Below, piece after piece: positions 1-62,169 of a DNA stretch of 62,169 nucleotides. Origin of the DNA: Gemmatimonadota bacterium (lineage in GTDB: Bacteria; Gemmatimonadota; Gemmatimonadetes; Longimicrobiales; Gaopeijiaceae). The stretch is from contig JAPPNO010000001.1 of assembly GCA_028873845.1 (NCBI GenBank), positions 46,993-109,161 on the forward strand, read 5' to 3'. The position numbers and the translations under genes were made by a program. How positions within the stretch are numbered: position 1 is the stretch's first letter; each line of letters starts with the position of its first letter. The notes under the pieces were generated by a model that had not been told where the DNA came from, made no database searches, and saw only the letters and a list, made by a program, of their open reading frames with translations.

Positions 1-115
1 GGCCGGGCCCCCGGGCCACCCCCCCGCCCCCCCCCGGGGCGGGCCCCGGGGGGGTGGGGGGGGGCGGGCGTTGCTATGCTAACCCCCCCCCCGCCGGCCC
101 CGGCGGGGGCGGGGC
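1..115. other. low-complexity contig edge
   Basis: Long G and C homopolymer runs with almost no A or T. No gene can be supported here. The composition resembles a badly resolved contig end and should not be interpreted biologically. Confidence 0.7.
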
Positions 116-120
116 TCTGG

Positions 121-245
121 CGTCGGAGCGCTGGCGGTTCGCGCAACGCGCATCTGCCCAGCCACCGACCGGTCGGGTTGTGGCCCCGATCCGTCTCTCC
201 GTATCACCCGGGCCTTGAGTCGAGCGACGGCCCTCGGCACGGCCT
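121..245 (+). repeat. dispersed 125-bp repeat, copy A
   Basis: About 125 bases that recur in the same orientation at 1884-2009. The first 29 bases are identical in both copies, and the last 20 or so (beginning gagcgacggccctcgg in copy B) are nearly identical; overall identity by eye is about 85-90%. The two copies bracket the toxin/antitoxin-like genes at 740-1659. No protein or transposase is evident inside the repeat. ORFs overlapping it are high-GC shadows. Confidence 0.7.
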
Positions 246-739
246 GCTCGGGACGAACAGCCACGGCTTTGTGTCCGAACTCGTCGGCGGGCGGAAACGA
301 CCAGCCACCGACAGCTGAACCGTGGCCGCGAACGGAAGCGACCCATACGCATAGTACAGCTTCCACCGAGAGCGGTCGCGGCGCGACGGCCGCGAGAATC
401 GCCCCGGTCACCGAATGGTCCCGCATTCCCGGCGGCTGCCAAACACACCGGACGGTCCGTGTGGTTGCGGGGCTGAAGCCCGGACGTCTCCGGGGCTGGC
501 GCTCGCTCAGGCGTACCAGAAGTACTTCCTCTACATGGACGGCTGGCAGTTGCGGGGGCGGTGCTCAGCCAGCTTCCCTCGCATACGGAGAGCCGAAGGG
601 AGCCCCGCAGGTGCACTGGGGACGCTCGTGGCGGGTGCCCAAGAAGAGATGCCGAAGTGTGAAACCGGCACGGTGGGGGCCGACCCTCAGGGGAGCAATC
701 CCCTCTCGATTATGCACTTCAAATGTAGTACGATCACTG
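246..739. other. no supported gene
   Basis: Several open frames overlap here on both strands, but none has a recognisable domain, a convincing ribosome-binding site or protein-like composition. I see nothing else in it. Confidence 0.5.
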
Positions 740-1061
740 ATGGGATTCCGCAGGGCAAAGGCGGTAGTCGTAGAGGCCCTCCGCCGAGGGACTTTCGAGC
801 ACGAGGCCCGAGATGCTCTTGCCGAGAAGAACCTGTTGGCGGTTGGTGAAGTCGATGAGAACGAGGTCGCACGGCTCGTGCTCAGGACTCGGTCAGAGGA
901 ATACGGCGAATCACGGCATCACTGGGATTCGGTCCGTCATCGTGCACACGTTCAAGCCAACGGCCCGGGACGAGCGGTGGTACGTCAAGGTGTATTTCAT
1001 CGATACGGACCGCGACGATCCGAAAGCGATGTTCATCAGTGTTCATCGAGCAGGGAGCTGA
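740..1061 (+). pseudogene. toxin-like small protein, frameshifted
   Basis: Two reading frames join into one plausible protein of about 105 residues. The first half (frame of the ATG at 740, continuing AKAVVVEALRRGTFEHEARD) is lost after about 930. The second half (VIVHTFKP, then WYVKVYFID and MFISVH) continues one base further on, so one extra base near 932 explains the break. A compact C-terminal strand pattern and position directly before an antitoxin-like gene suggest a type II toxin. I do not recognise the family securely; MqsR-like or DUF4258-like are possibilities. The shift may be decay or a sequencing error. Confidence 0.4.
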
Positions 1062-1062
1062 G

Positions 1063-1659
1063 ATGAAGATCCTGCGGGAGGGAGATCGCGGCCACGCTCT
1101 GGCGCCGGAACGCGGGCGCGTCGAAGTCGTCTACGAGTACCGAACAATCGAGCTCGAGAAGTCGAAAGCCGTGGTCAGGAACGTCCTCGTCGGCGTTGAT
1201 GCCGAGACGGGGGAAGTTCTGACGGTGCCCGCGCAGTCGACGCCGAGACTGAAGGCCGCGAGGGAGGCAACGAAAGAGAGAGTGCTGAGTATCCGGATGC
1301 CCCGGGAGCTCGAAGATGCGCTTCACCTGGTTGCGGACCGTCATCGCGCCACGGCCAGGCAGTTCGTTCCCGCGCTGATCCGATACTACCTCGCGCGGGC
1401 CTCCTCCGACCCCAGCGTGGCCCGCCGGTTGTGCAAGTCGTCAACGAACCCGTTGGCTGCGGGCGCATGCCGAGTGAACCTGCGGTTGAGAGTGAAACCG
1501 GAACTCTTCCGTTGGATGTCCGAATTCGAGGCTGCTAACGCTGATGTCACGAAGAGTGACCTCGTGCGGGGCGCAATCGTGGCAGCCAAGGAGGATGTCC
1601 TCGATGCTCGTTCCGAGCAGCGTCTGCGTGAACTGGAGGTGATCGCCCGGGCCATATGA
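1063..1659 (+). CDS. antitoxin-like protein (MqsA/YgiT-like front, ribbon-helix-helix-like middle)
   Basis: Protein of 198 residues. The N-terminal 65 residues resemble the sheet region of YgiT/MqsA antitoxins (VEVVYEYRTIELEKSK followed by TGEVLTVPAQS) but without the zinc-binding cysteines. Residues about 75-110 (RVLSIRMPRELEDALH and on) look like a ribbon-helix-helix DNA-binding or CopG-type fold. The rest is helical, with a second RHH-like stretch near residue 145 (NLRLRVKPELFRWMSEF). Start at 1063 is chosen for the AGGGAG just upstream; an in-frame ATG at 1039 overlaps the toxin-like gene. Likely role: partner and repressor of the upstream toxin-like gene, by inference from order and domains. 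Confidence 0.55.
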   Translation: MKILREGDRGHALAPERGRVEVVYEYRTIELEKSKAVVRNVLVGVDAETGEVLTVPAQSTPRLKAAREATKERVLSIRMPRELEDALHLVADRHRATARQFVPALIRYYLARASSDPSVARRLCKSSTNPLAAGACRVNLRLRVKPELFRWMSEFEAANADVTKSDLVRGAIVAAKEDVLDARSEQRLRELEVIARAI

Positions 1660-1883
1660 CGGCTCCGCAGGCTGCCCCCCTCCCCCGACCGCGCGGTGGT
1701 CTCCGTCTTCGCGTCGAACTGCGGGGTCACGCGGGTGTGGGTCGGCGAATCCGGCCGAAGTCACGACACAGATGCGGGCGAACTGCTCCGGCGACGGTCC
1801 ACGGCGCTGCGCGCGGCTAGCGGGCGCGAGCCGCGCCCGGATCCGCCGGCCCCCCCGGCGTCTTCGGACGGCGGGAGAGCTCT

Positions 1884-2009
1884 CGTCGGAGCGCTGGCGG
1901 TTCGCGCAACGCTCAGGTGCCGTGCCTCCGACCGGTCGCGTGGTGGCCCCGATCCGTCACTCCCTATCGCCCGGGTCCTGAGCCGAGCGACGGCCCTCGG
2001 CACGGCCGT
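1884..2009 (+). repeat. dispersed 125-bp repeat, copy B
   Basis: Second copy of the sequence at 121-245, same orientation, beginning cgtcggagcgctggcggttc and ending in the shared segment that terminates in ctcggcacggcc. Substitutions are scattered, so the copies are diverged and not an assembly duplication. Confidence 0.7.
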
Positions 2010-2477
2010 CGGAGACTGCACGCACTCCACGTTGGACAGCCCGGTCGGCCGTAGGCTACCCTGGGTGTATCGTGAGTCCCTCATGCGCCCCGCTGCGGCA
2101 GGGGTGAGCGGAACCGTCCGGACGAGTGGGATACGGTGCCGGCGCGGAGGGGAGCGAGCGGCTGCCGACACGAACCGTGTCTCTTCGTTCGAGTCGGCCG
2201 GCGCCTCAGCCCGTCGGTCGCCGCCTGACCGTGTCCCACCGCGGTGGTGCGGTCCCGGCGGCGTTCGCGGACGCGTCGCCGGCGGCTTCGACGCAGGTGC
2301 AGCTCGCGGGGACTGCGAACTGAATGCGACTACGATACGACGTTTCGGCGGCGTTCGGGTCGATCGAACGCTGCATCCCGGTCAGTTCCGGTGCATCGGA
2401 GCGCGCGGTCTGAATTCGGCCTCCGGGGTGCCCCTGGCCGGGACAGGCCGGCAACCGTGTTGCGGAGAGCGCCCACC
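2010..2477. other. no supported gene upstream of leuC
   Basis: High-GC stretch with overlapping shadow ORFs. A frame open into leuC extends back to 2244, but its sequence is arginine-rich and unlike protein. I see no clear promoter. Confidence 0.5.
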
Positions 2478-3992
2478 ATGAAGAGAAGAGACTTCATCAA
2501 GACGTCGGTAGGGGCCGGGCTCGTGGTCTCGGCTCCTTTCCCGGCCTCCCACGACCCGCTCGCTTCACCACGGCGCCAAGAGCCCCGGACACTGTACGAC
2601 AAGATCTGGGATTCCCACATCGTAGCGAACCTTGGCGGGGAGACCGATCTGCTCGTCGTCGACCGCAACATCATGTTCGACGGTGGCCCCGCCACGGTGC
2701 GCGCGATGCTCGAAGACGGTCTCACCCTCGCCAGCCCCCAAGACAGCTGGGCCGTGTGCGACCATACGGTGTCTACCTCACCGAACCGCTACACGGACCG
2801 TTCACTCAACCGCGGAGACGCGGCCGAGCAATTCGTCGAGTACGCGGAAGAGCTGAGGGCGATGGGCATTCAGGTCTTCGGTATCGACGATCCCCGAAAC
2901 GGAATCCAGCACGTCGTCGGCCCGGAGACTGGGCTGACCCTTCCGGGCCTGGTGGTTGTGGGGGGCGACAGCCACACATGCACGCATGGCGCCCTCGGCT
3001 GCATCTCCTGGGGAGGAGAGGGCGGACGCAACGTCCTCCTCACGGGGACAGTGATCAGGGAACGTGCGAGGCGCATGCGCGTCAACATCGAGGGGAGGCT
3101 CGGCCCCTCGGTCCGGGCGAAGGACGTCATTCTCTACATCATCGGCGAGCTGGGGGCCGCCGCCGGCAACGGCTACGCGGTGGAATACGCCGGGCCGGTG
3201 GTACGGGCCATGAGCGTCGACAGCCGCTTGACGCTCTGCAACCTCGCGGTCGAGATGTCCTCCGCAACGGGGATGGTCGCTCCCGACGACACGACCTTCG
3301 AGTACCTGGCGGATCGGGAGTTCAGTCCGGAGGGGCCATATTGGGACCAGGCCGTGGAGCACTGGCGGACCCTGCCCTCCGATCCGGGAGCAGCGTTCGA
3401 CCGGGATGAGACGATCGATGTTTCCGGGATCGAGCCGCAGGTCACCTGGGGCGTCAGCCCGGAACACGTGGTCGGTGTAAGCGGCCGCGTTCCCGATCCG
3501 GCGGATGCCCCTCCGGCCAGGCGGGAGGCCTACCGGGCGGCGCTCGAATACACCGGCCTCGTACCCGGCGAGCCCATCGCCGGAACGCCGATCGACGAGG
3601 TATTCATCGGGTCCTGCACCGAGAGCCGCATCGATGATCTCCGCGCGGCGGCCGGGGTCGTCGACGGACGCAGGGTCAGCGCCAATGTGTCGGCGTGGGT
3701 GATCCCGGGGTCACTCCCGATCAAGCGTCAGGCGGAGGCCGAGGGCCTCGACCGGATCTTCACCGAAGCGGGGTTCGAGTGGCGTGAACCGGGGTGCTCC
3801 AAGTGCGTTGCCATGAACGGCGAACACGTTGCGCCGGGTAAGCGGTGCGTGTCCAACTCCAACCGGAATTTCATCGGTCGCCAGGGGAGGGACGCGATCA
3901 CCCATCTGGCGAGCACTCCCATGGCCGCCGCCGCGGCGATCGCGGGCCGGATCGTCGATGTACGGCGCATGATCGCGGGAGAGCCCGCATGA
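2478..3992 (+). CDS. leuC: 3-isopropylmalate dehydratase large subunit-like, with Tat signal
   Basis: Aconitase-superfamily hydro-lyase large subunit, 504 residues against about 466 for E. coli LeuC. The body matches LeuC closely: CDHTVSTS, GGDSHTCTHGALG, TLCNLAVEM, then the three [4Fe-4S] ligands in FIGSCTES and PGCSKCVAMN, and SNRNFIGRQGR near the end. Odd feature: the extra N terminus is a twin-arginine signal (MKRRDFIKTSVGAGLVVSA), implying export of a folded iron-sulfur protein, whereas LeuC is normally cytoplasmic. ATG at 2478 is the natural start because the signal follows it immediately. It overlaps leuD by four bases (ATGA). No leuA or leuB is nearby, so the substrate may not be isopropylmalate. 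Confidence 0.9.
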   Translation: MKRRDFIKTSVGAGLVVSAPFPASHDPLASPRRQEPRTLYDKIWDSHIVANLGGETDLLVVDRNIMFDGGPATVRAMLEDGLTLASPQDSWAVCDHTVSTSPNRYTDRSLNRGDAAEQFVEYAEELRAMGIQVFGIDDPRNGIQHVVGPETGLTLPGLVVVGGDSHTCTHGALGCISWGGEGGRNVLLTGTVIRERARRMRVNIEGRLGPSVRAKDVILYIIGELGAAAGNGYAVEYAGPVVRAMSVDSRLTLCNLAVEMSSATGMVAPDDTTFEYLADREFSPEGPYWDQAVEHWRTLPSDPGAAFDRDETIDVSGIEPQVTWGVSPEHVVGVSGRVPDPADAPPARREAYRAALEYTGLVPGEPIAGTPIDEVFIGSCTESRIDDLRAAAGVVDGRRVSANVSAWVIPGSLPIKRQAEAEGLDRIFTEAGFEWREPGCSKCVAMNGEHVAPGKRCVSNSNRNFIGRQGRDAITHLASTPMAAAAAIAGRIVDVRRMIAGEPA

Positions 3993-4651
3993 TGGCCCTT
4001 CAGTCGGCTGCAGGGGGGAGTGGTCCCGTCTTTGTGCGGCATTCCGGGATCCCGGCGCCATTCCTCCGGAGCAATGTGGACACCGACATCATCGCCCCGA
4101 TCAATCCCAACTCGATCTCCGGCCTCTCTGATGGAGAACGCGCGTTCGAACCGCTCAGGTACTTTGCGGACGGGTCGGAAAATCCGGATTTCGTTCTCAA
4201 TCGGGAGCCTTATCGCAGTGCCTCGATCCTGCTCGCCGGTGAGAACTTCGGGACCGGAAGCTCACGGGCATCGGGTGTCCGGCTACCCATGGCATTCGGC
4301 ATCCGGGTAGTGATCGCGCCCAGCTTCGGGCCAATCTTCTATACGAACTCCATACGGCTGGGCCTGCTGGCGATCACTCTCGGCGAAGCGGTTGTGACGA
4401 GCCTGGCGGAGTGGGCCGTAGCGAACCCCGGCGTGGAGATGATGGTCGACCTGGAGAGGAACGTGATCGAAGCCCCCGGCCTGGCACCCGTGGCCTTCGG
4501 CATCGATCCGAGGGTGCGCACCAAGTTCCTGCGCGGACTGAACGACCTCGACGAAATGCTCCTGCACAGCGATGGTGCCAGCGGACTGAGAAACGAGAAT
4601 CGGAGCAGGTGGCCCTGGATCGACCTGGGTTCGCCCGGCGCGGGTCGCTAG
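3989..4651 (+). CDS. leuD: 3-isopropylmalate dehydratase small subunit-like
   Basis: Swivelling-domain partner of LeuC, 220 residues. NVDTDIIAP near the N terminus and VVIAPSFGPIFYTNSIRLGLL are family hallmarks. The substrate loop that reads GCGSSREHA in E. coli is GTGSSRASG here, so the usual Glu-His pair is absent, which could alter specificity. The start overlaps the leuC stop in ATGA, indicating translational coupling and a heterodimer. It has no signal peptide of its own. If LeuC is exported by Tat, LeuD could travel with it as a folded complex, or the pair may act in the cytoplasm before export. The first reading is an inference. Confidence 0.85.
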   Translation: MMALQSAAGGSGPVFVRHSGIPAPFLRSNVDTDIIAPINPNSISGLSDGERAFEPLRYFADGSENPDFVLNREPYRSASILLAGENFGTGSSRASGVRLPMAFGIRVVIAPSFGPIFYTNSIRLGLLAITLGEAVVTSLAEWAVANPGVEMMVDLERNVIEAPGLAPVAFGIDPRVRTKFLRGLNDLDEMLLHSDGASGLRNENRSRWPWIDLGSPGAGR

Positions 4652-4798
4652 GAGAGCAGCCGTCAGCCGCAGTCCTCCCGTATCGTCTTCGGATCGGCAG
4701 ACTTCCCGCGTAGTCCGCAGTCCGGGTCAGCTGTCCGTAGTCCTTCGCGACCGGAGAGGGGAGCGCACGAGGAATCCCACGGAGGGGACGGTTCTGAT

Positions 4799-5273
4799 GA
4801 GCAGAAAGGACAACGTGAGAAGAAGCTTCTTCTGGTACCCCTGACGGGGGTCGCCTTCGGGCTACTCCTCTCCCTCGATGCGAGCCCTCTCTCGGCCCAG
4901 GCGGACGACACCTGGAATGCGAGGTGGCTCGTCGGGAACTCGCTCCCGGAACACCCGGACGAGTACCCGGCGCCCGTGACCCTGACTCCCAACCCGCGCA
5001 CCGATCTGACCGACGCCCGGGACGTTGCGACGATCATCCAGGAGAACTGCGTCCAGTGCCACCGGCCCGGGAGCGTGGCTCCCATGCCGCTCGAGACATG
5101 CGAGCAGGTGAGGGGCCCTTCGCCCCGATGATCCGGGACCGCGTCGTCAGACGGGTCATGCCCCCCTGGCCTGTCGACCGGACGGTGGGTATCACGGAGT
5201 TCAAGAACGACCCCTCGCTGAGCGAGGAAGAGATCCGCACGATCGTGGACTGGATCGACTCCGGGACGGCCCT
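4799..5273 (+). pseudogene. secreted c-type cytochrome, frameshifted and cut by an IS
   Basis: A signal-peptide-like segment ([20 protein letters not shown]) is followed by about 60 residues and a haem c site, CVQCH, at 5048-5062. After a one-base shift near 5112-5118 the frame continues [19 protein letters not shown] and EEEIRTIVDWIDSGT, the typical end of a small cytochrome c domain found in larger periplasmic oxidases. No in-frame ATG precedes the signal; a nearby ATG at 4797 is in another frame and stops after 15 codons. Coding ends at the left terminus of the IS at 5271. The gene lies about 150 bases after leuD on the same strand, so it was probably part of that operon. Confidence 0.65.
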
Positions 5274-6776
5274 AGCAGGCCGTGGAAGAAGTGGCCCGCC
5301 AGCGTGCCGGTTTCGTGAACGGGGGTGGGCGAGTGAGCGCGGTCTTGTTGTACGAGGGGCGGCCTGATGGGCGGAGGGAGCCGGTGTGGAGGCTCAGGAG
5401 GCCGAGAACGCGCCTGATTTGGCCAATAGAGGCGGCAAGACTGCGTGCGGACGCGTCGGCGAGAGCCGCGGCCGCTGCTGCGAGGCCCTGCAGGCTACGC
5501 GGGGTACCGACTCCGAAGCGGCTGCGCATCAGGAGGCCGAGGTTGAAGGCCGCGGCCTGAAGGAGCACCCGTTTTGGGATCTCCTCCCGGCCGTGCAGAT
5601 GGACGCAGCGCATCCCTCCGCTGCCGAGCAGATGGGCGAACGTCCGCTCCAGCTTCTCAGCCCTCTGGCGCAGCAGCCGCTTCCCCCGCTCGCCCTTGAT
5701 GCGGCGGCGGTTGCCGTACGTCGCCTTCTGCGCGTCCCGCTTGCCCTTCCACTTCCGGCGGCCCCGTTTCGGCTCGCTCACTGTCCCCGCTCCTTGACGC
5801 CCGTCATGGTCGCGTTCGAGTGGTAGCCCTTGTCGGCCACCAACTCCCTGGGCTCCGCCCCCACCTCTGCCAACCGCCGCTCCGTCTCGTCCAGCGTCAC
5901 CGGCATCGACGCGCTGTCGCCGCCGTCCATCGTCTGCACCGTGACGGCGGCCACCGCACCGGTCTCCATGTCCACCCCCACCTCGAGCTTGTGCGCGAGG
6001 CGGGTCCTCCCGTCCTTCATCTTCGTGATCCGCGCCTGGGGGTCGTGCGGATGCTTCCACTCCCTGTCCGACCCCTTCTTCGGGCGCTTGCGGTCCATCT
6101 TCGCAAGGTCGTGGCGCGTCGGCGTCTCGATCCCCGACGCTCTCGCCAGCTGCTCCAGCCACGCGTCGTACTCCGTCCCGTCGTCCCTCCGCACGATCGC
6201 GCGCATCGCCGCGTTCGCCTCCAGCGTCGTCGAATCCACCCCCACCGTCTTGCCGCTCACCAGTCCCGACTCCCGCAGCACCCCCAGCACCCAACCCAAC
6301 ACCGCCCCGTGCGCCTCCAGGCTCAGCCGCTTGCGCGTCTTCGAAAGCGTTGAATGCTCCGGCGGAGACTTCGCCAGACCGTAGCCCAGGAACTCCCGCA
6401 GCGAGATCGAGTCCCTGCACCGCCACGCGATCCCCCGATCCGAGCCGATCCCCTCCAGGTATCCCACCATCAGCATCCGGAAGTAGACGCCCGGAGCAAG
6501 GCACGGCCGGCCCAGCCGCTCCGCGTAGAACTCCCGGCACGTGTCCTCCGCGAACCCGTCGAAGCCGCGCTCGCGCAGAAGCTTGTCCAATGCCGCGTAG
6601 AAGGGGTTGTCCAGCGCCCCAACCGCACTGGCCGCGATAAACAGCTCCTGCTGCCGCTCACCAGGCATCCTGCCTATCGCCATCGCCGCCCTCTCCCCGC
6701 CGAGGTCCTTGTTCCCCTTCAATTTATCCCATTCACAAAGACCCCGCGGAACAGACTTTATCCACGGGCTGCTAGG
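5271..6776 (-). mobile_element. IS1182-like insertion sequence
   Basis: About 1.5 kb bounded by 23-bp imperfect terminal inverted repeats. The left end starts ccctagcaggccgtgg at 5271; the right end, 6754-6776, reads ...ccacgggctgctaggg. 20 of 23 positions match. One transposase fills the element on the minus strand. I do not see an unambiguous target-site duplication. The left flank is the broken cytochrome c gene and the right flank is a piece of an unrelated integrase gene, so a deletion next to the element is likely. Confidence 0.75.
5272..6722 (-). CDS. IS1182-like DDE transposase in two frames
   Basis: The first frame (ATG 6722, or more likely 6683 behind GGGAGAGG) covers the N-terminal domain and the catalytic core: VGVDSTTLEANAAM carries the first Asp and ELVADKGYHS the second. 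It stops at 5778 after VKERGQ. The second frame, shifted by -1 at a G4 run near 5785, continues VSEPKRGRRKWKGK and ERTFAHLLGSGGM with the third acidic residue, then NLGLLMRSRFGVGTPR and a low-complexity tail ending at 5272 in the inverted repeat. Together they make one transposase of about 480 residues. A programmed -1 frameshift and simple damage both fit. Confidence 0.75.
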
Positions 6777-6789
6777 GGATCGAGCAGCG

Positions 6790-7049
6790 GACGACGCAGG
6801 TCGGTCGTCCGGAGTCGCACGGGTTCATCGAGCGCTTCCACCACGCTCCTGGATGAGCACATGCGTACGAAGGCAAGGAACAAATTGGCACGAGTAAGTG
6901 TAGATATCCCGGCGGATCTGGACGCTCAACTCGAGACCTACAACCGGAAGCGTCCGTACCGCGGCCACGCCATGGAGGGGAGACCGCCGTATCAGGTCTT
7001 CCAGGCAGGGATCCGCAAGTCCAAGGGCCGCAAGAAGTCAACCCAGTAG
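6790..7049 (+). pseudogene. C-terminal piece of an IS481/IS3-type integrase-core transposase
   Basis: About 85 residues of the rve integrase fold. ESHGFIERFH contains the catalytic Glu, then after a one-base shift at about 6842 the frame runs TLLDEHMRTKARNK, DLDAQLETYNRKRPYRG and GRPPYQVFQAGIRKSKGRKK to a stop at 7049. The N-terminal half is missing, apparently lost when the neighbouring IS1182-like element inserted at 6776. Confidence 0.7.
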
Positions 7050-7133
7050 AGAAGGAGGTGAAGACGGCAGCCTGAAACGCTGACCCGTCCGCTTAAAGAA
7101 ATCACGCCCAAATCCCCGCAAGAGGAGGTGTCC

Positions 7134-10100
7134 ATGTCGTCCATCGAGAGTCGGCAATCCCACGGATTAGTTGCCTTCTTCCTTGTCTTCTCACTTGGGA
7201 TATCTGCCGGGCCGGTCGCCGGCCAGCAATCGGGCACCATCACAGGAAGCGTGGAGGACTCGCAGACCGGCCTGCCCGTGCCCTCCGTACAGGTCTTCAT
7301 CCCGGATCTCGACATTGGAGTGCTTTCACAGGCAAACGGGCTTTATGTGCTGGAGAACGTGCCGGCGGGAGCGCACACGCTGATAGCGGATCGGATCGGC
7401 TACGAGTCGGTGACCCAACAAGTTACAGTGGGCGCTGGTGCGACCGTGGTGCTGAACCTTGACCTCGTCGAGGCAGCGCTCCAGCTCGACGAGCTGATCA
7501 TCACAGGGACCCCAGGAGGGACGCAGAGGCGTGCCTTGGGGAATGTTGTGGGAACTCTGGATATGGGGGAGCTTCAAGATTTGGCTCCGGTCGTGACTTT
7601 GGACCAAGCGCTCAACACGCGTAACCCCGGCGTGCTCACGGTGCCTGTCTCGGGACACGCGGGCGGCGGTGGAGCGCGACTCAACATCCGTGGAGTGTCC
7701 AGCATCGCGCTTGGAGATCAACCACTCATCGTCGTGGACGGCGTTCGGATCAACGCAGAGCACAGAGCCAGCCGCAGGGTCGCGACCGGGAGGCTCAACG
7801 ACATCAGCCCGGAGGAGATCGAATCAATCGAGATCATCAAGGGACCGGCCGCGGCGACCCTCTACGGGACCGAAGCTTCGGCGGGAGTCGTTCAAATCAT
7901 CACCAAACGGGGTGTCGAGGGCACGCCGCAGTTCGATATGGTCGTCGCAACTGGAGCAAGCTGGCTCGGGGATCCACATGGCAAGATGCCGATCAATTAT
8001 GGTACGAACGCGGCGGGCGAACTCCTACAAATGAACATCCTCAATGCTCACGAAGCACGCGGGAACGACCCGGTGTTTCAGTACGGCGGTATGCAGAACT
8101 ACAGTCTGTCTGTCCGCGGAGGTCAGAGCATAGCCACCTACTATGCGTCGGTGAACCACAGCGATCAGGACGGAGTCGTAGACTTCAACTACGACAGGCG
8201 CACGACCGGACGGCTAAACCTTGACATTACGCCCACCGAGTGGTTGACGCTGGGGATTGGCGGCTCGTTGATGGGCGGCGACACGCGGTTACCGGGCGAT
8301 ATCTGGGGATACGGCCTGAGGGGCGGTCCCCGCACCGCGGCGGACTATGGCGGTATCGAGAGTTCCCGGAACGGATGGGCGTACCCGACGGGCCCGGAGC
8401 GCGAGAGGGATTGGCGGAGAGATCTGTATGATGTTTCTCGTCAGAATGCGAATTTCAGCGCACAATTGGACTTGGGCCGGTTCTTCCTACACCGGATGAC
8501 CTTGGGCATCGACCGCAGTGACGAGATCCACACGGAAACGTATTTTCGGGACCCCGACCTCCGCTGGGGGGGCAGCCGAGGCGCCGGGCGGAGGGAGATC
8601 GACGAAAGGGAGTTTGTGACCAAGACGTTCGATTACTCCGCGTCATCGGTGTTTAATGCGACTGAGCTTCTAGGATTCACGACATCTGCGGGATTCCAGT
8701 ACTACACAAAGCGCGCGTGGGACAGGAGTCTAAGAGGCGACGAGTTTGCCACGCGGGCCCTGACCACGGTGGCGAGTGCGGCCCGTACCACGGCGAGCGA
8801 GGCAATCGTCGAGAACACGACCGTGGGGTTCTACATCCAGGAGCAGGTGGACTGGGATCAGCGGATCTTCGTGACGGGAGCCGTCCGCTTCGATGAGAAC
8901 AGCGCTTTTGGCGTGGACTATGGCTCTCAGACCTATCCGAAGGTAAGCGCGACCTGGGTGATGAGTGAGGAGTCGTTCTGGAACGTCGACTTCTTGAATC
9001 CGCTCCGATTGAGGGGCGCCTGGGGGGCGGCGGGACGCCAGCCGGATGTGCTTGCTGCCGCGAGGCTCTACGAGCCCGTGCCCGGGACGGACAACCGTCC
9101 CGTCTTCGCGCCATCAAGCTACGGCAATCCGCTGCTGGGACCGGAGCGAGGAGAGGAGCTGGAGCTCGGATTCGATGCTTCCCTCTTTGACGGGCGAGCA
9201 CAGCTGGAATTTACGAGGTATTGGAAGACCACGAAGGACCTCATCACGGACCGGGCATCGCTTCCATCCCAGGGGTTCCCGGGCCGGCGGTTCGAGAATG
9301 TCGGTCAGGTCGACAACTGGGGAACGGAGATCGCCCTGGATGTCCGGCTCGTGGAGCGGGGCTGGATGAGCTGGGACGTGGTAACCGCGTTCGCAACGAT
9401 GGATAACGAACTCGTGACCCTCGGGGGAGACTTCGACCGGATACCGATTCGCCGAAGTACATATCACGTTGAAGGCTACCCGTTGGCATCCCTGCTCAAT
9501 TTCCGAGTTCTGTCCGCAGAGCTCAATCAGGATGGACAGCCCATCAACATGATGTGCGATGGTGGGACGGGTCTGGGCGGCTTGGAGTTCGGTGGTCCCG
9601 CGGTTCCGTGTTCTGAAGCACCGCGGCTGTATTGGGGCACCACGACCGACCGGTGGACGCTGAACATGATGTCCACCTGGACGCTGCTCCAGGACTGGCG
9701 CGTGTACGCGGCAATCGAAGCTCGAGGTGGCGCCATGAAACACCAGGATTCGGTCGGCTCGAGGCACACCGCGTGGACCAATGCATACGGTGTCAACCTG
9801 CCGCCGCTGGAACGTGACCCGATCATGATGGCCACTCTCGCGCTAGACCGCGGGGCCCTGGGCTACTTCGGCGGGGGATATGTGAACTTGGATGAAGTGG
9901 GCGTCCAGTGGAGGATACCTCCGCAACTGATAGACAGATTCGGCGTCTCGCAAGCGTCGGTTACCGCCGCCATGAGAAACGTCGGTTTCTTGTGGCGGGA
10001 AGACGAGGCATCGTACGACGGCAACCGAGAGCCTACCAACGGGAAGCCTGACCCGAGAGTGACTGTCGGGAGCATCTTGTTCGCTGGACAGCAGGGCACC

Positions 10101-10151
10101 CAGATGCCTCTGACGACCTCGGCGGTTCTGTCGCTGAGGATGAGTTTCTGA
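7134..10151 (+). CDS. SusC/RagA-like TonB-dependent outer-membrane receptor
   Basis: Outer-membrane receptor of about 1005 residues. Order: signal peptide ending in AGPVAGQQ, an N-terminal carboxypeptidase-regulatory-like beta-sandwich (GTITGSVEDSQTGLPVPSV), the plug domain with the SusC signatures LIVVDGVRI and SIEIIKGPAAATLYGTEA, then a long 22-strand-type barrel ending in SLRMSF with C-terminal Phe. ATG at 7134 sits five bases after GAGGAGG; a GTG at 7128 is possible but less well placed. It is the first gene of a run with a SusD-like lipoprotein, so it likely imports a bulky organic substrate with TonB energy. The substrate cannot be read from the sequence. Confidence 0.9.
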   Translation: MSSIESRQSHGLVAFFLVFSLGISAGPVAGQQSGTITGSVEDSQTGLPVPSVQVFIPDLDIGVLSQANGLYVLENVPAGAHTLIADRIGYESVTQQVTVGAGATVVLNLDLVEAALQLDELIITGTPGGTQRRALGNVVGTLDMGELQDLAPVVTLDQALNTRNPGVLTVPVSGHAGGGGARLNIRGVSSIALGDQPLIVVDGVRINAEHRASRRVATGRLNDISPEEIESIEIIKGPAAATLYGTEASAGVVQIITKRGVEGTPQFDMVVATGASWLGDPHGKMPINYGTNAAGELLQMNILNAHEARGNDPVFQYGGMQNYSLSVRGGQSIATYYASVNHSDQDGVVDFNYDRRTTGRLNLDITPTEWLTLGIGGSLMGGDTRLPGDIWGYGLRGGPRTAADYGGIESSRNGWAYPTGPERERDWRRDLYDVSRQNANFSAQLDLGRFFLHRMTLGIDRSDEIHTETYFRDPDLRWGGSRGAGRREIDEREFVTKTFDYSASSVFNATELLGFTTSAGFQYYTKRAWDRSLRGDEFATRALTTVASAARTTASEAIVENTTVGFYIQEQVDWDQRIFVTGAVRFDENSAFGVDYGSQTYPKVSATWVMSEESFWNVDFLNPLRLRGAWGAAGRQPDVLAAARLYEPVPGTDNRPVFAPSSYGNPLLGPERGEELELGFDASLFDGRAQLEFTRYWKTTKDLITDRASLPSQGFPGRRFENVGQVDNWGTEIALDVRLVERGWMSWDVVTAFATMDNELVTLGGDFDRIPIRRSTYHVEGYPLASLLNFRVLSAELNQDGQPINMMCDGGTGLGGLEFGGPAVPCSEAPRLYWGTTTDRWTLNMMSTWTLLQDWRVYAAIEARGGAMKHQDSVGSRHTAWTNAYGVNLPPLERDPIMMATLALDRGALGYFGGGYVNLDEVGVQWRIPPQLIDRFGVSQASVTAAMRNVGFLWREDEASYDGNREPTNGKPDPRVTVGSILFAGQQGTQMPLTTSAVLSLRMSF

Positions 10152-10276
10152 TCAACGGATCCTGCGATGGTTTGCTAGGCGAACACCGGGGATGAGCGGG
10201 GCTTCGCTGAGCCTGTGACACGAACGCTTCCAGCGAGCGCCCGCAACGATAAATGACTGAATCGGAGGCCAGGAGC

Positions 10277-11659
10277 ATGTCGAACTGCATAAGGGCAACT
10301 GCCGATGAAACGAAGAGGGACCGCGGCGACGCGGGAACCCGATTGACGCGGACCGGAACCATTGCGGCCGTCGCAGTCGCGCTCTCAGCCGGAACAGCCT
10401 GCGATCGTCTATTGGAAGTGGACGTTCCGGGACACGTCACTGAGGAAGCGTTGAATGACTCCAGGCTGTCAGAAGAACTGGTTGGCAGCGCGGAGGCCTC
10501 CTTCGACTGCATGCTGTCGACGTATGTAGAAGAGATCGGTCGGTGGTCGAAGGACTTTTACTACATGAACACCGGTACCGGGTTCATCTATACCCAGCTA
10601 CGGACCCGGGAGGTGGAAGACTTTGAGCAGGTTGATTGCACACAAACAGGGCCCACTCGATCGGCGGCCGTCTGGCTCCCGATAAACACGACGCGAGCAC
10701 AGGCGGAACAGGCGATAGAACTCATCGAGGGATTTCCTGACGAAAACGTCGAGAACAAGAGTTTTCTTCTCGCGAAGGCGCACGCGTACACGGGATACTC
10801 CTATCAGATCGCGGGCGAGACCATGTGCGAGCTTGCGTTCGATGGGGGTCCGCGAGAGACACGAGAAGGGGCGTGGAGGATCGCGGAGCAGTACTTCACC
10901 GACGCGCTCCAATTGGCCGGCCAAGCCATGTCCGCGCCGAGTGGGGAGGACGTTGGGTCTATCCGCAATATGGCATTGGTGGGTCGAGCTAGATCACGTC
11001 TGCATCTTGGAGATGGCCCAGGGGTCATCGCCGATGCCAGTCAAGTTGACCAAGGTTTCGTTCGCTATGCCCAGATGGATGAGATCACGACGCGTCGTTG
11101 GAACAGAGTATACGAGAACCAAAACAGGAACATCTCTACGAGCGTTCATCCGAGCTACCAGAATCTGGAAGTCGACGGCGTGCCTGACCCACGCGTGCCG
11201 CTTGAGCGCCTTGGCGTTGTTGGCTTCGATGCGGTCACCGATGTGCATACGCAGCAGAAGTATTTGAGCTTGGGTGCCGATATACCCTTCTCGACCTGGC
11301 GAGAGGCTCAACTGATGATCGCAGAGGTGGAGGGGGGCCAGACGGCCGTGAACGTCATCAACAGTCTGCGTGCCACCGTCGCGGACCTCCCGTGGGTCAC
11401 GGTGACCCAGGCCTTACCGGAATTCAGTAGCTCGGATTCGGACGCGATCCTAGCCCAGGTGCTGGAGGAACGGCGACGGGAACTCTGGATGCATGGGACC
11501 AAGCTTGGTGACATGCTGCGGGTGCTGGAGCGGGCTGATCTTCCAATGATCGACGGTTTAGAATTCGATAGCGGTCTCAACCAGAGAGGACAAGCGTATG
11601 GGTCTGGAACGTGCTATCCCTTGCCCCTCGCAGAAAAGGACAACAATCCGAATTTCTGA
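10277..11659 (+). CDS. SusD/RagB-like surface lipoprotein
   Basis: Substrate-capturing lid for the upstream receptor, about 460 residues. The lipobox ends in AGTAC with the lipidated Cys near residue 42. The TPR-like helices of SusD proteins follow, and the conserved C-terminal part includes LEERRRELWMHGTKLGDMLR, matching the ERRxELxxEGxR motif of the family. GQAYGSGTCYPLPLAEKDNNP is the usual end. ATG at 10277 is preferred because AGGAG lies just ahead; 10253 is an in-frame alternative. It starts 125 bases after the receptor on the same strand. Confidence 0.85.
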   Translation: MSNCIRATADETKRDRGDAGTRLTRTGTIAAVAVALSAGTACDRLLEVDVPGHVTEEALNDSRLSEELVGSAEASFDCMLSTYVEEIGRWSKDFYYMNTGTGFIYTQLRTREVEDFEQVDCTQTGPTRSAAVWLPINTTRAQAEQAIELIEGFPDENVENKSFLLAKAHAYTGYSYQIAGETMCELAFDGGPRETREGAWRIAEQYFTDALQLAGQAMSAPSGEDVGSIRNMALVGRARSRLHLGDGPGVIADASQVDQGFVRYAQMDEITTRRWNRVYENQNRNISTSVHPSYQNLEVDGVPDPRVPLERLGVVGFDAVTDVHTQQKYLSLGADIPFSTWREAQLMIAEVEGGQTAVNVINSLRATVADLPWVTVTQALPEFSSSDSDAILAQVLEERRRELWMHGTKLGDMLRVLERADLPMIDGLEFDSGLNQRGQAYGSGTCYPLPLAEKDNNPNF

Positions 11660-11780
11660 GCGATTCTTCAACCTCCACCCGCTGGCTGGAGTGCGGCGGC
11701 TTCCGGTTGCATCTCGTGATACAACCGCATCTGGAGCCCCGATGGACAGATATACTTGCCTTTTCTCGAAGGGGTGCCCG

Positions 11781-13886
11781 ATGCAGGGAGCTACAGGTTA
11801 CCACAGTCTCTACTTGAGCTTCCGGTGGCCTGGATCGGCCCTGTATCTCATCGCCACTGTAAGTCTTCTAATCGCTACTGCACTGCCAAGTAGCGCGCAG
11901 CAGCCCGGCAGATCAACGCTTGAAGGCGAGTGGCATTACTTGGGCGGGGACGCCTACCACCAGCGCTACTCGCCGCTGGACCAGATCGATGCGGGCAACT
12001 TCGAGGATCTAGAGGTCGCGTGGACTTGGCTGGGCACCAACTTTGATCCCACTACTCCCCGTGGTAAACCCATATTTGTGGACGGGGTCGTCTACACAGT
12101 CGTGGGCAACCGCCGCACCGTGGCCGCGATCGACGGGGGCACGGGGGAAACCCTCTGGACCTTCCGGGAACCGCAGACCGTCCGATGGGAGCGTTCCACG
12201 AGGAGGGGTCACGGTAAGGGCGTGGCCTACGGTGAGGTGGACGGACGCGGGGTGATCTTCGTCTCGACCCCCGCCTTCTTCCTGCACGCGCTGGATGCGA
12301 AGACAGGACGGCACCTGACGAACTGGGGGGAGGCGGTGCCGCTCGACGGCTTCCCCGACACCGGCGTGATCGATCTCCTGGCCGACGTTCTCGACGGTTG
12401 GGGACGATGGGAAGACTTCGTGGCCGATGGGGGAACCTACGACCCCTACCGGGGCGCACCGGCCGCGCTGGGGCACATCACTAGCTCCTCACCTCCCATT
12501 GTGGTGAACGGGGTGATCGTCGTCGGCAACTCCGCCGAGTCGGGCAATGAGCAACTTCGGATGGAGAACATCCCGGGTGACATCCTCGGCTATGACGCGC
12601 GCACGGGAGAGCACCTCTGGAAGTTCCACGTCATCCCGCGTCCGGGCGAGTTCGGCCACGAGACGTGGGAGAACGACGCCTGGTCCTACACGGGAGACGT
12701 TTCCTCCTGGGCTCCGATGTCGGCCGATCCGGACTTGGGTCTGGTCTATATCGGCACAAACCCTCCCACGAATGACTTCTGGGGCGGGTTCCGGCCGGGG
12801 GACGGCCTCTTCGGAAACAGCGTGATCGCCCTAGATGTGGAGACGGGTGAGCGGGTATGGCACTTCCAGATGGTACGACATGACATCTGGGACTACGACA
12901 CTTCCGTTCCGCCACTGTTGATCGACGTGACCGTGAACGGCGAGGACGTGCCCGCGGTCGTGGCCAACGGAAAGCACGGCATCACATTCGCCTTCAACCG
13001 CGCGACGGGGGAGCCGCTCTGGCCGATCGAGTACCGGCCCGTGCCCGCGTCGCCGGTGCCGGGCGAGCGGGCTTCTCCGGTACAGCCCTTTCCTACGCTG
13101 CCCGAACCGGTTGGCTTTATCGGGTTTCCCGAGGAGGAGGTCATCGACTACACCCCCGAGCTCCGCCAGGAGGCGCTCGAGATCCTGGAGGCCTTCGACT
13201 GGGGTCGGGAACCGTACACGCCGCTAATCCACGAGGGGAACGATTTCGGCCTGCGCGCGACGATCAACTGTCCGTCGGGGAGCCCGAACACCGGTGCCGA
13301 GCCATCCGCCGATCCAGAGACCGGGCTGGTCTACATCTCTATGACCCGCAACTGCCGCTGTCCGCAGATCTTGCCGGGAGTCGAGCTGGATGATCCCGAC
13401 GACCCGATCTTCGTCGGCACAAACACGACCCCGGAGTACATCACAGGCGAGACGACCCTGGATTGGGTGGCCGGCGTTGGAAATGTCGGCTGTGCCGGCC
13501 CCCAGGGCCTGCCGCTCTGGAGGCCACCCTACAGCAGGATCGTGGCTGTCGATATGAACACGGGCGAGCACGCCTGGTGGGTGCCCAACGGGGATACACC
13601 TGAGCGCATCCGGAACCACCCTGCACTAAGGGGCGTCGACCTGTCCAACACGGGAGCGGGAAGTCTGGCTCCGACTCTCGTCACGAGGACGCTGCTCTTC
13701 CACACCGGTGCGCCGTATCTCTATGCCCTCGACAAGCGGACCGGAGAGCGCCTGGGCAGGGTCGAGCTGCCATCGATTGGTTCGTACGGCCTGATGACCT
13801 ATCTCCACGAGGGGCGGCAGTACATCGTGGTCCAAGTGAATAGCGCGGACCTTCCGAATTCGCTCGTGGCGCTCCGGCTCCCGTGA
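11781..13886 (+). CDS. secreted PQQ-dependent (quinoprotein) dehydrogenase
   Basis: About 700-residue beta-propeller dehydrogenase of the membrane glucose/alcohol dehydrogenase type. Signal segment LYLIATVSLLIATALPSSAQ. Propeller blades are marked by repeated Asp-x-x-x-Gly-x-x-x-Trp motifs, for example AIDGGTGETLWTF, GYDARTGEHLWKF, ALDVETGERVWHF and AVDMNTGEHAWWV. There is no C-terminal haem c domain, so electrons must go to a separate carrier. I chose ATG 11781 for AAGGGG eight bases before it; 11742 is an in-frame alternative. It follows the SusC/SusD pair and probably oxidises the imported compound in the periplasm; substrate unknown. Confidence 0.85.
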   Translation: MQGATGYHSLYLSFRWPGSALYLIATVSLLIATALPSSAQQPGRSTLEGEWHYLGGDAYHQRYSPLDQIDAGNFEDLEVAWTWLGTNFDPTTPRGKPIFVDGVVYTVVGNRRTVAAIDGGTGETLWTFREPQTVRWERSTRRGHGKGVAYGEVDGRGVIFVSTPAFFLHALDAKTGRHLTNWGEAVPLDGFPDTGVIDLLADVLDGWGRWEDFVADGGTYDPYRGAPAALGHITSSSPPIVVNGVIVVGNSAESGNEQLRMENIPGDILGYDARTGEHLWKFHVIPRPGEFGHETWENDAWSYTGDVSSWAPMSADPDLGLVYIGTNPPTNDFWGGFRPGDGLFGNSVIALDVETGERVWHFQMVRHDIWDYDTSVPPLLIDVTVNGEDVPAVVANGKHGITFAFNRATGEPLWPIEYRPVPASPVPGERASPVQPFPTLPEPVGFIGFPEEEVIDYTPELRQEALEILEAFDWGREPYTPLIHEGNDFGLRATINCPSGSPNTGAEPSADPETGLVYISMTRNCRCPQILPGVELDDPDDPIFVGTNTTPEYITGETTLDWVAGVGNVGCAGPQGLPLWRPPYSRIVAVDMNTGEHAWWVPNGDTPERIRNHPALRGVDLSNTGAGSLAPTLVTRTLLFHTGAPYLYALDKRTGERLGRVELPSIGSYGLMTYLHEGRQYIVVQVNSADLPNSLVALRLP

Positions 13887-13966
13887 CACCGTGCCTCTTT
13901 GACGGTCAGCGGTTGCTTTTCTCTCCCCGTTGGTCGCGGAATATCTCAAGGAAGGGTAATGGCCTT

Positions 13967-14518
13967 ATGAGTAAGTTGGCGGAGTTGGTCCCGCGAGCGA
14001 TTTCGAGAGTTCGAGCATGCGCGTCCCCTCCCAACAGCCGCGGAGCCACCATCAACCCCCGGCACAGTCCGGCTCTCCGGCGGGCCCACTCATACGCCCT
14101 CAGCGTCGCTCTCGCCGCCTTCCTCGCGGCCTGTGCGGCCTCCGGGGTAGGCTCCCCCGATACCTTCGCGCCCGACGGGTCGGCTGAGGCCGGTCCGCAG
14201 AGGGGCTTATCCCGCGAGATCGTTCGCTCCGAGATTCTCAGCGATGCGGCGGTCTTCACGACCGCCTATGACGTTGTACGTCGACTCCGTCCAGGCTGGC
14301 TCATGGCACGTGGCCGACCGTCGTTCATCGACCCGAACGCAGGAGATCCTCTCGTATACGTGGATCAGGTTCAGTACGGACTCCTTGACTCGCTCTACAG
14401 GATCCCCGCCAACGATATCTTGCGCATGGTATTCATCGGAGCGGCCGACGCGACCACGCGGTGGGGGCTCGGGCACGCGGATGGCGTCATTTCCATAGTC
14501 ACGGTGAGGGGAGGTTGA
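13967..14518 (+). CDS. small lipoprotein with TonB plug-like end
   Basis: About 183 residues with a late lipobox (FLAAC, Cys near 56), suggesting the true start may be further in or the N terminus is unusual. The C-terminal half has the pattern RRLRPGWLMARG, VYVDQVQYGLLDSL, DILRMVFIGAADATTRWGLG and GVISIVTVRGG, echoing the end of a TonB-receptor plug domain. Such short plug-like lipoproteins are common in Gemmatimonadota; their function is not established. It starts 80 bases after the quinoprotein, same strand. ATG at 13883 overlapping the quinoprotein stop is an alternative start. Confidence 0.7.
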   Translation: MSKLAELVPRAISRVRACASPPNSRGATINPRHSPALRRAHSYALSVALAAFLAACAASGVGSPDTFAPDGSAEAGPQRGLSREIVRSEILSDAAVFTTAYDVVRRLRPGWLMARGRPSFIDPNAGDPLVYVDQVQYGLLDSLYRIPANDILRMVFIGAADATTRWGLGHADGVISIVTVRGG

Positions 14519-14597
14519 CGCCGGTACAAGATGAGAGGTTGTCTGATCAGCCGTTCACCTACGGCTATTCGGCGTTGGCAATGCAGAAATCACAAAG

Positions 14598-14627
14598 GCC
14601 CGACGCGGCAGCAAGTCCGCGCCGGGC
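14598..14627 (+). terminator. hairpin after the SusC-to-lipoprotein gene run
   Basis: 11-bp arms gcccgacgcgg and ccgcgccgggc with an eight-base loop and one mismatch, about 80 bases after the last stop codon. No T-run follows, so it could be a terminator without U-tract or only an RNA stabiliser. Confidence 0.3.
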
Positions 14628-15450
14628 TCCTGAGGTCCGCAGCGGTCATCGTAGTCGTCACCGGGTAGTCCGGGGAGTTCTACCGAATCAATCGAGAATC
14701 CAGGGGATTCGAACGCGTGGCTACGGACGCTGGATGCCCGCCACGAAACGCCAGGAGAGCGCTCGGCCAAGTAAGGCCGCGAGGACGGCCGACGGCCCCT
14801 GAGTTTGCCCCGGCCAGGGCGCGCGGCGCTGTACAGCGACTCGCCAGCGATCCTCGGGAGCCGGACAAAGCGGCCTGCTCCCAAGAGCGGTCAAGCCAAC
14901 AAAGCCAGGCCCCTCACCGTGCATCCGTGCTCCTCCATAGCCTCGTTCGGTCACACGCCTGTGAGCGGCAATGGCGATCATCGGACCCTCTACGCCTTCG
15001 ACACACTTGCTCAAGTCCTCAAGCGCTGCGTCCGAACTCGCCAGTTCACGATACGCGCGAGATCCAGTCCGATCTCCTGGTTGCGAAGGGAGGAGCACGC
15101 TCGGAGCTTCCTCCTGCCAGTCGGCCTTCGCCGGTTGCGGGCAGCAACCGCAGCTTACAGCGTGCGCACCGCCATGGGTCCTCGGTGCCCTGTGAGGTTT
15201 GCCATGGCCATGCCAGGACCCCACCTGCGGGCTCGCTCGCCCCCTACCCCGGCGTGGTCGCGCTCTTCTACTCCATCCGCGACGATTCCCGCTTCTCGGC
15301 AGCGTTCAAGAGCGCCTCGGGCTGCTTCGGCTACCCCGTCACCCCTCCCCTGATCGGCCGCTTGCCTACCCCTATGCCCGCGGCACATCTTCCAAGCCAG
15401 TCCGATCCGGGTGCAGTTTCCTTCCCTCTCTCACAGCGCGTCTTCGCCAA
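14628..15450. other. about 820 bases without a supported gene
   Basis: Several long open frames exist on both strands but have no domain, no ribosome-binding site and arginine/serine/proline-rich shadow composition. A stretch near 14700 (ggggattcgaacgcg) mimics a T-arm but has no pairing stem. I see no RNA gene. Confidence 0.5.
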
Positions 15451-17733
15451 ATGAACCTCGAGATGCCCCACAGCAGCCGTTCACCCCTGTGGATGGCTCT
15501 GATCCTCTGCCACCTGGCTGTGCCTCTTGTCGCGCAGCAGACCGAAGAGGGAGGCCTCGTCGCCCCGGGAGTGGCACCGACGGTCCGGGCGCTACCCGTT
15601 GACCAGGGGCCCGTCCTGGATGGCGACGTGCTCGGTGATCTAGCCTACGCAGGCGCTATGCTCGCGACCGGCTTCGTGCAAACCCGGCCGTTCGAGGGGC
15701 AGCTGGCGTCCGAGCGAACCGAAGTACGCATCGTCTACACCGACGACACGATCTATTTCGGGATCATCTGCTATACAGAAGACCCGGGCTCGATCGTGGT
15801 GGCCGACAGCCGCCGCGATTCCGACATGACGGAGACCGACAGCTTCCAGATCCTCCTCGACACGTACCGCGACGGGCAGAACGGATTCATCTTCGGCACG
15901 AACCCTGCCGGGATCGAATACGATGGCCAAGTCACAAACGAGGGACAGGGAAGCGGCCGATTCGGCGGCGGTGGTGGTGGTGGACGGCCGACAAACAACC
16001 GCCAGCAGCGCGGCTCGGGGGGCGGATTCAACCTCAACTGGGACGGTGCATGGCAGGTGGCGACACGCGTGACCGACGTCGGGTGGACGGCCGAGATCGC
16101 GATCCCGTTCCGCACGCTCCGGTACCCGGAGAGCGAGGTGCAGAGCTGGGGCATGAACTTCCAGCGCAACATCCGCAGCCGGAACGAGCAGGCGTACTGG
16201 TCGCCGCTTCCCCGCCAGTACGGCCTGACCCGAATTCAGCTCGCCGGGATGCTCCAGGGAGTCGAGGTTCCGCCCCAGCGCAACCTGCAGGTCACGCCCT
16301 ACGTTCTGGGGGAAACTGTGCACCGCACCCTGGGCGGGGACGACTCCAACGCTGGCGACTTCGGCGCAGACCTGAAATACAGCGTGACGCCGAGCATGAC
16401 GCTCGATCTGACCTACAACACCGACTTCGCACAGGTGGAGGTCGACGACCAGCAGATCAACCTCGACCGATTCAACCTCTTCTTTCCCGAGAAGCGGCCC
16501 TTCTTCCTCGAGAACGCCGGCCTCTTTTCCGTCGGCCAACCCGGCGCCGTGGACGTCTTCTTCAGCCGACGCATCGGACTGGACGCGAGCGGTCAGCAGG
16601 TACCGATCATGGCCGGTGGCCGGCTCTCCGGAAGGGTCGGGAACAACACGAACCTCGGTTTCCTGAATATGCAGACCGAGTCGGTCGGGGCGATCGGCCT
16701 TCCGGGACAGAACTTCACGGTAGCTCGCGTGCGGCAAGATCTGCCGAACCGCTCCAACCTCGGCGCGATGGTGGTCAACCGGGGAGCGTCCGAGGGCGTG
16801 GAAGGAAACCGTGCCTATGCTTTCGATGGACGCTGGGGAATCGGGGAGGGCGGCACGATCAGCGGATACGCGTCGTTGACCCAGACGCCGGGGCGCTCGG
16901 TCAGCGAAGCGCACGCCTACAGCCTCCGGGCGCAGCACCAGTCCGAGTGGGCCCGCCTAGCACTCGGTTTCACGGAAGTGGCCCCCAATTTCAATCCGGA
17001 GGTCGGGTTCCTCGCACGCGAGAGCTACAGGCGGGTCGACGGCCAGGTGTTCACGACCTTTCGCCCTGCCGACTTCATGGGCGTCCACGAGTTCCGCCCG
17101 CATGTGAGTCACAACACCGTGTTCGACTACCGGACCGGCCGGCACGAGACCCAGTTCACGCACATCGACAATCACACCGAGTGGCGGAACGGCTACCAGA
17201 TCAATACCGGCATGAACATCACGCGGGAGGGCGTGTTCCATCCCTTCGAGATCTTTCCGGGCGTTACCGTTCCGGTGGGCACGTACGACCACGAGGAAGT
17301 CCAGATCGCGGGCAACACCAACCTCGGTGCGCCGCTGAACGCCAGCTTCAACTCGATCTTCGGTGGACTCTTCGGGGGTGACCGCATCACCATCACCCCG
17401 TCGATCGGGGCCCGGGTCGGCGAAGCAGCGACCGCCGCCCTCGAGTGGAGCTACAACGACCTACGGCTCCCCGGGGGCGACTTCACGACCAATCTGGCCC
17501 GTATGCGCCTCTCGTATTCCGTCACCACCAGGATGTTTTTCCAGGCACTCGTCCAGTACAACGACCGCGCGGACCTCTGGTCGTCCAATCTTCGGTTCGG
17601 CTGGCTATCGGACGCCAACACGGGCCTCTTCATTGTCTACAACGACATCCAGGGCCTGGGCAGCGTGATTCCGCCCGGCGCCGGACGTACCCTCACGGTC
17701 AAGTACAGCTACCTCTTCGACGTGCTGCGGTAG
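15451..17733 (+). CDS. DUF5916 outer-membrane protein with CBM9-like domain
   Basis: 760 residues. Signal peptide ends in LAVPLVAQQ. Residues about 45-230 form a CBM9/DOMON-like beta-sandwich (PVLDGDVLGDLAYAGA, VYTDDTIYFGIICYT, GWTAEIAIPFRTLRY). This is followed by the DUF5916 region with FFPEKRPFFLENAGLF and a barrel-like series of alternating strands to the C terminus. Proteins of this layout are frequent in Bacteroidota and Gemmatimonadota and are predicted to sit in the outer membrane; their substrate is unknown. A Gly-rich insert (GGGGGGG near residue 175) is characteristic of this protein only. ATG 15451 and 15463 are both usable starts. Confidence 0.85.
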   Translation: MNLEMPHSSRSPLWMALILCHLAVPLVAQQTEEGGLVAPGVAPTVRALPVDQGPVLDGDVLGDLAYAGAMLATGFVQTRPFEGQLASERTEVRIVYTDDTIYFGIICYTEDPGSIVVADSRRDSDMTETDSFQILLDTYRDGQNGFIFGTNPAGIEYDGQVTNEGQGSGRFGGGGGGGRPTNNRQQRGSGGGFNLNWDGAWQVATRVTDVGWTAEIAIPFRTLRYPESEVQSWGMNFQRNIRSRNEQAYWSPLPRQYGLTRIQLAGMLQGVEVPPQRNLQVTPYVLGETVHRTLGGDDSNAGDFGADLKYSVTPSMTLDLTYNTDFAQVEVDDQQINLDRFNLFFPEKRPFFLENAGLFSVGQPGAVDVFFSRRIGLDASGQQVPIMAGGRLSGRVGNNTNLGFLNMQTESVGAIGLPGQNFTVARVRQDLPNRSNLGAMVVNRGASEGVEGNRAYAFDGRWGIGEGGTISGYASLTQTPGRSVSEAHAYSLRAQHQSEWARLALGFTEVAPNFNPEVGFLARESYRRVDGQVFTTFRPADFMGVHEFRPHVSHNTVFDYRTGRHETQFTHIDNHTEWRNGYQINTGMNITREGVFHPFEIFPGVTVPVGTYDHEEVQIAGNTNLGAPLNASFNSIFGGLFGGDRITITPSIGARVGEAATAALEWSYNDLRLPGGDFTTNLARMRLSYSVTTRMFFQALVQYNDRADLWSSNLRFGWLSDANTGLFIVYNDIQGLGSVIPPGAGRTLTVKYSYLFDVLR

Positions 17734-18070
17734 CTGTCGTCCCGGTCGACGGAACGCTCGCATCGACGACCCCCTCAAGCGCCCGGCGAGAGCGCTCATC
17801 GTCGCCGAACAGCCCGACAAGTAGCGCACAGCAGGTCTCTTGGTGTGGTTGATCACCACCCACGGGCTCGCATGCAGACACTCCCGGCGAACCCGCCGAC
17901 ACACCGGACACGACTTCCTCCTGGAGTCTCCGACGTCGCACGCCCCGAGGAGCGCGTACCTCCAGGCAGCGTGTGTTCGAAGGGTACGCTCGAACCGCCG
18001 GTCGGATTCCAGCCTGCATCCATGACCGGAGCATCGATCCCGACGCTGGAGCAGGCTTCGGTCGTGCCGC
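17734..18070. other. intergenic, nothing seen
   Basis: 337 bases between convergent genes. No domain-bearing ORF and no clear terminator hairpin with T-run. Confidence 0.5.
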
Positions 18071-18493
18071 TCATCCCCCGGACCAGGGATCCACAATCTC
18101 GATTCCCATGTCTCGGAAGTCGCGAACGTTTCGCGTCGCTACAGCCATACCGCGGGAGCTGGCGATCGCCGCGATCTGGCAGTCTGCTTGAGAAACCGGA
18201 CGCCCGATCACGCGACGCCACGCGACCACCTCCGCATAGGCACGTGCCGCAGCACTGTCGAATGGCAAGACCCGCTCCCCGAACAAGCCGCCGAACGCCC
18301 GTTCGCAGGCTGCCTCAAGGCCTTGGCGTCGTCTGCCCTCGGGCAAGAAGGCTATGCCGGCGCGAACCTCGGCCTCGGTGACCGCCGTCACGAACAATTC
18401 CCGGCTCGGCCGGTCGTCCATCCAGTCCAGAACCTCCGTGCTCGGTTCGGCGCGCATCAACTCCGACACGATGTTGGTATCGAGGACGATCAT
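18071..18493 (-). CDS. vapC: VapC-type PIN-domain ribonuclease toxin
   Basis: 140 residues, the normal length for VapC/FitB. The PIN signature MIVLDTNIVSELMR supplies the first Asp; the acidic TEAEVRAGIAFLP, the Asp in QADCQIAAIA and the final RNVRDFRDMGIEIVDPW complete the active site. As a toxin it would cleave RNA unless held by the antitoxin encoded 14 bases upstream on the same strand. The FitB-like ending suggests it belongs with the FitAB branch. Confidence 0.9.
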   Translation of the reverse strand: MIVLDTNIVSELMRAEPSTEVLDWMDDRPSRELFVTAVTEAEVRAGIAFLPEGRRRQGLEAACERAFGGLFGERVLPFDSAAARAYAEVVAWRRVIGRPVSQADCQIAAIASSRGMAVATRNVRDFRDMGIEIVDPWSGG

Positions 18494-18507
18494 CGCTGAC
18501 AGGCTCG

Positions 18508-18750
18508 CTAGAAGCGCGGCGGCTCGCGCATCGGGTCGCGGGGGGGCAGCTCCAGCTCAACACCGCCATACGGCTTGAACAACTCGTGGAGTGCGGTCCC
18601 GAGACCGTTGGCCGGAGCCGTACGGCGCTCAACCGCGTCGGCAAGGATCCGCCGTGCTTCCTCTTCCATCGATCGACCGTTCGATGCCGCCCGCACCCGG
18701 AGGCGAGTCTTCACCTCGTCGTCCAGGTTGCGGATCGTGATACTCGCCAT
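18508..18750 (-). CDS. FitA/VapB-type ribbon-helix-helix antitoxin
   Basis: 80 residues. The N terminus ASITIRNLDDEVKTRLRVRA and GRSMEEEARRIL are the classical FitA ribbon-helix-helix with Arc-like DNA contact strand; the C-terminal tail (YGGVELELPPRDPMREPPRF) would thread into the PIN toxin. It precedes the toxin gene in a two-gene operon on the minus strand and very likely autoregulates it. Confidence 0.9.
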   Translation of the reverse strand: MASITIRNLDDEVKTRLRVRAASNGRSMEEEARRILADAVERRTAPANGLGTALHELFKPYGGVELELPPRDPMREPPRF

Positions 18751-19289
18751 TGTCGTGCCTCCGTCTTTTCGGAAAGTCTACACGGTGATTGCGTTGCAAT
18801 CAAGGAGAGTCGGCGCATCTGGGAGTCCGCCCGTGTCGAACTGACCACGAAGAGGACGGCATGCGTTGCAGCGAGGGCCGGCGGCGGTGTCTGCCCGGGA
18901 ACTCGGGCTTGGCTGGACGCCTTGGGCGGAGCACTCTCGCCGACCACCGAACCGGGGCGCGAGATCGAGCCAAGGGTTCATGGCGGCGATGTCGACGTTG
19001 TCGTGGTGGGGCTGTTAAATACGGCCCTGGCGCTCACGATCCGTCGACTCGCCCGGTCACCCGGCGGCGGTGCGGCACATGGAGTCAGGACACAAGTGTT
19101 GTGCCGGCCTTGACCATGCACCCGTCCAGAGCCGGACAACCGCTCTCCAGAGTCGAACGCCGGGCCGCTATGGCCTCGCATTCCCAGCGGCGAGGCGGAT
19201 TGCGCCGCTGGCCGCCTGGTATCCTCTGCCGCCACGGCACTCCGGCGTCTCGGTATGGTCCTCGAGGCAGCTCTGGCCGTCCGGCTCAC
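18751..19289. other. about 540 bases without a supported gene
   Basis: Between the antitoxin start and the end of the serine hydrolase. Overlapping shadow frames only. Confidence 0.5.
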
Positions 19290-20345
19290 TCAATCTTCCG
19301 CTGGCGGGACGAGTTCCCTCGCCAGCTCGGAGAACGCGGTCTCGGCCCTCCGTATCGCTCCCTCGTTGGTCGCGAACGCCAGCACCGTGCTACGCGACGG
19401 CACGAGCACGAGCAGTGCGTACCACAGCGTGTTGCTGCCGTTGTGCAGGAGCACACTCCCGCTCCGGTCGCTCTCGTAACGCACCCAGCCGCTCGCGTAG
19501 TCGTCGAGGAACGGCGTGTGCAACCGTTTCCAGGTTGACGGCGGAAGCAGAGACGACCCAAAGCCGGATGCCCCCTCCAGATGGGCCATACCGTAGCGCG
19601 CCAGGTCGCCGATCGTCATGTGAGCGCATCCGGCGGGCGCGATCACCGGCGTGTTGTCAGCACGCGTTTCGAACGGGTCCTTCGGCGATCGGATCCAGCG
19701 CAGCCAGACGACGTGACCCACCGGCTCCTGGTCCGGTCGATCTCGCTTCGGCGGACCGAATCCCGCGCTGGCAAGCCGGAGCGGCCCAAACACATGGTCC
19801 CGCATCAGGGTCTCGTAGGGCGCGCCGCAAGCGGTCTCTGCAATATGGCCAGCGATCGTGTAGCCGACGTTGGAATATGCGAAGCGTTCCCCGCAGGGCG
19901 ATTTCGGTTCCCGGGCAAGGACACGGGCGATGAAGCGGTGCCTTGCCAAGACGAGTTCCTCGACCGTGTCGGGCCAGACCCTCAGGGCGGCAAGCAGGAA
20001 GTTGGCCGGGGCGCCGGCAGTGTGCGTGAGCAGATGATGGAGCGTGCAGGCGCTCCAGCCGCCGGCCATCCCGACATCCGGAAGCAAGGCCGGTAGTCGG
20101 TCGTTCATGGACAACCTGCCGTCGTCCTCAAGCACGGCCAGCAGCGTGGCGGTCATCGACTTGGTGATCGAGCCGATGTGCCAGCGGTCTTCGATCGTCA
20201 CCGGGATACCGGAGCCCCGCCGCCGCTCCCCGCAGGCAGCCGCAGCGGCAAACTGTCCGCCGGTCATCACGGCGGCGGCCACTGCGGTCAGCCCGGTATC
20301 GTGCCGTAGCCGCGCCAGGCGAGTGTAGAGATCTCGGCAGCGCAT
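19290..20345 (-). CDS. beta-lactamase-fold serine hydrolase
   Basis: About 350 residues of the class C beta-lactamase/DD-peptidase family (Pfam Beta-lactamase). The nucleophile motif SITK lies at residues 59-62, YSN at 157-159, and HNG late in the protein replaces the usual KTG triad. Such proteins are mostly esterases or peptidases, not drug-resistance enzymes. No signal peptide is evident from this start. The frame is open upstream to 20549 and ATGs at 20477/20474 are possible, but that stretch resembles a remnant of another gene, so the ATG at 20345 is preferred. Confidence 0.75.
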   Translation of the reverse strand: MRCRDLYTRLARLRHDTGLTAVAAAVMTGGQFAAAAACGERRRGSGIPVTIEDRWHIGSITKSMTATLLAVLEDDGRLSMNDRLPALLPDVGMAGGWSACTLHHLLTHTAGAPANFLLAALRVWPDTVEELVLARHRFIARVLAREPKSPCGERFAYSNVGYTIAGHIAETACGAPYETLMRDHVFGPLRLASAGFGPPKRDRPDQEPVGHVVWLRWIRSPKDPFETRADNTPVIAPAGCAHMTIGDLARYGMAHLEGASGFGSSLLPPSTWKRLHTPFLDDYASGWVRYESDRSGSVLLHNGSNTLWYALLVLVPSRSTVLAFATNEGAIRRAETAFSELARELVPPAED

Positions 20346-20424
20346 CGGATCGCCCGGGAAACCATCCGGGCGGCTGAGAGAGTATCGGTCCAGTGGTGTT
20401 GGCCCTCTGGGAGTGGAGTGTCTG

Positions 20425-20510
20425 GTGGTCGCGGCGCCTCGTCTGGTCCCACGGAACAGCTTGGAACCAAGCATCATAACTTTCGCGCACCGATTTCGAT
20501 GGACAGGTGA
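20425..20510 (-). pseudogene. short remnant of a DUF4143 ATPase gene
   Basis: About 70-80 bases resemble the segment at 27536-27610, which lies in the decayed DUF4143 ATPase. Shared features are the string gtctggtcccacg and a downstream catcata...tcgcgca pattern. Read on the minus strand it gives KSVRESYDAWFQ against KSHARVYDEWFE in the other copy, followed by a frameshift. It sits upstream of the serine hydrolase. Confidence 0.4.
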
Positions 20511-20889
20511 AAACGGGGCAGGTCGAAACACCTTGGAGCGCGGCCACACGGGCCTCGATAACCGGTATTGCGTTCAGCGCGTCTGGAGAGTAATGGAGCC
20601 GTCGTGGATTCGACGGCAGTCAGCGTGCGGATTCCGGAGCATGCCGTCCACTGGTTCCGACACAATCCGTCCACTCCATCAGAACCGGTGATCGGCATGC
20701 CTCGGAATCAACACGTCCGTGTGCGACACATCGGGCGAGGCCGTGAGGGCTTACCCGGGCCCTCAAGACCTGCTTCGTGGTATCAATACGGCAAGATGTG
20801 CATCGTTTCGACTGACGTGGGACTACAGCCGCCGCCGGTGGAAGCGGTCGAAGTGATGCTCAGGGGAGGCTAGCATTCGACCCAAGCTA

Positions 20890-20909
20890 AGCCCGCACCT
20901 GCGCGGGCA
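20890..20909 (+). other. hairpin overlapping the start region of the CPBP gene
   Basis: Arms gcccgc and gcgggc around the loop acct, just upstream of the TTG at 20917. If translation begins further upstream (ATT at 20875 behind GGGGAGG), the hairpin lies inside the coding sequence. Confidence 0.35.
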
Positions 20910-20916
20910 CGTTCTC

Positions 20917-21594
20917 TTGTTCGACAGACAGGACCTGCCGGCTTATCTGCCGGTGGTCGGCTATCGTCTGCTCATCGCTTTCGCATTCCTGGAGTTCGTC
21001 CTTGAACCGCGGACCATCGCTCGGCTGCAGCTTCCCGAGCCGCCGCTCGGACTCCTCATGTTCGTTCGGCTCGGGCTCGTTATCTGGCTGGTTCCGCGTT
21101 TTGCCCGGATCGACACTTCGATGCTCGGCTTTCGCAGGTGGCGCGAGTGGACGAAGACCGAGCGCTCCTATCTGGTCCAGGTACTGGCTATCGCTGGGAT
21201 CGTCCTGACGCTGGTCCTGGCGCCCCAATGGGGACAAACCCTGGCCCGCCACGGCTGGACATCCGTCGTGTGGGCGGGGCTGCTCCCGTATTTCGCATTC
21301 GGGTTCTATCAGGAAGTCGCCTATCGCGGAATCCTGCAGACCGAACTGGTCAGGCACTGGGGCGGACCTCTTGGCATACTCGTCAGCAACACCCTCTACG
21401 CCTTCGGGCCGATTCATGCAGACTACTACGCGCTGCCGCCATCGACCGCGGTTCCCCTCTTCCTATCCGTCTTCTCTATCGGAATGCTGTTTGCTCTGGT
21501 CTTCAGACGCTCGCGGAACCTGTGGATCGTGGCCCTGATGCACGGGACGGGTAACGCGCTGATTGCCGTGGGTATGGGCAATCTGGCGTTCTGA
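20917..21594 (+). CDS. CPBP-family (CAAX-like) intramembrane metalloprotease
   Basis: 225 residues, mostly hydrophobic helices. The family motifs appear in order: FGFYQEVAYRGILQTEL (Glu of motif 1; the usual EExxxR reads QEVAYR), SNTLYAFGPIH (motif 2 His) and MHGTGNALI (motif 3 His/Asn). Membrane proteases of this family process peptides or act in stress and bacteriocin immunity; the role here is unknown. The TTG start is weak. An in-frame ATT at 20875 lies five bases after a strong GGGGAGG and would add 14 residues, so a rare AUU start is conceivable. Confidence 0.75.
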   Translation: MFDRQDLPAYLPVVGYRLLIAFAFLEFVLEPRTIARLQLPEPPLGLLMFVRLGLVIWLVPRFARIDTSMLGFRRWREWTKTERSYLVQVLAIAGIVLTLVLAPQWGQTLARHGWTSVVWAGLLPYFAFGFYQEVAYRGILQTELVRHWGGPLGILVSNTLYAFGPIHADYYALPPSTAVPLFLSVFSIGMLFALVFRRSRNLWIVALMHGTGNALIAVGMGNLAF

Positions 21595-21966
21595 CTCCCC
21601 GACCACCGCAACCGAAGGCCCCAACGGGTCCGGGTCGGCAATTGGGGTTCCGATCCCGAGATCACAAGCCGGATCGCGGCCTCCCGGGCCCGAACGGGGG
21701 TTGAACCCGAGAGGACGGCCGGCGCCGGCAGCGACGCCAGTAGCGGCGCGGCTACGAGGGCATGCCGGGGCCCGAGTGCGCGCAGCCGACGGTTCATGGG
21801 AGGTTGTCCGCCTACATGCAGGGTTGGCATCGATGGCATTCGCGGTCGGGGCTCTCTTGCAGGCCTGGAGCCGGTGACGCACGCCAACCGTGACGGTAGT
21901 CGGTGACTCGTCGGGGAACACTCCCCCTAGCTGGCGCCTCGCCGCCCTCGGCATCGATCTTTCGGT
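21595..21966. other. intergenic, nothing supported
   Basis: 372 bases between the protease and the MutM-like gene, with only short shadow frames. Confidence 0.5.
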
Positions 21967-22875
21967 ATGCCCGAACTCCCGGAGGTCTGCCTCTACGTGC
22001 ACGCGCTCGATGCCCGCATTACCGGGCAGCCGTTGGAACGCGTCCGTCTCCGCTCTCCGTCGCTCCTCAAGACCTTCGATCCACCGGTCTCGGAACTCGT
22101 GGGCAAACGCGTGCGGGCCATCGGCCGCATCGGCAAGCGCATCGCTCTTCACCTTGACGACAACCTGCACGCCGTGATCCACCTCATGATCGCGGGCCGT
22201 TTCCAATGGCGGGATCCCGGGGCTCCCATCCCGCGCAAGCGCGCGGCCGGCGCCCTGGATTTTCCCAATGGCACGCTGCTCCTCACCGAGGCGAGCCGGA
22301 AGAAAAGGATGTCGATGTGGGTGGTGCGCGGGGATGAGGCCGTGCGCCAGCTTGACCCCGGCGGCGTCGAACCCCTGGAAGTCGACTTCAGCGGATTCCG
22401 GGCTGCGCTTACCCGCGAGAACCGCACGCTCAAACGGGGTCTCACCGATCCGAGGCTCCTGAGCGGCATTGGCAACGCACACTCCGACGAAATCCTGCTC
22501 GCGGCCCGCCTCTCCCCCCTCCGCCTCACCCGCCAGCTGTCGACCGGGGAACTCCGCCGCCTGTACGACGCCACCCGTGCCTCCCTGCGGGAATGGATCG
22601 AGCGTCTGCAGGCCGAAGCGGGCGGGGAATTCCCGAAAAAGGTCACCGCGTTCCACCCTGCCATGGCCGCCCACGGAAAGTTCGGGAAACCATGTCCCCG
22701 GTGCGGCACCCCGATCCAGCGCATCGTCTACGCCAGTCGCGAGACGAACTATTGTCCCGAATGTCAGACGGGGGGCAGGCTTCTGGCGGATCGGGCGCTG
22801 TCCCGCCTCCTCAAGAGGGACTGGCCGCGCACGCCGGAGGAACTGGAAGCGATTCGCACGCCGGGGAGGGGATGA
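21967..22875 (+). CDS. formamidopyrimidine-DNA glycosylase family (MutM/Nei-like)
   Basis: 302 residues, close to the family length. The catalytic N-terminal proline follows Met in MPELPEV. KKVTAF and the helix-two-turn-helix motif GIGNAHSDEILLAAR (GNIYADE in E. coli MutM) are present, and the zinc finger [24 protein letters not shown] closes the protein. It removes oxidised bases from DNA. The fold is clear, but departures from MutM motifs mean the base preference is uncertain. No obvious operon partner. Its last 110 codons recur, diverged, at 27193-27528. Confidence 0.85.
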   Translation: MPELPEVCLYVHALDARITGQPLERVRLRSPSLLKTFDPPVSELVGKRVRAIGRIGKRIALHLDDNLHAVIHLMIAGRFQWRDPGAPIPRKRAAGALDFPNGTLLLTEASRKKRMSMWVVRGDEAVRQLDPGGVEPLEVDFSGFRAALTRENRTLKRGLTDPRLLSGIGNAHSDEILLAARLSPLRLTRQLSTGELRRLYDATRASLREWIERLQAEAGGEFPKKVTAFHPAMAAHGKFGKPCPRCGTPIQRIVYASRETNYCPECQTGGRLLADRALSRLLKRDWPRTPEELEAIRTPGRG

Positions 22876-23161
22876 GGGCCAACGCGAACATGCAGCGAAC
22901 ATCCAGAGAGGAGACACCGCCCGGTGCCAGCCCGGATCGGTCCACCGGGCCAGTGGTGGCCATACCGCTGCCGACGCCCCAATCGTCCGCTCGGGTGCCG
23001 ATGGCACTTAAGACAGCGATCCCTTCCCCGCCGGCGCTCCAAGCGCTGGGGACCTGGACTCGCCACTGGAGTCCGAAGCTCGGAGCCGAAGTCGACGACG
23101 CTTCGCACCTGGGGGCGGTGGCGGCACCGTCGCACGACGCGACAGCTTAATCGCTCCTTCT

Positions 23162-24181
23162 TTAGGCGCTCGTGTTGGCCCTTTCCTCGATCAAGGCGCA
23201 CCGCTGCATTAGCGTGCCGAACGGCTCGTCCTCGTCCAGCAACATCCCGGTGGCGAGCATGTTGGCGTAGTCTGCGGCGAGCGCATCCTGAGCTGCACCG
23301 GAGGGAACTAGCCTGAGATGGCCCGAGACGGCGGCCTCGTAGTCGATCCTCCGGCCCGTGGAATCGTTCTCGCGGAAGAACATCGCCTTGTGGCGCGCGA
23401 CGGATAGGGCGAGTTCGCGGTCCACCAGAGCCCGTGTCGCGATTCCGGCGTTGTCAAGGCGTACGAGGTCGTGCCAGCGCCTCGACCAGCGCTCGCCGCG
23501 AACGCGCCCCTGAAGGCAGTAGACGTGCATTGCGGTCGCCTTCTCCCAGAACGTGCGCTCGGGCAGCATGGCGGCTGGCCGAGCTTCCGGAAACGCGAGG
23601 TCGGGAAGCCAGGCAGCTGCATCGCACACGACCGTGTGGGCGGCGCGGGGCTCGCCCGTCGAGCGCGCCCCAAAGTCCACCTGCACCTCCGGCCGCACGA
23701 TGCCGCGTACCTCGAACAGTGGATCGTACCGAATGTAGAGCTGCTCGGCCGCCGCCCGTATCCGCGCCACGAACCCGGCGCGGGCGAGTTCTTCCTCGAT
23801 CAGCGGTCTTGCCCGTTCAAGGACCCATTCGGAGAGACGGGGACGGACTGCCCTGGTCCAGCGCCGCTCCTGGCTGCGCGTCGGCGGAAGCGCCTCTTCG
23901 TCGCCTCCCGCAATCAGATCCGGAGCAAAGCTCCGAATGTCGTATGTGATGTCTATGTCTTCGGAGAACCGCCGGATCGCGTGCCAGACCTTCGACAGGG
24001 ATGTGCCGCCCTTGAAGACCAGATGCCGTCCGAACGGAGCCTCGAACAGGGTGTTGAGGGTCGCAACGACCCAGATGTCCTTCTCGAAGAGGAACGCCGG
24101 ATGCGGGCCTTCGGCCTGAGCCCTACGCAGGGCAAGGCGGCGCTCTTCGACCGAGAGATGCTGAAACGCTGTCTCACCCAT
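23162..24181 (-). CDS. AbiEii-type nucleotidyltransferase toxin
   Basis: 339 residues, DUF1814/AbiEii family. The nucleotidyltransferase signature is clear: LVFKGGTSLSKVW followed by FSEDIDITYDI with the paired Asp residues, and LPERTFWEKATAMH further on. Toxins of this family transfer nucleotides to target RNAs and halt growth. The gene begins inside the last codons of its antitoxin (8-base overlap), the usual coupled order antitoxin then toxin. These pairs are often phage-defence or addiction modules. Confidence 0.9.
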   Translation of the reverse strand: MGETAFQHLSVEERRLALRRAQAEGPHPAFLFEKDIWVVATLNTLFEAPFGRHLVFKGGTSLSKVWHAIRRFSEDIDITYDIRSFAPDLIAGGDEEALPPTRSQERRWTRAVRPRLSEWVLERARPLIEEELARAGFVARIRAAAEQLYIRYDPLFEVRGIVRPEVQVDFGARSTGEPRAAHTVVCDAAAWLPDLAFPEARPAAMLPERTFWEKATAMHVYCLQGRVRGERWSRRWHDLVRLDNAGIATRALVDRELALSVARHKAMFFRENDSTGRRIDYEAAVSGHLRLVPSGAAQDALAADYANMLATGMLLDEDEPFGTLMQRCALIEERANTSA

Positions 24182-24770
24182 GCGCGAGACGTGCGCTCAG
24201 CGGCTCCGCCATCCACCGGGGCATGACCGCCCGTGCGGCTGCAAGCTCGTCGAGGTCTTCCTGATTGAGCCTGGGCAGGACCGAATCGAGGCTGTCCTCA
24301 ACCTCATGCGGGCCAAGCCATGCCAGGGCACGGATGACCACTCCCGCCATGCTGTGCGGGGCTGCCAGCTGCCAACGCGGCGCGTGGCGCAGCTCCACGG
24401 GATGCTTGCCGAAGAGCAATCGCCGGCCGCGGCCGGAAGTGAGGTAAACCGAGCGAACCGGATTCTGGTTTGTCAGGCCAAGCCAGTTGGCCGCGCCGCC
24501 TCCGCTCGGAACGATGGTCTCGCCCCAGAGTTTCGAAAGTGAACGGAGCGATTTGTCGACGCTCGGTGCACAGCGCCCGAAACGTGTCTCGATGGGGCGC
24601 ATGTAGACGCCCTGGCAGATCCGGAGGAGTTGCCCCGAGCGGGCCAGGCGCGAGAGAGCCTGATCTACCGCCCCCCGCTTGCCAAGATGAAGCAAGGCAC
24701 TCGGGCAGATCGGCGTAGCCTCGGGCGAGGCCTCGGCGTATTCCATGATCCTTTTGGCCAGACTCTTCAC
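24174..24770 (-). CDS. AbiEi-type antitoxin (DUF6088)
   Basis: 198 residues from the GTG at 24770, which stands behind GAGGGAG; an in-frame ATG at 24824 would add 18 residues lacking such a site. VKSLAKRIMEYAEA and the winged-helix region (ALSRLARSGQLLRICQGVYMRP) match DUF6088/AbiEi antitoxins, which bind the operon promoter and neutralise the partner nucleotidyltransferase. The GGAANWLGLTNQNPVRSVYLT segment is the conserved C-terminal domain. Confidence 0.85.
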   Translation of the reverse strand: MKSLAKRIMEYAEASPEATPICPSALLHLGKRGAVDQALSRLARSGQLLRICQGVYMRPIETRFGRCAPSVDKSLRSLSKLWGETIVPSGGGAANWLGLTNQNPVRSVYLTSGRGRRLLFGKHPVELRHAPRWQLAAPHSMAGVVIRALAWLGPHEVEDSLDSVLPRLNQEDLDELAAARAVMPRWMAEPLSARLAHG

Positions 24771-24824
24771 GGCTCCCTCTTCGTCAGAAATCCGTCCATC
24801 AATATAACGTCTTGGTGCTCGCAT

Positions 24825-25339
24825 CGCCCGGCCTGAGCGAGCCGGCTGCGGATCGACTGGGCCACTGGTTCAACCGCACGGGAATGCCCCCCCCGACATG
24901 CTCCCGGTCCGCGCCAACGCTACGATACTGTTCCCGGAACTCCGGCATGTACGCTGTTCTCGTTCGTCCCATGCCGGACTCCTTTCTCCTGGGAGACTAG
25001 GTATGCACCGCATGGGGGCGCCTCCACGCACCTGCGGGGCTGTCGTGGGTTTGCGCCCGGACGTGTTTCCCGACCCGGAACGCCCTGCCTGAATCTGCCC
25101 GACCGGTGAAACGCACTGCTCTGATCGTCCGTGCAGGGATTGATGGCCTGTCGGCTGCCCGCTGGCCGAGGCTGTGCCGCACGGCTACGCGCCGTCCGAG
25201 GACCGTGCCCCTGAGCTCATCCTCGAGGCGGGCGCGCCTGACCCGAGCATCCCCCCGGACGAGGCGCTTGCGTCCCCTCCGGGCCGCCCGGTAGACCGCC
25301 GCGTCGTGGGCGAGCCGGTTCCGCCGGAACCCGAGGGCA
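24825..25339. other. about 515 bases without a supported gene
   Basis: High-GC shadow frames in both directions. I see no domain and no repeat. Confidence 0.45.
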
Positions 25340-25687
25340 TGACCGCTGGCCGGGATCGATCCCCTGCCCTTCGGCAAGATCGCGGAGGACGGACGCGCCT
25401 TTCGCGGTGGAGGAAAGGGGGTCTTCGCCGGCGGCCTCCGGTTTCTCGTCGGCGTCCCGTTGGCCCTCCTCGGAGGACTGTTCCCGATCTGGGGCATCGC
25501 CACAATCGGGTGGAAGAACCCGCCGGGGGTGAGGGACGGGTTCTTTCCGTCGGGGCCCCTACCGGTCCACCCGGAACCCGCGGTACCTCGGCAACACTCT
25601 GATCCTGCCCGGCCTCGGCACCGTCGCCCGCAACGTCTCCGGCTTCGTCCGCTCCGATCCTTCGTCGCCCCGGACTGCTCGGCCTAG
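25340..25687 (+). pseudogene. isoprenylcysteine/phospholipid methyltransferase-like membrane protein, decayed
   Basis: A membrane segment (LRFLVGVPLALLGGLFPIWG) is followed by WKNPPGVRDGFFPSGP and then, one base later, YRSTRNPRYLGNTLILPGLG. This gives the GPYRxxRxPxYxG motif of ICMT/PEMT methyltransferases, broken by one extra C in a CCCC run near 25556-25560. The N-terminal part is not recoverable. A single indel in a homopolymer leaves open that this is a sequencing error in a real gene. Confidence 0.5.
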
Positions 25688-26439
25688 CCGGAGGGCAACC
25701 GCAATACCGGTTCTCCCGCTTCGTCAAGGATCTGAATCGCAGCCTCTCCGCTCGCGGGAGCCTCGATGACGATCCTCGGCCGCCCCTCGCCATCCCGTAG
25801 CGTCAGGTTCGCCGCGCCGTCCGGGCCGGATCCCACGAAGGCCCGCGCAGTGCCGAAGAGCTCGCGCAGACGGGCCTCGCGGCCCTCCTCCGGCATCGCG
25901 GCCACGGCGGCGTTGAGTTCGTCGCGTGATGCGCCTAGGGCGAGGCCCAGCTCGGCCAACGACTCGGCGATCGATATGGGGGGGCGGTCGCTGACGGTCA
26001 GGCCGGAGCTGGACCCGGCGGGGCTCTGGTAGTGGTGAAGCACCACGGTCTGGTCCTGCTCGTACGCGTCCAGCGAAAAGTGCCGCGCGGCCGAATAGCC
26101 GTCCTCCGTCTCGACCGTGCCGAACAGCATGCCGCCGACCTCGTCACCCTGCCCATCGAAGAAGATGATGGAGGGACGGCCCCGCCGCTCCTCCTCCTGG
26201 CCCGCCATCAGCTGCTGTCCGTCGACGGTCGCCACGGCGGGGCGCTCGGAGTTCGCCAGGACGATGGCGAGTTCCCCGGTAGGCTCCACGACCTCGAGGC
26301 GCTCGACGCGGACCACCGGAGGCACCGGACCGCCCCGACCGGTCCGGCGGAGTTCAGTCCCGATCCAGGCGACAGCGACGAGGACCAGCCCGGCCCAGAG
26401 GAGTGCGACCTGCCGCCGAAGCTTCTGAAGACTGTCCAT
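25684..26439 (-). CDS. single-pass membrane-anchored protein of unknown function
   Basis: 251 residues starting at 26439, behind GAGGGAGAG. One transmembrane helix near the N terminus (VALLWAGLVLVAVAWIG), then a periplasmic part of two similar beta-rich units with the pattern LxLRDxxGRPRIVIEA and ILDEAGEPVLRLP, separated by a helical middle. I do not recognise the family. Composition and codon use match its neighbours, so the gene looks intact. It is convergent with the methyltransferase remnant, with a 4-base overlap. Confidence 0.65.
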   Translation of the reverse strand: MDSLQKLRRQVALLWAGLVLVAVAWIGTELRRTGRGGPVPPVVRVERLEVVEPTGELAIVLANSERPAVATVDGQQLMAGQEEERRGRPSIIFFDGQGDEVGGMLFGTVETEDGYSAARHFSLDAYEQDQTVVLHHYQSPAGSSSGLTVSDRPPISIAESLAELGLALGASRDELNAAVAAMPEEGREARLRELFGTARAFVGSGPDGAANLTLRDGEGRPRIVIEAPASGEAAIQILDEAGEPVLRLPSG

Positions 26440-26821
26440 CGGTTCTCTCCCTCTGTCGTCAGGCATGGGCACTCGGGCAGAGCGGCTGCCCAAGTCGCCT
26501 CGATGGATCGAGGCCGGGCAGACGAGCGTGCATGGAGATGGATGCGCCGGTTCCGGGACGCGTCGGATGCGGACGCCCGATCCCGGGAGCGCGCCCGGCG
26601 TGGACGCGTGAGCGACCGCCGCGGCGACCGGCTCCCACCGGACCGGGGAGGCTTCCTGTCGACCTCGGGATCACTCAGCTCCCAGGGTAGCACCCGCTTG
26701 TAGGGTCCGCGCCGGGTACACAATTGAGACGCTTTCGCCGAGGAACGCCAGCGAATCGCCGGCAGCAGGCTCTTCCTCTCGCAACAACCCCAGCCGGATC
26801 TCGCTCGACATGCACCCCGGC
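26440..26821. other. intergenic, nothing supported
   Basis: 382 bases with shadow ORFs only. Confidence 0.45.
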
Positions 26822-26972
26822 CTCGGAGCTTCGACTTGGGCTGCGGCCTCGTCGAACCCGTCCGGCCTATTGCTGCCGGGGAACCGCCCGCAGCCGACGG
26901 CTTCCTGAACGACTACCCGACGGTCGAGGGCGCACGCCGTCGCGCTGCTGGAACGGGTGACGGCAAGACTGG
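26822..26972 (+). pseudogene. DUF433 antitoxin C-terminal remnant, copy 1
   Basis: Bases 26877-26972 recur at 30342-30440 with about 93% identity by eye. The frame gives GLVEPVRPIAAGEPPAADGF followed by LNDYPTV, typical of the end of DUF433 antitoxins that pair with DUF5615 toxins. Here it is joined directly to the HEAT-like gene fragment at 26973, so only a stub survives. Confidence 0.55.
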
Positions 26973-27198
26973 ATGGACATAGCCGGGACGCTCAGGAGCT
27001 ACGACGGGAAGCGGGTCGCCCCATTCCGTGCGGTGGCCGAAGCGGTACGGGACGCGTCCGAGCGCGCAGTGCCGCGGCTCCTGGATCTCGCGGCGAGCGA
27101 CGAGGCCGCCCTTCAGGTCGGCGCCATATGGGTGATCAAGTGGCTGGCCGCGCGAGGAGACGGGCCGCGCGGAGAGTCCACCGCGCGGGTCATCGACC
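26973..27198 (+). pseudogene. 5' piece of HEAT-like gene (copy of 32852)
   Basis: The first 75 codons are nearly the same as those of the intact gene at 32852 (shared start MDIAGTLRSYDGKRVAPFR), with scattered substitutions. The similarity ends within TCGACC at 27193-27198, where the sequence switches to a mutM-like segment in another frame. Confidence 0.8.
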
Positions 27199-27528
27199 GG
27201 GGAACTCCGCCGCCTGTACGAGGCCACCCGTGCCTCTCTCCGCGAATGGATCGAGCGTCTGCAGGCCGAAGCGGGCGGGGAGTTCCCGAAAAAGGTCACC
27301 GCGTTCCACCCTGCCATGGCCGCCCACGGAAAGTTCGGGAAACCATGTCCCCGGTGCGGCATCCCGATTCAGCGCATCGTCTACGCCAGTCGCGAGACAA
27401 ACTATTGTCCCGAGTGCCAGACGCGGGGCAGGCTTCTGGCGGATCGGGCGCTGTCGCGCCTCCTGAAGAGGGACTGGCCGCGCACGCTACAGGAACTGGA
27501 AGCGATTCGCACGCCGGGCAGGGCATGA
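27193..27528 (+). pseudogene. 3' piece of mutM-like gene (copy of 22539-22875)
   Basis: Diverged copy of the last 110 codons of the MutM-like gene at 21967, including the whole zinc finger ([10 protein letters not shown]...CPEC) and the closing RTPGR. It is out of frame with the HEAT-like piece in front of it. ATG at 27316 opens a 70-codon frame covering the zinc finger only. Confidence 0.8.
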
Positions 27529-27529
27529 G

Positions 27530-28145
27530 CGTTCACCTTGTCTGGTCCCACGAAACGGCTCGAACCACTCATCATACACTCGCGCATGCGATTTCCTGTC
27601 AGGTCCGCCGGCGTCCCGGACCAGTGCGACCATGCTCGCACACGTGGAGGTGTTGCGCCCCAGCGACTGCAGGAATCGTCCGACCTTCACCGGATCCCGG
27701 TCCGAGCCGTCCACCCGCGGGATGTCGGTCCGGCAGACTTCGTCGAGGTAATCCCGGTTCTCCGCCATGGCGTCGTCATCGGAGAGCGGCGGATCACCGA
27801 ACGACGAGCCGAGATGTCCGGGCCAGCCGCCCACGCACACGAGTTCGGCGAGCACGCGTACGGCCAGGTTCGCCACGGACGCGGGAACCGGATCACCGGC
27901 CAGCAGCCGCGCGAGTGATACTTCGCCGCTCGACCGCCTCAGCTCCAGAAGCGACATCGGCCGCCACCGCAACCGGCGGATGCGCCCCGCTCCGGTGTGC
28001 CGGGTGATGTCGTCGGGCGGAACAGCCGAACCGGTCAGGATGAAGTGTCCCCGGCCCGCACGGTCATCGACTTCGTGGCCCACATGGTTCCATATGTCGG
28101 ACACAAGTTGCCACTCGTCGACTAGGCGGGACGTCTTCCCCTGTA
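27530..28145 (-). pseudogene. DUF4143-type AAA ATPase, internally deleted and truncated
   Basis: The minus strand reads GKTSRLVDEWQL, fusing the Walker A lysine region straight to the segment after Walker B, so about 60 residues are missing. It then follows the family through GHFILTGSAVPPDD, GRIRRLRWRPMSLLEL and the start of DUF4143 to KSHARVYDEWFEPFRGTR. The C-terminal nuclease-like part is absent. The 5' end is flanked by the IS3 end at 28160 and the 3' end abuts the mutM remnant. Confidence 0.65.
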
Positions 28146-28159
28146 GATGGAATCCGGGA

Positions 28160-28376
28160 TCGGCCCCGGCGGACTTCGAGGAGCTCCACCGTGCGGCCTG
28201 AGGCGGTCTCGCAGGAGCGGGGAGAGGGCGGAGGCTACATGGTTCCGCCCTCTCCTCGTATCATCGGCGCACCACGCCGCCACACCACACCCCAGAGGAG
28301 GAAGGAAAAGAAAGAAAACAGAGAACAGGAACCCAAAGAGTTCACCGTCCGTCAAAGCGGGTCAGGTCCATGACCG
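28160..28376 (+). mobile_element. right-hand end of an IS3-like element (solo remnant)
   Basis: Begins with gcggacttcgaggagctcc, the codons of the transposase ending ADFEELHRA. It continues through about 170 untranslated bases that match the end of the IS3-like remnant at 55876-56205 (shared blocks ggagagggcggaggctac and aaagaaagaaaacagag). The final ccgtcaaagcgggtcaggtc is probably the terminal inverted repeat. No other part of the element is present here. Confidence 0.65.
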
Positions 28377-28410
28377 CAACTGGAGTTAGCCTGGAGTTGT
28401 GTATGGTGTA

Positions 28411-28443
28411 TTGAAAGTTGATCGATAATCGTTCATATTTCAA
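28411..28443 (+). promoter_or_regulatory. candidate promoter and inverted repeat over the DUF4143 ATPase start
   Basis: A local AT-rich island with TTGAAA at 28411-28416 and CATATT 17 bases later at 28434-28439, a fair sigma-70-like pair that leaves an almost leaderless ATG at 28443. TTGAAA and TTTCAA (28438-28443) are inverted repeats, the right arm touching the start codon. A similar arrangement precedes the related gene at 37526. Confidence 0.4.
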
Positions 28444-29612
28444 TGATTATGATTCCCCGAAAGCAGCACTTGGCTCGAATCCGGCTTCTGTTGGACGAGT
28501 TCCCGGTCGTCGCCCTCCTTGGCGCGCGACAGGTTGGCAAGACCACCCTCGCCCGGTCAATGGCGGAGGCGCACCAGGATCCCGTGGCCTGGTTCGATCT
28601 GGAAGACCCGGTCGATCTCGCCCGGCTGGAAACGCCCGGACTCGAGCTTCGGCCCCTGCGTGGCTTGGTGGTCCTGGACGAGATCCATCGGCTGCCGGAT
28701 ATCTTCCAACTGCTGCGCGTTCTTGCCGATCGTCCCGGGTCCCCGGCCCGCTTCCTCGTTCTCGGGAGCGCCTCGACCGAACTGCTCCGGCAGACCTCGG
28801 AGTCGCTCGCCGGGCGCGTCGCCTTTCACGTTCTCGACGGTTTCGACCTTACGGAAGTCGATGACTTGGAGCGGCTGTGGCTGCACGGCAGCTTCCCGCG
28901 ATCGTACCTGGCAAGCTCGGATTCCGCCAGCCGCCGCTGGCGCGACGGCTTCATCCAGACACTTCTGGCCCGCGATCTTCCGGACCTCGGCAGCACTATC
29001 CCGTCGGCGACACTGCGTCGGTTCTGGACGATGCTCGCCCACTGGCACGGCCAACTCTGGAACGGCGCCGAGTTCGGACGGGCATTCGGCGTCTCCCATA
29101 CCACCGTGCGGCGCTATCTGGACCTGCTGACCTCGGTATTCGTGGTTCGTCAGCTCGAGCCCTGGTTCGAGAACATCAGCAAGCGGCAGGTGCGCTCTCC
29201 CAAGGTCTACATCGCGGACTCGGGCATCCTCCACGCGCTGCTCGGGCTCACTGACCGGACGGATGTAACGTCACATCCCAAGGTCGGGGCTTCGTGGGAG
29301 GGGTTCGTCATCCAGCAGATTGTCCAGGTGATGCGGGCGCCGCCGGAGCTCTGCTTCCACTGGTCGACGCACACGGGCGCGGAACTCGACCTGCTGGTGC
29401 TCGATGGATCGAGGCGCTACGGATTCGAGGTGAAGCGTTCGGAGGCGCCGCGGTTGACGCGGTCGATGCGGTCGGCGGTGGAGACGCTGGGACTGGACCG
29501 ACTTGATGTGGTGCACGCGGGGGCGGAGCGGTATCGGCTGGCGGAGAAGGTGCGTGCGCTGCCGGCGGGCGAGTTGGTCCTAGAGTTGCGAGGGTCGGCG
29601 AGGGCGAGGTGA
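28443..29612 (+). CDS. DUF4143-type AAA ATPase, intact
   Basis: 389 residues, full length for this family. Walker A is GARQVGKTT; Walker B is VVLDEIHRLPD; the sensor is VLGSAS. The DUF4143 part carries the winged-helix-like GVSHTTVRRYLDLLTSVFVVRQLEPW and KVYIADSGILHALLG, and the C-terminal nuclease-like fold has THTGAELDLLVL and YGFEVKRSEAP. Such proteins are very common and often occur as repeated accessory genes; their function is not established. Three further relatives lie in this window, all broken. ATG at 28443 is chosen, with 28449 as an alternative. Confidence 0.85.
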   Translation: MIMIPRKQHLARIRLLLDEFPVVALLGARQVGKTTLARSMAEAHQDPVAWFDLEDPVDLARLETPGLELRPLRGLVVLDEIHRLPDIFQLLRVLADRPGSPARFLVLGSASTELLRQTSESLAGRVAFHVLDGFDLTEVDDLERLWLHGSFPRSYLASSDSASRRWRDGFIQTLLARDLPDLGSTIPSATLRRFWTMLAHWHGQLWNGAEFGRAFGVSHTTVRRYLDLLTSVFVVRQLEPWFENISKRQVRSPKVYIADSGILHALLGLTDRTDVTSHPKVGASWEGFVIQQIVQVMRAPPELCFHWSTHTGAELDLLVLDGSRRYGFEVKRSEAPRLTRSMRSAVETLGLDRLDVVHAGAERYRLAEKVRALPAGELVLELRGSARAR

Positions 29613-30059
29613 AGATTCTCCGGCTTGCAGTCACTCGTCGGCGGTCTGGGTGGAACCGCACTCATTGTCCTTCCACGCCCAAGAGCATCCTCGTTGGGTG
29701 CCTTGGACCACTTGTTGCCCCCCCCCACAAACGCTGGCCCGCGCGTGGTGGATCGCCTCGGACATCCGATCTCGCCATCGTCAGGCGGCGCGTGGACGAC
29801 GCTCTCGCGGCGGTCCGGCCTTGCGGCGCGGCGTAGCCGGCCTCGCTCACCGCCGCCAGTCCGGAGGCTGTTGGAGAGTCGGAGACGAAGCGCCCATCGC
29901 ACGATCTTGCCGTCGTCCCACTGCCGGACCGTCAGCTCCCTGAAATTGCGCTGGCCGGCTCCGCACCGAGCTTACCGCGCGACGAAGGAGGTGGGCGCCA
30001 CCGGCGCGCGCGAACGACGAGGTCCCTCGGGGCCAATCCGATAGCCCCGCTTCGGTCCG
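29613..30059. other. about 450 bases without a supported gene
   Basis: Only shadow frames. A C8 run at 29717-29724 would be prone to read errors. Confidence 0.45.
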
Positions 30060-30350
30060 TTATCTCCACGCGGGATAGAATCCGGCCCTTGTGAGAATAC
30101 CGATCTCGTTGCCGTCGGCGCCGGTGTTGATGGTTACAGCAATCTGGCAATTGGCCGGATAGCCTGCTGCCTGTACTGCGCGATCGACTCTTTCTCCAAA
30201 GCTGGCCACTTGCTCCGCCTCAGATTCTCCTTGCGGAGAGTCCTCCAGCACGCTCACGAGCGACGGGGGAATCGTTCGGCGCAACTCAGTGCCAAGGACC
30301 CAGTGCTCGTGCACCGCAACGCTGAACCAGCCATCCTGATGTCCGGGAAC
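30060..30350 (-). CDS. hypothetical protein, probably 5'-truncated
   Basis: About 95 residues with sensible protein composition: GWFSVAVHEHWVLGTELRR, then an acidic stretch, then GYPANCQIAVTINTGADGNE and GILTRAGFYPAWR at the stop. The frame remains open upstream to 30629 but that part overlaps the DUF433/DUF5615 remnant on the other strand, so the true N terminus was probably replaced. I do not recognise the family. Confidence 0.4.
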   Translation of the reverse strand, partial: VPGHQDGWFSVAVHEHWVLGTELRRTIPPSLVSVLEDSPQGESEAEQVASFGERVDRAVQAAGYPANCQIAVTINTGADGNEIGILTRAGFYPAWR

Positions 30351-30533
30351 CGCCCGCGGCCGACGGCTTCCTGAACGACTACCCGACGGTCTCGAGGGCG
30401 CGAGCCGTCGCGCTGCTTGAACGGGTGACGGCAAGACTGGTGGCCGATGACGGATCAACGTGCTGGTGGCCGAATCCGCGCCGGGGCGGCTCGCCGCGGC
30501 GTTTCCCGAGTCGTTCGGAGCGCACACGGTGTA
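30342..30533 (+). pseudogene. DUF433/DUF5615 antitoxin-toxin remnant, copy 2
   Basis: The antitoxin end reads EPPAADGFLNDYPTVSRARA and VALLERVTARL. It runs into the first 27 codons of a DUF5615 PIN-like toxin (RINVLVAESAPGRLAAAFPE) that ends at a TAG at 30533. The expected ATG-Arg start of the toxin is broken by one extra C (atgacggatc). Compare the shorter remnant at 26822-26972. Confidence 0.5.
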
Positions 30534-30653
30534 GCAGGTGGATTCGACCGCATGGTTGACCGGGACGCCCGTGCGGGGCTCGCGCACGGGGCGGCTCGAC
30601 CCCGACAGATGCACTGCTGAACGCTCCACCGACCACGACGGAGAAGCGCCGCC

Positions 30654-31970
30654 ATGTTCGATTCACCAGGGTCTCGGGTCATCGCTCTGAGTGCCGCGCT
30701 GGCGCTCCTGGCGGCATGCGGAGATCCCATCGGCCCCGGTGACCCGGGACTGCCTCTCGAGGAGCTTCCTAGGCCACTCACGCTCGGCGAGGCCACGGTC
30801 ATCGAACGCTCGAACGTCTTCGGTATCGACCTGTTGCGGGAGGTACTCGAAGCCGACGACCGAACCAACGTCGTTCTCTCACCTCTGAGCGCCTCCATGG
30901 TCCTCGCGATGACCCTGAACGGGGCGGCCGGGACGACTCTGGACGGCATGCGCACCGCTCTCCGGCTGGAGGGTCTGTCGCACACGGAGATCAACGATTC
31001 GTATCGGGGGCTGACGAGCCTTCTCACCGGCCTCGACCCGCTGGTGGAGGTATCGATCGCGAACTCTGTGTGGGCCAACGAGCGGTATTCCTTCTACCGG
31101 GCCTTCTTCGATGCCGTCACCGATCACTTCGGTGGGAGAGCCGAATCGAGAGACTTCGGTGACCCGAACACCCTGAGGGAGATCAACGCCTGGGTAGACC
31201 GGAGCACGCGAGGGCTGATCGAACGCATTCTGGAGGAAGGAGAGTTCGATCCCGGCCTCGCTCTCCTTCTCCTGAACGCCGTCTACTTCGACGGCCGCTG
31301 GAGGGCGGGCTTCGATCCCGAAGACACGGGACCGGGGGCGTTCACCCGGGACGACGGCTCGACCGTCACTGTGGACATGATGCACCTGACCGATGTGGAG
31401 CTTCCCTACGGGCGGACGGATGATCTCGTGGCAGTCGAGCTACCCTACGGGCGCGGAGCGTACTCGATGGTCGTTGCCCTGCCGCGGGGAGGGACGCCCA
31501 GGGAGGTCCTGGCGGGGATGGATGCGAGCGGCTGGGATGCGCTGGTCGGATCGTTCGAGCCCCGCGTGCTAGATGGCCTTGCTCTCCCGCGCTTCGTGAT
31601 GGAATACGACTCGTTTCTGAACGATGCGCTGACCGATATGGGCATGGGGATCGCGTTCACCAGGCAGGCCGACTTTTCCGACATCTCTCCCGAGCCTCTC
31701 TGCATGGACTTCGTGCGGCAGAAGACCTTTATCGAGGTCGACGAGGCGGGTACCCGGGCGGCGGCCGTGACGGCCGTCGGGGTCAGGGCTGTATCGTTCT
31801 TCGGCTTCCAGGTGGATCGTCCCTTTCTCTTCGCTATACGCGAACGTCTCTCCGGCACCATCCTGTTCATCGGCGTGATCGGAGACCCAACCGTCAGGGA
31901 CTCCGGCCCGGCGGAGTTGCCCGACCCCTGCGATGGGCGCGTCTGGCGGGGACACGCGGACAGGGGATGA
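30654..31970 (+). CDS. serpin-family protease inhibitor, lipoprotein
   Basis: 438 residues. Lipobox ALLAACGD puts the mature protein on a membrane surface, outside the cytoplasm. The serpin fold follows: NVVLSPLSASMVLAMTLNGA, LNAVYFDGRW, and the reactive-loop hinge FIEVDEAGTRAAAVTAV, whose run of small residues after Gly-Thr fits an inhibitory serpin. The RPFLF motif follows the loop. By spacing from the hinge, the scissile bond would lie near VRAVS, perhaps Val-Ser, which would favour elastase- or subtilisin-like targets. It lies in the decayed repeat zone yet is itself intact. The last 25 residues are an extra tail beyond the serpin fold. Confidence 0.9.
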   Translation: MFDSPGSRVIALSAALALLAACGDPIGPGDPGLPLEELPRPLTLGEATVIERSNVFGIDLLREVLEADDRTNVVLSPLSASMVLAMTLNGAAGTTLDGMRTALRLEGLSHTEINDSYRGLTSLLTGLDPLVEVSIANSVWANERYSFYRAFFDAVTDHFGGRAESRDFGDPNTLREINAWVDRSTRGLIERILEEGEFDPGLALLLLNAVYFDGRWRAGFDPEDTGPGAFTRDDGSTVTVDMMHLTDVELPYGRTDDLVAVELPYGRGAYSMVVALPRGGTPREVLAGMDASGWDALVGSFEPRVLDGLALPRFVMEYDSFLNDALTDMGMGIAFTRQADFSDISPEPLCMDFVRQKTFIEVDEAGTRAAAVTAVGVRAVSFFGFQVDRPFLFAIRERLSGTILFIGVIGDPTVRDSGPAELPDPCDGRVWRGHADRG

Positions 31971-32083
31971 GGCCTGCCTCCCGTCCTGCCTCGACGTCAT
32001 TCCACAAGAGCGTCCCGGCTCGGTCCGGCGGTGAGACTGCAGCCCAGGGACAGGACTCTGGCGAGGCGGAGCCAGAGGTGCAT

Positions 32084-32840
32084 GGCTGCCCTCCACGGAC
32101 AGGACTCTCGCCGCGGCCGGACCGGAGCTGGCGGCTGCGTGGGTGAGCGGGTCGCCATCGGAATCGTAGAAGAAGGGCGAGAGGTCTACGGCGACCGTCT
32201 CCCCGCTCGGCACAGCTTGGGACGGGTGCGGGCCCATGGCTACAGGTTCCCCGTTCGGCACCGTCACCGAGACGGCCTGCCGAGCCGATAACCCCTCGGG
32301 ATCGCCTCCTCTGACCGTGATCCGCGCATCTCCCCGGACGACGCCCCTGACCGTTGTCAGGTGGTCCTCCGTCCCCGCCGTAACTGACGCCATGTTCTCA
32401 CTTACAGCGCTGTAGCTCAGCGGGTTTCCATCCGGGACTTCGAAGTCAGGGGATGCGCATACCTTGAATCTCTTCCCAGCGGTGAGCGTCTGGGACAGGA
32501 TGCTGTTCATTGTACGGCGTCCGCGATTGGGCACCGTCACGTCGAGGGTTTGTCGAGCCGGCATTGCGCCGGGATCGGCTGCTCTGACCGTCACCGCGGC
32601 TGCTCCGACTTCAAGCGGAGTCACCGACCGAAGGCTTCAGTGACCGACACAGAAACCACTGTCATACTTGAGGTTGCAGCCATGTGGGCTAGGTTGTCAC
32701 GATCCCGATTGTGGAAGTACGTGGAGAGATCCACCGTTGCCATCTGGCCAGGGTTGGCGGTCTTTGCGGGGCTCGTGCGGACCAGAGTCGGCTCTCGGCT
32801 GGGGACGGCAACAGCTACGGCGTGCATCGCCGCGCGAATT
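32084..32840 (-). pseudogene. cadherin-like/Ig-like repeat protein, decayed
   Basis: Three successive modules of about 85-90 residues can be read on the minus strand. Each has a 'pdqtv..G' lead, an acidic core and a VTVPN end: VDLSTYFHNRDRDNLAH, then FEVPDGNPLSYSAVSE with SARQAVSVTVPN, then VDLSPFFYDSDGDPLTHAAA. A frameshift lies near 32624. The gene is cut at one side by the HEAT-like gene and runs out before 32050 on the other. Such tandem modules normally form large surface proteins. Confidence 0.6.
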
Positions 32841-32851
32841 GAGGGAGCACG

Positions 32852-33370
32852 ATGGACATAGCCGGCACGCTCAGGAGCTACGACGGGAAGCGGGTCGCCC
32901 CATTCCGTGCGGTGGCCGAAGCGGTACGGGACACGCCCGAGCGTGCAGTGCCGCAGCTCCTCGATCTCGCGGCGGGCGACGAGGCCGCGCTTCAGGTCGG
33001 CGCCACATGGGTAATCAAGTGGCTTGCCGAGCGCGGGGACGCGCCGCGCGGGGAGTCCACCGCGCGGGTTATCGACCTCCTCGACCATGTGGAGGAGCCG
33101 GACGGGCTCCTGCACCTCCTGCAGATACTGCCGCACATGGAGCTGCCCGCCGACCGCACCGTGGCGCTCAACCGCATCCTCAGGAGGCTCATCCGGTCGC
33201 GGCGCGTGTTCCTGCGGGCATGGGCGTACAACGGACTCGGGGTAATCGCCGCGGTGGAGCCGGGGTTCCGCGATGAGGTAGAGGCACTGTTCGCGGCAGC
33301 CGAGGAGCGGGAATCAGCGGCCGTCAGGGCGCGCATCCGACACGCGAGGGCTGGCCTGGCTTCCAGCTAG
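32852..33370 (+). CDS. HEAT-like repeat protein
   Basis: 172 residues, all-helical with repeating hydrophobic pattern: DEAALQVGATWVIKWLAERG, DGLLHLLQILPHMELPAD, FLRAWAYNGLGVIAAVEP. Looks like a complete small HEAT/armadillo-type protein; function unknown. ATG at 32852 is preceded by gagggagcac. A second, cut copy of the first 75 codons is at 26973. The gene is directly head-to-head with the decayed cadherin-like gene. Confidence 0.6.
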   Translation: MDIAGTLRSYDGKRVAPFRAVAEAVRDTPERAVPQLLDLAAGDEAALQVGATWVIKWLAERGDAPRGESTARVIDLLDHVEEPDGLLHLLQILPHMELPADRTVALNRILRRLIRSRRVFLRAWAYNGLGVIAAVEPGFRDEVEALFAAAEERESAAVRARIRHARAGLASS

Positions 33371-33443
33371 CCAGTACGGAGGCCCCGCGGCGAAGGCCGG
33401 GCGCGGGGGCAGGTTGCGCAGGGTCGCCGCGACGTGTGGGCGC

Positions 33444-33875
33444 TCAGCGGATCCCACCGCGATCCCGGTTCCGAGAAGCAGGTCCGCCGTTGCGGTTCAA
33501 GACCGCCGCCACGACCGCACCCGTGATGCCATAGGTCACTAGAGATACAGCGGCGTCACCGATCACCGTGGGCGTGGTGAACGTGTTGTCCATGGTCCCC
33601 ATCATCGTGAGGGTGACCGCCAAGCTCATCAACACCCCTGCGGTGGCCCCGGCCTTGAAGCCGTCGGCGGCATTCTCGACTCCTCTCCAGCCGAGGATGA
33701 GGACGACGAAAGCCCCCAGGAAAAGGTGGCCCAGGACCAGAGGCCCCATGGCGGGCTCGCTCCTCATGGCCGAGTTGTCGAAGAAGTCCGCCAAGACCAG
33801 CCCGTAGATGACGAAGCCCAGCACGAACAGCGTCGCACCCGCCACCAGCGTTGCCAGCAGGAAGTTCTTGTTCAT
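33444..33875 (-). CDS. four-helix membrane protein, DUF1761-like
   Basis: 144 residues from the ATG at 33875 (GGAGA upstream). Four hydrophobic helices: LLATLVAGATLFVLGFVIYG, GPLVLGHLFLGAFVVLILGW, AGATAGVLMSLAVTLTMMG and GITGAVVAAVLN. The resemblance to DUF1761 is moderate; function unknown. It is divergent from the membrane protein at 33973. Confidence 0.6.
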   Translation of the reverse strand: MNKNFLLATLVAGATLFVLGFVIYGLVLADFFDNSAMRSEPAMGPLVLGHLFLGAFVVLILGWRGVENAADGFKAGATAGVLMSLAVTLTMMGTMDNTFTTPTVIGDAAVSLVTYGITGAVVAAVLNRNGGPASRNRDRGGIR

Positions 33876-33972
33876 GATGTCTCCAGGTTGGAGGGTAAGG
33901 GCGGGATGGGTGAAGGCCGAACAGAGAGTACTGCGACGCGACCAACGTCGCAGGCGCACCAGGAGCATTGCC

Positions 33973-34302
33973 ATGAAAGAGGCGCTCGACGCTCTACAGG
34001 ACCGGTTGGCACCCGCCGAGGAGATCTTCTTCACCTGGCTGACGCGGGTGTTCGTCGCCGCGACTCTCGTGGGGTCGGCGTGGATCGACGACGCGCCTCC
34101 TCTCGAAATCGCAGCCACGCTGGTCGCCATCTACGTCGCGGTCAGGGTGGCCACGCAGTACGGCCGACTGGCCGCCGCGGCCCCGTTCCAACACCGAGCG
34201 TTGCGGGCGATCTTTGCCATCGGCGCCCTCATGGTGCTCGGCCTGTCTTTCCTCGTCATCGTCACGCTCGTGGAGCGGGTGGCCCTCTCGGCCGTCGGCT
34301 GA
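33973..34302 (+). CDS. small membrane protein, unknown function
   Basis: 109 residues from the ATG at 33973 behind AGGAG. A short helical head (MKEALDALQDRLAPAEEIF) then two or three membrane helices (VFVAATLVGSAWI, AATLVAIYVAVRVATQYG, FAIGALMVLGLSFLVIVTLV). No family recognised. Confidence 0.55.
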   Translation: MKEALDALQDRLAPAEEIFFTWLTRVFVAATLVGSAWIDDAPPLEIAATLVAIYVAVRVATQYGRLAAAAPFQHRALRAIFAIGALMVLGLSFLVIVTLVERVALSAVG

Positions 34303-34593
34303 GGCGCATCGGGATGGCCCGGTCGATGGGCGGCCGCTTGGTCGGCGACCTCGATACCACCCACCGGTGCCCGATGGCTCGGGCGGCCCCGGCGATCTCC
34401 TGTGGGTGCGCCGGAGGGGAGTGAGAGGCTTCCCTCCGCTCTACCGGGGGCGAGATCGACGACTCATAACGGCGGGCCTGTGGTCCGCATCGTGTGCTCC
34501 GGGCCCCGAACACATCTCCGCCATATGACATACCGGCCCGGGAGGAGACGCGGATCCGGGGGGTTGCCTGGCTCCCTGGTTGTCGAATCCAGA

Positions 34594-36498
34594 TCAGGCC
34601 AAGCCAACCATCTCAAGCAGTATCAGTGCGTTCCGGGAGGTGGCCGGTCCGTCTCGCAAGACGTAGTCGAACCCGAGTCGACGCTTGCCTTCCACGAGGC
34701 GGATTTCCTCGCGGAAGTGCACGTCTTTCGTACCTGCCTTCAGGAGCTCGGTGGACGCGAGCGTCAGGTCATGCGTAGTGACCGCCCCCACGGCCCTGGT
34801 CCGAAGGAGGTGCCGGAGGACGATCCGAGAAGCGGTCAGACGCTCCTCCGAGTTGGTTCCCGCGAGGATTTCGTCCAGGAGAAAGAGGATCGGCCGCGCG
34901 CGGGCGCCGTCCACCACACGCTTGAGCCGCCTCAGCTCCGCAAGAAAATGGGAGACTCCTTCCTCGAGACTGTCATCGACCCGCATGACTGTCCACGGAA
35001 GCAACGGCCTGGTGCGAAACTGCCGGGCGCAGACCGGTCCGCCGATAAGCGCAAGGAGCTGGTTCACACCGACGGACCGGAGAAGGGTCGACTTCCCGGC
35101 CATGTTGGAGCCCGTTACGAGCAGGAGCGAGTGGGGGGAGGGAAGCTCCACATCATTTCGTACACAAGTCTCCGGATCAAGCAGTGGATGGCCGAGCGCA
35201 GCGGCGCTGACCTTGCATCCTTCATCTGAGGTGATCTGCGGAAAGCACCAGTCCGGATGGTCGAAGGAGAGGCCGGCGAGCGCCGAGCAAACCTCGATTT
35301 CCCCAAGACACCGCATCCACTCGCTGCACGCTGCGCCGTATCGGGCATGCCACCGTTCGAGCCTGTCCGCCACGTGGACGTCCCACGAAAACAGAGCGAC
35401 CAAGGGAATGTGCAAGAGGGACTCGCGCACATTCGCCAGGTCCGTGAGGCGCACCAGATGACGAATCGACCGTCCGGCCCCCGGACCTGGAGTCCGAAGC
35501 CTATGCCGGAGCTCGGCAACGAGACTGCTGTCGCCGGGAATCTCCTCCGCAGCTCCCAACAGCCTGGCCGATGCGCCCAGTACACTCTGGGCCGCATCCG
35601 CGCCACGGAGAGTCGGTGAGGTGTATTTCGCGGTGGCACGGTGCAGCACGAGTGCGCCGAGGGCTCCAAGGACCGGGAACAGACCCGGGGTCCAGCCGAG
35701 CAGCCAGCCAATGAGCGAGGCGGGCGTGAACACTCCGAGAAAGCGACCGGTGCGCAGGACGGCAAGGTGGCTCTCAAGCCACCTCGGCTCCTCGAGCCAT
35801 GCCAGGAACGCCGCCCCTCCCTCGAGAGTCTCTCCGGACTGTTGCCCTTCGCGTCCCAGAAGCTCGAGCCGCTCGCGGAACGTTCCTTCTCGCACAAGTG
35901 CGCGCACGACGCCCTGCCGCCTGCGAACCTCCTCGATCCAGTCCGGATCGGGATCGGTCTCGGGTCGCTCGCGGTCGTTCCGGCCGCTCGCCAACAGCAC
36001 TCGAGCACTGGATGGGCGGAGGGCAAGCGGATTCAACAATGCGTGGGCGAGCATCGCCTTCCCCGGGATTGTCGTGACCCGCCCGAGCAGGTGGGTGAGC
36101 GACGCTCGCCCCACCACGTCGAGGTCACTCGCATAGGGGTGCTCGGCCGGCACCCCCATGGTCATCGGCCCCGCGATTTCCCCCCACGTTCGGGCAAGCC
36201 GGGCCCGGGCCTCCCGGCTGATCGCTTCCCTCAGGCGTTCCCGCGCCGACCTCTTGCGGAGGCTCCTGTGCAGACAGACGAGACCGACGAATGCGACCAG
36301 CCCTGCTGCTCCAGTAACCAGGAGCACGGTCCAGGACTCACGGGGGGTCGTCTCGAGGAGCAGGAAACAGGCGGCCGCGACGAGAAACGTGACCATCCTG
36401 AGTCGCGAAACCCTGAGTGCGCGATTCTCCAGGCGCAGCGCTTCAGCTGAAGCCTGGGCCTCCTGTGCGCGGTAGTACTCGGCGGGACTCTGGCTCAC
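34594..36498 (-). CDS. membrane-anchored MutS-like ATPase
   Basis: 634 residues. Two N-terminal membrane helices (MVTFLVAAACFLLLE; LLVTGAAGLVAFVGLVC) and another pair in the middle (ASLIGWLLGWTPGLFPVLGALG) anchor it. The C-terminal third is a MutS ATPase: Walker A VTGSNMAGKSTLLRS, Walker B ILFLLDEILAGTNS, and VTTHDLTLA. There is no mismatch-recognition domain. Homologues form a MutS subfamily whose task is unknown; they are not mismatch repair MutS. ATG at 36498 is accepted because it gives the conserved amphipathic head. Stands alone between divergent and convergent neighbours. Confidence 0.8.
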   Translation of the reverse strand: MSQSPAEYYRAQEAQASAEALRLENRALRVSRLRMVTFLVAAACFLLLETTPRESWTVLLVTGAAGLVAFVGLVCLHRSLRKRSARERLREAISREARARLARTWGEIAGPMTMGVPAEHPYASDLDVVGRASLTHLLGRVTTIPGKAMLAHALLNPLALRPSSARVLLASGRNDRERPETDPDPDWIEEVRRRQGVVRALVREGTFRERLELLGREGQQSGETLEGGAAFLAWLEEPRWLESHLAVLRTGRFLGVFTPASLIGWLLGWTPGLFPVLGALGALVLHRATAKYTSPTLRGADAAQSVLGASARLLGAAEEIPGDSSLVAELRHRLRTPGPGAGRSIRHLVRLTDLANVRESLLHIPLVALFSWDVHVADRLERWHARYGAACSEWMRCLGEIEVCSALAGLSFDHPDWCFPQITSDEGCKVSAAALGHPLLDPETCVRNDVELPSPHSLLLVTGSNMAGKSTLLRSVGVNQLLALIGGPVCARQFRTRPLLPWTVMRVDDSLEEGVSHFLAELRRLKRVVDGARARPILFLLDEILAGTNSEERLTASRIVLRHLLRTRAVGAVTTHDLTLASTELLKAGTKDVHFREEIRLVEGKRRLGFDYVLRDGPATSRNALILLEMVGLA

Positions 36499-36966
36499 CG
36501 ATCTCCATCCACCTGTACGACCCGACTCTCAGCCGGCCTCCCTGTCGGGCATGCGGCCAGTGGCGCTGAGGAGGGAGTGCGAGAGATCAGCCTCATTCCA
36601 GATACAGCCTCACCAGATCCAAGGGTTGGCAACCCGCGCGGCCGAGCTTCCGCTGGTCCCCGTGGCTTCGCCATGAGTGTAGCGAAATCCGGAATCGACA
36701 GAGTGCTTCGTGGCAAGACGTCATAGGGCCATCGGACGGTACACCGGCAATGGCGATGGATCACGTCCACGGAAGGGGGCGGTACCCGTCAACGGGTTCG
36801 GGCTGCGGATTCCGAGGCATGCCGATCGCGGATTCCGACGGATGCCGAACACCCTTGGGCTGACGGGACGGTGCCGGATGACCTGATGTAGCCACTGTCA
36901 CTTCCGTTCCTCGCAGAGGCCCCGTGAGCAGAGGAGGAGGATGATAGCACAGCGGAGGCTATATCC
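36499..36966. other. intergenic, nothing supported
   Basis: 468 bases with short shadow ORFs only. Confidence 0.45.
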
Positions 36967-37080
36967 GTGCGCAGCATTCACGAAGTCTTGCGTCTAAGAG
37001 ACAAGCTGGGCCGCAGCCTGCGGGAGATCGCTGCTGTTGTGGGCATCTCGCTCAGCACGGTGAGCACAGACCCGCACAGG
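36967..37080 (+). pseudogene. IS21 IstA-like N-terminal helix-turn-helix remnant
   Basis: About 37 codons read VLRLRDKLGRSLREIAAVVG followed by ISLSTVS, the helix-turn-helix at the start of IS21-family IstA transposases. The frame stays open to 37374, but the rest does not resemble a transposase. Only the DNA-binding head survives. Confidence 0.5.
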
Positions 37081-37495
37081 CGCGCGCCTGATCTCAAGTG
37101 GTCTCTTCCCGAATCCTGGTTCGAGCTCGCAAGACATGTGGGCGCTTCGGGCCATGTGGCCCCACGACACCTCGATCTCGAGCTGGCCCCGATCCAGGTC
37201 GGTGAGCTCGCCGGTCACGGCCTCCGGCTCGAGCAGGAGCACATCGCACTCGACCCGCGCATGCGGGATGCTCTCGAGGCAGCTCTCACCCGGGACGCAC
37301 CGGGGAAATCCGCCTTTGCCGATGCGGAGAGACTAGGTACCAATCGGGTCGCCATCGCCGGAAGACGGCGGTGACGGGGATTCGATGCCTACGCCCAGAG
37401 ACGCATAGTCGCTCTCCTGCGAAGTGATCCGACCCTGACTCGGGGCACCCGCCCTCCTGCGTCGTGGTCACGACGGTTGACCCGAGGGTCGGTAC

Positions 37496-37530
37496 TGCAC
37501 AAAACGAATCTTCAACTTGCAATTTGTGCA
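37496..37530 (+). promoter_or_regulatory. perfect 8-bp inverted repeat at the start of a DUF4143 ATPase gene
   Basis: TGCACAAA at 37496-37503 and TTTGTGCA at 37523-37530, 19 bases apart. The right arm contains the GTG at 37526 that is in frame with the ATPase. An operator or RNA stem over the start would be a natural control element. Confidence 0.45.
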
Positions 37531-37975
37531 CAGATCGATACCGCGGACCGCCGTGATCGAACGCGACATCGGGCCTTGCCTGGTCGAGCTTTTCGACCAG
37601 CACCCGTTGGTGACGGTGACCGGGCCGCGTCAGTCCGGGAAGACGACCCTCTGCCGCGCGGTCTTCCCTCACCTGAAATACGTCAATCTGGAGGCCCCGG
37701 ACCAGCGGGAATTCGCCCGATCCGATCCCCGCGGATTCCTAGCCCAGGTGGGCGACGGCGCCGTCCTGGGTGAAATCCAGCGTGTCCCCGATCTCCTTTC
37801 CTACCTCCAGGTCGTCGCCGACGAAGAGAGGCGGAACAGCCTCTTCGTCCTGACGGGAAGCGAGCACTTCAAGCTCTCGGGGGCCATCAGCCAGTCGCTG
37901 GCGAGGCGCACGGGGCTTCTCCGCCTCCTGCCTTTTTCCCTTGCGGAGCGGGACCGTACAGGCGCCGGAAACTGA
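37526..37975 (+). pseudogene. DUF4143-type AAA ATPase, truncated after the ATPase domain
   Basis: About 150 residues: HPLVTVTGPRQSGKTTLCRA (Walker A), VNLEAPDQREFARSDPRGFL, GAVLGEIQRVPDLLSYLQ (Walker B; GEIQR where DEIQR is usual), FVLTGSEHFKLSGAISQSLA and RLLPFSLAE, then an unrelated DRTGAGN and a stop. The DUF4143 and nuclease-like parts are gone. A group II intron-like stretch begins about 100 bases further on. TTG at 37517 is another possible start. Confidence 0.65.
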
Positions 37976-38069
37976 ATCAAGAGATCACTGGCCGGAACGA
38001 CAGTTGCCGGGCGGGTTTTCACACCCGCAAGGAAAACGCGCCTTTCCACGGCGCACGGGTACCTAGGTA

Positions 38070-38500
38070 GTTACCATATGTGCCGGAACGTGAGTGAACG
38101 CTGAGCAGGCCTCGAAACGGGCATTGCGGGAGTCGACCCTCCGTCAATAAGGGGGAAGACCGCTGGCTGGCCGGGAACTGAGCGACATGCGCACCGGCTG
38201 GTTTCCGCCGGGGCATTGGCACCGGCACGTATGGGAGAGGCGGAGCGTAGCAACACGGGAAGCCCTGTCGGTGTCGCGCACGCGACAACGGGAACCCCGT
38301 GAGGGGCAGGGTGGACCGGCAGGGTGACGGACGGGCCCGTAGTACTGGAGACGCCGGGTGATGCCGGTCGAGGGAAGGGGCCCTGAGTCGCGAGCGGTAC
38401 GGAACGGAGGCAGGGCCTTGACCTCTGACGGACGTCTAATCTGATTGTGTCCGTTGAAAGATGGGTAGATGGGCGATCATCCACGATCATCTGGCAACCC
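38070..38500 (+). ncRNA. group II intron ribozyme fragment
   Basis: No protein is credible here, yet the sequence carries the run of conserved purine-rich blocks seen in domains I-IV of bacterial group II introns: ctgagcaggcctcgaaacgg, gcaacacgggaagccc, accccgtgaggggcag, cccgtagtactggaga followed by gggtgatgccgg and gagggaaggggcc, then cttgacctctgacggac. A reverse-transcriptase/maturase ORF should follow but only a short MGRWAIIHDHLATRS frame is found, and I see no domain V stem. The ends are approximate. It is a dead fragment, next to a truncated ATPase gene. Confidence 0.55.
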
Positions 38501-38648
38501 GGAGTCGGCGATAGCAGGTAGCTGGCCCCGCAACCTCCAGTTGGTAGCAGGAGGAAGTTGCAATGCCTACGGCGAGGAGATGTGGTGACATGCTGCCGGC
38601 AGTGAGGGCTTTTCCTCGACTATCCTCGGATACAGACTGGGTATTCCG

Positions 38649-39071
38649 ATGATGTCGTCCAGTGATTCCGACATGCCGTCCACCGTCCCGGACGCGATGG
38701 CGATCCACGTGCGGCCCGAATACGCCGTGGAGCACTCGGACCCCGCGGCCTGGCGCTACGTATTCGTCTACCACATCACGATCGAGAACGTGGGGACCGA
38801 GACGGCACAGCTCTTCTGGCGCCACTGGCTGATCCACGACCCGGTGGCGGGCGACCAGGAGGTCGAAGGGGCGGGCGTCGTCGGCCGGTCCCCGGTGCTC
38901 CGTCCGGGCGATTCGCACCGCTACAACAGTTTCTGCGTCCTGCGGGGACCGACGGGCCACATGGAAGGGTTCTACCATTTCCGGCGGCCGGACGGATCCG
39001 TCTTCCGCGCCCCCATTCCGCGCTTCCACTTCAACGCCCCGCCGGAAGCCGTGGGAATGCTGTTCAACTAG
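38649..39071 (+). CDS. apaG: ApaG-domain protein
   Basis: 140 residues, slightly longer than E. coli ApaG (125). Fibronectin-like ApaG fold: YVFVYHITIENVGTETAQLF then WRHWLIHD, the glycine-rich EGAGVVGRSPVLRPGDSHRYN and HMEGFYHF. The cellular role is debated (linked to Mg/Co tolerance). Its stop overlaps the GTG of the next gene by one base, so the two are translationally coupled. Confidence 0.85.
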   Translation: MMSSSDSDMPSTVPDAMAIHVRPEYAVEHSDPAAWRYVFVYHITIENVGTETAQLFWRHWLIHDPVAGDQEVEGAGVVGRSPVLRPGDSHRYNSFCVLRGPTGHMEGFYHFRRPDGSVFRAPIPRFHFNAPPEAVGMLFN

Positions 39072-39694
39072 TGGCGCTCCACCAGGTCCTCTGGGCCCGG
39101 AACGCGGATCTCGCGCAGGCCTGTCTCGACTCCAGCTTCGTGCGCGGCCTGGCCGACGGATCGCTCGCCGCGGATTCCTTCCGCCGCTACGTGGCGCAGG
39201 ACGCCTTCTTTCTGAGCGCATTCTTCAGCGCCTACGCGCTGGCCGCCGCCCGCACCTCCGACCGGATCGAGGTCGCGCGTCGGCTGCACGCCCTGATGCA
39301 GGGGGTCCTCGAGGAACTCGAACTTCACCGCGCCTACGCCGAACGCCTCGATATCGACCTCGAGGCCGTCACGCCCAACGCGGCCGCGAAGGGATACACC
39401 GATTTCCTCGCCCGCACGGCCTGGAACGCGAAGGCCGGCGAGATCCTGGCCGCCATGACGCCCTGCATGCGGCTCTACGCCTGGCTCGGGCGGCGTCTTA
39501 CGACCGGAGATCACGCGGGAAACCCCTATCGCGACTGGATCGAAACGTACGCCTCTCCGGATTTCGAGGGCCTCGCCGCCGAACTCGAGCGGCTGCTCGA
39601 CGATCTCGCCGCCGACATGCCGGAACGCGCGGCCGAGGCGTATGCCGAGGCGATGCGCCACGAACTCGCCTTCTTCGAGACCTTCGCGGAGTAG
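39071..39694 (+). CDS. tenA: TenA-family thiaminase II-like protein
   Basis: 207 residues, the usual TenA length, all helical. The aspartate in RRYVAQDAFFLSAF, the nucleophile Cys in MTPCMRLYAWLG and the late Glu in MRHELAFFETF occupy the positions of the B. subtilis TenA active site (Asp44, Cys135, Glu205). TenA salvages degraded thiamin by releasing the pyrimidine. Starts at a GTG overlapping the apaG stop; no other thiamin genes are nearby. Confidence 0.85.
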   Translation: MALHQVLWARNADLAQACLDSSFVRGLADGSLAADSFRRYVAQDAFFLSAFFSAYALAAARTSDRIEVARRLHALMQGVLEELELHRAYAERLDIDLEAVTPNAAAKGYTDFLARTAWNAKAGEILAAMTPCMRLYAWLGRRLTTGDHAGNPYRDWIETYASPDFEGLAAELERLLDDLAADMPERAAEAYAEAMRHELAFFETFAE

Positions 39695-40014
39695 CCGGGA
39701 AGCGAGGGTCGGGCCGCTGGCTTCGGGAGGGCTAGACTAGAAGGCGGTGCAACCATTTCGGACGCCATTGGTCCCCTGTCGCCATTTGGTTCTGGCCCCG
39801 CAGACCGCAGCTTTTGGGGAGCGGAACCTGGACCAAGGAGGCAGGGTGGGCGACAGAAGGCAGCAGGCCAGACGTGCCTTTCGCGCCCTGGTTTGCCGTC
39901 AGGTTTCGAGGCGGCAGATGCCGCAGCCGCTTGAGACGTCGCGGGCTGATCCGTTGGCGTGACGCGGTTCCGGTCCCTTGGACATCTGAAGTCAGAAGGG
40001 GCGCACGACAGAAA

Positions 40015-40614
40015 GTGTCAGCTACGAAACACGGTGAGGTCGGTAGCGCACTGATTGTATCTGCCAGCCTCGATCCCGAGAGCCGCAGCGAGAGGATCGC
40101 ACGCCGCTACTCCGAGGCGCTGGTGATGCGAGGGGTCGCGTCTACGTTCGTCACTCTCAAGGACTATGCGATTCCCGGCTTCGACAATCCGTCCGAGCTG
40201 CCTTCCGACTGCGAGATCCTCCACAGGATGGTGCTCGACGCCGAGGCAGTCGTCTTAGCCGGTCCGATATACAACTGGGGATCCTCCGCCGAGCTGAAGC
40301 GGTTCATCGAATTCGTGGGCACAACTCCACCGGACGGGACCCGTCGTGGCGCATTCTTCGACAAGATCGTGACGTTCATCGCCTCGGCTGGGCTGCCGCA
40401 CGGCTACATGGGGTTCGCGCCCACCATGGCGTCAATGATCCTGGACTTCAAATGCATCATCAATCCGTATCACGTGTTCGTGCACAGCCGGAACTGGGAT
40501 GCTGACCGAATCGACGACGACGCTTCAGGACGCATCGATCGGTCCGCGGATGTCCTCGTGGCGCTGATGCGAGCGCTTCGCGGCAGAGCCTACACCTCCG
40601 GCTGGGACATCTAG
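40015..40614 (+). CDS. NADPH-dependent FMN reductase-like flavoprotein
   Basis: About 199 residues starting at a GTG (VSATKHGEVGSALIV). Flavodoxin-like FMN_red fold: ALIVSASLDPESRSERIA binds the FMN phosphate, AVVLAGPIYNWGSSAELKRF is the flavin-edge loop (PxYNxxxxxxLK), and FIASAGLPHGYMGFAP the late loop. The frame is open further upstream to 39814 but that part is shadow-like. Substrate could be quinones, azo compounds or free flavin; not determined. Confidence 0.75.
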   Translation: MSATKHGEVGSALIVSASLDPESRSERIARRYSEALVMRGVASTFVTLKDYAIPGFDNPSELPSDCEILHRMVLDAEAVVLAGPIYNWGSSAELKRFIEFVGTTPPDGTRRGAFFDKIVTFIASAGLPHGYMGFAPTMASMILDFKCIINPYHVFVHSRNWDADRIDDDASGRIDRSADVLVALMRALRGRAYTSGWDI

Positions 40615-40824
40615 GTTCGGCGCGGCCGGTGGCGGCGGTCATCCGGCAACGCAGCGGTAATCGAGGGCCACTCCGGGGAGAGGCGCTCGAGCCGACACGA
40701 GGTGGCCGGGTGGGCTTCCTCCATACAGGTGACCGAGCTCGACGCGTGGAGCACGAGGGCGATGGACTGGTCGGTGGTGACGCGCCCGGCGACTTCGCTC
40801 CGGGCGGACCCCTTTGAAAGGCGG

Positions 40825-41511
40825 TTATCGCCCTCCGAGCCCGTAGCGGATCCCGAAGCTGATGATCGGCCAGTAATGAACGACGTTGCCGAGATCCTTG
40901 CGGAAGCGACCCTGCTCGATGCCTAGGTTCTCACGGAAGCGGAGCGACCGCAGCAACGCGCTCTCGCCTTCGGCTACCAAGACCAGTTCGGCATCAGTCA
41001 GGAACGCCACGCCGATGTCCATGAAGACATCGAGCCCGGGCGCGTTGTGCTTGCCCATGCCCGCGACCACGTAGGGTGCCCAGGCATCCGAGCGCAGGGT
41101 CGCCGTGAGATCGCTGACCTCAAGCGCCGTGTACCGGCCATAGCCGATGTCGATGCCGGCACCATCGCCAAGCACGAACTCTAGGCGCGGGTCCTTATGC
41201 TTGTAGAGGACACCCGCACCGAAGCGGAAAATGCTGCCCTCGACCGCGGCGCCAGCGGTGTAGAACGCCTTCGGGAGCGCCAGTCCCACTGTCAGGTGGT
41301 CGGCGAGGCGAGAGACCGGGGTCAGATCAACCCTGAGCGCGAGCAGCGACGCGCTTCCGTGGAAGATGAGCCAGTCGTTCCACGAGACCGAGACATCCGG
41401 GCCAACCCCGAGCGTGCTGGCACGCGCACCCAGCGACACGGTCTGCAGCGCTCGCGCGGGTGAGGTGTTGACGACAAGGAGTACGATGAAGGCTGCCAGG
41501 CTCCGGCTCAT
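40825..41511 (-). CDS. secreted outer-membrane beta-barrel protein
   Basis: 228 residues with a signal peptide (LAAFIVLLVVNTSPARALQ) and alternating beta-strand pattern throughout (SLGARASTLGVGPDVSVSW, FRFGAGVLYKH, WPIISFGIRYGLGGR at the end). The layout and the ending resemble the protein at 60684. Function unknown; likely an eight- to ten-stranded barrel. Confidence 0.65.
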   Translation of the reverse strand: MSRSLAAFIVLLVVNTSPARALQTVSLGARASTLGVGPDVSVSWNDWLIFHGSASLLALRVDLTPVSRLADHLTVGLALPKAFYTAGAAVEGSIFRFGAGVLYKHKDPRLEFVLGDGAGIDIGYGRYTALEVSDLTATLRSDAWAPYVVAGMGKHNAPGLDVFMDIGVAFLTDAELVLVAEGESALLRSLRFRENLGIEQGRFRKDLGNVVHYWPIISFGIRYGLGGR

Positions 41512-41588
41512 CGGTCAGGCGCGATCGCCACATGCCATGCGGAACGGTCGCCGGCTGACGGCGAAGTACGGAGGTCGGGATCGTTGGA

Positions 41589-41735
41589 CTACGCCCACGA
41601 CTTACCGGCGGCGAACCGGAAGCCGTCTCCCATGTCGATGAAGAGACCCCCCGAGAGGGTCGGCAAACCGTGGTCGTTGCCGGTCGTCACCGCCGCCATC
41701 CCGACGGATGCAAAGATGAGCCAGCGGTTTGTCAT
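41589..41735 (-). CDS. short ORF, possible fragment of a secreted protein
   Basis: 48 codons: MTNRWLIFASVGMAAVTTGN then GGLFIDMGDGFRFAAGKSWA. The start looks like a signal segment. It lies just upstream of the barrel protein on the same strand. Too short to judge. Confidence 0.25.
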   Translation of the reverse strand: MTNRWLIFASVGMAAVTTGNDHGLPTLSGGLFIDMGDGFRFAAGKSWA

Positions 41736-42169
41736 GGGTCACTCATGGGTTTAGGGCTAGGGACTCAGAGCGATGCCGGTGAACACGGCGAGCGTGCGAT
41801 GCTTGACCGTCTCATCCTCGAAGAAACTGGTCAGCTCGACGTTGAACAGGGCATCGGCCGTCTGTCACGGTCGTCCTTCCATGCGTCCGTCGCTGTGTCG
41901 ACGATGACGGGCACGAGTCCGAACAACACGTCGAGGATTACCCATCCCGCGCCAACGGACGCGGTGAGCGTGCACGCCACGTCCTATTGGCCGTCCTCGC
42001 GGAAGAGGACCGTGACGCTCGCCTGGTTGTCGATGTCGAGTGGAGTGGGCGTGGTACAGTAGGACACGCAGTTGACTAGCGTTTCCGCCTTCCATCTCTG
42101 CCGGAGGCAAGCTGTAGCGATCCGTCTACGATGCCCCAAAGACCGAGCGTCGGCGGGTGCGCGTCAGCA
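41736..42169. other. about 430 bases without a supported gene
   Basis: A plus-strand frame 41670-42062 is open but low in protein character. Nothing else recognised. Confidence 0.4.
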
Positions 42170-42334
42170 TCATCTACCAGACCCCATATGACGCTTCTGC
42201 TCAAGTAGATGCGGGAGCGTGATAGCGAGATCAGCGGCGGTGCGTACGGTCATGTTGGGACATTCCTGGTGTTTGTTGCGCAACCAAGTGCCCATGGTTC
42301 CCGCCCAATGGTTGCCGGCTCGGGTCTTCAACAT
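42170..42334 (-). pseudogene. 5' head of an LRR-lipoprotein gene (relic of the 47122 family)
   Basis: From ATG 42334 the minus strand reads MLKTRAGNHWAG, matching MLKIRVGNHGRG of the intact gene at 47122, and the preceding bases (gcagacgatgttgaaga) match as well. Similarity stops after about 12 codons and the frame ends at 42170. The promoter-side motif at 42499 is placed as in the intact module. Confidence 0.5.
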
Positions 42335-42498
42335 CGTCTGCCTGCGCTCTCTTTTTCGACGATCCCATTCGACCATAGATCGTACCTAGCACGTGTCTAT
42401 CTTGCAAACGGCATTGCCAATTGTGAACGGGATGGTTCTTTAAGATCACCCTGGATTGAGACGCTGTGTGGCATGTACATGTCCACATGAGGACATGT

Positions 42499-42515
42499 CA
42501 TGCTCTTACTGTGAC
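42499..42515 (+). promoter_or_regulatory. shared regulatory motif, site 1
   Basis: catgctcttactgtgac. One of four sites of the form (c/a)atg(t/c)tct.a.tgtgac in the window, always pointing away from an LRR-gene head and, in three cases, toward a GAF-kinase head. Here no kinase gene follows. Confidence 0.45.
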
Positions 42516-42519
42516 TATT

Positions 42520-42811
42520 GAACCTTGACCCCCGCCGGCAGGGGCGGCACCGGATCGGGAGCGTGCACGTGGGGTGCCTCCGTGGCACGACCGGCACTGC
42601 CTCCTACGTGATCACGGCCGCGAAGGCAGTCCATCTGGCCAACCGCCGGGCGAGCTAGAGCTTCTGGAGGGGTGAGGGAACGATCAACGCGGTCGCGCGC
42701 TGGTAGATTGGCAACGGGGAAGCCACCCATCGGCCTCCGATCCTGATTGAGGGCTTGGACGAAGACTTTTTCGATCAAGGGTGAGACATCCCCAGGGGCG
42801 GCTGGCCGGAG
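42520..42811. other. intergenic, nothing supported
   Basis: 292 bases. A short open stretch reads RIGSVHVGCLRGTTGTASYV before a stop near 42660; it is not recognised. Confidence 0.4.
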
Positions 42812-43147
42812 TCATTTGAAGAGTTCGGCGTGGGTCCCAGCTCGCACGAAGTTGATCGATCCGCTCGGCTTCGGCGAATCATCGATCTGGTAGATCAGAA
42901 GGAAATCCCCACCGATATGGCATTCACGGTGATTCATCCATGCGCCTCTCAGCGCGTGGTCCCGCCGTTCGGGACCGAGCGGGGCCTCATTGGCGATAAG
43001 TTCGAGCATGACCGCCTTGAGCCGGTTCATGTCGTATCGGCCGGAACGCGAGAGACGCTGCCAGTCCTTTAGGAAGCCCCGCGTAAAGTCCGCGCGGCGT
43101 GGCGGCCGCGCCCGTTTACCGGCTGCCGGCTTCTTCAAGCTCCGCAA
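42812..43147 (-). CDS. yafQ: YafQ-type RelE-superfamily mRNA interferase toxin
   Basis: 111 residues. TRGFLKDWQRLSRSGRYDM, then LGPERRDHALRGAW, then ECHIGGDFLLIYQIDD follow the YafQ pattern, including the catalytic-type His residues and Asp of the RelE fold. It would cut ribosome-bound mRNA. Overlaps the last codons of its antitoxin by 32 bases on the same strand. Confidence 0.85.
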   Translation of the reverse strand: MRSLKKPAAGKRARPPRRADFTRGFLKDWQRLSRSGRYDMNRLKAVMLELIANEAPLGPERRDHALRGAWMNHRECHIGGDFLLIYQIDDSPKPSGSINFVRAGTHAELFK

Positions 43148-43397
43148 ACAATTCGTCGGCGCCGGCGAACCGCGCCGTCCCCTGCCTCATCATCTCCTCC
43201 GACTCGGCCATCGCCCGCTTGGTGTTGGCGTTCGGCACCTTCAGTTCGAGGGGAAAGGCCTGATCGACCGCGATTCGGTGGAAGAACAGTCGGACCGCCT
43301 CCGAGGCCGTGAGCCCCATGGCCCCGAGTGCCGCCGTTGCCTTTCGCTTCATCTCCGTGTCCATCCGGACGTGGAGCATCGAACTGTGCTTCTTCAT
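43116..43397 (-). CDS. dinJ: RelB/DinJ-type antitoxin
   Basis: 93 residues. MLHVRMDTEMKRKATAALGA and GLTASEAVRLFFHRIAVDQA are the ribbon-helix-helix of DinJ; the C-terminal half wraps the toxin. First gene of the pair. The AT-rich stretch just upstream at 43400-43440 (atttgcgatatag) probably holds the promoter and operator. Confidence 0.9.
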   Translation of the reverse strand: MKKHSSMLHVRMDTEMKRKATAALGAMGLTASEAVRLFFHRIAVDQAFPLELKVPNANTKRAMAESEEMMRQGTARFAGADELFAELEEAGSR

Positions 43398-43914
43398 CCG
43401 AGCCTCCTGTATCGCATTTGCGATATAGTGTGGCCTTGTTGCCGCATCCGGTCAACCCCGGCTCGCCCCGGCCGTCGCCTTCGTGCCCGACAACTCGCTC
43501 CGGAGAACAGTCTAGTCGCCCCTCTCCCCGCATGTTGTGGTACGTATGTGGACGCCCCCAGGTGGGCAAGCAGGTTTCTGAGTCGAGTTGGTGGCGGTCT
43601 GGTCAGGTACTGTCGTATGTCCGTCTATGGACGCCCCCGATAACGTCAGAGACGAACCAGTGAATCTGGAAAGGGACTCAGACTACTGGCCGGGCAGGAT
43701 CTCGGCGCTCAACCGTCAAATCGGAATCCAGCTACCCAGGGGCGAGCGACGCCGAACGGGCTACGACCGGATTCCGGGCGATCGTCCGGAATAGGGCGTT
43801 CCCGGGCTGCCCCGCTGGCTCGCACCTACGCACCGGGCGCACCCAGCAGACAGGATTGGCCACGAATCCGGGCCGCACCGCCGCCCGGTAACCTCGGATG
43901 GTCTTCGTCCGCGA
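43398..43914. other. about 517 bases without a supported gene
   Basis: Apart from the probable antitoxin promoter at its left edge, I see nothing. Confidence 0.45.
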
Positions 43915-44142
43915 TCACTCCGCGCCGTCACGGCTCCTCGCGACCCGCGCCAGAAGCCACGTATTCAGCTCCGACTCGAGCCAGCCGACGGTGCGGCGAC
44001 TCAGCCGGATCGGCTGGGGAAAGGCTCCCCTCTCCACCAGCGTCCGGATCGACCTCCGCGACAGGCCGGTGCGGGCCTCGACCTCGGGCATCCGCAGGAT
44101 ACGCGGGGACGCATCGGGGCCCTCTTCCGTACCTCGTGACAT
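43915..44142 (-). CDS. AlpA-like helix-turn-helix regulator
   Basis: 75 residues from ATG 44142, eight bases after AAGGAGAG. RILRMPEVEARTGLSRRSIRTLVERGAFPQPIRLSRRTVGWLESELNTWLLAR has the MerR-like winged helix of AlpA/prophage excisionase regulators. Such genes usually accompany an integrase; none is found in this window, so this may be a leftover of an integrated element. Confidence 0.8.
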   Translation of the reverse strand: MSRGTEEGPDASPRILRMPEVEARTGLSRRSIRTLVERGAFPQPIRLSRRTVGWLESELNTWLLARVARSRDGAE

Positions 44143-44179
44143 CTCTCTCCTTCCAGTCCTGACGGTATGGACGTCCACG

Positions 44180-44473
44180 TCACGCCGCCCCAAGGGCACC
44201 AGGGCCGCACGAACCCGGCTGCGGGCAACGGCGGAAGCCGGGGCGCGGGAGCACGCTCCGGGGCTCCGGTGAAACGGGGACCGAGCCGGCATCCGGGCAC
44301 CTGACCGCCACTTTTTCCCCTGCGGCCAACCTCCAGCTATTCCCGGGACACCCTCGGATCTCCACGAGGAGGCGGCGCTCGCTCTCGAATAGGCCGCCGG
44401 TCGAGAACGTCCCAAAGGTCACGGCGGCACTCCCCTTGTCGGGGAAGCTGATCGCGTACAGCCCGGTTCTCAT
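44180..44473 (-). CDS. small hypothetical protein
   Basis: 97 codons. The first 45 (MRTGLYAISFPDKGSAAVTF, then GGLFESERRLLVEIRG) look like protein; the rest is Pro/Arg-rich. It ends 37 bases before the AlpA-like gene, same strand. Not recognised. Confidence 0.3.
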   Translation of the reverse strand: MRTGLYAISFPDKGSAAVTFGTFSTGGLFESERRLLVEIRGCPGNSWRLAAGEKVAVRCPDAGSVPVSPEPRSVLPRPGFRRCPQPGSCGPGALGAA

Positions 44474-44798
44474 GCGGTTGCGTCAGCCCAGGGGCGTGAG
44501 CGCCCCGTCCATGTTTCCTCCTTCCGGCTGGGTGATGCTCACCCGTGAGCGGCACGGCCAGGGAGATGTTGGGGCAGATACCGTTACAATCGGGTGGACC
44601 CGGTACCGGTTGCCACGAGGCCGTTGCTCATCCCGCGCAGGACTCGGTTCAGGTGGCCGTCCTCATAGCTCGAGCTTGGCCTGCAGACAGGTTCAACCCG
44701 CCGGGAAGAGCTCGGAGCGCCGGTGCCTGGTCTGACGTTACTGTCTGCAAGGATGAAGACCAGGGGTCGCGTCCGGATCACTCCGAGCCCTTCGCTGA

Positions 44799-45011
44799 TC
44801 ACAGCTGGCCAATCAGGATGCCGATCGCCCGGTCAATCCGGGTGCTCTCTGCGTCAAGCTCCCGATCGTAATCCGCTTCCATAACAGCGCGTGCGTTCTG
44901 ATGTCGTTCCTCCGAAGATCGGACTTCCTCAGCATGCAATTGGGTCAGCGCTTCCACCTCTCTGGAAACGCGCGTGCTGTAATCCAGGAACGCGCCAAGG
45001 GCCGTGAGCAC
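44799..45011 (-). CDS. small coiled-coil hypothetical protein
   Basis: 70 codons: a hydrophobic start (MLTALGAFLDYSTRVSREVE) and a charged helical body (EERHQNARAVMEADYDREL) suggesting a coiled coil. No family recognised; no strong ribosome site. Confidence 0.35.
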   Translation of the reverse strand: MLTALGAFLDYSTRVSREVEALTQLHAEEVRSSEERHQNARAVMEADYDRELDAESTRIDRAIGILIGQL

Positions 45012-45324
45012 GTCGGTCGCCAGCGGCGATCAGATCGTCTTTCCGGATCGACACGTCACCTCTACTGCCCTGGGTTCATCGGTCGACCGCTTCGACCTGG
45101 ATGTCGAGAGCTTCGATCAGGAGGTCGAACTAGCCCTCGGGCGAGACAGGCCTCAAGGTAGGGTGCCAAGTCTTGTCCCCGCCCCCCGCACATCCATCAT
45201 ACCCGTGATATATCCAGCCCGCAATAACTTACTGCCAATCGTGATCGATACGAGCCTTACAGGACGCATGTCGGGTCGCGAGCGCCATCCTAATATGACT
45301 TAATCATGTCTATCCGGCGATAGA

Positions 45325-45343
45325 CAATGTTCTAACTGTGACA
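45325..45343 (+). promoter_or_regulatory. shared regulatory motif, site 2
   Basis: caatgttctaactgtgaca, in front of the GAF-kinase head starting at 45367. Confidence 0.45.
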
Positions 45344-45366
45344 CTTGGTCGAGGAAGGATGGAGCG

Positions 45367-45506
45367 TTGCACGATTGGTGCGAACCGGTGCCGGAGGCCG
45401 AAGATGCGGGCGATCGCGACGCCGCAGTGATCGCGGCGATCGGGCGCATCGGCTCGAGCCTCAACCTCGACACGGCGCTGCGCGAGGGCGTCGACGGCAC
45501 ACGGGC
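45367..45506 (+). pseudogene. GAF-kinase gene, 5' head only (copy 1)
   Basis: TTG start after aggaaggatgg; reads LHDWCEPVPEAEDAGDRDAA, IAAIGRIGSSLNLDTALREG then VDGTRA, the beginning of a GAF-containing sensor family. Similarity ends at about 45506, where the sequence becomes the reverse strand of the winged-helix end of copy 2. Confidence 0.6.
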
Positions 45507-46832
45507 CGGTCGACGACGGTCACCCGGCGCTTCCCCTAGTCGATGGCGACGTGGCCGAGCCGGGAAGGCTTGCGTCCGGGTCCGGATCGCCTGCGCAGCG
45601 CCACTTTGGTGTGCGCCACGAGTTCGGCCGGCGAGAACGGCTTGACGATGTAGTCGGCGGCGCCGGCCTCGAGCGCCCTCGCGACAGTGTCGCCGGAGAT
45701 GAAGGTCACCGGCAGACCGGCGAGCGACAGAAGCGTCTCCATCAGCGCGATGCCGTCGGTGGCGGGGAGCACGACGAGACGGGGCCTCTTGGTCTTGACC
45801 AGGCAGGGCACCTCGCCCGGCTCGGCGGTCACGATCGGGGCTTAGCCCGCCGCCGCGAGCACGCCACGCATCTGGCGGAGTGAGTTGGGGTCGTCGTCCA
45901 CCACGAGGATGGGTGTCCGCTTCCACTCCTTCCGCGCCGGTCGGGAACGGCTCCCCGACGCGCGGGGATCCGCTTCGGCTACCGGCAGCGTGAACGCCAC
46001 GCGCGTGCCCCGGCCCGGCCGCCCGCTCTCGGCCCGGCTGCGTTTGCCGTGGGCCTCCACCAGCCCCTTGCAGGTGACGAGCCCCAAGCGGGATCCCCGG
46101 CCGCGGGGACCGGCGCCGGCATGCCGGCTGAACAGGTGGGGGAGCGCGTCCGGAGCCACGCCCTCGCCCTCGTAGGCGACCGAGACCGCGACATGTGCTT
46201 CGCCTCCCGGTTGAAGGAGAGTAGCGGGCCGGTCGCGGCGTCAAACACCACGACGCCGATGGGCGAGGTCTCGACCAGCGCCTCCAGGTTGGCCCGGGCG
46301 CGCCGCTCGTCGTGGTTGGCGCGAGCGTATGCGATGGCTGCGGCCGCCTGCTGCGCGAACCGGGCCAGCACCGCCTCGTCCCGATCCGTGAACCCGCCCT
46401 CCTTCTCCGCGAGGAGGAAGGCGCCGACGGGTATCTCCCAGTGGTGTATTGGCGTACCCAGCAAGGCACGGGGACAGGGACCGGCGAGCATCTGAGCGAG
46501 CGGGCACAGTCCGCCAGGTCTGGCAGTCGTCGCGGCGAGGCGAGGCCGCGCAGGTGTTGGGAGCGCCGGATCTCGTCCAGCAACGCGGCCAGCGCTCTGC
46601 GTTCCTCCGGCGCGAGGCTGGAGGTGACGAAGTCGAGGGAGCTGTCTGGAACGGTCGGGGCGTAGATGGCGACGTGGCGGACGCCGGTGAGCGGGCGGGC
46701 GCCATCGACGGCCTCGCGCGGAACGGAGTCGAGGTCGAGGCTCACGCTGATGCGCAGGATCGCCGCGACCATGGCGGCATCGCGGCTACCCGCGTCTCAG
46801 GCCTCCCGCACCGGTTCGTGGAAATCGTCCAA
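45495..46832 (-). pseudogene. GAF-PAS-kinase-receiver hybrid gene, decayed (copy 2)
   Basis: From TTG 46832 the minus strand gives, with several frameshifts: a GAF domain (AILRISVSLDLDS, VTSSLAPEERRALAALLDE, GAFLLAEKEGGFTDRDEAVL), a PAS start (ALVETSPIGVVVFDAATG), only the last ATP-binding piece of a histidine kinase (LGLVTCKGLVEAHGKRS) and a receiver (TPILVVDDDPN ... GAADYIVKPFSPAELVA). The winged-helix start HVAID then hits a stop and continues GKRRVTVVDRPV to about 45495. The kinase His box is missing and the receiver lacks its phospho-acceptor Asp segment (VVLPATDG where a longer LDLxLPGTDG is usual). Confidence 0.65.
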
Positions 46833-46900
46833 CGGTCCATCTTCCTTCGGTGGACGCCGCGTGCCCGACCCGGCGCCGTCCCTTGCGGTACGGTGCGAGG

Positions 46901-46961
46901 TAAAAAAGGTCACACTTAAAGCACGATACAGCGTCATATCGACATGTTTACGGCATATAAT
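46901..46961. promoter_or_regulatory. divergent promoter module between GAF-kinase copy 2 and the LRR-metalloprotease gene
   Basis: Minus strand: motif site 3 (gtgctttaagtgtgacc) facing the kinase gene. Plus strand: catataat with a perfect TATAAT at 46956-46961 facing the LRR gene at 47122. The same arrangement is found at 51785-51842. The stretch is AT-rich against a GC-rich background. Confidence 0.5.
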
Positions 46962-47121
46962 ATGTTGTCACAATTCAATACACCGCGTTATCTGAGCCAT
47001 GTCGTTCACAGTTCCACTCTTTTGTTGCTGTGTGTACACGCGTCAGCTACTGTTGAAGGGTCCGGCAGGGCGGCTGGACGTTGCATGATCGCTGCGACCG
47101 TTGTAAGGGAGCAGACCGACG

Positions 47122-50100
47122 ATGTTGAAGATCCGGGTAGGCAACCACGGGCGGGGACTGTGGGCGGCACCTCTAACGATCCTCGCGGTAGCTTCGGCCA
47201 CCGCCTGCGGCGACAGCGCCACCGAGCCGCCTGCCCCGGCGCCCCCCGATCCCCCACGGCCCACGACCGTGATGGTGAGCCCGGCCACGGCCGAGCTAGC
47301 CGCGTTGGGCGCGACCGTTCAGCTGACGGCCGAGGTGCGAGACCAGGCCGGGCAGATTATGGCGGGGACTGCGGTGTCCTGGTCGAGCGCCGACCGCTCC
47401 GTCGCGACGGTGGACGCCTCCGGTTTGGTGCGGGGTGCCGGGGAAGGCGTGACGACGATCACCGCGTCATCGGGGTCCGTGCGGGGAACGGCCGAGATCA
47501 CGGTAGTCGACGCGGACCGGGCCGTGCTGGTCGCGCTCTACCAAACCACCAACGGCTCCGAATGGCTCGAAAACGACGGCTGGCTGTCGGATCGGCCGAT
47601 CGGACAATGGCAGGGCGTGACGACCGGGTCGGATGGGTGCGTCACCGCCCTGCATCTCTCGGCGATCAATCTGGTCGGGTCGATTCCGCCGGAACTCGGT
47701 AGCCTGACCTGTCTGGAGACGCTCGATTTCGAGCGCAATGATCTGGCGGGACCGATCCCATCTGAACTGGGCGACCTCTCCAGCCTCACGACGCTGAACC
47801 TCGGCGTAAACGAACTCACCGGACGGATCCCGCCGGAACTGGGCGATCTGGCCGGTCTTGAGACCCTTCGGCTTCGCCGGAACGACCTGACCGGACCGGT
47901 CCCACCCGAACTGAGCAACCTGCGCAACCTCAGGAGACTGGGGCTCGAAAGGAACCAGCTCACGGGGTCGATTCCGCTGGCGTTCCTGGAGCTCGACCGG
48001 GTTCAGACGTTGCACTTTGGAAGCAACGACGGTCTTTGCGCTTCCGGGTCGACGGACTTTCGAGCGTGGTTGGCGGAGCTCGATATCTACGTGGGCCCGC
48101 TGTGCGATGAGCGCGACAAAGCCGTGCTCGCGTCGCTGTATGAGACCGGCGGCGGAACGGCCTGGGCCCGCTCGGACGGGTGGCTTGGGGACGGTGGGCT
48201 GAACGACTGGTATGGCATCGACTCCGACTCGCTCGGGCGGGTTGTCGGAATCGATCTCTCAAACAATGGAATGTCGGGCCGCGTCTCCTCGTCGTTGGCG
48301 CGGCTCAACGGCCTGACCTCTCTCAAGGTCGGCGGGAATCCCGACCTGGGCGGTCCGTTGCCGCTGTCACTGTCCGCGCTCTCCCTCCAGGAATTTCACT
48401 ACGCGGACACCGGTCTCTGCATCTCGCCCGCCCGGTCATTCGGCGAATGGCTGGGCGCGATTCCGTCGCACGAAGGCACTGGCACGGAGTGCTCCGACCT
48501 CACCGACCGGGAAATCCTGGCGTTGCTGTACGAGGCAACCGGCGGAGCCCGCTGGACCGACGATGAGCACTGGCTGTCCGACCGGCCTCTCGACGAATGG
48601 AAGGGAGTCACGACTGACCCCGATGGCGGCGTGATCTATCTGTTTCTCAGCTCCAACAACCTGACGGGGCTGGTTCCGCGGGAACTGGGCGGCCTCTCCA
48701 GCCTGATCGACCTGCGCCTCGAGTCCAACAACTTGACCGGACCGATTCCGCCCGAACTGGGCGGCCTCTCCAGCCTCGCGCTGCTGGACCTCAGGTCCAA
48801 CGACCTGACCGGGCCGGTCCCGCCCGAACTGGGTGGCCTCTCCAGCCTGACGACGCTATACCTCGGGTCCAACGACCTGACCGGGCCGGTCCCGCCCGAA
48901 CTGGACGGCCTCACCAGCCTCGCGCTGCTGGACCTCGCCGGGAATGACTTGACGGGGCCGATTCCACCCGAACTGGGCGGCCTCTCCAGCCTGATCGACC
49001 TGCGCCTCGGATCCAACAACCTGACGGGACCGATTCCGCCCGAACTGGGCGACCTCTCCAACCTCGCGCTGCTGGACATCGCGGCGAACGACTTGACGGG
49101 GCCGATTCCGGCGGAACTGGGCGGCCTCTCCAACCTGACGTCGCTGAACCTCAGGTCCAACGACCTGACCGGGCCGGTCCCGTCCGAACTGGGCAATCTC
49201 TCCGGGCTGACCTGGCTGAACCTCGGACTCAACGACCTGACGGGGCCGATTCCGCCCGAACTGGGCAGCCTGTCCAACCTGAGGTCGCTATACCTCGACG
49301 GTAACCATCTGACGGAGATTCCGCCCGAACTGGGCGACCTCTCCAGCTTGGCGACGGTACGGCTCCATGGAAACAATCTGACGGGCCCGATCCCCTCCGA
49401 ACTTGGCAGCCTGTCCAACCTGAGGTCGCTACATCTCTACCGTAACGATCTGACGGGCCCGATCCCGGCGGAGCTGGGCTCTCTCTCCGGGTTGCGTCAT
49501 CTGTTGCTCATGGGGAATCAGCTGACGGGCCCGATCCCGGCGGAACTGGGTGATCTCACGTCGCTGCTCCGGCTCCACCTGACCAACAACCCGGGAATGT
49601 CCGGCCCCCTGCCCCGGAGCATGGCGGCGCTCGGCCGGCTGGACGAACTCCTGTTGAACGGTACGGGTCTCTGCGCACCCGACGACGCCGACTTCCAGGA
49701 GTGGCTGTCGCGGGTTCAGATGGCACAGGTGCGGCGGTGCGAGACGGCGCAGGGTTCGGGGGCGTATCTGACGCAGGCCGTACAGTCGTCGGCGTTCCCC
49801 GTTCCCCTCGTCGCGGGGGAGGCGGCGCTGCTCCGCGTCTTCGTGACGGCCTCGCGGAGTACGAGCGAGGGCGTCCCGCCGATGAGGGCGACGTTCTACG
49901 TTGACGGCACCGAGACCTATGTAGCCGATATTCCGGGCTCCGAGATCCCCATCCCCACCAACGTGGATGAGGCCGAAGGAGCGCTCGAAAAATCGGCGAA
50001 CGCCGAGATCCCGGGATCCGTCATACGGCCGGGTTTGGAGTTTGTCGTCGAGGTCGACCCCGCCAACGAGCTGGATCCCGGACTCGGAGTGACGCGGCGG

Positions 50101-51246
50101 ATCCCCGAGACGGGCCGGGCGAAGGTCCGTGTGGAGGCGATGCCCACCCTCGATGTCACCTTCGTTCCGTTCGTGTGGGCCGCAGGACCCGATTCGTCGA
50201 TCGTCGATATTGCGGAGGCCATGGCCGCGGATCCGGAGGGACACGAACTGCTATGGTATACGCGGACGCTGCTCCCGGTCCGCCACCTCGACGTGAAGGC
50301 CCACGAACCCGTCCTGACGTCGACGACGGACGTCTACACGCTCCTGCGTGAAACCAGCTTGGTCAGGACCCTGGAGGGCGGGACGGCCAAGTACATGGGC
50401 ATCATGCCGGAACACGTCATCGGCGGCCGGTCAGGGCTTGCCACCATCCGCGGTTTCAATGGCTTCAGCTCCGCCACCTCCTATGTGATAGGCCACGAAC
50501 TGGGACACAACCTGAGTCTCCGTCACGCACCCTGCGGGGGCGCCGGCGGCCCGGATCAGGCATTTCCCCACGGAAACGGGACGATCGGCGACTGGGGATA
50601 CGATTTCCGCGACGGCGGGGCCCTGGTACCGCCACAGAAGCCGGACCTCATGGGCTATTGCGGTCCTCCGCGCTGGATCAGCGGTTACGGGTTCACGAGA
50701 GCCCTGAACTATCGACTCCGGACCGAAACCGACGCCAGCGCATCCGCCCGTGCCGTGGAGGCTCCAACGAGAACGCTCCTGCTCTGGGGCGGCGTCGACG
50801 CCCGGGGCGAGCTCTTCCTCGAACCCGCCTTCGTGGTGACCGCCCCGCCCGCCGTGCCGCCCTCCCCCGGCGAGTACGAACTCATGGGCCGTGAGGGAAC
50901 CGGCGGTGAGGTGTTCTCGTTGAGCTTCGACATGATGGAAACAGCGGACGGCGATGGCCGGGCATTCTTCGTCATCTCGCTGCCGGCGCAGGCCGAGTGG
51001 GCCAGCCGATTGGCGAGCATTACGCTGTCCGGGCCCACGGGATCGGCCACAGTGGACCGGACCACGGACCAGCCCATGACCATCGTGCGCGATCCGGTCA
51101 GCGGCCAGGTCCGCGGCATCCTGCGCGATCCGTCTCCAGCCGACATGGCTGGCAACGGGGTGGCGGTCGGGATGGGAGGCCGTTCGAGCCTGGAAACCGC
51201 AGTGAGCAGAGGCATCCCGCGCGACGCAGATTGGAGCCGGGAGTGA
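47122..51246 (+). CDS. Big2-LRR-metalloprotease lipoprotein
   Basis: 1374 residues. N-terminal signal with Cys29 (ASATACGDS). Residues about 48-130 are a bacterial Ig-like Big2 domain (VMVSPATAELAALGATVQL ... TVVDAD). Then three caps of the type LVALYQTTNGSEWLENDGW each precede plant-type LRRs (LTGPIPPELGGLSSL), the third block with about 14 repeats of 24 residues. The rest is a secreted protease: HELGHNLSLRH at residues 1125-1135 gives the three zinc ligands and general base of a metzincin-like site (Ser where Gly is usual), with a Met-turn candidate DLMGYC at 1177. Predicted surface enzyme, LRRs for binding a partner. Substrate unknown; function inferred from architecture. Confidence 0.8.
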   Translation: MLKIRVGNHGRGLWAAPLTILAVASATACGDSATEPPAPAPPDPPRPTTVMVSPATAELAALGATVQLTAEVRDQAGQIMAGTAVSWSSADRSVATVDASGLVRGAGEGVTTITASSGSVRGTAEITVVDADRAVLVALYQTTNGSEWLENDGWLSDRPIGQWQGVTTGSDGCVTALHLSAINLVGSIPPELGSLTCLETLDFERNDLAGPIPSELGDLSSLTTLNLGVNELTGRIPPELGDLAGLETLRLRRNDLTGPVPPELSNLRNLRRLGLERNQLTGSIPLAFLELDRVQTLHFGSNDGLCASGSTDFRAWLAELDIYVGPLCDERDKAVLASLYETGGGTAWARSDGWLGDGGLNDWYGIDSDSLGRVVGIDLSNNGMSGRVSSSLARLNGLTSLKVGGNPDLGGPLPLSLSALSLQEFHYADTGLCISPARSFGEWLGAIPSHEGTGTECSDLTDREILALLYEATGGARWTDDEHWLSDRPLDEWKGVTTDPDGGVIYLFLSSNNLTGLVPRELGGLSSLIDLRLESNNLTGPIPPELGGLSSLALLDLRSNDLTGPVPPELGGLSSLTTLYLGSNDLTGPVPPELDGLTSLALLDLAGNDLTGPIPPELGGLSSLIDLRLGSNNLTGPIPPELGDLSNLALLDIAANDLTGPIPAELGGLSNLTSLNLRSNDLTGPVPSELGNLSGLTWLNLGLNDLTGPIPPELGSLSNLRSLYLDGNHLTEIPPELGDLSSLATVRLHGNNLTGPIPSELGSLSNLRSLHLYRNDLTGPIPAELGSLSGLRHLLLMGNQLTGPIPAELGDLTSLLRLHLTNNPGMSGPLPRSMAALGRLDELLLNGTGLCAPDDADFQEWLSRVQMAQVRRCETAQGSGAYLTQAVQSSAFPVPLVAGEAALLRVFVTASRSTSEGVPPMRATFYVDGTETYVADIPGSEIPIPTNVDEAEGALEKSANAEIPGSVIRPGLEFVVEVDPANELDPGLGVTRRIPETGRAKVRVEAMPTLDVTFVPFVWAAGPDSSIVDIAEAMAADPEGHELLWYTRTLLPVRHLDVKAHEPVLTSTTDVYTLLRETSLVRTLEGGTAKYMGIMPEHVIGGRSGLATIRGFNGFSSATSYVIGHELGHNLSLRHAPCGGAGGPDQAFPHGNGTIGDWGYDFRDGGALVPPQKPDLMGYCGPPRWISGYGFTRALNYRLRTETDASASARAVEAPTRTLLLWGGVDARGELFLEPAFVVTAPPAVPPSPGEYELMGREGTGGEVFSLSFDMMETADGDGRAFFVISLPAQAEWASRLASITLSGPTGSATVDRTTDQPMTIVRDPVSGQVRGILRDPSPADMAGNGVAVGMGGRSSLETAVSRGIPRDADWSRE
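48652..49570 (+). repeat. 72-bp tandem coding repeats (LRR block)
   Basis: About 13 units of 72 bases, each encoding a 24-residue plant-type LRR; one unit near 49310 is three bases shorter by two residues (LTEIPPELG). Units are very similar at the DNA level, so copy number could change by recombination or be mis-assembled. Confidence 0.75.
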
Positions 51247-51436
51247 CCCGCCCACAGGAACTACGCTCTTGCGCGATACGCTAAAGTCCACCGCGTGCGC
51301 GACAAGACGGCTCATCGCCCGAAGCTGTTCGGCACCGAGGAACTCCGGGGACGTGGCTCGCTGACATTCGCGCGGACCCGTTCCACGAGGCTGCACCAGA
51401 TTCCCATGAAAAGGCCCGGCACGGGACCGGGACCGG

Positions 51437-51764
51437 CTAGCATCCGAGCGAGCGGGCGTAGTCCGCCAAGTCCGCTAGTCTCCGCGGCGCAGCGAGACTG
51501 TGCACGTGCTCGAAGAGCCGGAGCCCGTCGGGCCACGCGGCCAGCGCTCCGCGTTCTTCCGGCGCGAGGCCGGAGGTGACGAAGTTGAGGGGGCCGTCCA
51601 GAACCGTCGAGGTGGAGATGGCGCCGTAGCGGGCACCGGTGAGCGAGCGGTCGCCACCGACGGCCTCGCCCAGCACGGTGTCGAGGTCCAGGCTCGCGCC
51701 GATGCGCAGGATCGCGACCTCCCGGGTCTTCGGCCTCCAGTGCCGGTTCGTGGAAATCGTTCAC
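51437..51764 (-). pseudogene. GAF-kinase gene, 5' head only (copy 3)
   Basis: GTG at 51764; reads VNDFHEPALEAEDPG, then after a deletion/frameshift ILRIGASLDLDTVLGEAV, SLTGARYGAISTSTV, FVTSGLAPEERGALAAWPDG and RLADLADYARSLGC to a stop. It holds the GAF N-terminal half and nothing of the kinase. Confidence 0.65.
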
Positions 51765-51784
51765 CGCTTCCTACTCCCTCGGTC

Positions 51785-51842
51785 CAGTGGTCACATTGAG
51801 AACATGATATCTCAATAACTGTACATGTATCAGCCATATAAT
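51785..51842. promoter_or_regulatory. divergent promoter module, second copy
   Basis: Minus strand site 4 (catgttctcaatgtgacca) facing GAF copy 3; plus strand ccatataat with TATAAT at 51837-51842 facing the LRR-head relic at 51998. Matches the module at 46901-46961. Confidence 0.5.
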
Positions 51843-51947
51843 GCTGCTCTTCCAGCCCAGTCGCAGAGTTGTACCCTCCCAAATCGTTCACCGTTCGCAA
51901 TCGTTGTTGCGGGGTGGACACGTAATGAGATACATATAGACGGTAGG

Positions 51948-52035
51948 GCGGCTGCACTTCGCATGATCGATGCGACCGCTGTCGAGGAGCAGACCGACGA
52001 TGTTGAAGACACGAGCAGGCAACCATGGGCCGATG
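51948..52035 (+). pseudogene. 5' head of an LRR-lipoprotein gene (relic of the 47122 family)
   Basis: ATG 51998 opens MLKTRAGNHGPMLG against MLKIRVGNHGRGLW in the intact gene. About 45 bases ahead of the ATG also match 47074-47121 (gcatgatcg.tgcgaccg, gagcagaccgacgatgttga). Similarity then stops. Confidence 0.6.
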
Positions 52036-53049
52036 TTGGGCATATCAACAGCGCGGAGCTCCAGCCGACTGAACGCATCGATCGGATCGAGGATCGAGTC
52101 GTCGTCTTCGAGGAGCAGGGCAAGGTGATCCTGCCGCAGCCAGCCCGGGTCGAGATCCTCACCGAAGAGGCAGAGGCGCTCCGGTGACGGGCCATTCAGA
52201 GGGGAGGGCAAGACGAAAGAATGAGTCGTGAATCATCGGCGCCCCGGGACGCTACGACCCGCCCCGAAAGATGATCCCGACTGATCCCGACTGCGAGCCA
52301 GACGTCGTCGAGACCGCCCCACCCTGCCGTCATGGAGGCCACGGCCCGAAGACCAAGCTTCCCGAGGAACGGGACGACACGAGAAGGAGCCGGTGGCCGA
52401 GTCGCTCGATGAGGAGGACCTCGAGCCGCGCTGGGTTCCGCGAAGCCATTGAAGAGGGCCGGCTGGCACCATGAAGTCGAGGCACGACGAGTTCGGGACT
52501 ATTGGCACCGACCGAAGCCACGGTTCCTCCTACTCGTGATCGGGGTGGCCATCGTAGTCCGGGCGTATGCGATTTGGTTCTGGTGGACGTGACCGAACGA
52601 TGAACGATATGCCGAACACGACCGGCGAACGGGCGACGGAGAAGGTGTCAGGCATAGGCTGGAGCACATCTCGCTTCCCTTGTTGGCAAGGTGGCGCTGC
52701 CCACCGTTTGTCTGGGCTCGCCGACGGCTCCAGTCTGCCCCTCCCAGAAAGGTCGGCGGAAGAACGCATGTTGTTCGAGCGGGCACATGTCGAGCGCCAG
52801 CATGCACGGCGGAAGGGGGGCGTCTGGCTCGCGGCCGTCCTCTCTTTCCGAAGTGGATGCCTGAAGCGGTCCGGCGCCGCTGTAAGCGGCTGGCTCGGCT
52901 ACGAGTCGCCGGTGAACTTCGAGTCACTCAACCATGCAGCCTGAAGCGAACCCGCAACCCCGGGGCGATGACGGCTCTCCGGGCGTCTCTGGCCTGCCCG
53001 CTTCGTCCGGGGCACTCGTTGCCCCTCGACAGCGTCCGGGGCCAGGTCC
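52036..53049. other. about 1 kb without a well-supported gene
   Basis: A plus-strand frame ends at 52187 with a plausible charged tail (RIEDRVVVFEEQGKVILP), and a membrane-like stretch PKPRFLLLVIGVAIVVRAYA is readable near 52535-52590; both are too short or open-ended to call. They may be relics. Confidence 0.35.
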
Positions 53050-53295
53050 ATGAATCCTCCTAACCGAATCATGCTGTCGGACGAGGATCGGTGGTTCGAT
53101 CCGGAAACGGCTACGAAGTGGGACGGGCTGGATCCGGACGACGTCCTGTACCGGACCCGCCACGGTGGATGGGTGCTCGGCCAGTCCGGATCCTATCGGT
53201 CCGTGAGTCATCTGCGGGCCGCCGCCTGGCTTGTCCGGAACGAACACACGGTCCCGGCTGAGCTGCTCGGCGGCGGTGAGAACTCCGAGACCTAG
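53050..53295 (+). CDS. small hypothetical protein
   Basis: 81 residues: MLSDEDRWFDPETATKWDGL then RTRHGGWVLGQSGSYRSVSH. Tryptophan-rich, acidic start, good composition. ATG at 53050 is near ggtcc rather than a clear ribosome site. Ends 36 bases before the OsmC-like gene on the same strand. Not recognised. Confidence 0.5.
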   Translation: MNPPNRIMLSDEDRWFDPETATKWDGLDPDDVLYRTRHGGWVLGQSGSYRSVSHLRAAAWLVRNEHTVPAELLGGGENSET

Positions 53296-53331
53296 TTCGA
53301 TGGGGACCGCCAAGGGTACGGAAGGCTGCGC

Positions 53332-53751
53332 ATGCGTGACCTGAAGACCAGGCGCCCGGACATGGGCGTCCTCCTCCGACAGCGAACCGAGCATTCGGGC
53401 GAGGCCTCCGTACGCGGGCACACGGTCAGAGTGGACCGGCCCGAGGAGAAGGACGGCACGGACGCCGGACCCATGGGTGGCGAGCTCATCCTGATCGGAC
53501 TCGGCGGCTGCTTCATGAGCAACCTCCTGGCAGAGATCCGGAACTCGAATGCTCCGATATCGGAACTCGAGCTCGAGGTGTCGTCGATGACCAGGGTCCT
53601 GCCGCGCCGGATGACGGACTTCGAGATCAAGGTGTGTGCCAAGTGCGACGAGCCGACAGTGCTGCAGGCGGCCGCCAAGAAGTGCGCGGCAGTCAACACG
53701 CTGGGCCCGGTCTCGATATGGTCCGGCCGCGTGGGCGCTCAAGGCATGTAA
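53332..53751 (+). CDS. OsmC/Ohr-family protein
   Basis: 139 residues, the normal OsmC length. The first redox Cys lies in LILIGLGGCFMSNLLAEIR and the second in AAAKKCAAVNTLGPVSIW, as in OsmC/Ohr peroxide reductases. HTVRVDRPEEKDGTDAGPMG is the substrate-loop region. Probably reduces organic hydroperoxides. Confidence 0.85.
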   Translation: MRDLKTRRPDMGVLLRQRTEHSGEASVRGHTVRVDRPEEKDGTDAGPMGGELILIGLGGCFMSNLLAEIRNSNAPISELELEVSSMTRVLPRRMTDFEIKVCAKCDEPTVLQAAAKKCAAVNTLGPVSIWSGRVGAQGM

Positions 53752-54123
53752 TGCGACCGACCCATCGGCCGACGCCGTACCAGGCTGACCAACGCGTTCA
53801 GCAAGAGACACTCGTGCAGTTGTCGGAGGCAGGAGGTTAGGCCAAACCAAGCCAACGACTAGATTGGCCAGCAGGGAGGGAGTCCACTCTGGAAGGCTGT
53901 TAGCGAGAAGAGTCTCTTCAGAGCCCTTCCTGTTGGCCTGTCTTGAGGAGAGGGGGAAATACCCCGCCTACTGTGTGAACGACAACGCGCAGCCAGACAG
54001 CCGAGACGACGAAGCCCACCGGCTCGGGTGTGGCTGTCCTACCGGGGAAGGCGAGCCTCAGGCGGAAACGTCGACCAGTGGAAGTTCAGCACGCGGGGAC
54101 GGAGTGAGCCGGGCAGGCTGCCG

Positions 54124-55242
54124 ATGAAGAAAACACGCCTGTTCGCCGTCGTGGTCGCCCTGACACCGCTGCTGGGCGCCGCCTGCCGCACAGACGTCGT
54201 CGATACAGCAGCCGGGTCCTGTGCGCCGGCCGCTGGCGATCCCGTCAACGTCGGGTTCTACGCCTTCTTCGAGCCAGTGAGCTACAGCGAGGACCCGGAC
54301 CCGGCCTCGCCGGGGTTCGCCAACCATCTGGGCTACGAGGCTGATCTGCTCACGGCCCTTGAGGCGATAGAGGAACATCGCCTCGCCTTCGTGCGCGAAC
54401 CCGTCGCGGACTGGCCGGGAATCTGGCTGCTTCCGGCAACGCCCGAGTTCGATATCGTCGGGGGCGGCATCACGATTCTGGAGTCACGCACGCTGGACGC
54501 CTCAGGCCAGCGGGCCGTCGCGTTCACATCGGGGCATATCGCCTTCCGACAGTCTCTCTTGGTGAGATCCGAGGACGCGGAGCGCTTCGCCTCATACGAC
54601 AACCTGACCAGCGACGTGCGCGTGGGGGTCCTCCGTGACACGACGGGGGAGGCGCGGCTGCTCCAGATCACCGGGATCGCGAACGGCGACGGCGTGCTCG
54701 CGCGCGGAGCACGAATCGAGACACCGGGGGGAACGGTGGTCGCCGACGGCACCGCCCGCTACACGATCACGGCGGCATCCGCGTCCGCCGGGCTCGTGGG
54801 CCGGACGCACATCTTTCCGCCTTCGGACGCGATGCCCCAAGTGGTCTATCTGGGCGACGTGTCGGGCGAGGAGGAGCTGCTGGCCGCGCTGCGCGACGGG
54901 ACCATCGACGCCGTGGCCCGCGGCGAGATCGGCAACGGTGAAGCGGCGCGGGCGTCCGGCACCCGGTTCGTCGTGGCCGCAGTCGACTCCCTGGCGGAGT
55001 TTGGCGGTTTCGCCCTCGATGCTGACGACGTCGAGATGCTGGCGTGTATCGACGAGAGACTCGAGTGGCTGACGGACGGACGCCGGATCGGCTACCGAGA
55101 GTGGCGTGCGGATCCCGGCGTGTTCCTCACGCGGGCGGCATTGTGGAGCCGGGGGCGAGAACCGACAGCGGCGGCCACACCGCTCCCGAGTATCCTGGCC
55201 GCACGTTTGCGACTCCGACGGCACGGGCTTCGAGGTGGTTGA
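54124..55242 (+). CDS. family-3 solute-binding lipoprotein
   Basis: 372 residues from ATG 54124. Lipobox LLGAACRT. Type II periplasmic binding fold: VNVGFYAFFEPVSYSEDP, HLGYEADLLTALE, then EFDIVGGGITILESR and VGVLRDTTGEARLL in the second lobe, and LAALRDGTIDAVARGEIGN. Amino-acid-binding proteins have this shape. No permease or ATPase is adjacent. The tail LRLRRHGLRGG may be read-through into the IS3 remnant that begins about here. Confidence 0.7.
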   Translation: MKKTRLFAVVVALTPLLGAACRTDVVDTAAGSCAPAAGDPVNVGFYAFFEPVSYSEDPDPASPGFANHLGYEADLLTALEAIEEHRLAFVREPVADWPGIWLLPATPEFDIVGGGITILESRTLDASGQRAVAFTSGHIAFRQSLLVRSEDAERFASYDNLTSDVRVGVLRDTTGEARLLQITGIANGDGVLARGARIETPGGTVVADGTARYTITAASASAGLVGRTHIFPPSDAMPQVVYLGDVSGEEELLAALRDGTIDAVARGEIGNGEAARASGTRFVVAAVDSLAEFGGFALDADDVEMLACIDERLEWLTDGRRIGYREWRADPGVFLTRAALWSRGREPTAAATPLPSILAARLRLRRHGLRGG

Positions 55243-55908
55243 GTAGCGGGGAGGGCGGGATCGGGACTGCACGGCGAGCCACGGCGAGTTGGGCATCGAG
55301 GGCGTGACGCGCAGGCGCTTAAAGGCGGGGACGAGGAAGCGGGACGCCAGGGCCAGGGCCGCGCCGGAACTGGTAAACCAGGACTTCTCGGCCGATGGGC
55401 CGGACCAGCTCTGGGTCGCCGACATTACCTACGTGCCCACCTCGGCCGGTTGGCTCTACCTCGCGGTCGTGCTGGACGTCCAGAGCCGTCGGGTCGTGGG
55501 CTGGTCGATCGCGAGGCAGATGCCGACCCAGCTGGTCACGGACGCACTTACGATGGCGGACAGGCGCCGCCAGCCGAAGCACGGGCTGGTGCATCACTGC
55601 CGCTTGACAAACATGAGAGCGTCCAGGGATCGCAGTACACCTCGACCGCTTTCGGAGAGTTCTGCCGAAACGCTGGGATCCGGTAGTCCATGGGCTTGGC
55701 CGGAGACGCCCTGGATAACGCGCTATGCGAGAGCTTCTTCGCGACCCTCGAGACAGAACTGATCGGCCGCCGGCGCTTCGCGACGCTGGCGGGGGCGCGG
55801 CGTGAGGTCTTCGGCTTCATCGACGGATTCTACAACACTCGCAGGTCGCACTCGGCTCTCGGCTACATCTCGCCGGCCGACTTCGAGGAGCTTCACCGTG
55901 CGGGCTGA
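55243..55908 (+). pseudogene. IS3-family transposase (OrfB), N-truncated with shifts and a stop
   Basis: The rve integrase core is readable in pieces: QLWVADITYVPTSAGWLYLA and VLDVQSRRVVGWS (first Asp), HGLVHH / GSQYTSTAFGEFCRNAGIR (second Asp region; one frameshift), then an in-frame TAG at about 55684 before SMGLAGDALDNALCESFFAT with the catalytic Glu, ending SPADFEELHRAG. The N-terminal domain and OrfA are missing. Confidence 0.75.
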
Positions 55909-56215
55909 GGCGGACTCGCAGGAGCAGGGAGAGGGCGGAGGCTACCTGGTTCCGCCCGCTCCTCGTATCATCGGGGCCGCACGCCGCCACACCACACCCG
56001 AGAGGAGTCCTACAACAACGGCTGGCTCCTCCAGCGACACGGGTACATGACCCCGGCCCGTGCCCGCGAGAAGTTCAGCCGGAAGGCGGCCTGATGTTTA
56101 AGCCGTCCACTTGTCCAAGAAACCGGGACCGGTACAGAGGAGAGAAAAGAAAGAAAACAGAGACCAGGAACCCAAGAAGTTCACCGTCCGTCAAGACGGG
56201 GCGGGTTTAGCTGAA
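55909..56215 (+). mobile_element. IS3-like right end interrupted by a second IS end
   Basis: The untranslated end matches 28196-28376, but about 130 bases are inserted at 56008-56140. That insert encodes the closing residues of another IS3-type transposase (NNGWLLQRHGYMTPARAREK, then FSRKAA and a stop) and ends in ccgggaccggtacagagg. The right end then resumes (aaagaaagaaaacagag) to about 56215. Confidence 0.65.
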
Positions 56216-56218
56216 ACA

Positions 56219-58372
56219 TTACTTAGCCAGCGTCTCGCAATCCGGCTTGCCGCTCCAGTGGTTGGGAACGTGGTAGTCCGCAGGCCGAACCTGTTCCAGG
56301 TCAACCGTGAAGCCGCCGTGAACGGTCGCTGCAACGGCCGTCAGGGGGCTAATCCACGTTCGCCACCGGGGACCACCCTGGCCTAACCCGTTCGGATGGA
56401 AGTACCACGGCCCCATCACGTCTTGCGGTGCCGAGCAGTCGTTCCAGTGACTCCACCCGTGGGGGTCCATGGCAACGCCCACTTCCTGGCCGATCCACTC
56501 CCACGCACCGCCACCGTAACGCTCGTAGATTTCGACTATCGCCGGGTGCGTCTGGACCCACACGTTGTCCGATGGCCGGTCGGGCCACAGCTCCTTCAGG
56601 GCCTCCCGCTGTTCCGGGCTCAACGGCAACTTCACGATGTGCTCTGACCATTCCGGAAGCCCTACGCCACTCATGGCGAAAGCGTGGCCCAGCTCGTGCA
56701 GGTTTACCCAGAATTGGTCCCCCGGAGACGTGAAGCGCGAATCGACAACCAGGTGCGCCATCCGAACATGATCGAAGTAGCCTCCCGGCCCCGCTACGGG
56801 AGAGCCCGACGCACACGTCCAGCCGCAGCTGTCTTGATCCGCTACGCCCGAGACGAGCACGTCAACGCCCGGCGGCACCGAGTCCCCCGGCACGATCCCC
56901 CATAGCTCCGGCGGGATCCCTCGGTTGATCCACTCCCATCCCTGCGCTGGAGCGAGCCATCCGGTCCTCGGGGTCGGATGTAGCACCCGCGCCCACTCGG
57001 CGGCTGCTTCCTCGGCCGCACTCACGATCATGTCACCGTATCGCGCTCGTGGATCATCCACGGGAACGCAACTGGCGTCATAGCTCCGCTGGCCGCACTC
57101 CGCCCAATGCAGCCGGATCGGGTAGGGATCGTCAACCATCGGTGCAGTATGGCATCTAGCCGGACGAAGAAACCCTCTTTCCGACAACCATGCCTGCAGT
57201 TGAGGGTCGGTGAGATCACAGTAGTTCTCTTCGTCCAGAGACAACGTTTCCAGGTTTGCCAGACTACTGAACTCGGGAGGGATCGGGCCGGTCAGGGCGT
57301 TGTCGTGGAGATCCAGATATTTCAACCTGGCGAGGTTGCCGAGCTCCGGAGGTATCGGACCCGTCAGGGCGTTGCTGTGAAGGTCCAGATACTGCAGCCT
57401 GGTGAGGTTGCCGAGCTCAGACGAGATCGGGCCCTCGAGATCGTTGTTGTGGAGACGCAGGTCGTCCAAGCGTGTGAGCCTGCCGATCTCAGGCGGGATC
57501 GGGCCCTCGAGATCGTTACCTTGGAGCCATAGCAAAGTCAGGCCGGACAGCTCACCGAGTTCGGCTGGGATCGGGCCCGACAACTCGTTTCCGGGGAGGA
57601 GCAGGTGGTCCAGGCTTGAGAGATTACCAAATTCTGGTGGGATAGGACCCGACAAGTCGTTGTTGTTGAAATCCACATCTATCAGATTGGTCAGCCTGCC
57701 GAGTTCGGGTGGGAGCGGACCCGAGAGGCGGTTGTTATTGAATTGCAGGTGGGTCAACGCGGTGAGATCACCGATCTCAGGTGGAAGCGGGCCCGACACG
57801 TAGTTGCTAAACCAGCTATCCGATCGAGAATCATAGTAGCTCATGGCTAGACGGGTGACCCGCCCGGTCGCATCTGTCTCGATTCCGAACCACTCTCCGA
57901 GCGGCGCGTCGGTCAACCAGTTCTCGTTGTTAACCCAGTTCGGCCCATCCGTCGCCTCGTAGAACGCCACTAACGCCGCCCGTTCCAGGTCCATGACGGT
58001 TATTTCCGCAGTACCCTGTCCGCTGCCGGCACTCGCTGTGACCGTCGCGACCCCCACGGCAACTCCCGTCACGAGACCGGACGCGTCTACAGTTGCTATC
58101 GCGACGTCACTGGATTCCCACGAAAACTTGGCTCCAACAACCGCATCCCCACTCTCGTCAAAGCCCACCGCCGTCAGCTGGACAGTTTCTCCGAGTGCCG
58201 AAAGGTTAGCCGAGGAAGGCGTCACTGTGACCGTCGCCGGCGCCGGGATGGTCGGTCCCGCCGGGGTCGACTGCTCGTCACTGCAGGACAACGCCAGGGC
58301 GAATACAAGGGCCAGCGGGCCGAGAACCCGAGTGCCCCTTCCGGCAACTGCGATTCGTCGGCCTGTCGTCAT
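56219..58372 (-). CDS. Big2-LRR-leishmanolysin-like lipoprotein
   Basis: 717 residues. Cys30 in LALSCSDE is the lipid site. Big2 domain about 45-130 (VTVTPSSANLSALGETVQL ... AEITVMD), LRR cap LVAFYEATDGPNWVNNENW, then about nine plant-type LRRs (LSGPIPAELGELSGL) to residue 395. The last 320 residues are an M8-type metalloprotease: HELGH at 559-563, third zinc His in SHW at 642, and the Met-turn VMGPW at 653, 11 residues later as in leishmanolysin. A C-terminal pair of cysteines may form a disulfide. Same overall plan as 47122 but with a different protease. Confidence 0.8.
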   Translation of the reverse strand: MTTGRRIAVAGRGTRVLGPLALVFALALSCSDEQSTPAGPTIPAPATVTVTPSSANLSALGETVQLTAVGFDESGDAVVGAKFSWESSDVAIATVDASGLVTGVAVGVATVTASAGSGQGTAEITVMDLERAALVAFYEATDGPNWVNNENWLTDAPLGEWFGIETDATGRVTRLAMSYYDSRSDSWFSNYVSGPLPPEIGDLTALTHLQFNNNRLSGPLPPELGRLTNLIDVDFNNNDLSGPIPPEFGNLSSLDHLLLPGNELSGPIPAELGELSGLTLLWLQGNDLEGPIPPEIGRLTRLDDLRLHNNDLEGPISSELGNLTRLQYLDLHSNALTGPIPPELGNLARLKYLDLHDNALTGPIPPEFSSLANLETLSLDEENYCDLTDPQLQAWLSERGFLRPARCHTAPMVDDPYPIRLHWAECGQRSYDASCVPVDDPRARYGDMIVSAAEEAAAEWARVLHPTPRTGWLAPAQGWEWINRGIPPELWGIVPGDSVPPGVDVLVSGVADQDSCGWTCASGSPVAGPGGYFDHVRMAHLVVDSRFTSPGDQFWVNLHELGHAFAMSGVGLPEWSEHIVKLPLSPEQREALKELWPDRPSDNVWVQTHPAIVEIYERYGGGAWEWIGQEVGVAMDPHGWSHWNDCSAPQDVMGPWYFHPNGLGQGGPRWRTWISPLTAVAATVHGGFTVDLEQVRPADYHVPNHWSGKPDCETLAK

Positions 58373-58523
58373 CGGAACCTCGTTGGATCTACGGTCGGGC
58401 GGCTGATTCTCCGCTGCGGCGAAGTCGTCGGTCCGTCACGGCGAATTCCAGTCAGCGCCTCCACGCCGCAGGATCCGGTATCCCCCAACTGAACAGCATG
58501 TCGAGGCCATCTCTCCGGGGCGG

Positions 58524-59030
58524 TCACGGGCAGAGCCCGGTGATGAACCGGTCGGTCACCTCGCCGCGCCAGCACCAGTTCAGCTGCTCAGCGGCGACCG
58601 GTCGCCAGGTTCCGTCCGCTCGGCGCTCAAGCGCAATGCGGGTCGCGTCGCCGCGGACCGCGTCGTCGAGAAACCCCGCGCGCAGGACGGTGACGTGCAC
58701 GGCGTCCGTGCCCTGCGGGCTATTGAACTCGATGTCGATACGCGACCTCTGGTCCGGGAGCCAGAGGCCCGGATTGTCGGAGTTCGGATCGTCGGAATCG
58801 GGTCCCCAGTGATCCATCAGTTCCTTTGCCACCCAAAGCGGATCGCGCGCCCAGGCTTCGTTCGCCGAAATGTTGGCATTGAACTCGGCGACATCCCGAG
58901 GCTGTCCTTCGCCCCAGGGAGCGGCGGGCCAAGCGAATGGCTGCTGCCCGGCCGTCGGCACCGTGCACCCGGCCACCGCCCCAGCCAGCAACATGCCGGC
59001 AATGTGGGCGATCCTCCTGGTGGGGTTCAT
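58524..59030 (-). CDS. secreted lipoprotein, unknown function
   Basis: 168 residues. Lipobox AGAVAGCTV. The mature part is acidic and Trp-rich (FAWPAAPWGEGQPRD, NEAWARDPLWVAKELMDHWG) with three later cysteines. No family recognised. First of a run of secreted proteins on this strand. Confidence 0.65.
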   Translation of the reverse strand: MNPTRRIAHIAGMLLAGAVAGCTVPTAGQQPFAWPAAPWGEGQPRDVAEFNANISANEAWARDPLWVAKELMDHWGPDSDDPNSDNPGLWLPDQRSRIDIEFNSPQGTDAVHVTVLRAGFLDDAVRGDATRIALERRADGTWRPVAAEQLNWCWRGEVTDRFITGLCP

Positions 59031-59169
59031 CGTTGGCTCCCCTCCTTGTCCCTGGCTCCGTTACGGCGTGGTCACCCCCCCACCGATCAGTCCTGGAACG
59101 GCCACGCGTCCATGACCACCAACGCGCCGACGCCCGTTACCTCTATGTGAGAACGGAGGACAGGACTTC

Positions 59170-59568
59170 TCACGAGCCTTGCGGCAAAGCACACTCTGTT
59201 TCCGCAGCAAATCGAATGCCTGAACGATCAATAGCCCACACGGGATAATCCTGTTGCTCACTCGCTTTCTCGATGAACCGGTCGATGACCGTTTTCTCAA
59301 TCCGATGAACAACATCTCCTTCTACTTCAACAACAACTTCATCGATGAACACGCCTTCCTGCGGCCGCAGTCCCCACCTCCCTACTTCCACGGCCCCCAG
59401 ATGCACGGAATGACAGGACGGTAATTCAAGCGTCCATGTCTCTCCATCACTGTAAGAAACGGTAATGTGCGCCACCGTTGGAAATTCATTCCTGACGACG
59501 GGGCCGGGAAAACGATCACAGCCAACGAGCAAGAAAACACTCATGCAGGCAACTACAGCATGGTGCAT
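59170..59568 (-). CDS. small secreted lipoprotein, unknown function
   Basis: 132 residues, lipobox VFLLVGCDR. Beta-rich centre (TVAHITVSYSDGETWTLEL) and a conserved-looking FIDEVVVEVEGDVVHRIEK segment. Ends with two cysteines. Starts 18 bases after the stop of the gene at 59587 on the same strand, so the two probably share a transcript. Confidence 0.6.
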   Translation of the reverse strand: MHHAVVACMSVFLLVGCDRFPGPVVRNEFPTVAHITVSYSDGETWTLELPSCHSVHLGAVEVGRWGLRPQEGVFIDEVVVEVEGDVVHRIEKTVIDRFIEKASEQQDYPVWAIDRSGIRFAAETECALPQGS

Positions 59569-59586
59569 GCCGTCCCGCCTTCCCGG

Positions 59587-60345
59587 TCATCCTCCCGGAG
59601 CAACGAGGAAGCCCAGCCTCAAGCTCCAGCCGCCGGCGTGTGCGAACACCCTTGCCGTATCGTCCTCGTACCTTCCAAAGATCTCCTCCATCGGCCGCCA
59701 GACCATCTGGACGATGATCCCGCCGGGGTCATTGCCCGAGGAAAACGAGAATCCGCAGTTCGCCTCGACGGTGGCTGTGGTCGGCCCGTCCGTGAACATG
59801 CCCATACCTCCGAGGGCGCCGCACGTCGCGCGGACGGCCGTGTTTCCGATGGCCAGCGTCGGCCGTAACGGATGAAGCTGGGCACCGAGATGTATCTCGA
59901 AAGTACCGAACTTGCTGTCGGGATCTTCGGGCACGGAAACCTGACGCCAGGCGATGTTGCTTCGAAACAGTACGTTCGCGCGTCTTGTGGACATCGTACC
60001 AATACCGAGACCGATCTGGTTCCCTTCAATGGCTTGGCCGTCCACCGTCAGGTTGCGCCCCAGCAGCCCTTCAAAATACGGAACCAAGAAAGCATTTGGT
60101 TGCCGGTACGGCTCCTCGATGATGCGGATTGTAATATCGTCTTGGCCGTGAGCCTCGGACGGCAACCCGCTGCACACAACTGCTCCTACGACGCATGCCA
60201 GGACTCGCCATACGGGTCGGATGGCGCGTGCGCTGGGCGAGACGATTCGAGTCGGCCGCAGATGGTCTGGACCCGTGTCGGCCGTGCCCCCTGGCCAGCG
60301 ATCTACACTTCTCTGCTCCCGCTTCTTACCGCCGAAGGTGTTCAT
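59587..60345 (-). CDS. secreted beta-rich protein, possible outer-membrane barrel
   Basis: Frame of 252 residues. Signal peptide near 47-68 (VWRVLACVVGAVVCSGLPSE), so the true start may lie closer to 60210. The body alternates beta strands with glycine (GNQIGLGIGTMSTRRANVLF, LRLGFLVAPGG at the end), like a small outer-membrane protein. No family recognised. Confidence 0.55.
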   Translation of the reverse strand: MNTFGGKKREQRSVDRWPGGTADTGPDHLRPTRIVSPSARAIRPVWRVLACVVGAVVCSGLPSEAHGQDDITIRIIEEPYRQPNAFLVPYFEGLLGRNLTVDGQAIEGNQIGLGIGTMSTRRANVLFRSNIAWRQVSVPEDPDSKFGTFEIHLGAQLHPLRPTLAIGNTAVRATCGALGGMGMFTDGPTTATVEANCGFSFSSGNDPGGIIVQMVWRPMEEIFGRYEDDTARVFAHAGGWSLRLGFLVAPGG

Positions 60346-60683
60346 TTCATCTCTCCTATCGTCTCTAGGCCAGGGGCTCTGCCGGCGCGGCCAGTCAGAT
60401 CCGTACGCCGACTCAACAACAGGGGGAGCATCCAGAAGGCGAGAGCCATCCGTTGGACGAAGCCGACGAAGTCACCGGCGTGACACTCCGACCGAAATGA
60501 GGACACGGCGGTTCCACCGGATCCGAGGAAAGAAGCGCCGGCAACGATCCGTGATCGGTAAGACTCTGATGCCCTCTTCGGCTTTCGTGAGCCCCACATC
60601 GGTGCCACGAGCACTCGCCCGCGCGAGCGAGGCGTCAATGAACACCCACGACGCCGACCTCCTACACTCGTGACAAGTCCGAT
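60346..60683. other. intergenic, nothing well supported
   Basis: 338 bases; a minus-strand open frame has one hydrophobic stretch (VQRMALAFWMLPLLL) but no other support. Confidence 0.4.
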
Positions 60684-61367
60684 CTAGAACCCGAAGCTGA
60701 ACCCCAGATTCAGGATGGGATAGACCTGTGCGAGGCTTGGGATGTCGTCGTTGATCGATTCGGCCTCCGCATCCAAGTCCGACCTGAACTGTGCGTCCGT
60801 CGATGCGGGGCCCGTCGCATCGAAGCTGAACTCCGGCGTTCCGTGAGCCACGATTCCCAAGTCCAACGCGAAGCCGAGCCCGGGCCCGGCGGCATTGCCC
60901 CACCCGAGTCCCACGTATGGGCCACTTTGTTGGGTCCCCAGCGAACCCCGGACCGTTCCCACCTCGGCCGGCGTGTACTCGTTGCCCTCCAACTCCCACT
61001 CCTCCGTCGGAGCACCTTCGATGGCAAGCGGCCTCCCGAAGTGGACAGCGCCACCGGTGAAGCGGAAGCCGCCGCCGCCCGGATGCCAATCGATCAATGC
61101 CCACAAGGCGGGAGTGGGAAGTTCCACACTGAAATCCACGTCCGACTCCGAGACTTCGATGTCGACGGGTTGAACATCGATACCTCCCCGGAGATTCCAC
61201 ACTTCATCGAGTGAAACGGCAACCCGCACCCCCGCGCCGAGCGTGCCCATGTGGACGGATGCCCCCCAGGACTGCGCAAGGGCCGGGCGTGCGTCGAGAG
61301 CCAAGGCCGCCACCAGAAGCGCAAGCTGAAGGAGAACACCCCGCGTTCCTGCTCTGGAGACGCCCAT
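60684..61367 (-). CDS. secreted outer-membrane beta-barrel protein
   Basis: 227 residues from ATG 61367. Signal peptide LALLVAALALDARPALAQ, then barrel-like strands: WGASVHMGTLGAGVRVAVSL, FRFTGGAVHFGRPL, GPYVGLGWGNAAGPGLGFAL, YPILNLGFSFGF with terminal Phe. General layout resembles 40825-41511. An upstream frame to 61655 is not convincing. Confidence 0.65.
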   Translation of the reverse strand: MGVSRAGTRGVLLQLALLVAALALDARPALAQSWGASVHMGTLGAGVRVAVSLDEVWNLRGGIDVQPVDIEVSESDVDFSVELPTPALWALIDWHPGGGGFRFTGGAVHFGRPLAIEGAPTEEWELEGNEYTPAEVGTVRGSLGTQQSGPYVGLGWGNAAGPGLGFALDLGIVAHGTPEFSFDATGPASTDAQFRSDLDAEAESINDDIPSLAQVYPILNLGFSFGF

Positions 61368-61455
61368 TTTTACGCACCCGGTGAGTTGACAGGACCGTGT
61401 TGAGCAGCCTTCCCTACGGATCGACAAGCGAAGGTTGCCGCTATCTGTCATCGTG

Positions 61456-61920
61456 TTAATACTCGTGTAATAGGGCCATCCCGGCGTATGCCGTGGAGCT
61501 GTTGAGGGAGTAAGCGATGAGCGATGCGCTCCATGTTCCTCCGGAGTGAGCGATGAAAGAAACGAGAGGGAAATTGTCGATCGCCGTGTCGCAATCAACT
61601 TCCCTACCCGTCTCATCGTAAATGCAGATGTCGATGTCATCCACGTTGTTGTCACCGCCGCCCACGATCATGTAACGTTCGCCGGCGGTAACGGTGAAGT
61701 CGATATCTTTCTGTTCGCCTTCGGAAAACCAGCCGAACACCAGACCCCATTGGCCGAACTCGGGCATCAGCGTGTAGTCATCGCCGTCCAGCCACTCCAA
61801 GACATCTATGACGGCTTCAACTACCGAGTCATCATACAGGGCCTGCGCTTCTAGTGTTGGCGGTATGAGAAGGACTACGAGGGCTAGGATTACCGAAAAC
61901 CGGCTGCATTGAGTGGCCAC
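61456..61920 (-). CDS. small secreted protein, PPC-like fold
   Basis: 154 residues from GTG 61920, four bases after GGAGGA. Signal peptide VILALVVLLIPPTLEAQ. DIDFTVTAGERYMIVGGGDN and DIDICIYDETGREVDCDTA with a final GMALLHEY resemble the PPC (pre-peptidase C-terminal) beta-sandwich of secreted enzymes. Probably binds a surface or a partner. Confidence 0.6.
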   Translation of the reverse strand: MATQCSRFSVILALVVLLIPPTLEAQALYDDSVVEAVIDVLEWLDGDDYTLMPEFGQWGLVFGWFSEGEQKDIDFTVTAGERYMIVGGGDNNVDDIDICIYDETGREVDCDTAIDNFPLVSFIAHSGGTWSASLIAYSLNSSTAYAGMALLHEY

Positions 61921-62049
61921 GATTTCCTCCCATGCTCGGACTTGTCCACACCAGCCTGACTGGTGTAGCCGACGATAACAGGGTCTGGCGGTAATCGGGA
62001 TCCGGTGACCGAACCGGCTGTTACCGGCCGCCGCCGTTGTCGCGCGGGG

Positions 62050-62169
62050 CACTTCGCGGGGGGGGGGGGGGGGGGGGGAAAGGGGGGGGGGCCCCCCAAA
62101 AAAAAAAAAAACAACGGGGGGGCGGGGATGGGCGGGGGGGGGGGGCGCCAAAAAAAGGAAATTGTGGGC
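62050..62169. other. low-complexity contig edge
   Basis: Long G runs, a poly-A run and G/C blocks unlike the rest. Probably a read-end or assembly artefact; ORFs there are not real. Confidence 0.75.

Follow-up and report, generated by a model that had tools for sequence, protein, structure and literature searches.

An intact gene for a predicted serpin lipoprotein in a Gemmatimonadota genome, transferred singly between genera and bearing a clade-specific cysteine pair

Why a complete gene for a serpin, the product of which would act as a protease trap, stands among gene remnants in a Gemmatimonadota genome, and against which proteases it might be directed, are the questions raised by a locus on contig JAPPNO010000001.1. 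We analyzed the serpin gene within a stretch of 62,169 nucleotides, in the following called the window, and compared it with serpin loci and genomes of relatives. The features of the locus are as follows.

30654..31970, plus strand: serpin lipoprotein gene, ATG start, 438 aa, 0 internal stops
30654..30719, plus strand: signal peptide and lipobox LAAC with predicted lipidated Cys22 (sequence)
30810..31889, plus strand: serpin domain, residues 53-412 (Pfam PF00079)
31701..31703, plus strand: Cys350, second residue of strand 5A at the foot of sheet A (Cys in 16/17 clade rows and 0/44 others; strand limits from the model)
31743..31814, plus strand: reactive centre loop from P17 Glu364 onward, with hinge EAGTRAAAVT and Arg instead of Glu at P13 (sequence, alignment)
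31791..31796, plus strand: predicted scissile bond P1-P1', Val380-Ser381 (spacing from P17; structural alignment with miropin)
31890..31967, plus strand: C-terminal tail, residues 413-438 (alignment), fast-evolving in the pair with homologue L032
31929..31931, plus strand: tail cysteine Cys426, proposed to form a disulfide with Cys350 (both in 18/19 clade copies)
30616..31975, plus strand: DNA block common to the window and RHO1_bin_49 (L032), 84.6% identity (blastn)
30337..30440, no strand assigned: left flank debris, copy of 26871-26972, overlapping fragment 30357-30541 (DNA matches)
31971..32851, no strand assigned: right flank debris, including a portion of a frame on the minus strand that weakly matches an Ig-like domain (Pfam)

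The reading frame is a real, intact, full-length serpin gene. Profile PF00079 (MEROPS I4) was matched over positions 3-370 of 370 with 313.5 bits (cut-off 27; E 2.9e-93) as the sole Pfam domain, and the best PDB sequence match was miropin (5ncs, 3.8e-69, phmmer). The initial annotation had called the frame undamaged, and besides being free of internal stops it is also kept in L032, an 82%-identical homologue. For the tree and the cysteine counts, 68 serpin rows were taken from the available loci, identical ones being used once, and seven were dropped, namely the fragments L050, L056, L059, and L060 and the non-Gemmatimonadota sequences L033-L035, so that the tree contains 61 rows from Gemmatimonadota only. 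The closest 17 rows (at least 51% identity) form a clade with support 100/100, in the following called the closest clade. The leader MFDSPGSRVIALSAALALLAAC was judged by eye to consist of a signal peptide and the lipobox L-A-A-C with Cys22, in agreement with the lipobox noted before. The lipobox cysteine is also kept in L032, a cysteine occurs within the first 48 residues of 59 of the 61 Gemmatimonadota serpins examined, and a lipobox-like pattern was detected by regular expression in 45 of them. The window serpin is probably an envelope-anchored working protease trap.

That serpins are rare in bacteria, as stated at first, is not true of the Gemmatimonadota. Matches at E <= 0.001 were obtained, the own genome counted, in 15 of 23 genomes of the genus, 90 of 154 of the order, and 183 of 395 of the phylum; at the same threshold the Pfam serpin profile was matched in 36 of 59 relatives, again with the own genome counted, and 3 of 14 control genomes also had serpin matches. 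By these phylum counts, serpins are ordinary in this group, and the source genome (4.05 Mb, 137 contigs) itself carries a second serpin on contig 75, which is 45% identical to that of the window. Adjacent pairs of serpin genes were seen in several relatives (G081 C11, G015 C122, G011 C38, G042 C180, and G053 C297).

The neighbours of the gene had been described as eroded, which is correct for the directly adjoining DNA on both sides. On the left, 29613-30653 (~1 kb) consists of fragments, with 30044-30339 matching one relative and fragment 30357-30541 being matched in the DNA of nine relatives from the genus. On the right, 31971-32851 is fragmentary as well, and its Ig-like match (Big_9) reaches 21.2 bits, under the Pfam cut-off of 23.6. 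The description does not apply to the genes ~1 kb away: the DUF4143/AAA gene at 28443-29612, left of the debris, is intact, and a 172-codon frame at 32852-33370 is matched at the DNA level in 18 of the other 22 genomes of the genus and is stop-free in all 8 genus loci examined. To compare neighbourhoods, 16 stretches with clade members, L032, and 18 kb of the window were used, with greedy ORFs of at least 90 aa clustered by blastp; beyond the serpin, the largest common clusters were present in 5, 3, and 3 of these 18 regions, and no protease was found as a conserved neighbour. Elsewhere in the window, a dispersed repeat occurs at 28166-28367 and 55873-56206, consisting of two blocks 92% and 87% identical, the distance between which differs from copy to copy. 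The region 47122-51246 encodes a 1374-aa protein with a Big_2 domain, many leucine-rich repeats, and strong internal DNA repetition, a surface protein of a eukaryote-like type. An AbiEii-type nucleotidyl transferase toxin with an AbiEi-like/DUF6088 partner is encoded at 23162-24824 on the minus strand.

Selection on the serpin, also proposed initially, was assessed by dN/dS against L032 as the sole close homologue. The maximum-likelihood dN/dS (omega) was 0.171, with 2 delta lnL of 117 against omega = 1 (438 codons), a value that describes one homologue pair and includes the time before transfer. By NG86, dN was 0.097 and dS 0.399, and dN/dS was 0.18 for the body, 0.17 for the loop, 0.07 for strands 4B-5B, 0.44 for the signal, and 0.39 for the linker. 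In tail residues 414-438, 16 nonsynonymous changes and 1 synonymous change were counted and the cysteine was kept; this ratio differs from that of the rest of the gene (P 3e-5). Positive selection on the tail is not claimed, as 16 and 1 changes are approximately neutral against 57 nonsynonymous and 18 synonymous sites. The branch lengths of the window copy and L032 in the tree (0.092 and 0.08) are similar, so the window copy is not evolving markedly faster. The serpin gene is kept under purifying selection and is not drifting.

That this copy was transferred is indicated by the edges of the DNA block that it shares with L032. Similarity begins 38 bp upstream of the ATG and stops 5 bp downstream of the stop codon. 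Apart from this block, L032 matches the window DNA only in parts that are 14-20 kb distant, where identity is 64-77% and the arrangement differs. From contig number and coordinates, L032, G059, and G140 were taken as one genome, which belongs to the same family as the window genome (G000). RpoB was searched in 17 genomes and matched in 15, of which G034 and G077 were left out as fragments, leaving 13 genomes and 78 pairs. Over the 77 other pairs serpin identity tracks RpoB identity (r 0.75), whereas the pair G000-G140 lies 7.8 sd above this trend, with serpins 84.3% identical and RpoB 75.1% identical over 1218 residues. For G139, another member of the genus of G140, identity to G140 is 82.1% in RpoB but only 56.4% in the serpin. 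In the tree, the window serpin and the G140 copy form a pair (support 100/100), and the inherited serpin of the genus, including the copy on contig 75, forms a separate clade (100/100). No comparable copy was found in any other of the 23 genus genomes, where the next best match was 52% over a 127-residue fragment and full-length serpins were 42-48% identical. The mismatch between RpoB and serpin, the limits of the block, and the separate inherited clade together show horizontal transfer of little more than the coding sequence. The exchange, with a different genus of the family, thus involved this one gene.

Possible carriers and an insertion site were looked for as well. A search of viral contigs with query P0001 yielded no relative, and the plasmid search yielded only distant serpins (108 records, all <60% identity, best listed 37%). 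Serpins L156-L160 are located on contigs classed as viral in IMG/VR, that of L159 inside a frame uninterrupted over the full 4.2-kb stretch from a 128-kb contig. No match in another genome spans both flanks of the gene; the two flanks match different relatives separately. As a candidate for an empty site, 26871-27198 was considered, where the left piece is joined straight to the gene start at 32851, and was rejected: it runs into a third copied piece, which makes the sequence a mosaic unusable as proof of insertion. The whole region 26871-27529 consists of three copied pieces end to end, 91-95% identical to 30337-30440, 32851-33077 (the 5' end of the 172-codon frame), and 22540-22876 (the 3' part of a formamidopyrimidine-DNA glycosylase gene), and is either a gene-fragment mosaic or an assembly chimera. 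On the RHO1_bin_49 contig, decayed fragments of another serpin (L059 and L060) lie ~9-11 kb before the 82% homologue; their identity to the serpin of contig 75 is 62-87% over 23-40 residues.

In the reactive loop, the hinge EAGTRAAAVTAV comprises residues 364-375. The consensus of inhibitory serpins from P17 to P9 is given as ExGTEAAAA in the accessible text of PMC8233489. The corresponding EAGTRAAAV of the window serpin follows it with deviations: P17, P15, P14, and P12-P10 match, P13 is changed from Glu to Arg, P16 is Ala, and P9 is Val. Apart from these deviations, the proper inhibitory hinge claimed initially is supported; P17 Glu, P15 Gly, P14 Thr, P12-P10 Ala-Ala-Ala, and P8 Thr are found in all 17 rows of the closest clade. 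At P13 these rows have Arg (13), Lys (3), or Thr (1), and 43 of the 44 rows outside the clade have Glu, so the Arg of the window serpin counts against an inhibitory reading. Of the breach and shutter residues, equivalents of S53 and S56 are kept in the window serpin and in all clade rows but one truncated sequence (16 of 17), and those of N186, W194, and T203 in the window serpin and all 17 rows. The position of shutter residue His334 is occupied by Gln, which also counts against an inhibitory reading, though nearly all serpins of the phylum sample have Gln here (57 of 61, with His in 4); His is present in all 8 non-Gemmatimonadota rows.

Structure prediction with AlphaFold from ten sequences gave five models with mean pLDDT from 59.7 to 87.1. 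In the best model (87.1), strand 5A comprises residues 349-362, and residues 366-379 form a strand directly after it and beside it. This model superimposes on protease-cut miropin with 1.1-1.2 Å over 323-331 residues (Z 45.1-46.5); for miropin 5ncu, Foldseek gave E 2e-40 and VIA Z 45.7 with rmsd 1.1 over 328 residues. Failure of the loop to insert in models had been named beforehand as an argument against the proposal, and the loop came out inserted in the pLDDT 87 model. The loop-inserted, relaxed model shows that insertion is geometrically accommodated, while inhibition itself stays a prediction; AlphaFold may favour this form of a serpin whatever its activity. The structural alignment closes with model residue 337 (= residue 380) opposite miropin residue 369, at which the subtilisin-induced chain 5ncu ends. 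Chain 5nct, induced by trypsin, stops one residue before, at 368; different proteases can thus cleave a serpin at adjacent bonds. Counted from P17, P1 is expected to be Val380 and P1' Ser381, and this Val-Ser bond, deduced earlier from the spacing to the hinge, agrees with the alignment of Val380 to the end of the 5ncu chain.

Val at P1 would suggest elastase- or subtilisin-like targets, and proteases of these types would be the candidates for the window serpin. Across 19 clade copies, P1 is T in 10, V in 5, D in 2, F in 1, and R in 1. The clade serpins L136 and L137 have Asp at P1 (GPD-S), suggesting targets among Asp-specific proteases. The initial annotation had considered a protection of the cell against its own secreted proteases. 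In this view, an inhibitory serpin would act as a safety device with an own secreted protease, an S1A lipoprotein-like enzyme or an S8 enzyme, as its main target. The genome encodes two S1A proteases, C32 (L149) and C130 (L150), with lipoprotein-like leaders and extra N-terminal domains as judged by eye. The residue six before the catalytic Ser, placed by trypsin alignment for the first only, is Ser in one and Gly in the other and not Asp, as expected for a small or hydrophobic P1 such as Val, so that both enzymes could accept Val380. These two secreted-looking enzymes with non-tryptic pocket residues count against purely external targets. S8 matches are present on three contigs of the own genome, the best being C41, and the serpins of sponge-associated Thaumarchaeota frequently adjoin S8 endopeptidases according to the available part of PMC6790972. 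Matches to S1A were also obtained in 14 other genus genomes, the best being 67-97% identical.

The distribution of the S1A enzymes argues against such an own target. For the test, clade genomes were the 17 with a match of at least 52% identity over most of the protein, and short fragments of at least 52% were left unclassified (e.g., G051, G083, G088, G095, G098, and G141). Among the 154 genomes of the order, the S1A family of the own genome occurs in 3 of the 17 clade genomes and in 23 of the 137 others (Fisher P = 1), and the co-distribution of any serpin with S1A gave P = 0.83. An own S1A protease was therefore rejected as the leading target, and the guard against own secreted proteases found no support either in this comparison, which covers S1A across genomes, or in the neighbourhoods, where no protease is conserved. 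Together with the varying P1, the lack of an S1A association and of a conserved neighbour gene fits changing proteases from outside better than one own enzyme. We consider an own protease as main target rather improbable.

The most distinctive trait of the closest clade is a pair of cysteines. In 16 of its 17 rows, which group together within the clade (support 95/94), two cysteines follow the lipobox, one in the Cys350 column and one in the tail behind the domain. Among the 44 serpins outside the clade there is no Cys in the Cys350 column and none in the last 30 residues; L088, one of them, has two unrelated cysteines, one just before the Cys350 column. When two tandem copies are added, 18 of 19 clade copies bear the pair, with a spacing of 76 in 16 and 77 in 2. 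The tail Cys is the second last residue in 15 of the 18, and beyond the lipobox Cys none of the 18 has any cysteine but these two (one copy is without its N-terminal part). The exception, G078, which branches first in the clade, is without the two cysteines and the tail; this pattern points to a single gain of the entire device or a single loss, and the pair accordingly counts on the tree as a single event and not as repeated independent ones.

The compartment in which exported lipoproteins reside is oxidising, and the pair is therefore most naturally read as an intramolecular disulfide. It implies a putative clade-specific Cys350-Cys426 bond that would tie the tail to the foot of strand 5A. 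Strand 5A rises to the hinge and the inserted loop returns beside it, so with the strand limits of the model Cys350 would adjoin the P3-P2 end, at the pole holding the trapped protease. Cys426 is the fourteenth residue past the Pfam domain, and fourteen residues would be about enough to span the sheet if extended. Alternatively, the two conserved cysteines might not be bonded to each other, the tail Cys pairing with another protein or the residues serving as a metal or redox site. The tail has pLDDT <50 and hence no placed position in the model, and its Cys, mostly second last, would be easily accessible, both of which are in line with this alternative. It is nevertheless unlikely, since the two cysteines occur, or are missing, as one set with the tail, keep their spacing, and are the only post-lipobox cysteines of the 18 copies.

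That the protein is a non-inhibitory serpin, its fold being kept for binding or structure and loop insertion being blocked by the tail disulfide or the changed P13, is very improbable: although P13 is Arg or Lys in 16 of 17 clade rows and the Cys pair is found in 16 of 17, with the 5A-foot Cys placed by the model beside the would-be inserted P3-P2, the hinge residues P14 Thr, P12-P10 Ala, and P8 Thr, of the type usually lost in non-inhibitory serpins, are invariant (17 of 17) and the loop is inserted in the model.

The explanation we prefer, and regard as probable although far from certain, is a functional inhibitory serpin of the envelope that was transferred, is selected, carries a strapped tail, and has mainly external targets. 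A serine protease, elastase- or subtilisin-like and possibly others, would cut Val380-Ser381; before deacylation, the loop would enter sheet A as strand 4A and drag the covalently bound protease to the far pole, thereby disabling it, while the lipid anchor would hold the serpin in the cell envelope. The gene would most likely be retained to shield the cell surface from the proteases of others (host, predators, or competitors) and not for one dedicated own protease, and the tail tied by Cys350-Cys426 would be a strap stabilising sheet A in this exposed location. By mechanism the protein would be an ordinary inhibitory serpin and by structure a new variant, and its gene was exchanged singly between genera.

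A more far-reaching and doubtful proposal is that the disulfide closes a strap that follows sheet A, from the breach-side C-terminus to the 5A foot, and sets how easily the sheet opens as a redox-dependent latch, and that members of the clade move from genus to genus as lone genes with an interchangeable P1. If so, the trap would be closed and long-lived when oxidised outside the cell and loosened when reduced. As serpins must stay metastable for long, the combination of tail and disulfide would be a new answer that is directly testable, and single-gene transfer with exchange of P1 would make the serpins of the Gemmatimonadota a tractable case of protease-driven selection. The window alone is a moderate finding, a normal inhibitory serpin in a serpin-rich phylum. 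No description of Gemmatimonadota serpins or of such a tail was found in searches of a library of open-access papers, most subscription papers being outside that scope; in the available main text of PMC10469786, PMC10581226, and PMC8163846 "serpin" was counted 0 times, and in PMC8233489 "gemmatimonad" 0 times.

Of the known systems, miropin of Tannerella forsythia (PDB 5ncs, 5nct, 5ncu, and 5ncw) is the best match in both sequence and structure. It is 36-37% identical to the window serpin, and the loops start alike, with EEGTEAAAVTAV in miropin and EAGTRAAAVTAV in the window serpin. The loop centre is VKT-SS in miropin and RAV-SF in the window serpin, whose prime side is five residues shorter. 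In the aligned stretch miropin, unlike the window serpin, lacks a Cys both where strand 5A begins and at the C-terminus, and the accessible text of PMC8233489 ascribes a single disulfide to it. According to the same text, prokaryotic serpins solve the problem of metastability by tails (thermopin, tengpin) or by disulfides (aeropin, miropin), and aeropin of Pyrobaculum (cf. Pnserpin) has a C-terminal tail and two stabilising disulfides. One of these is named as Cys102-Cys136 in the part of PMC5297747 available and, unlike the proposed Cys350-Cys426, does not join the tail to strand 5A. For sponge-associated Thaumarchaeota, the available parts of PMC6790972 and PMC7848895 report expanded secreted serpins, for which the authors propose a regulation of own endopeptidases or of host proteases; these serpins, compared by description only, are archaeal, and no such tail is described in those parts. 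The tail of thermopin from Thermobifida fusca, also compared by description only, is described as lying at the sheet top, and the descriptions available mention no disulfide of this kind, whereas the 5A-foot Cys of the window serpin suggests a longer strap. Antithrombin has a disulfide near its C-terminus, Cys247-Cys430, in which the partner of the C-terminal Cys belongs to another part of the fold than the foot of strand 5A, to which the tail would be tied in the window serpin.
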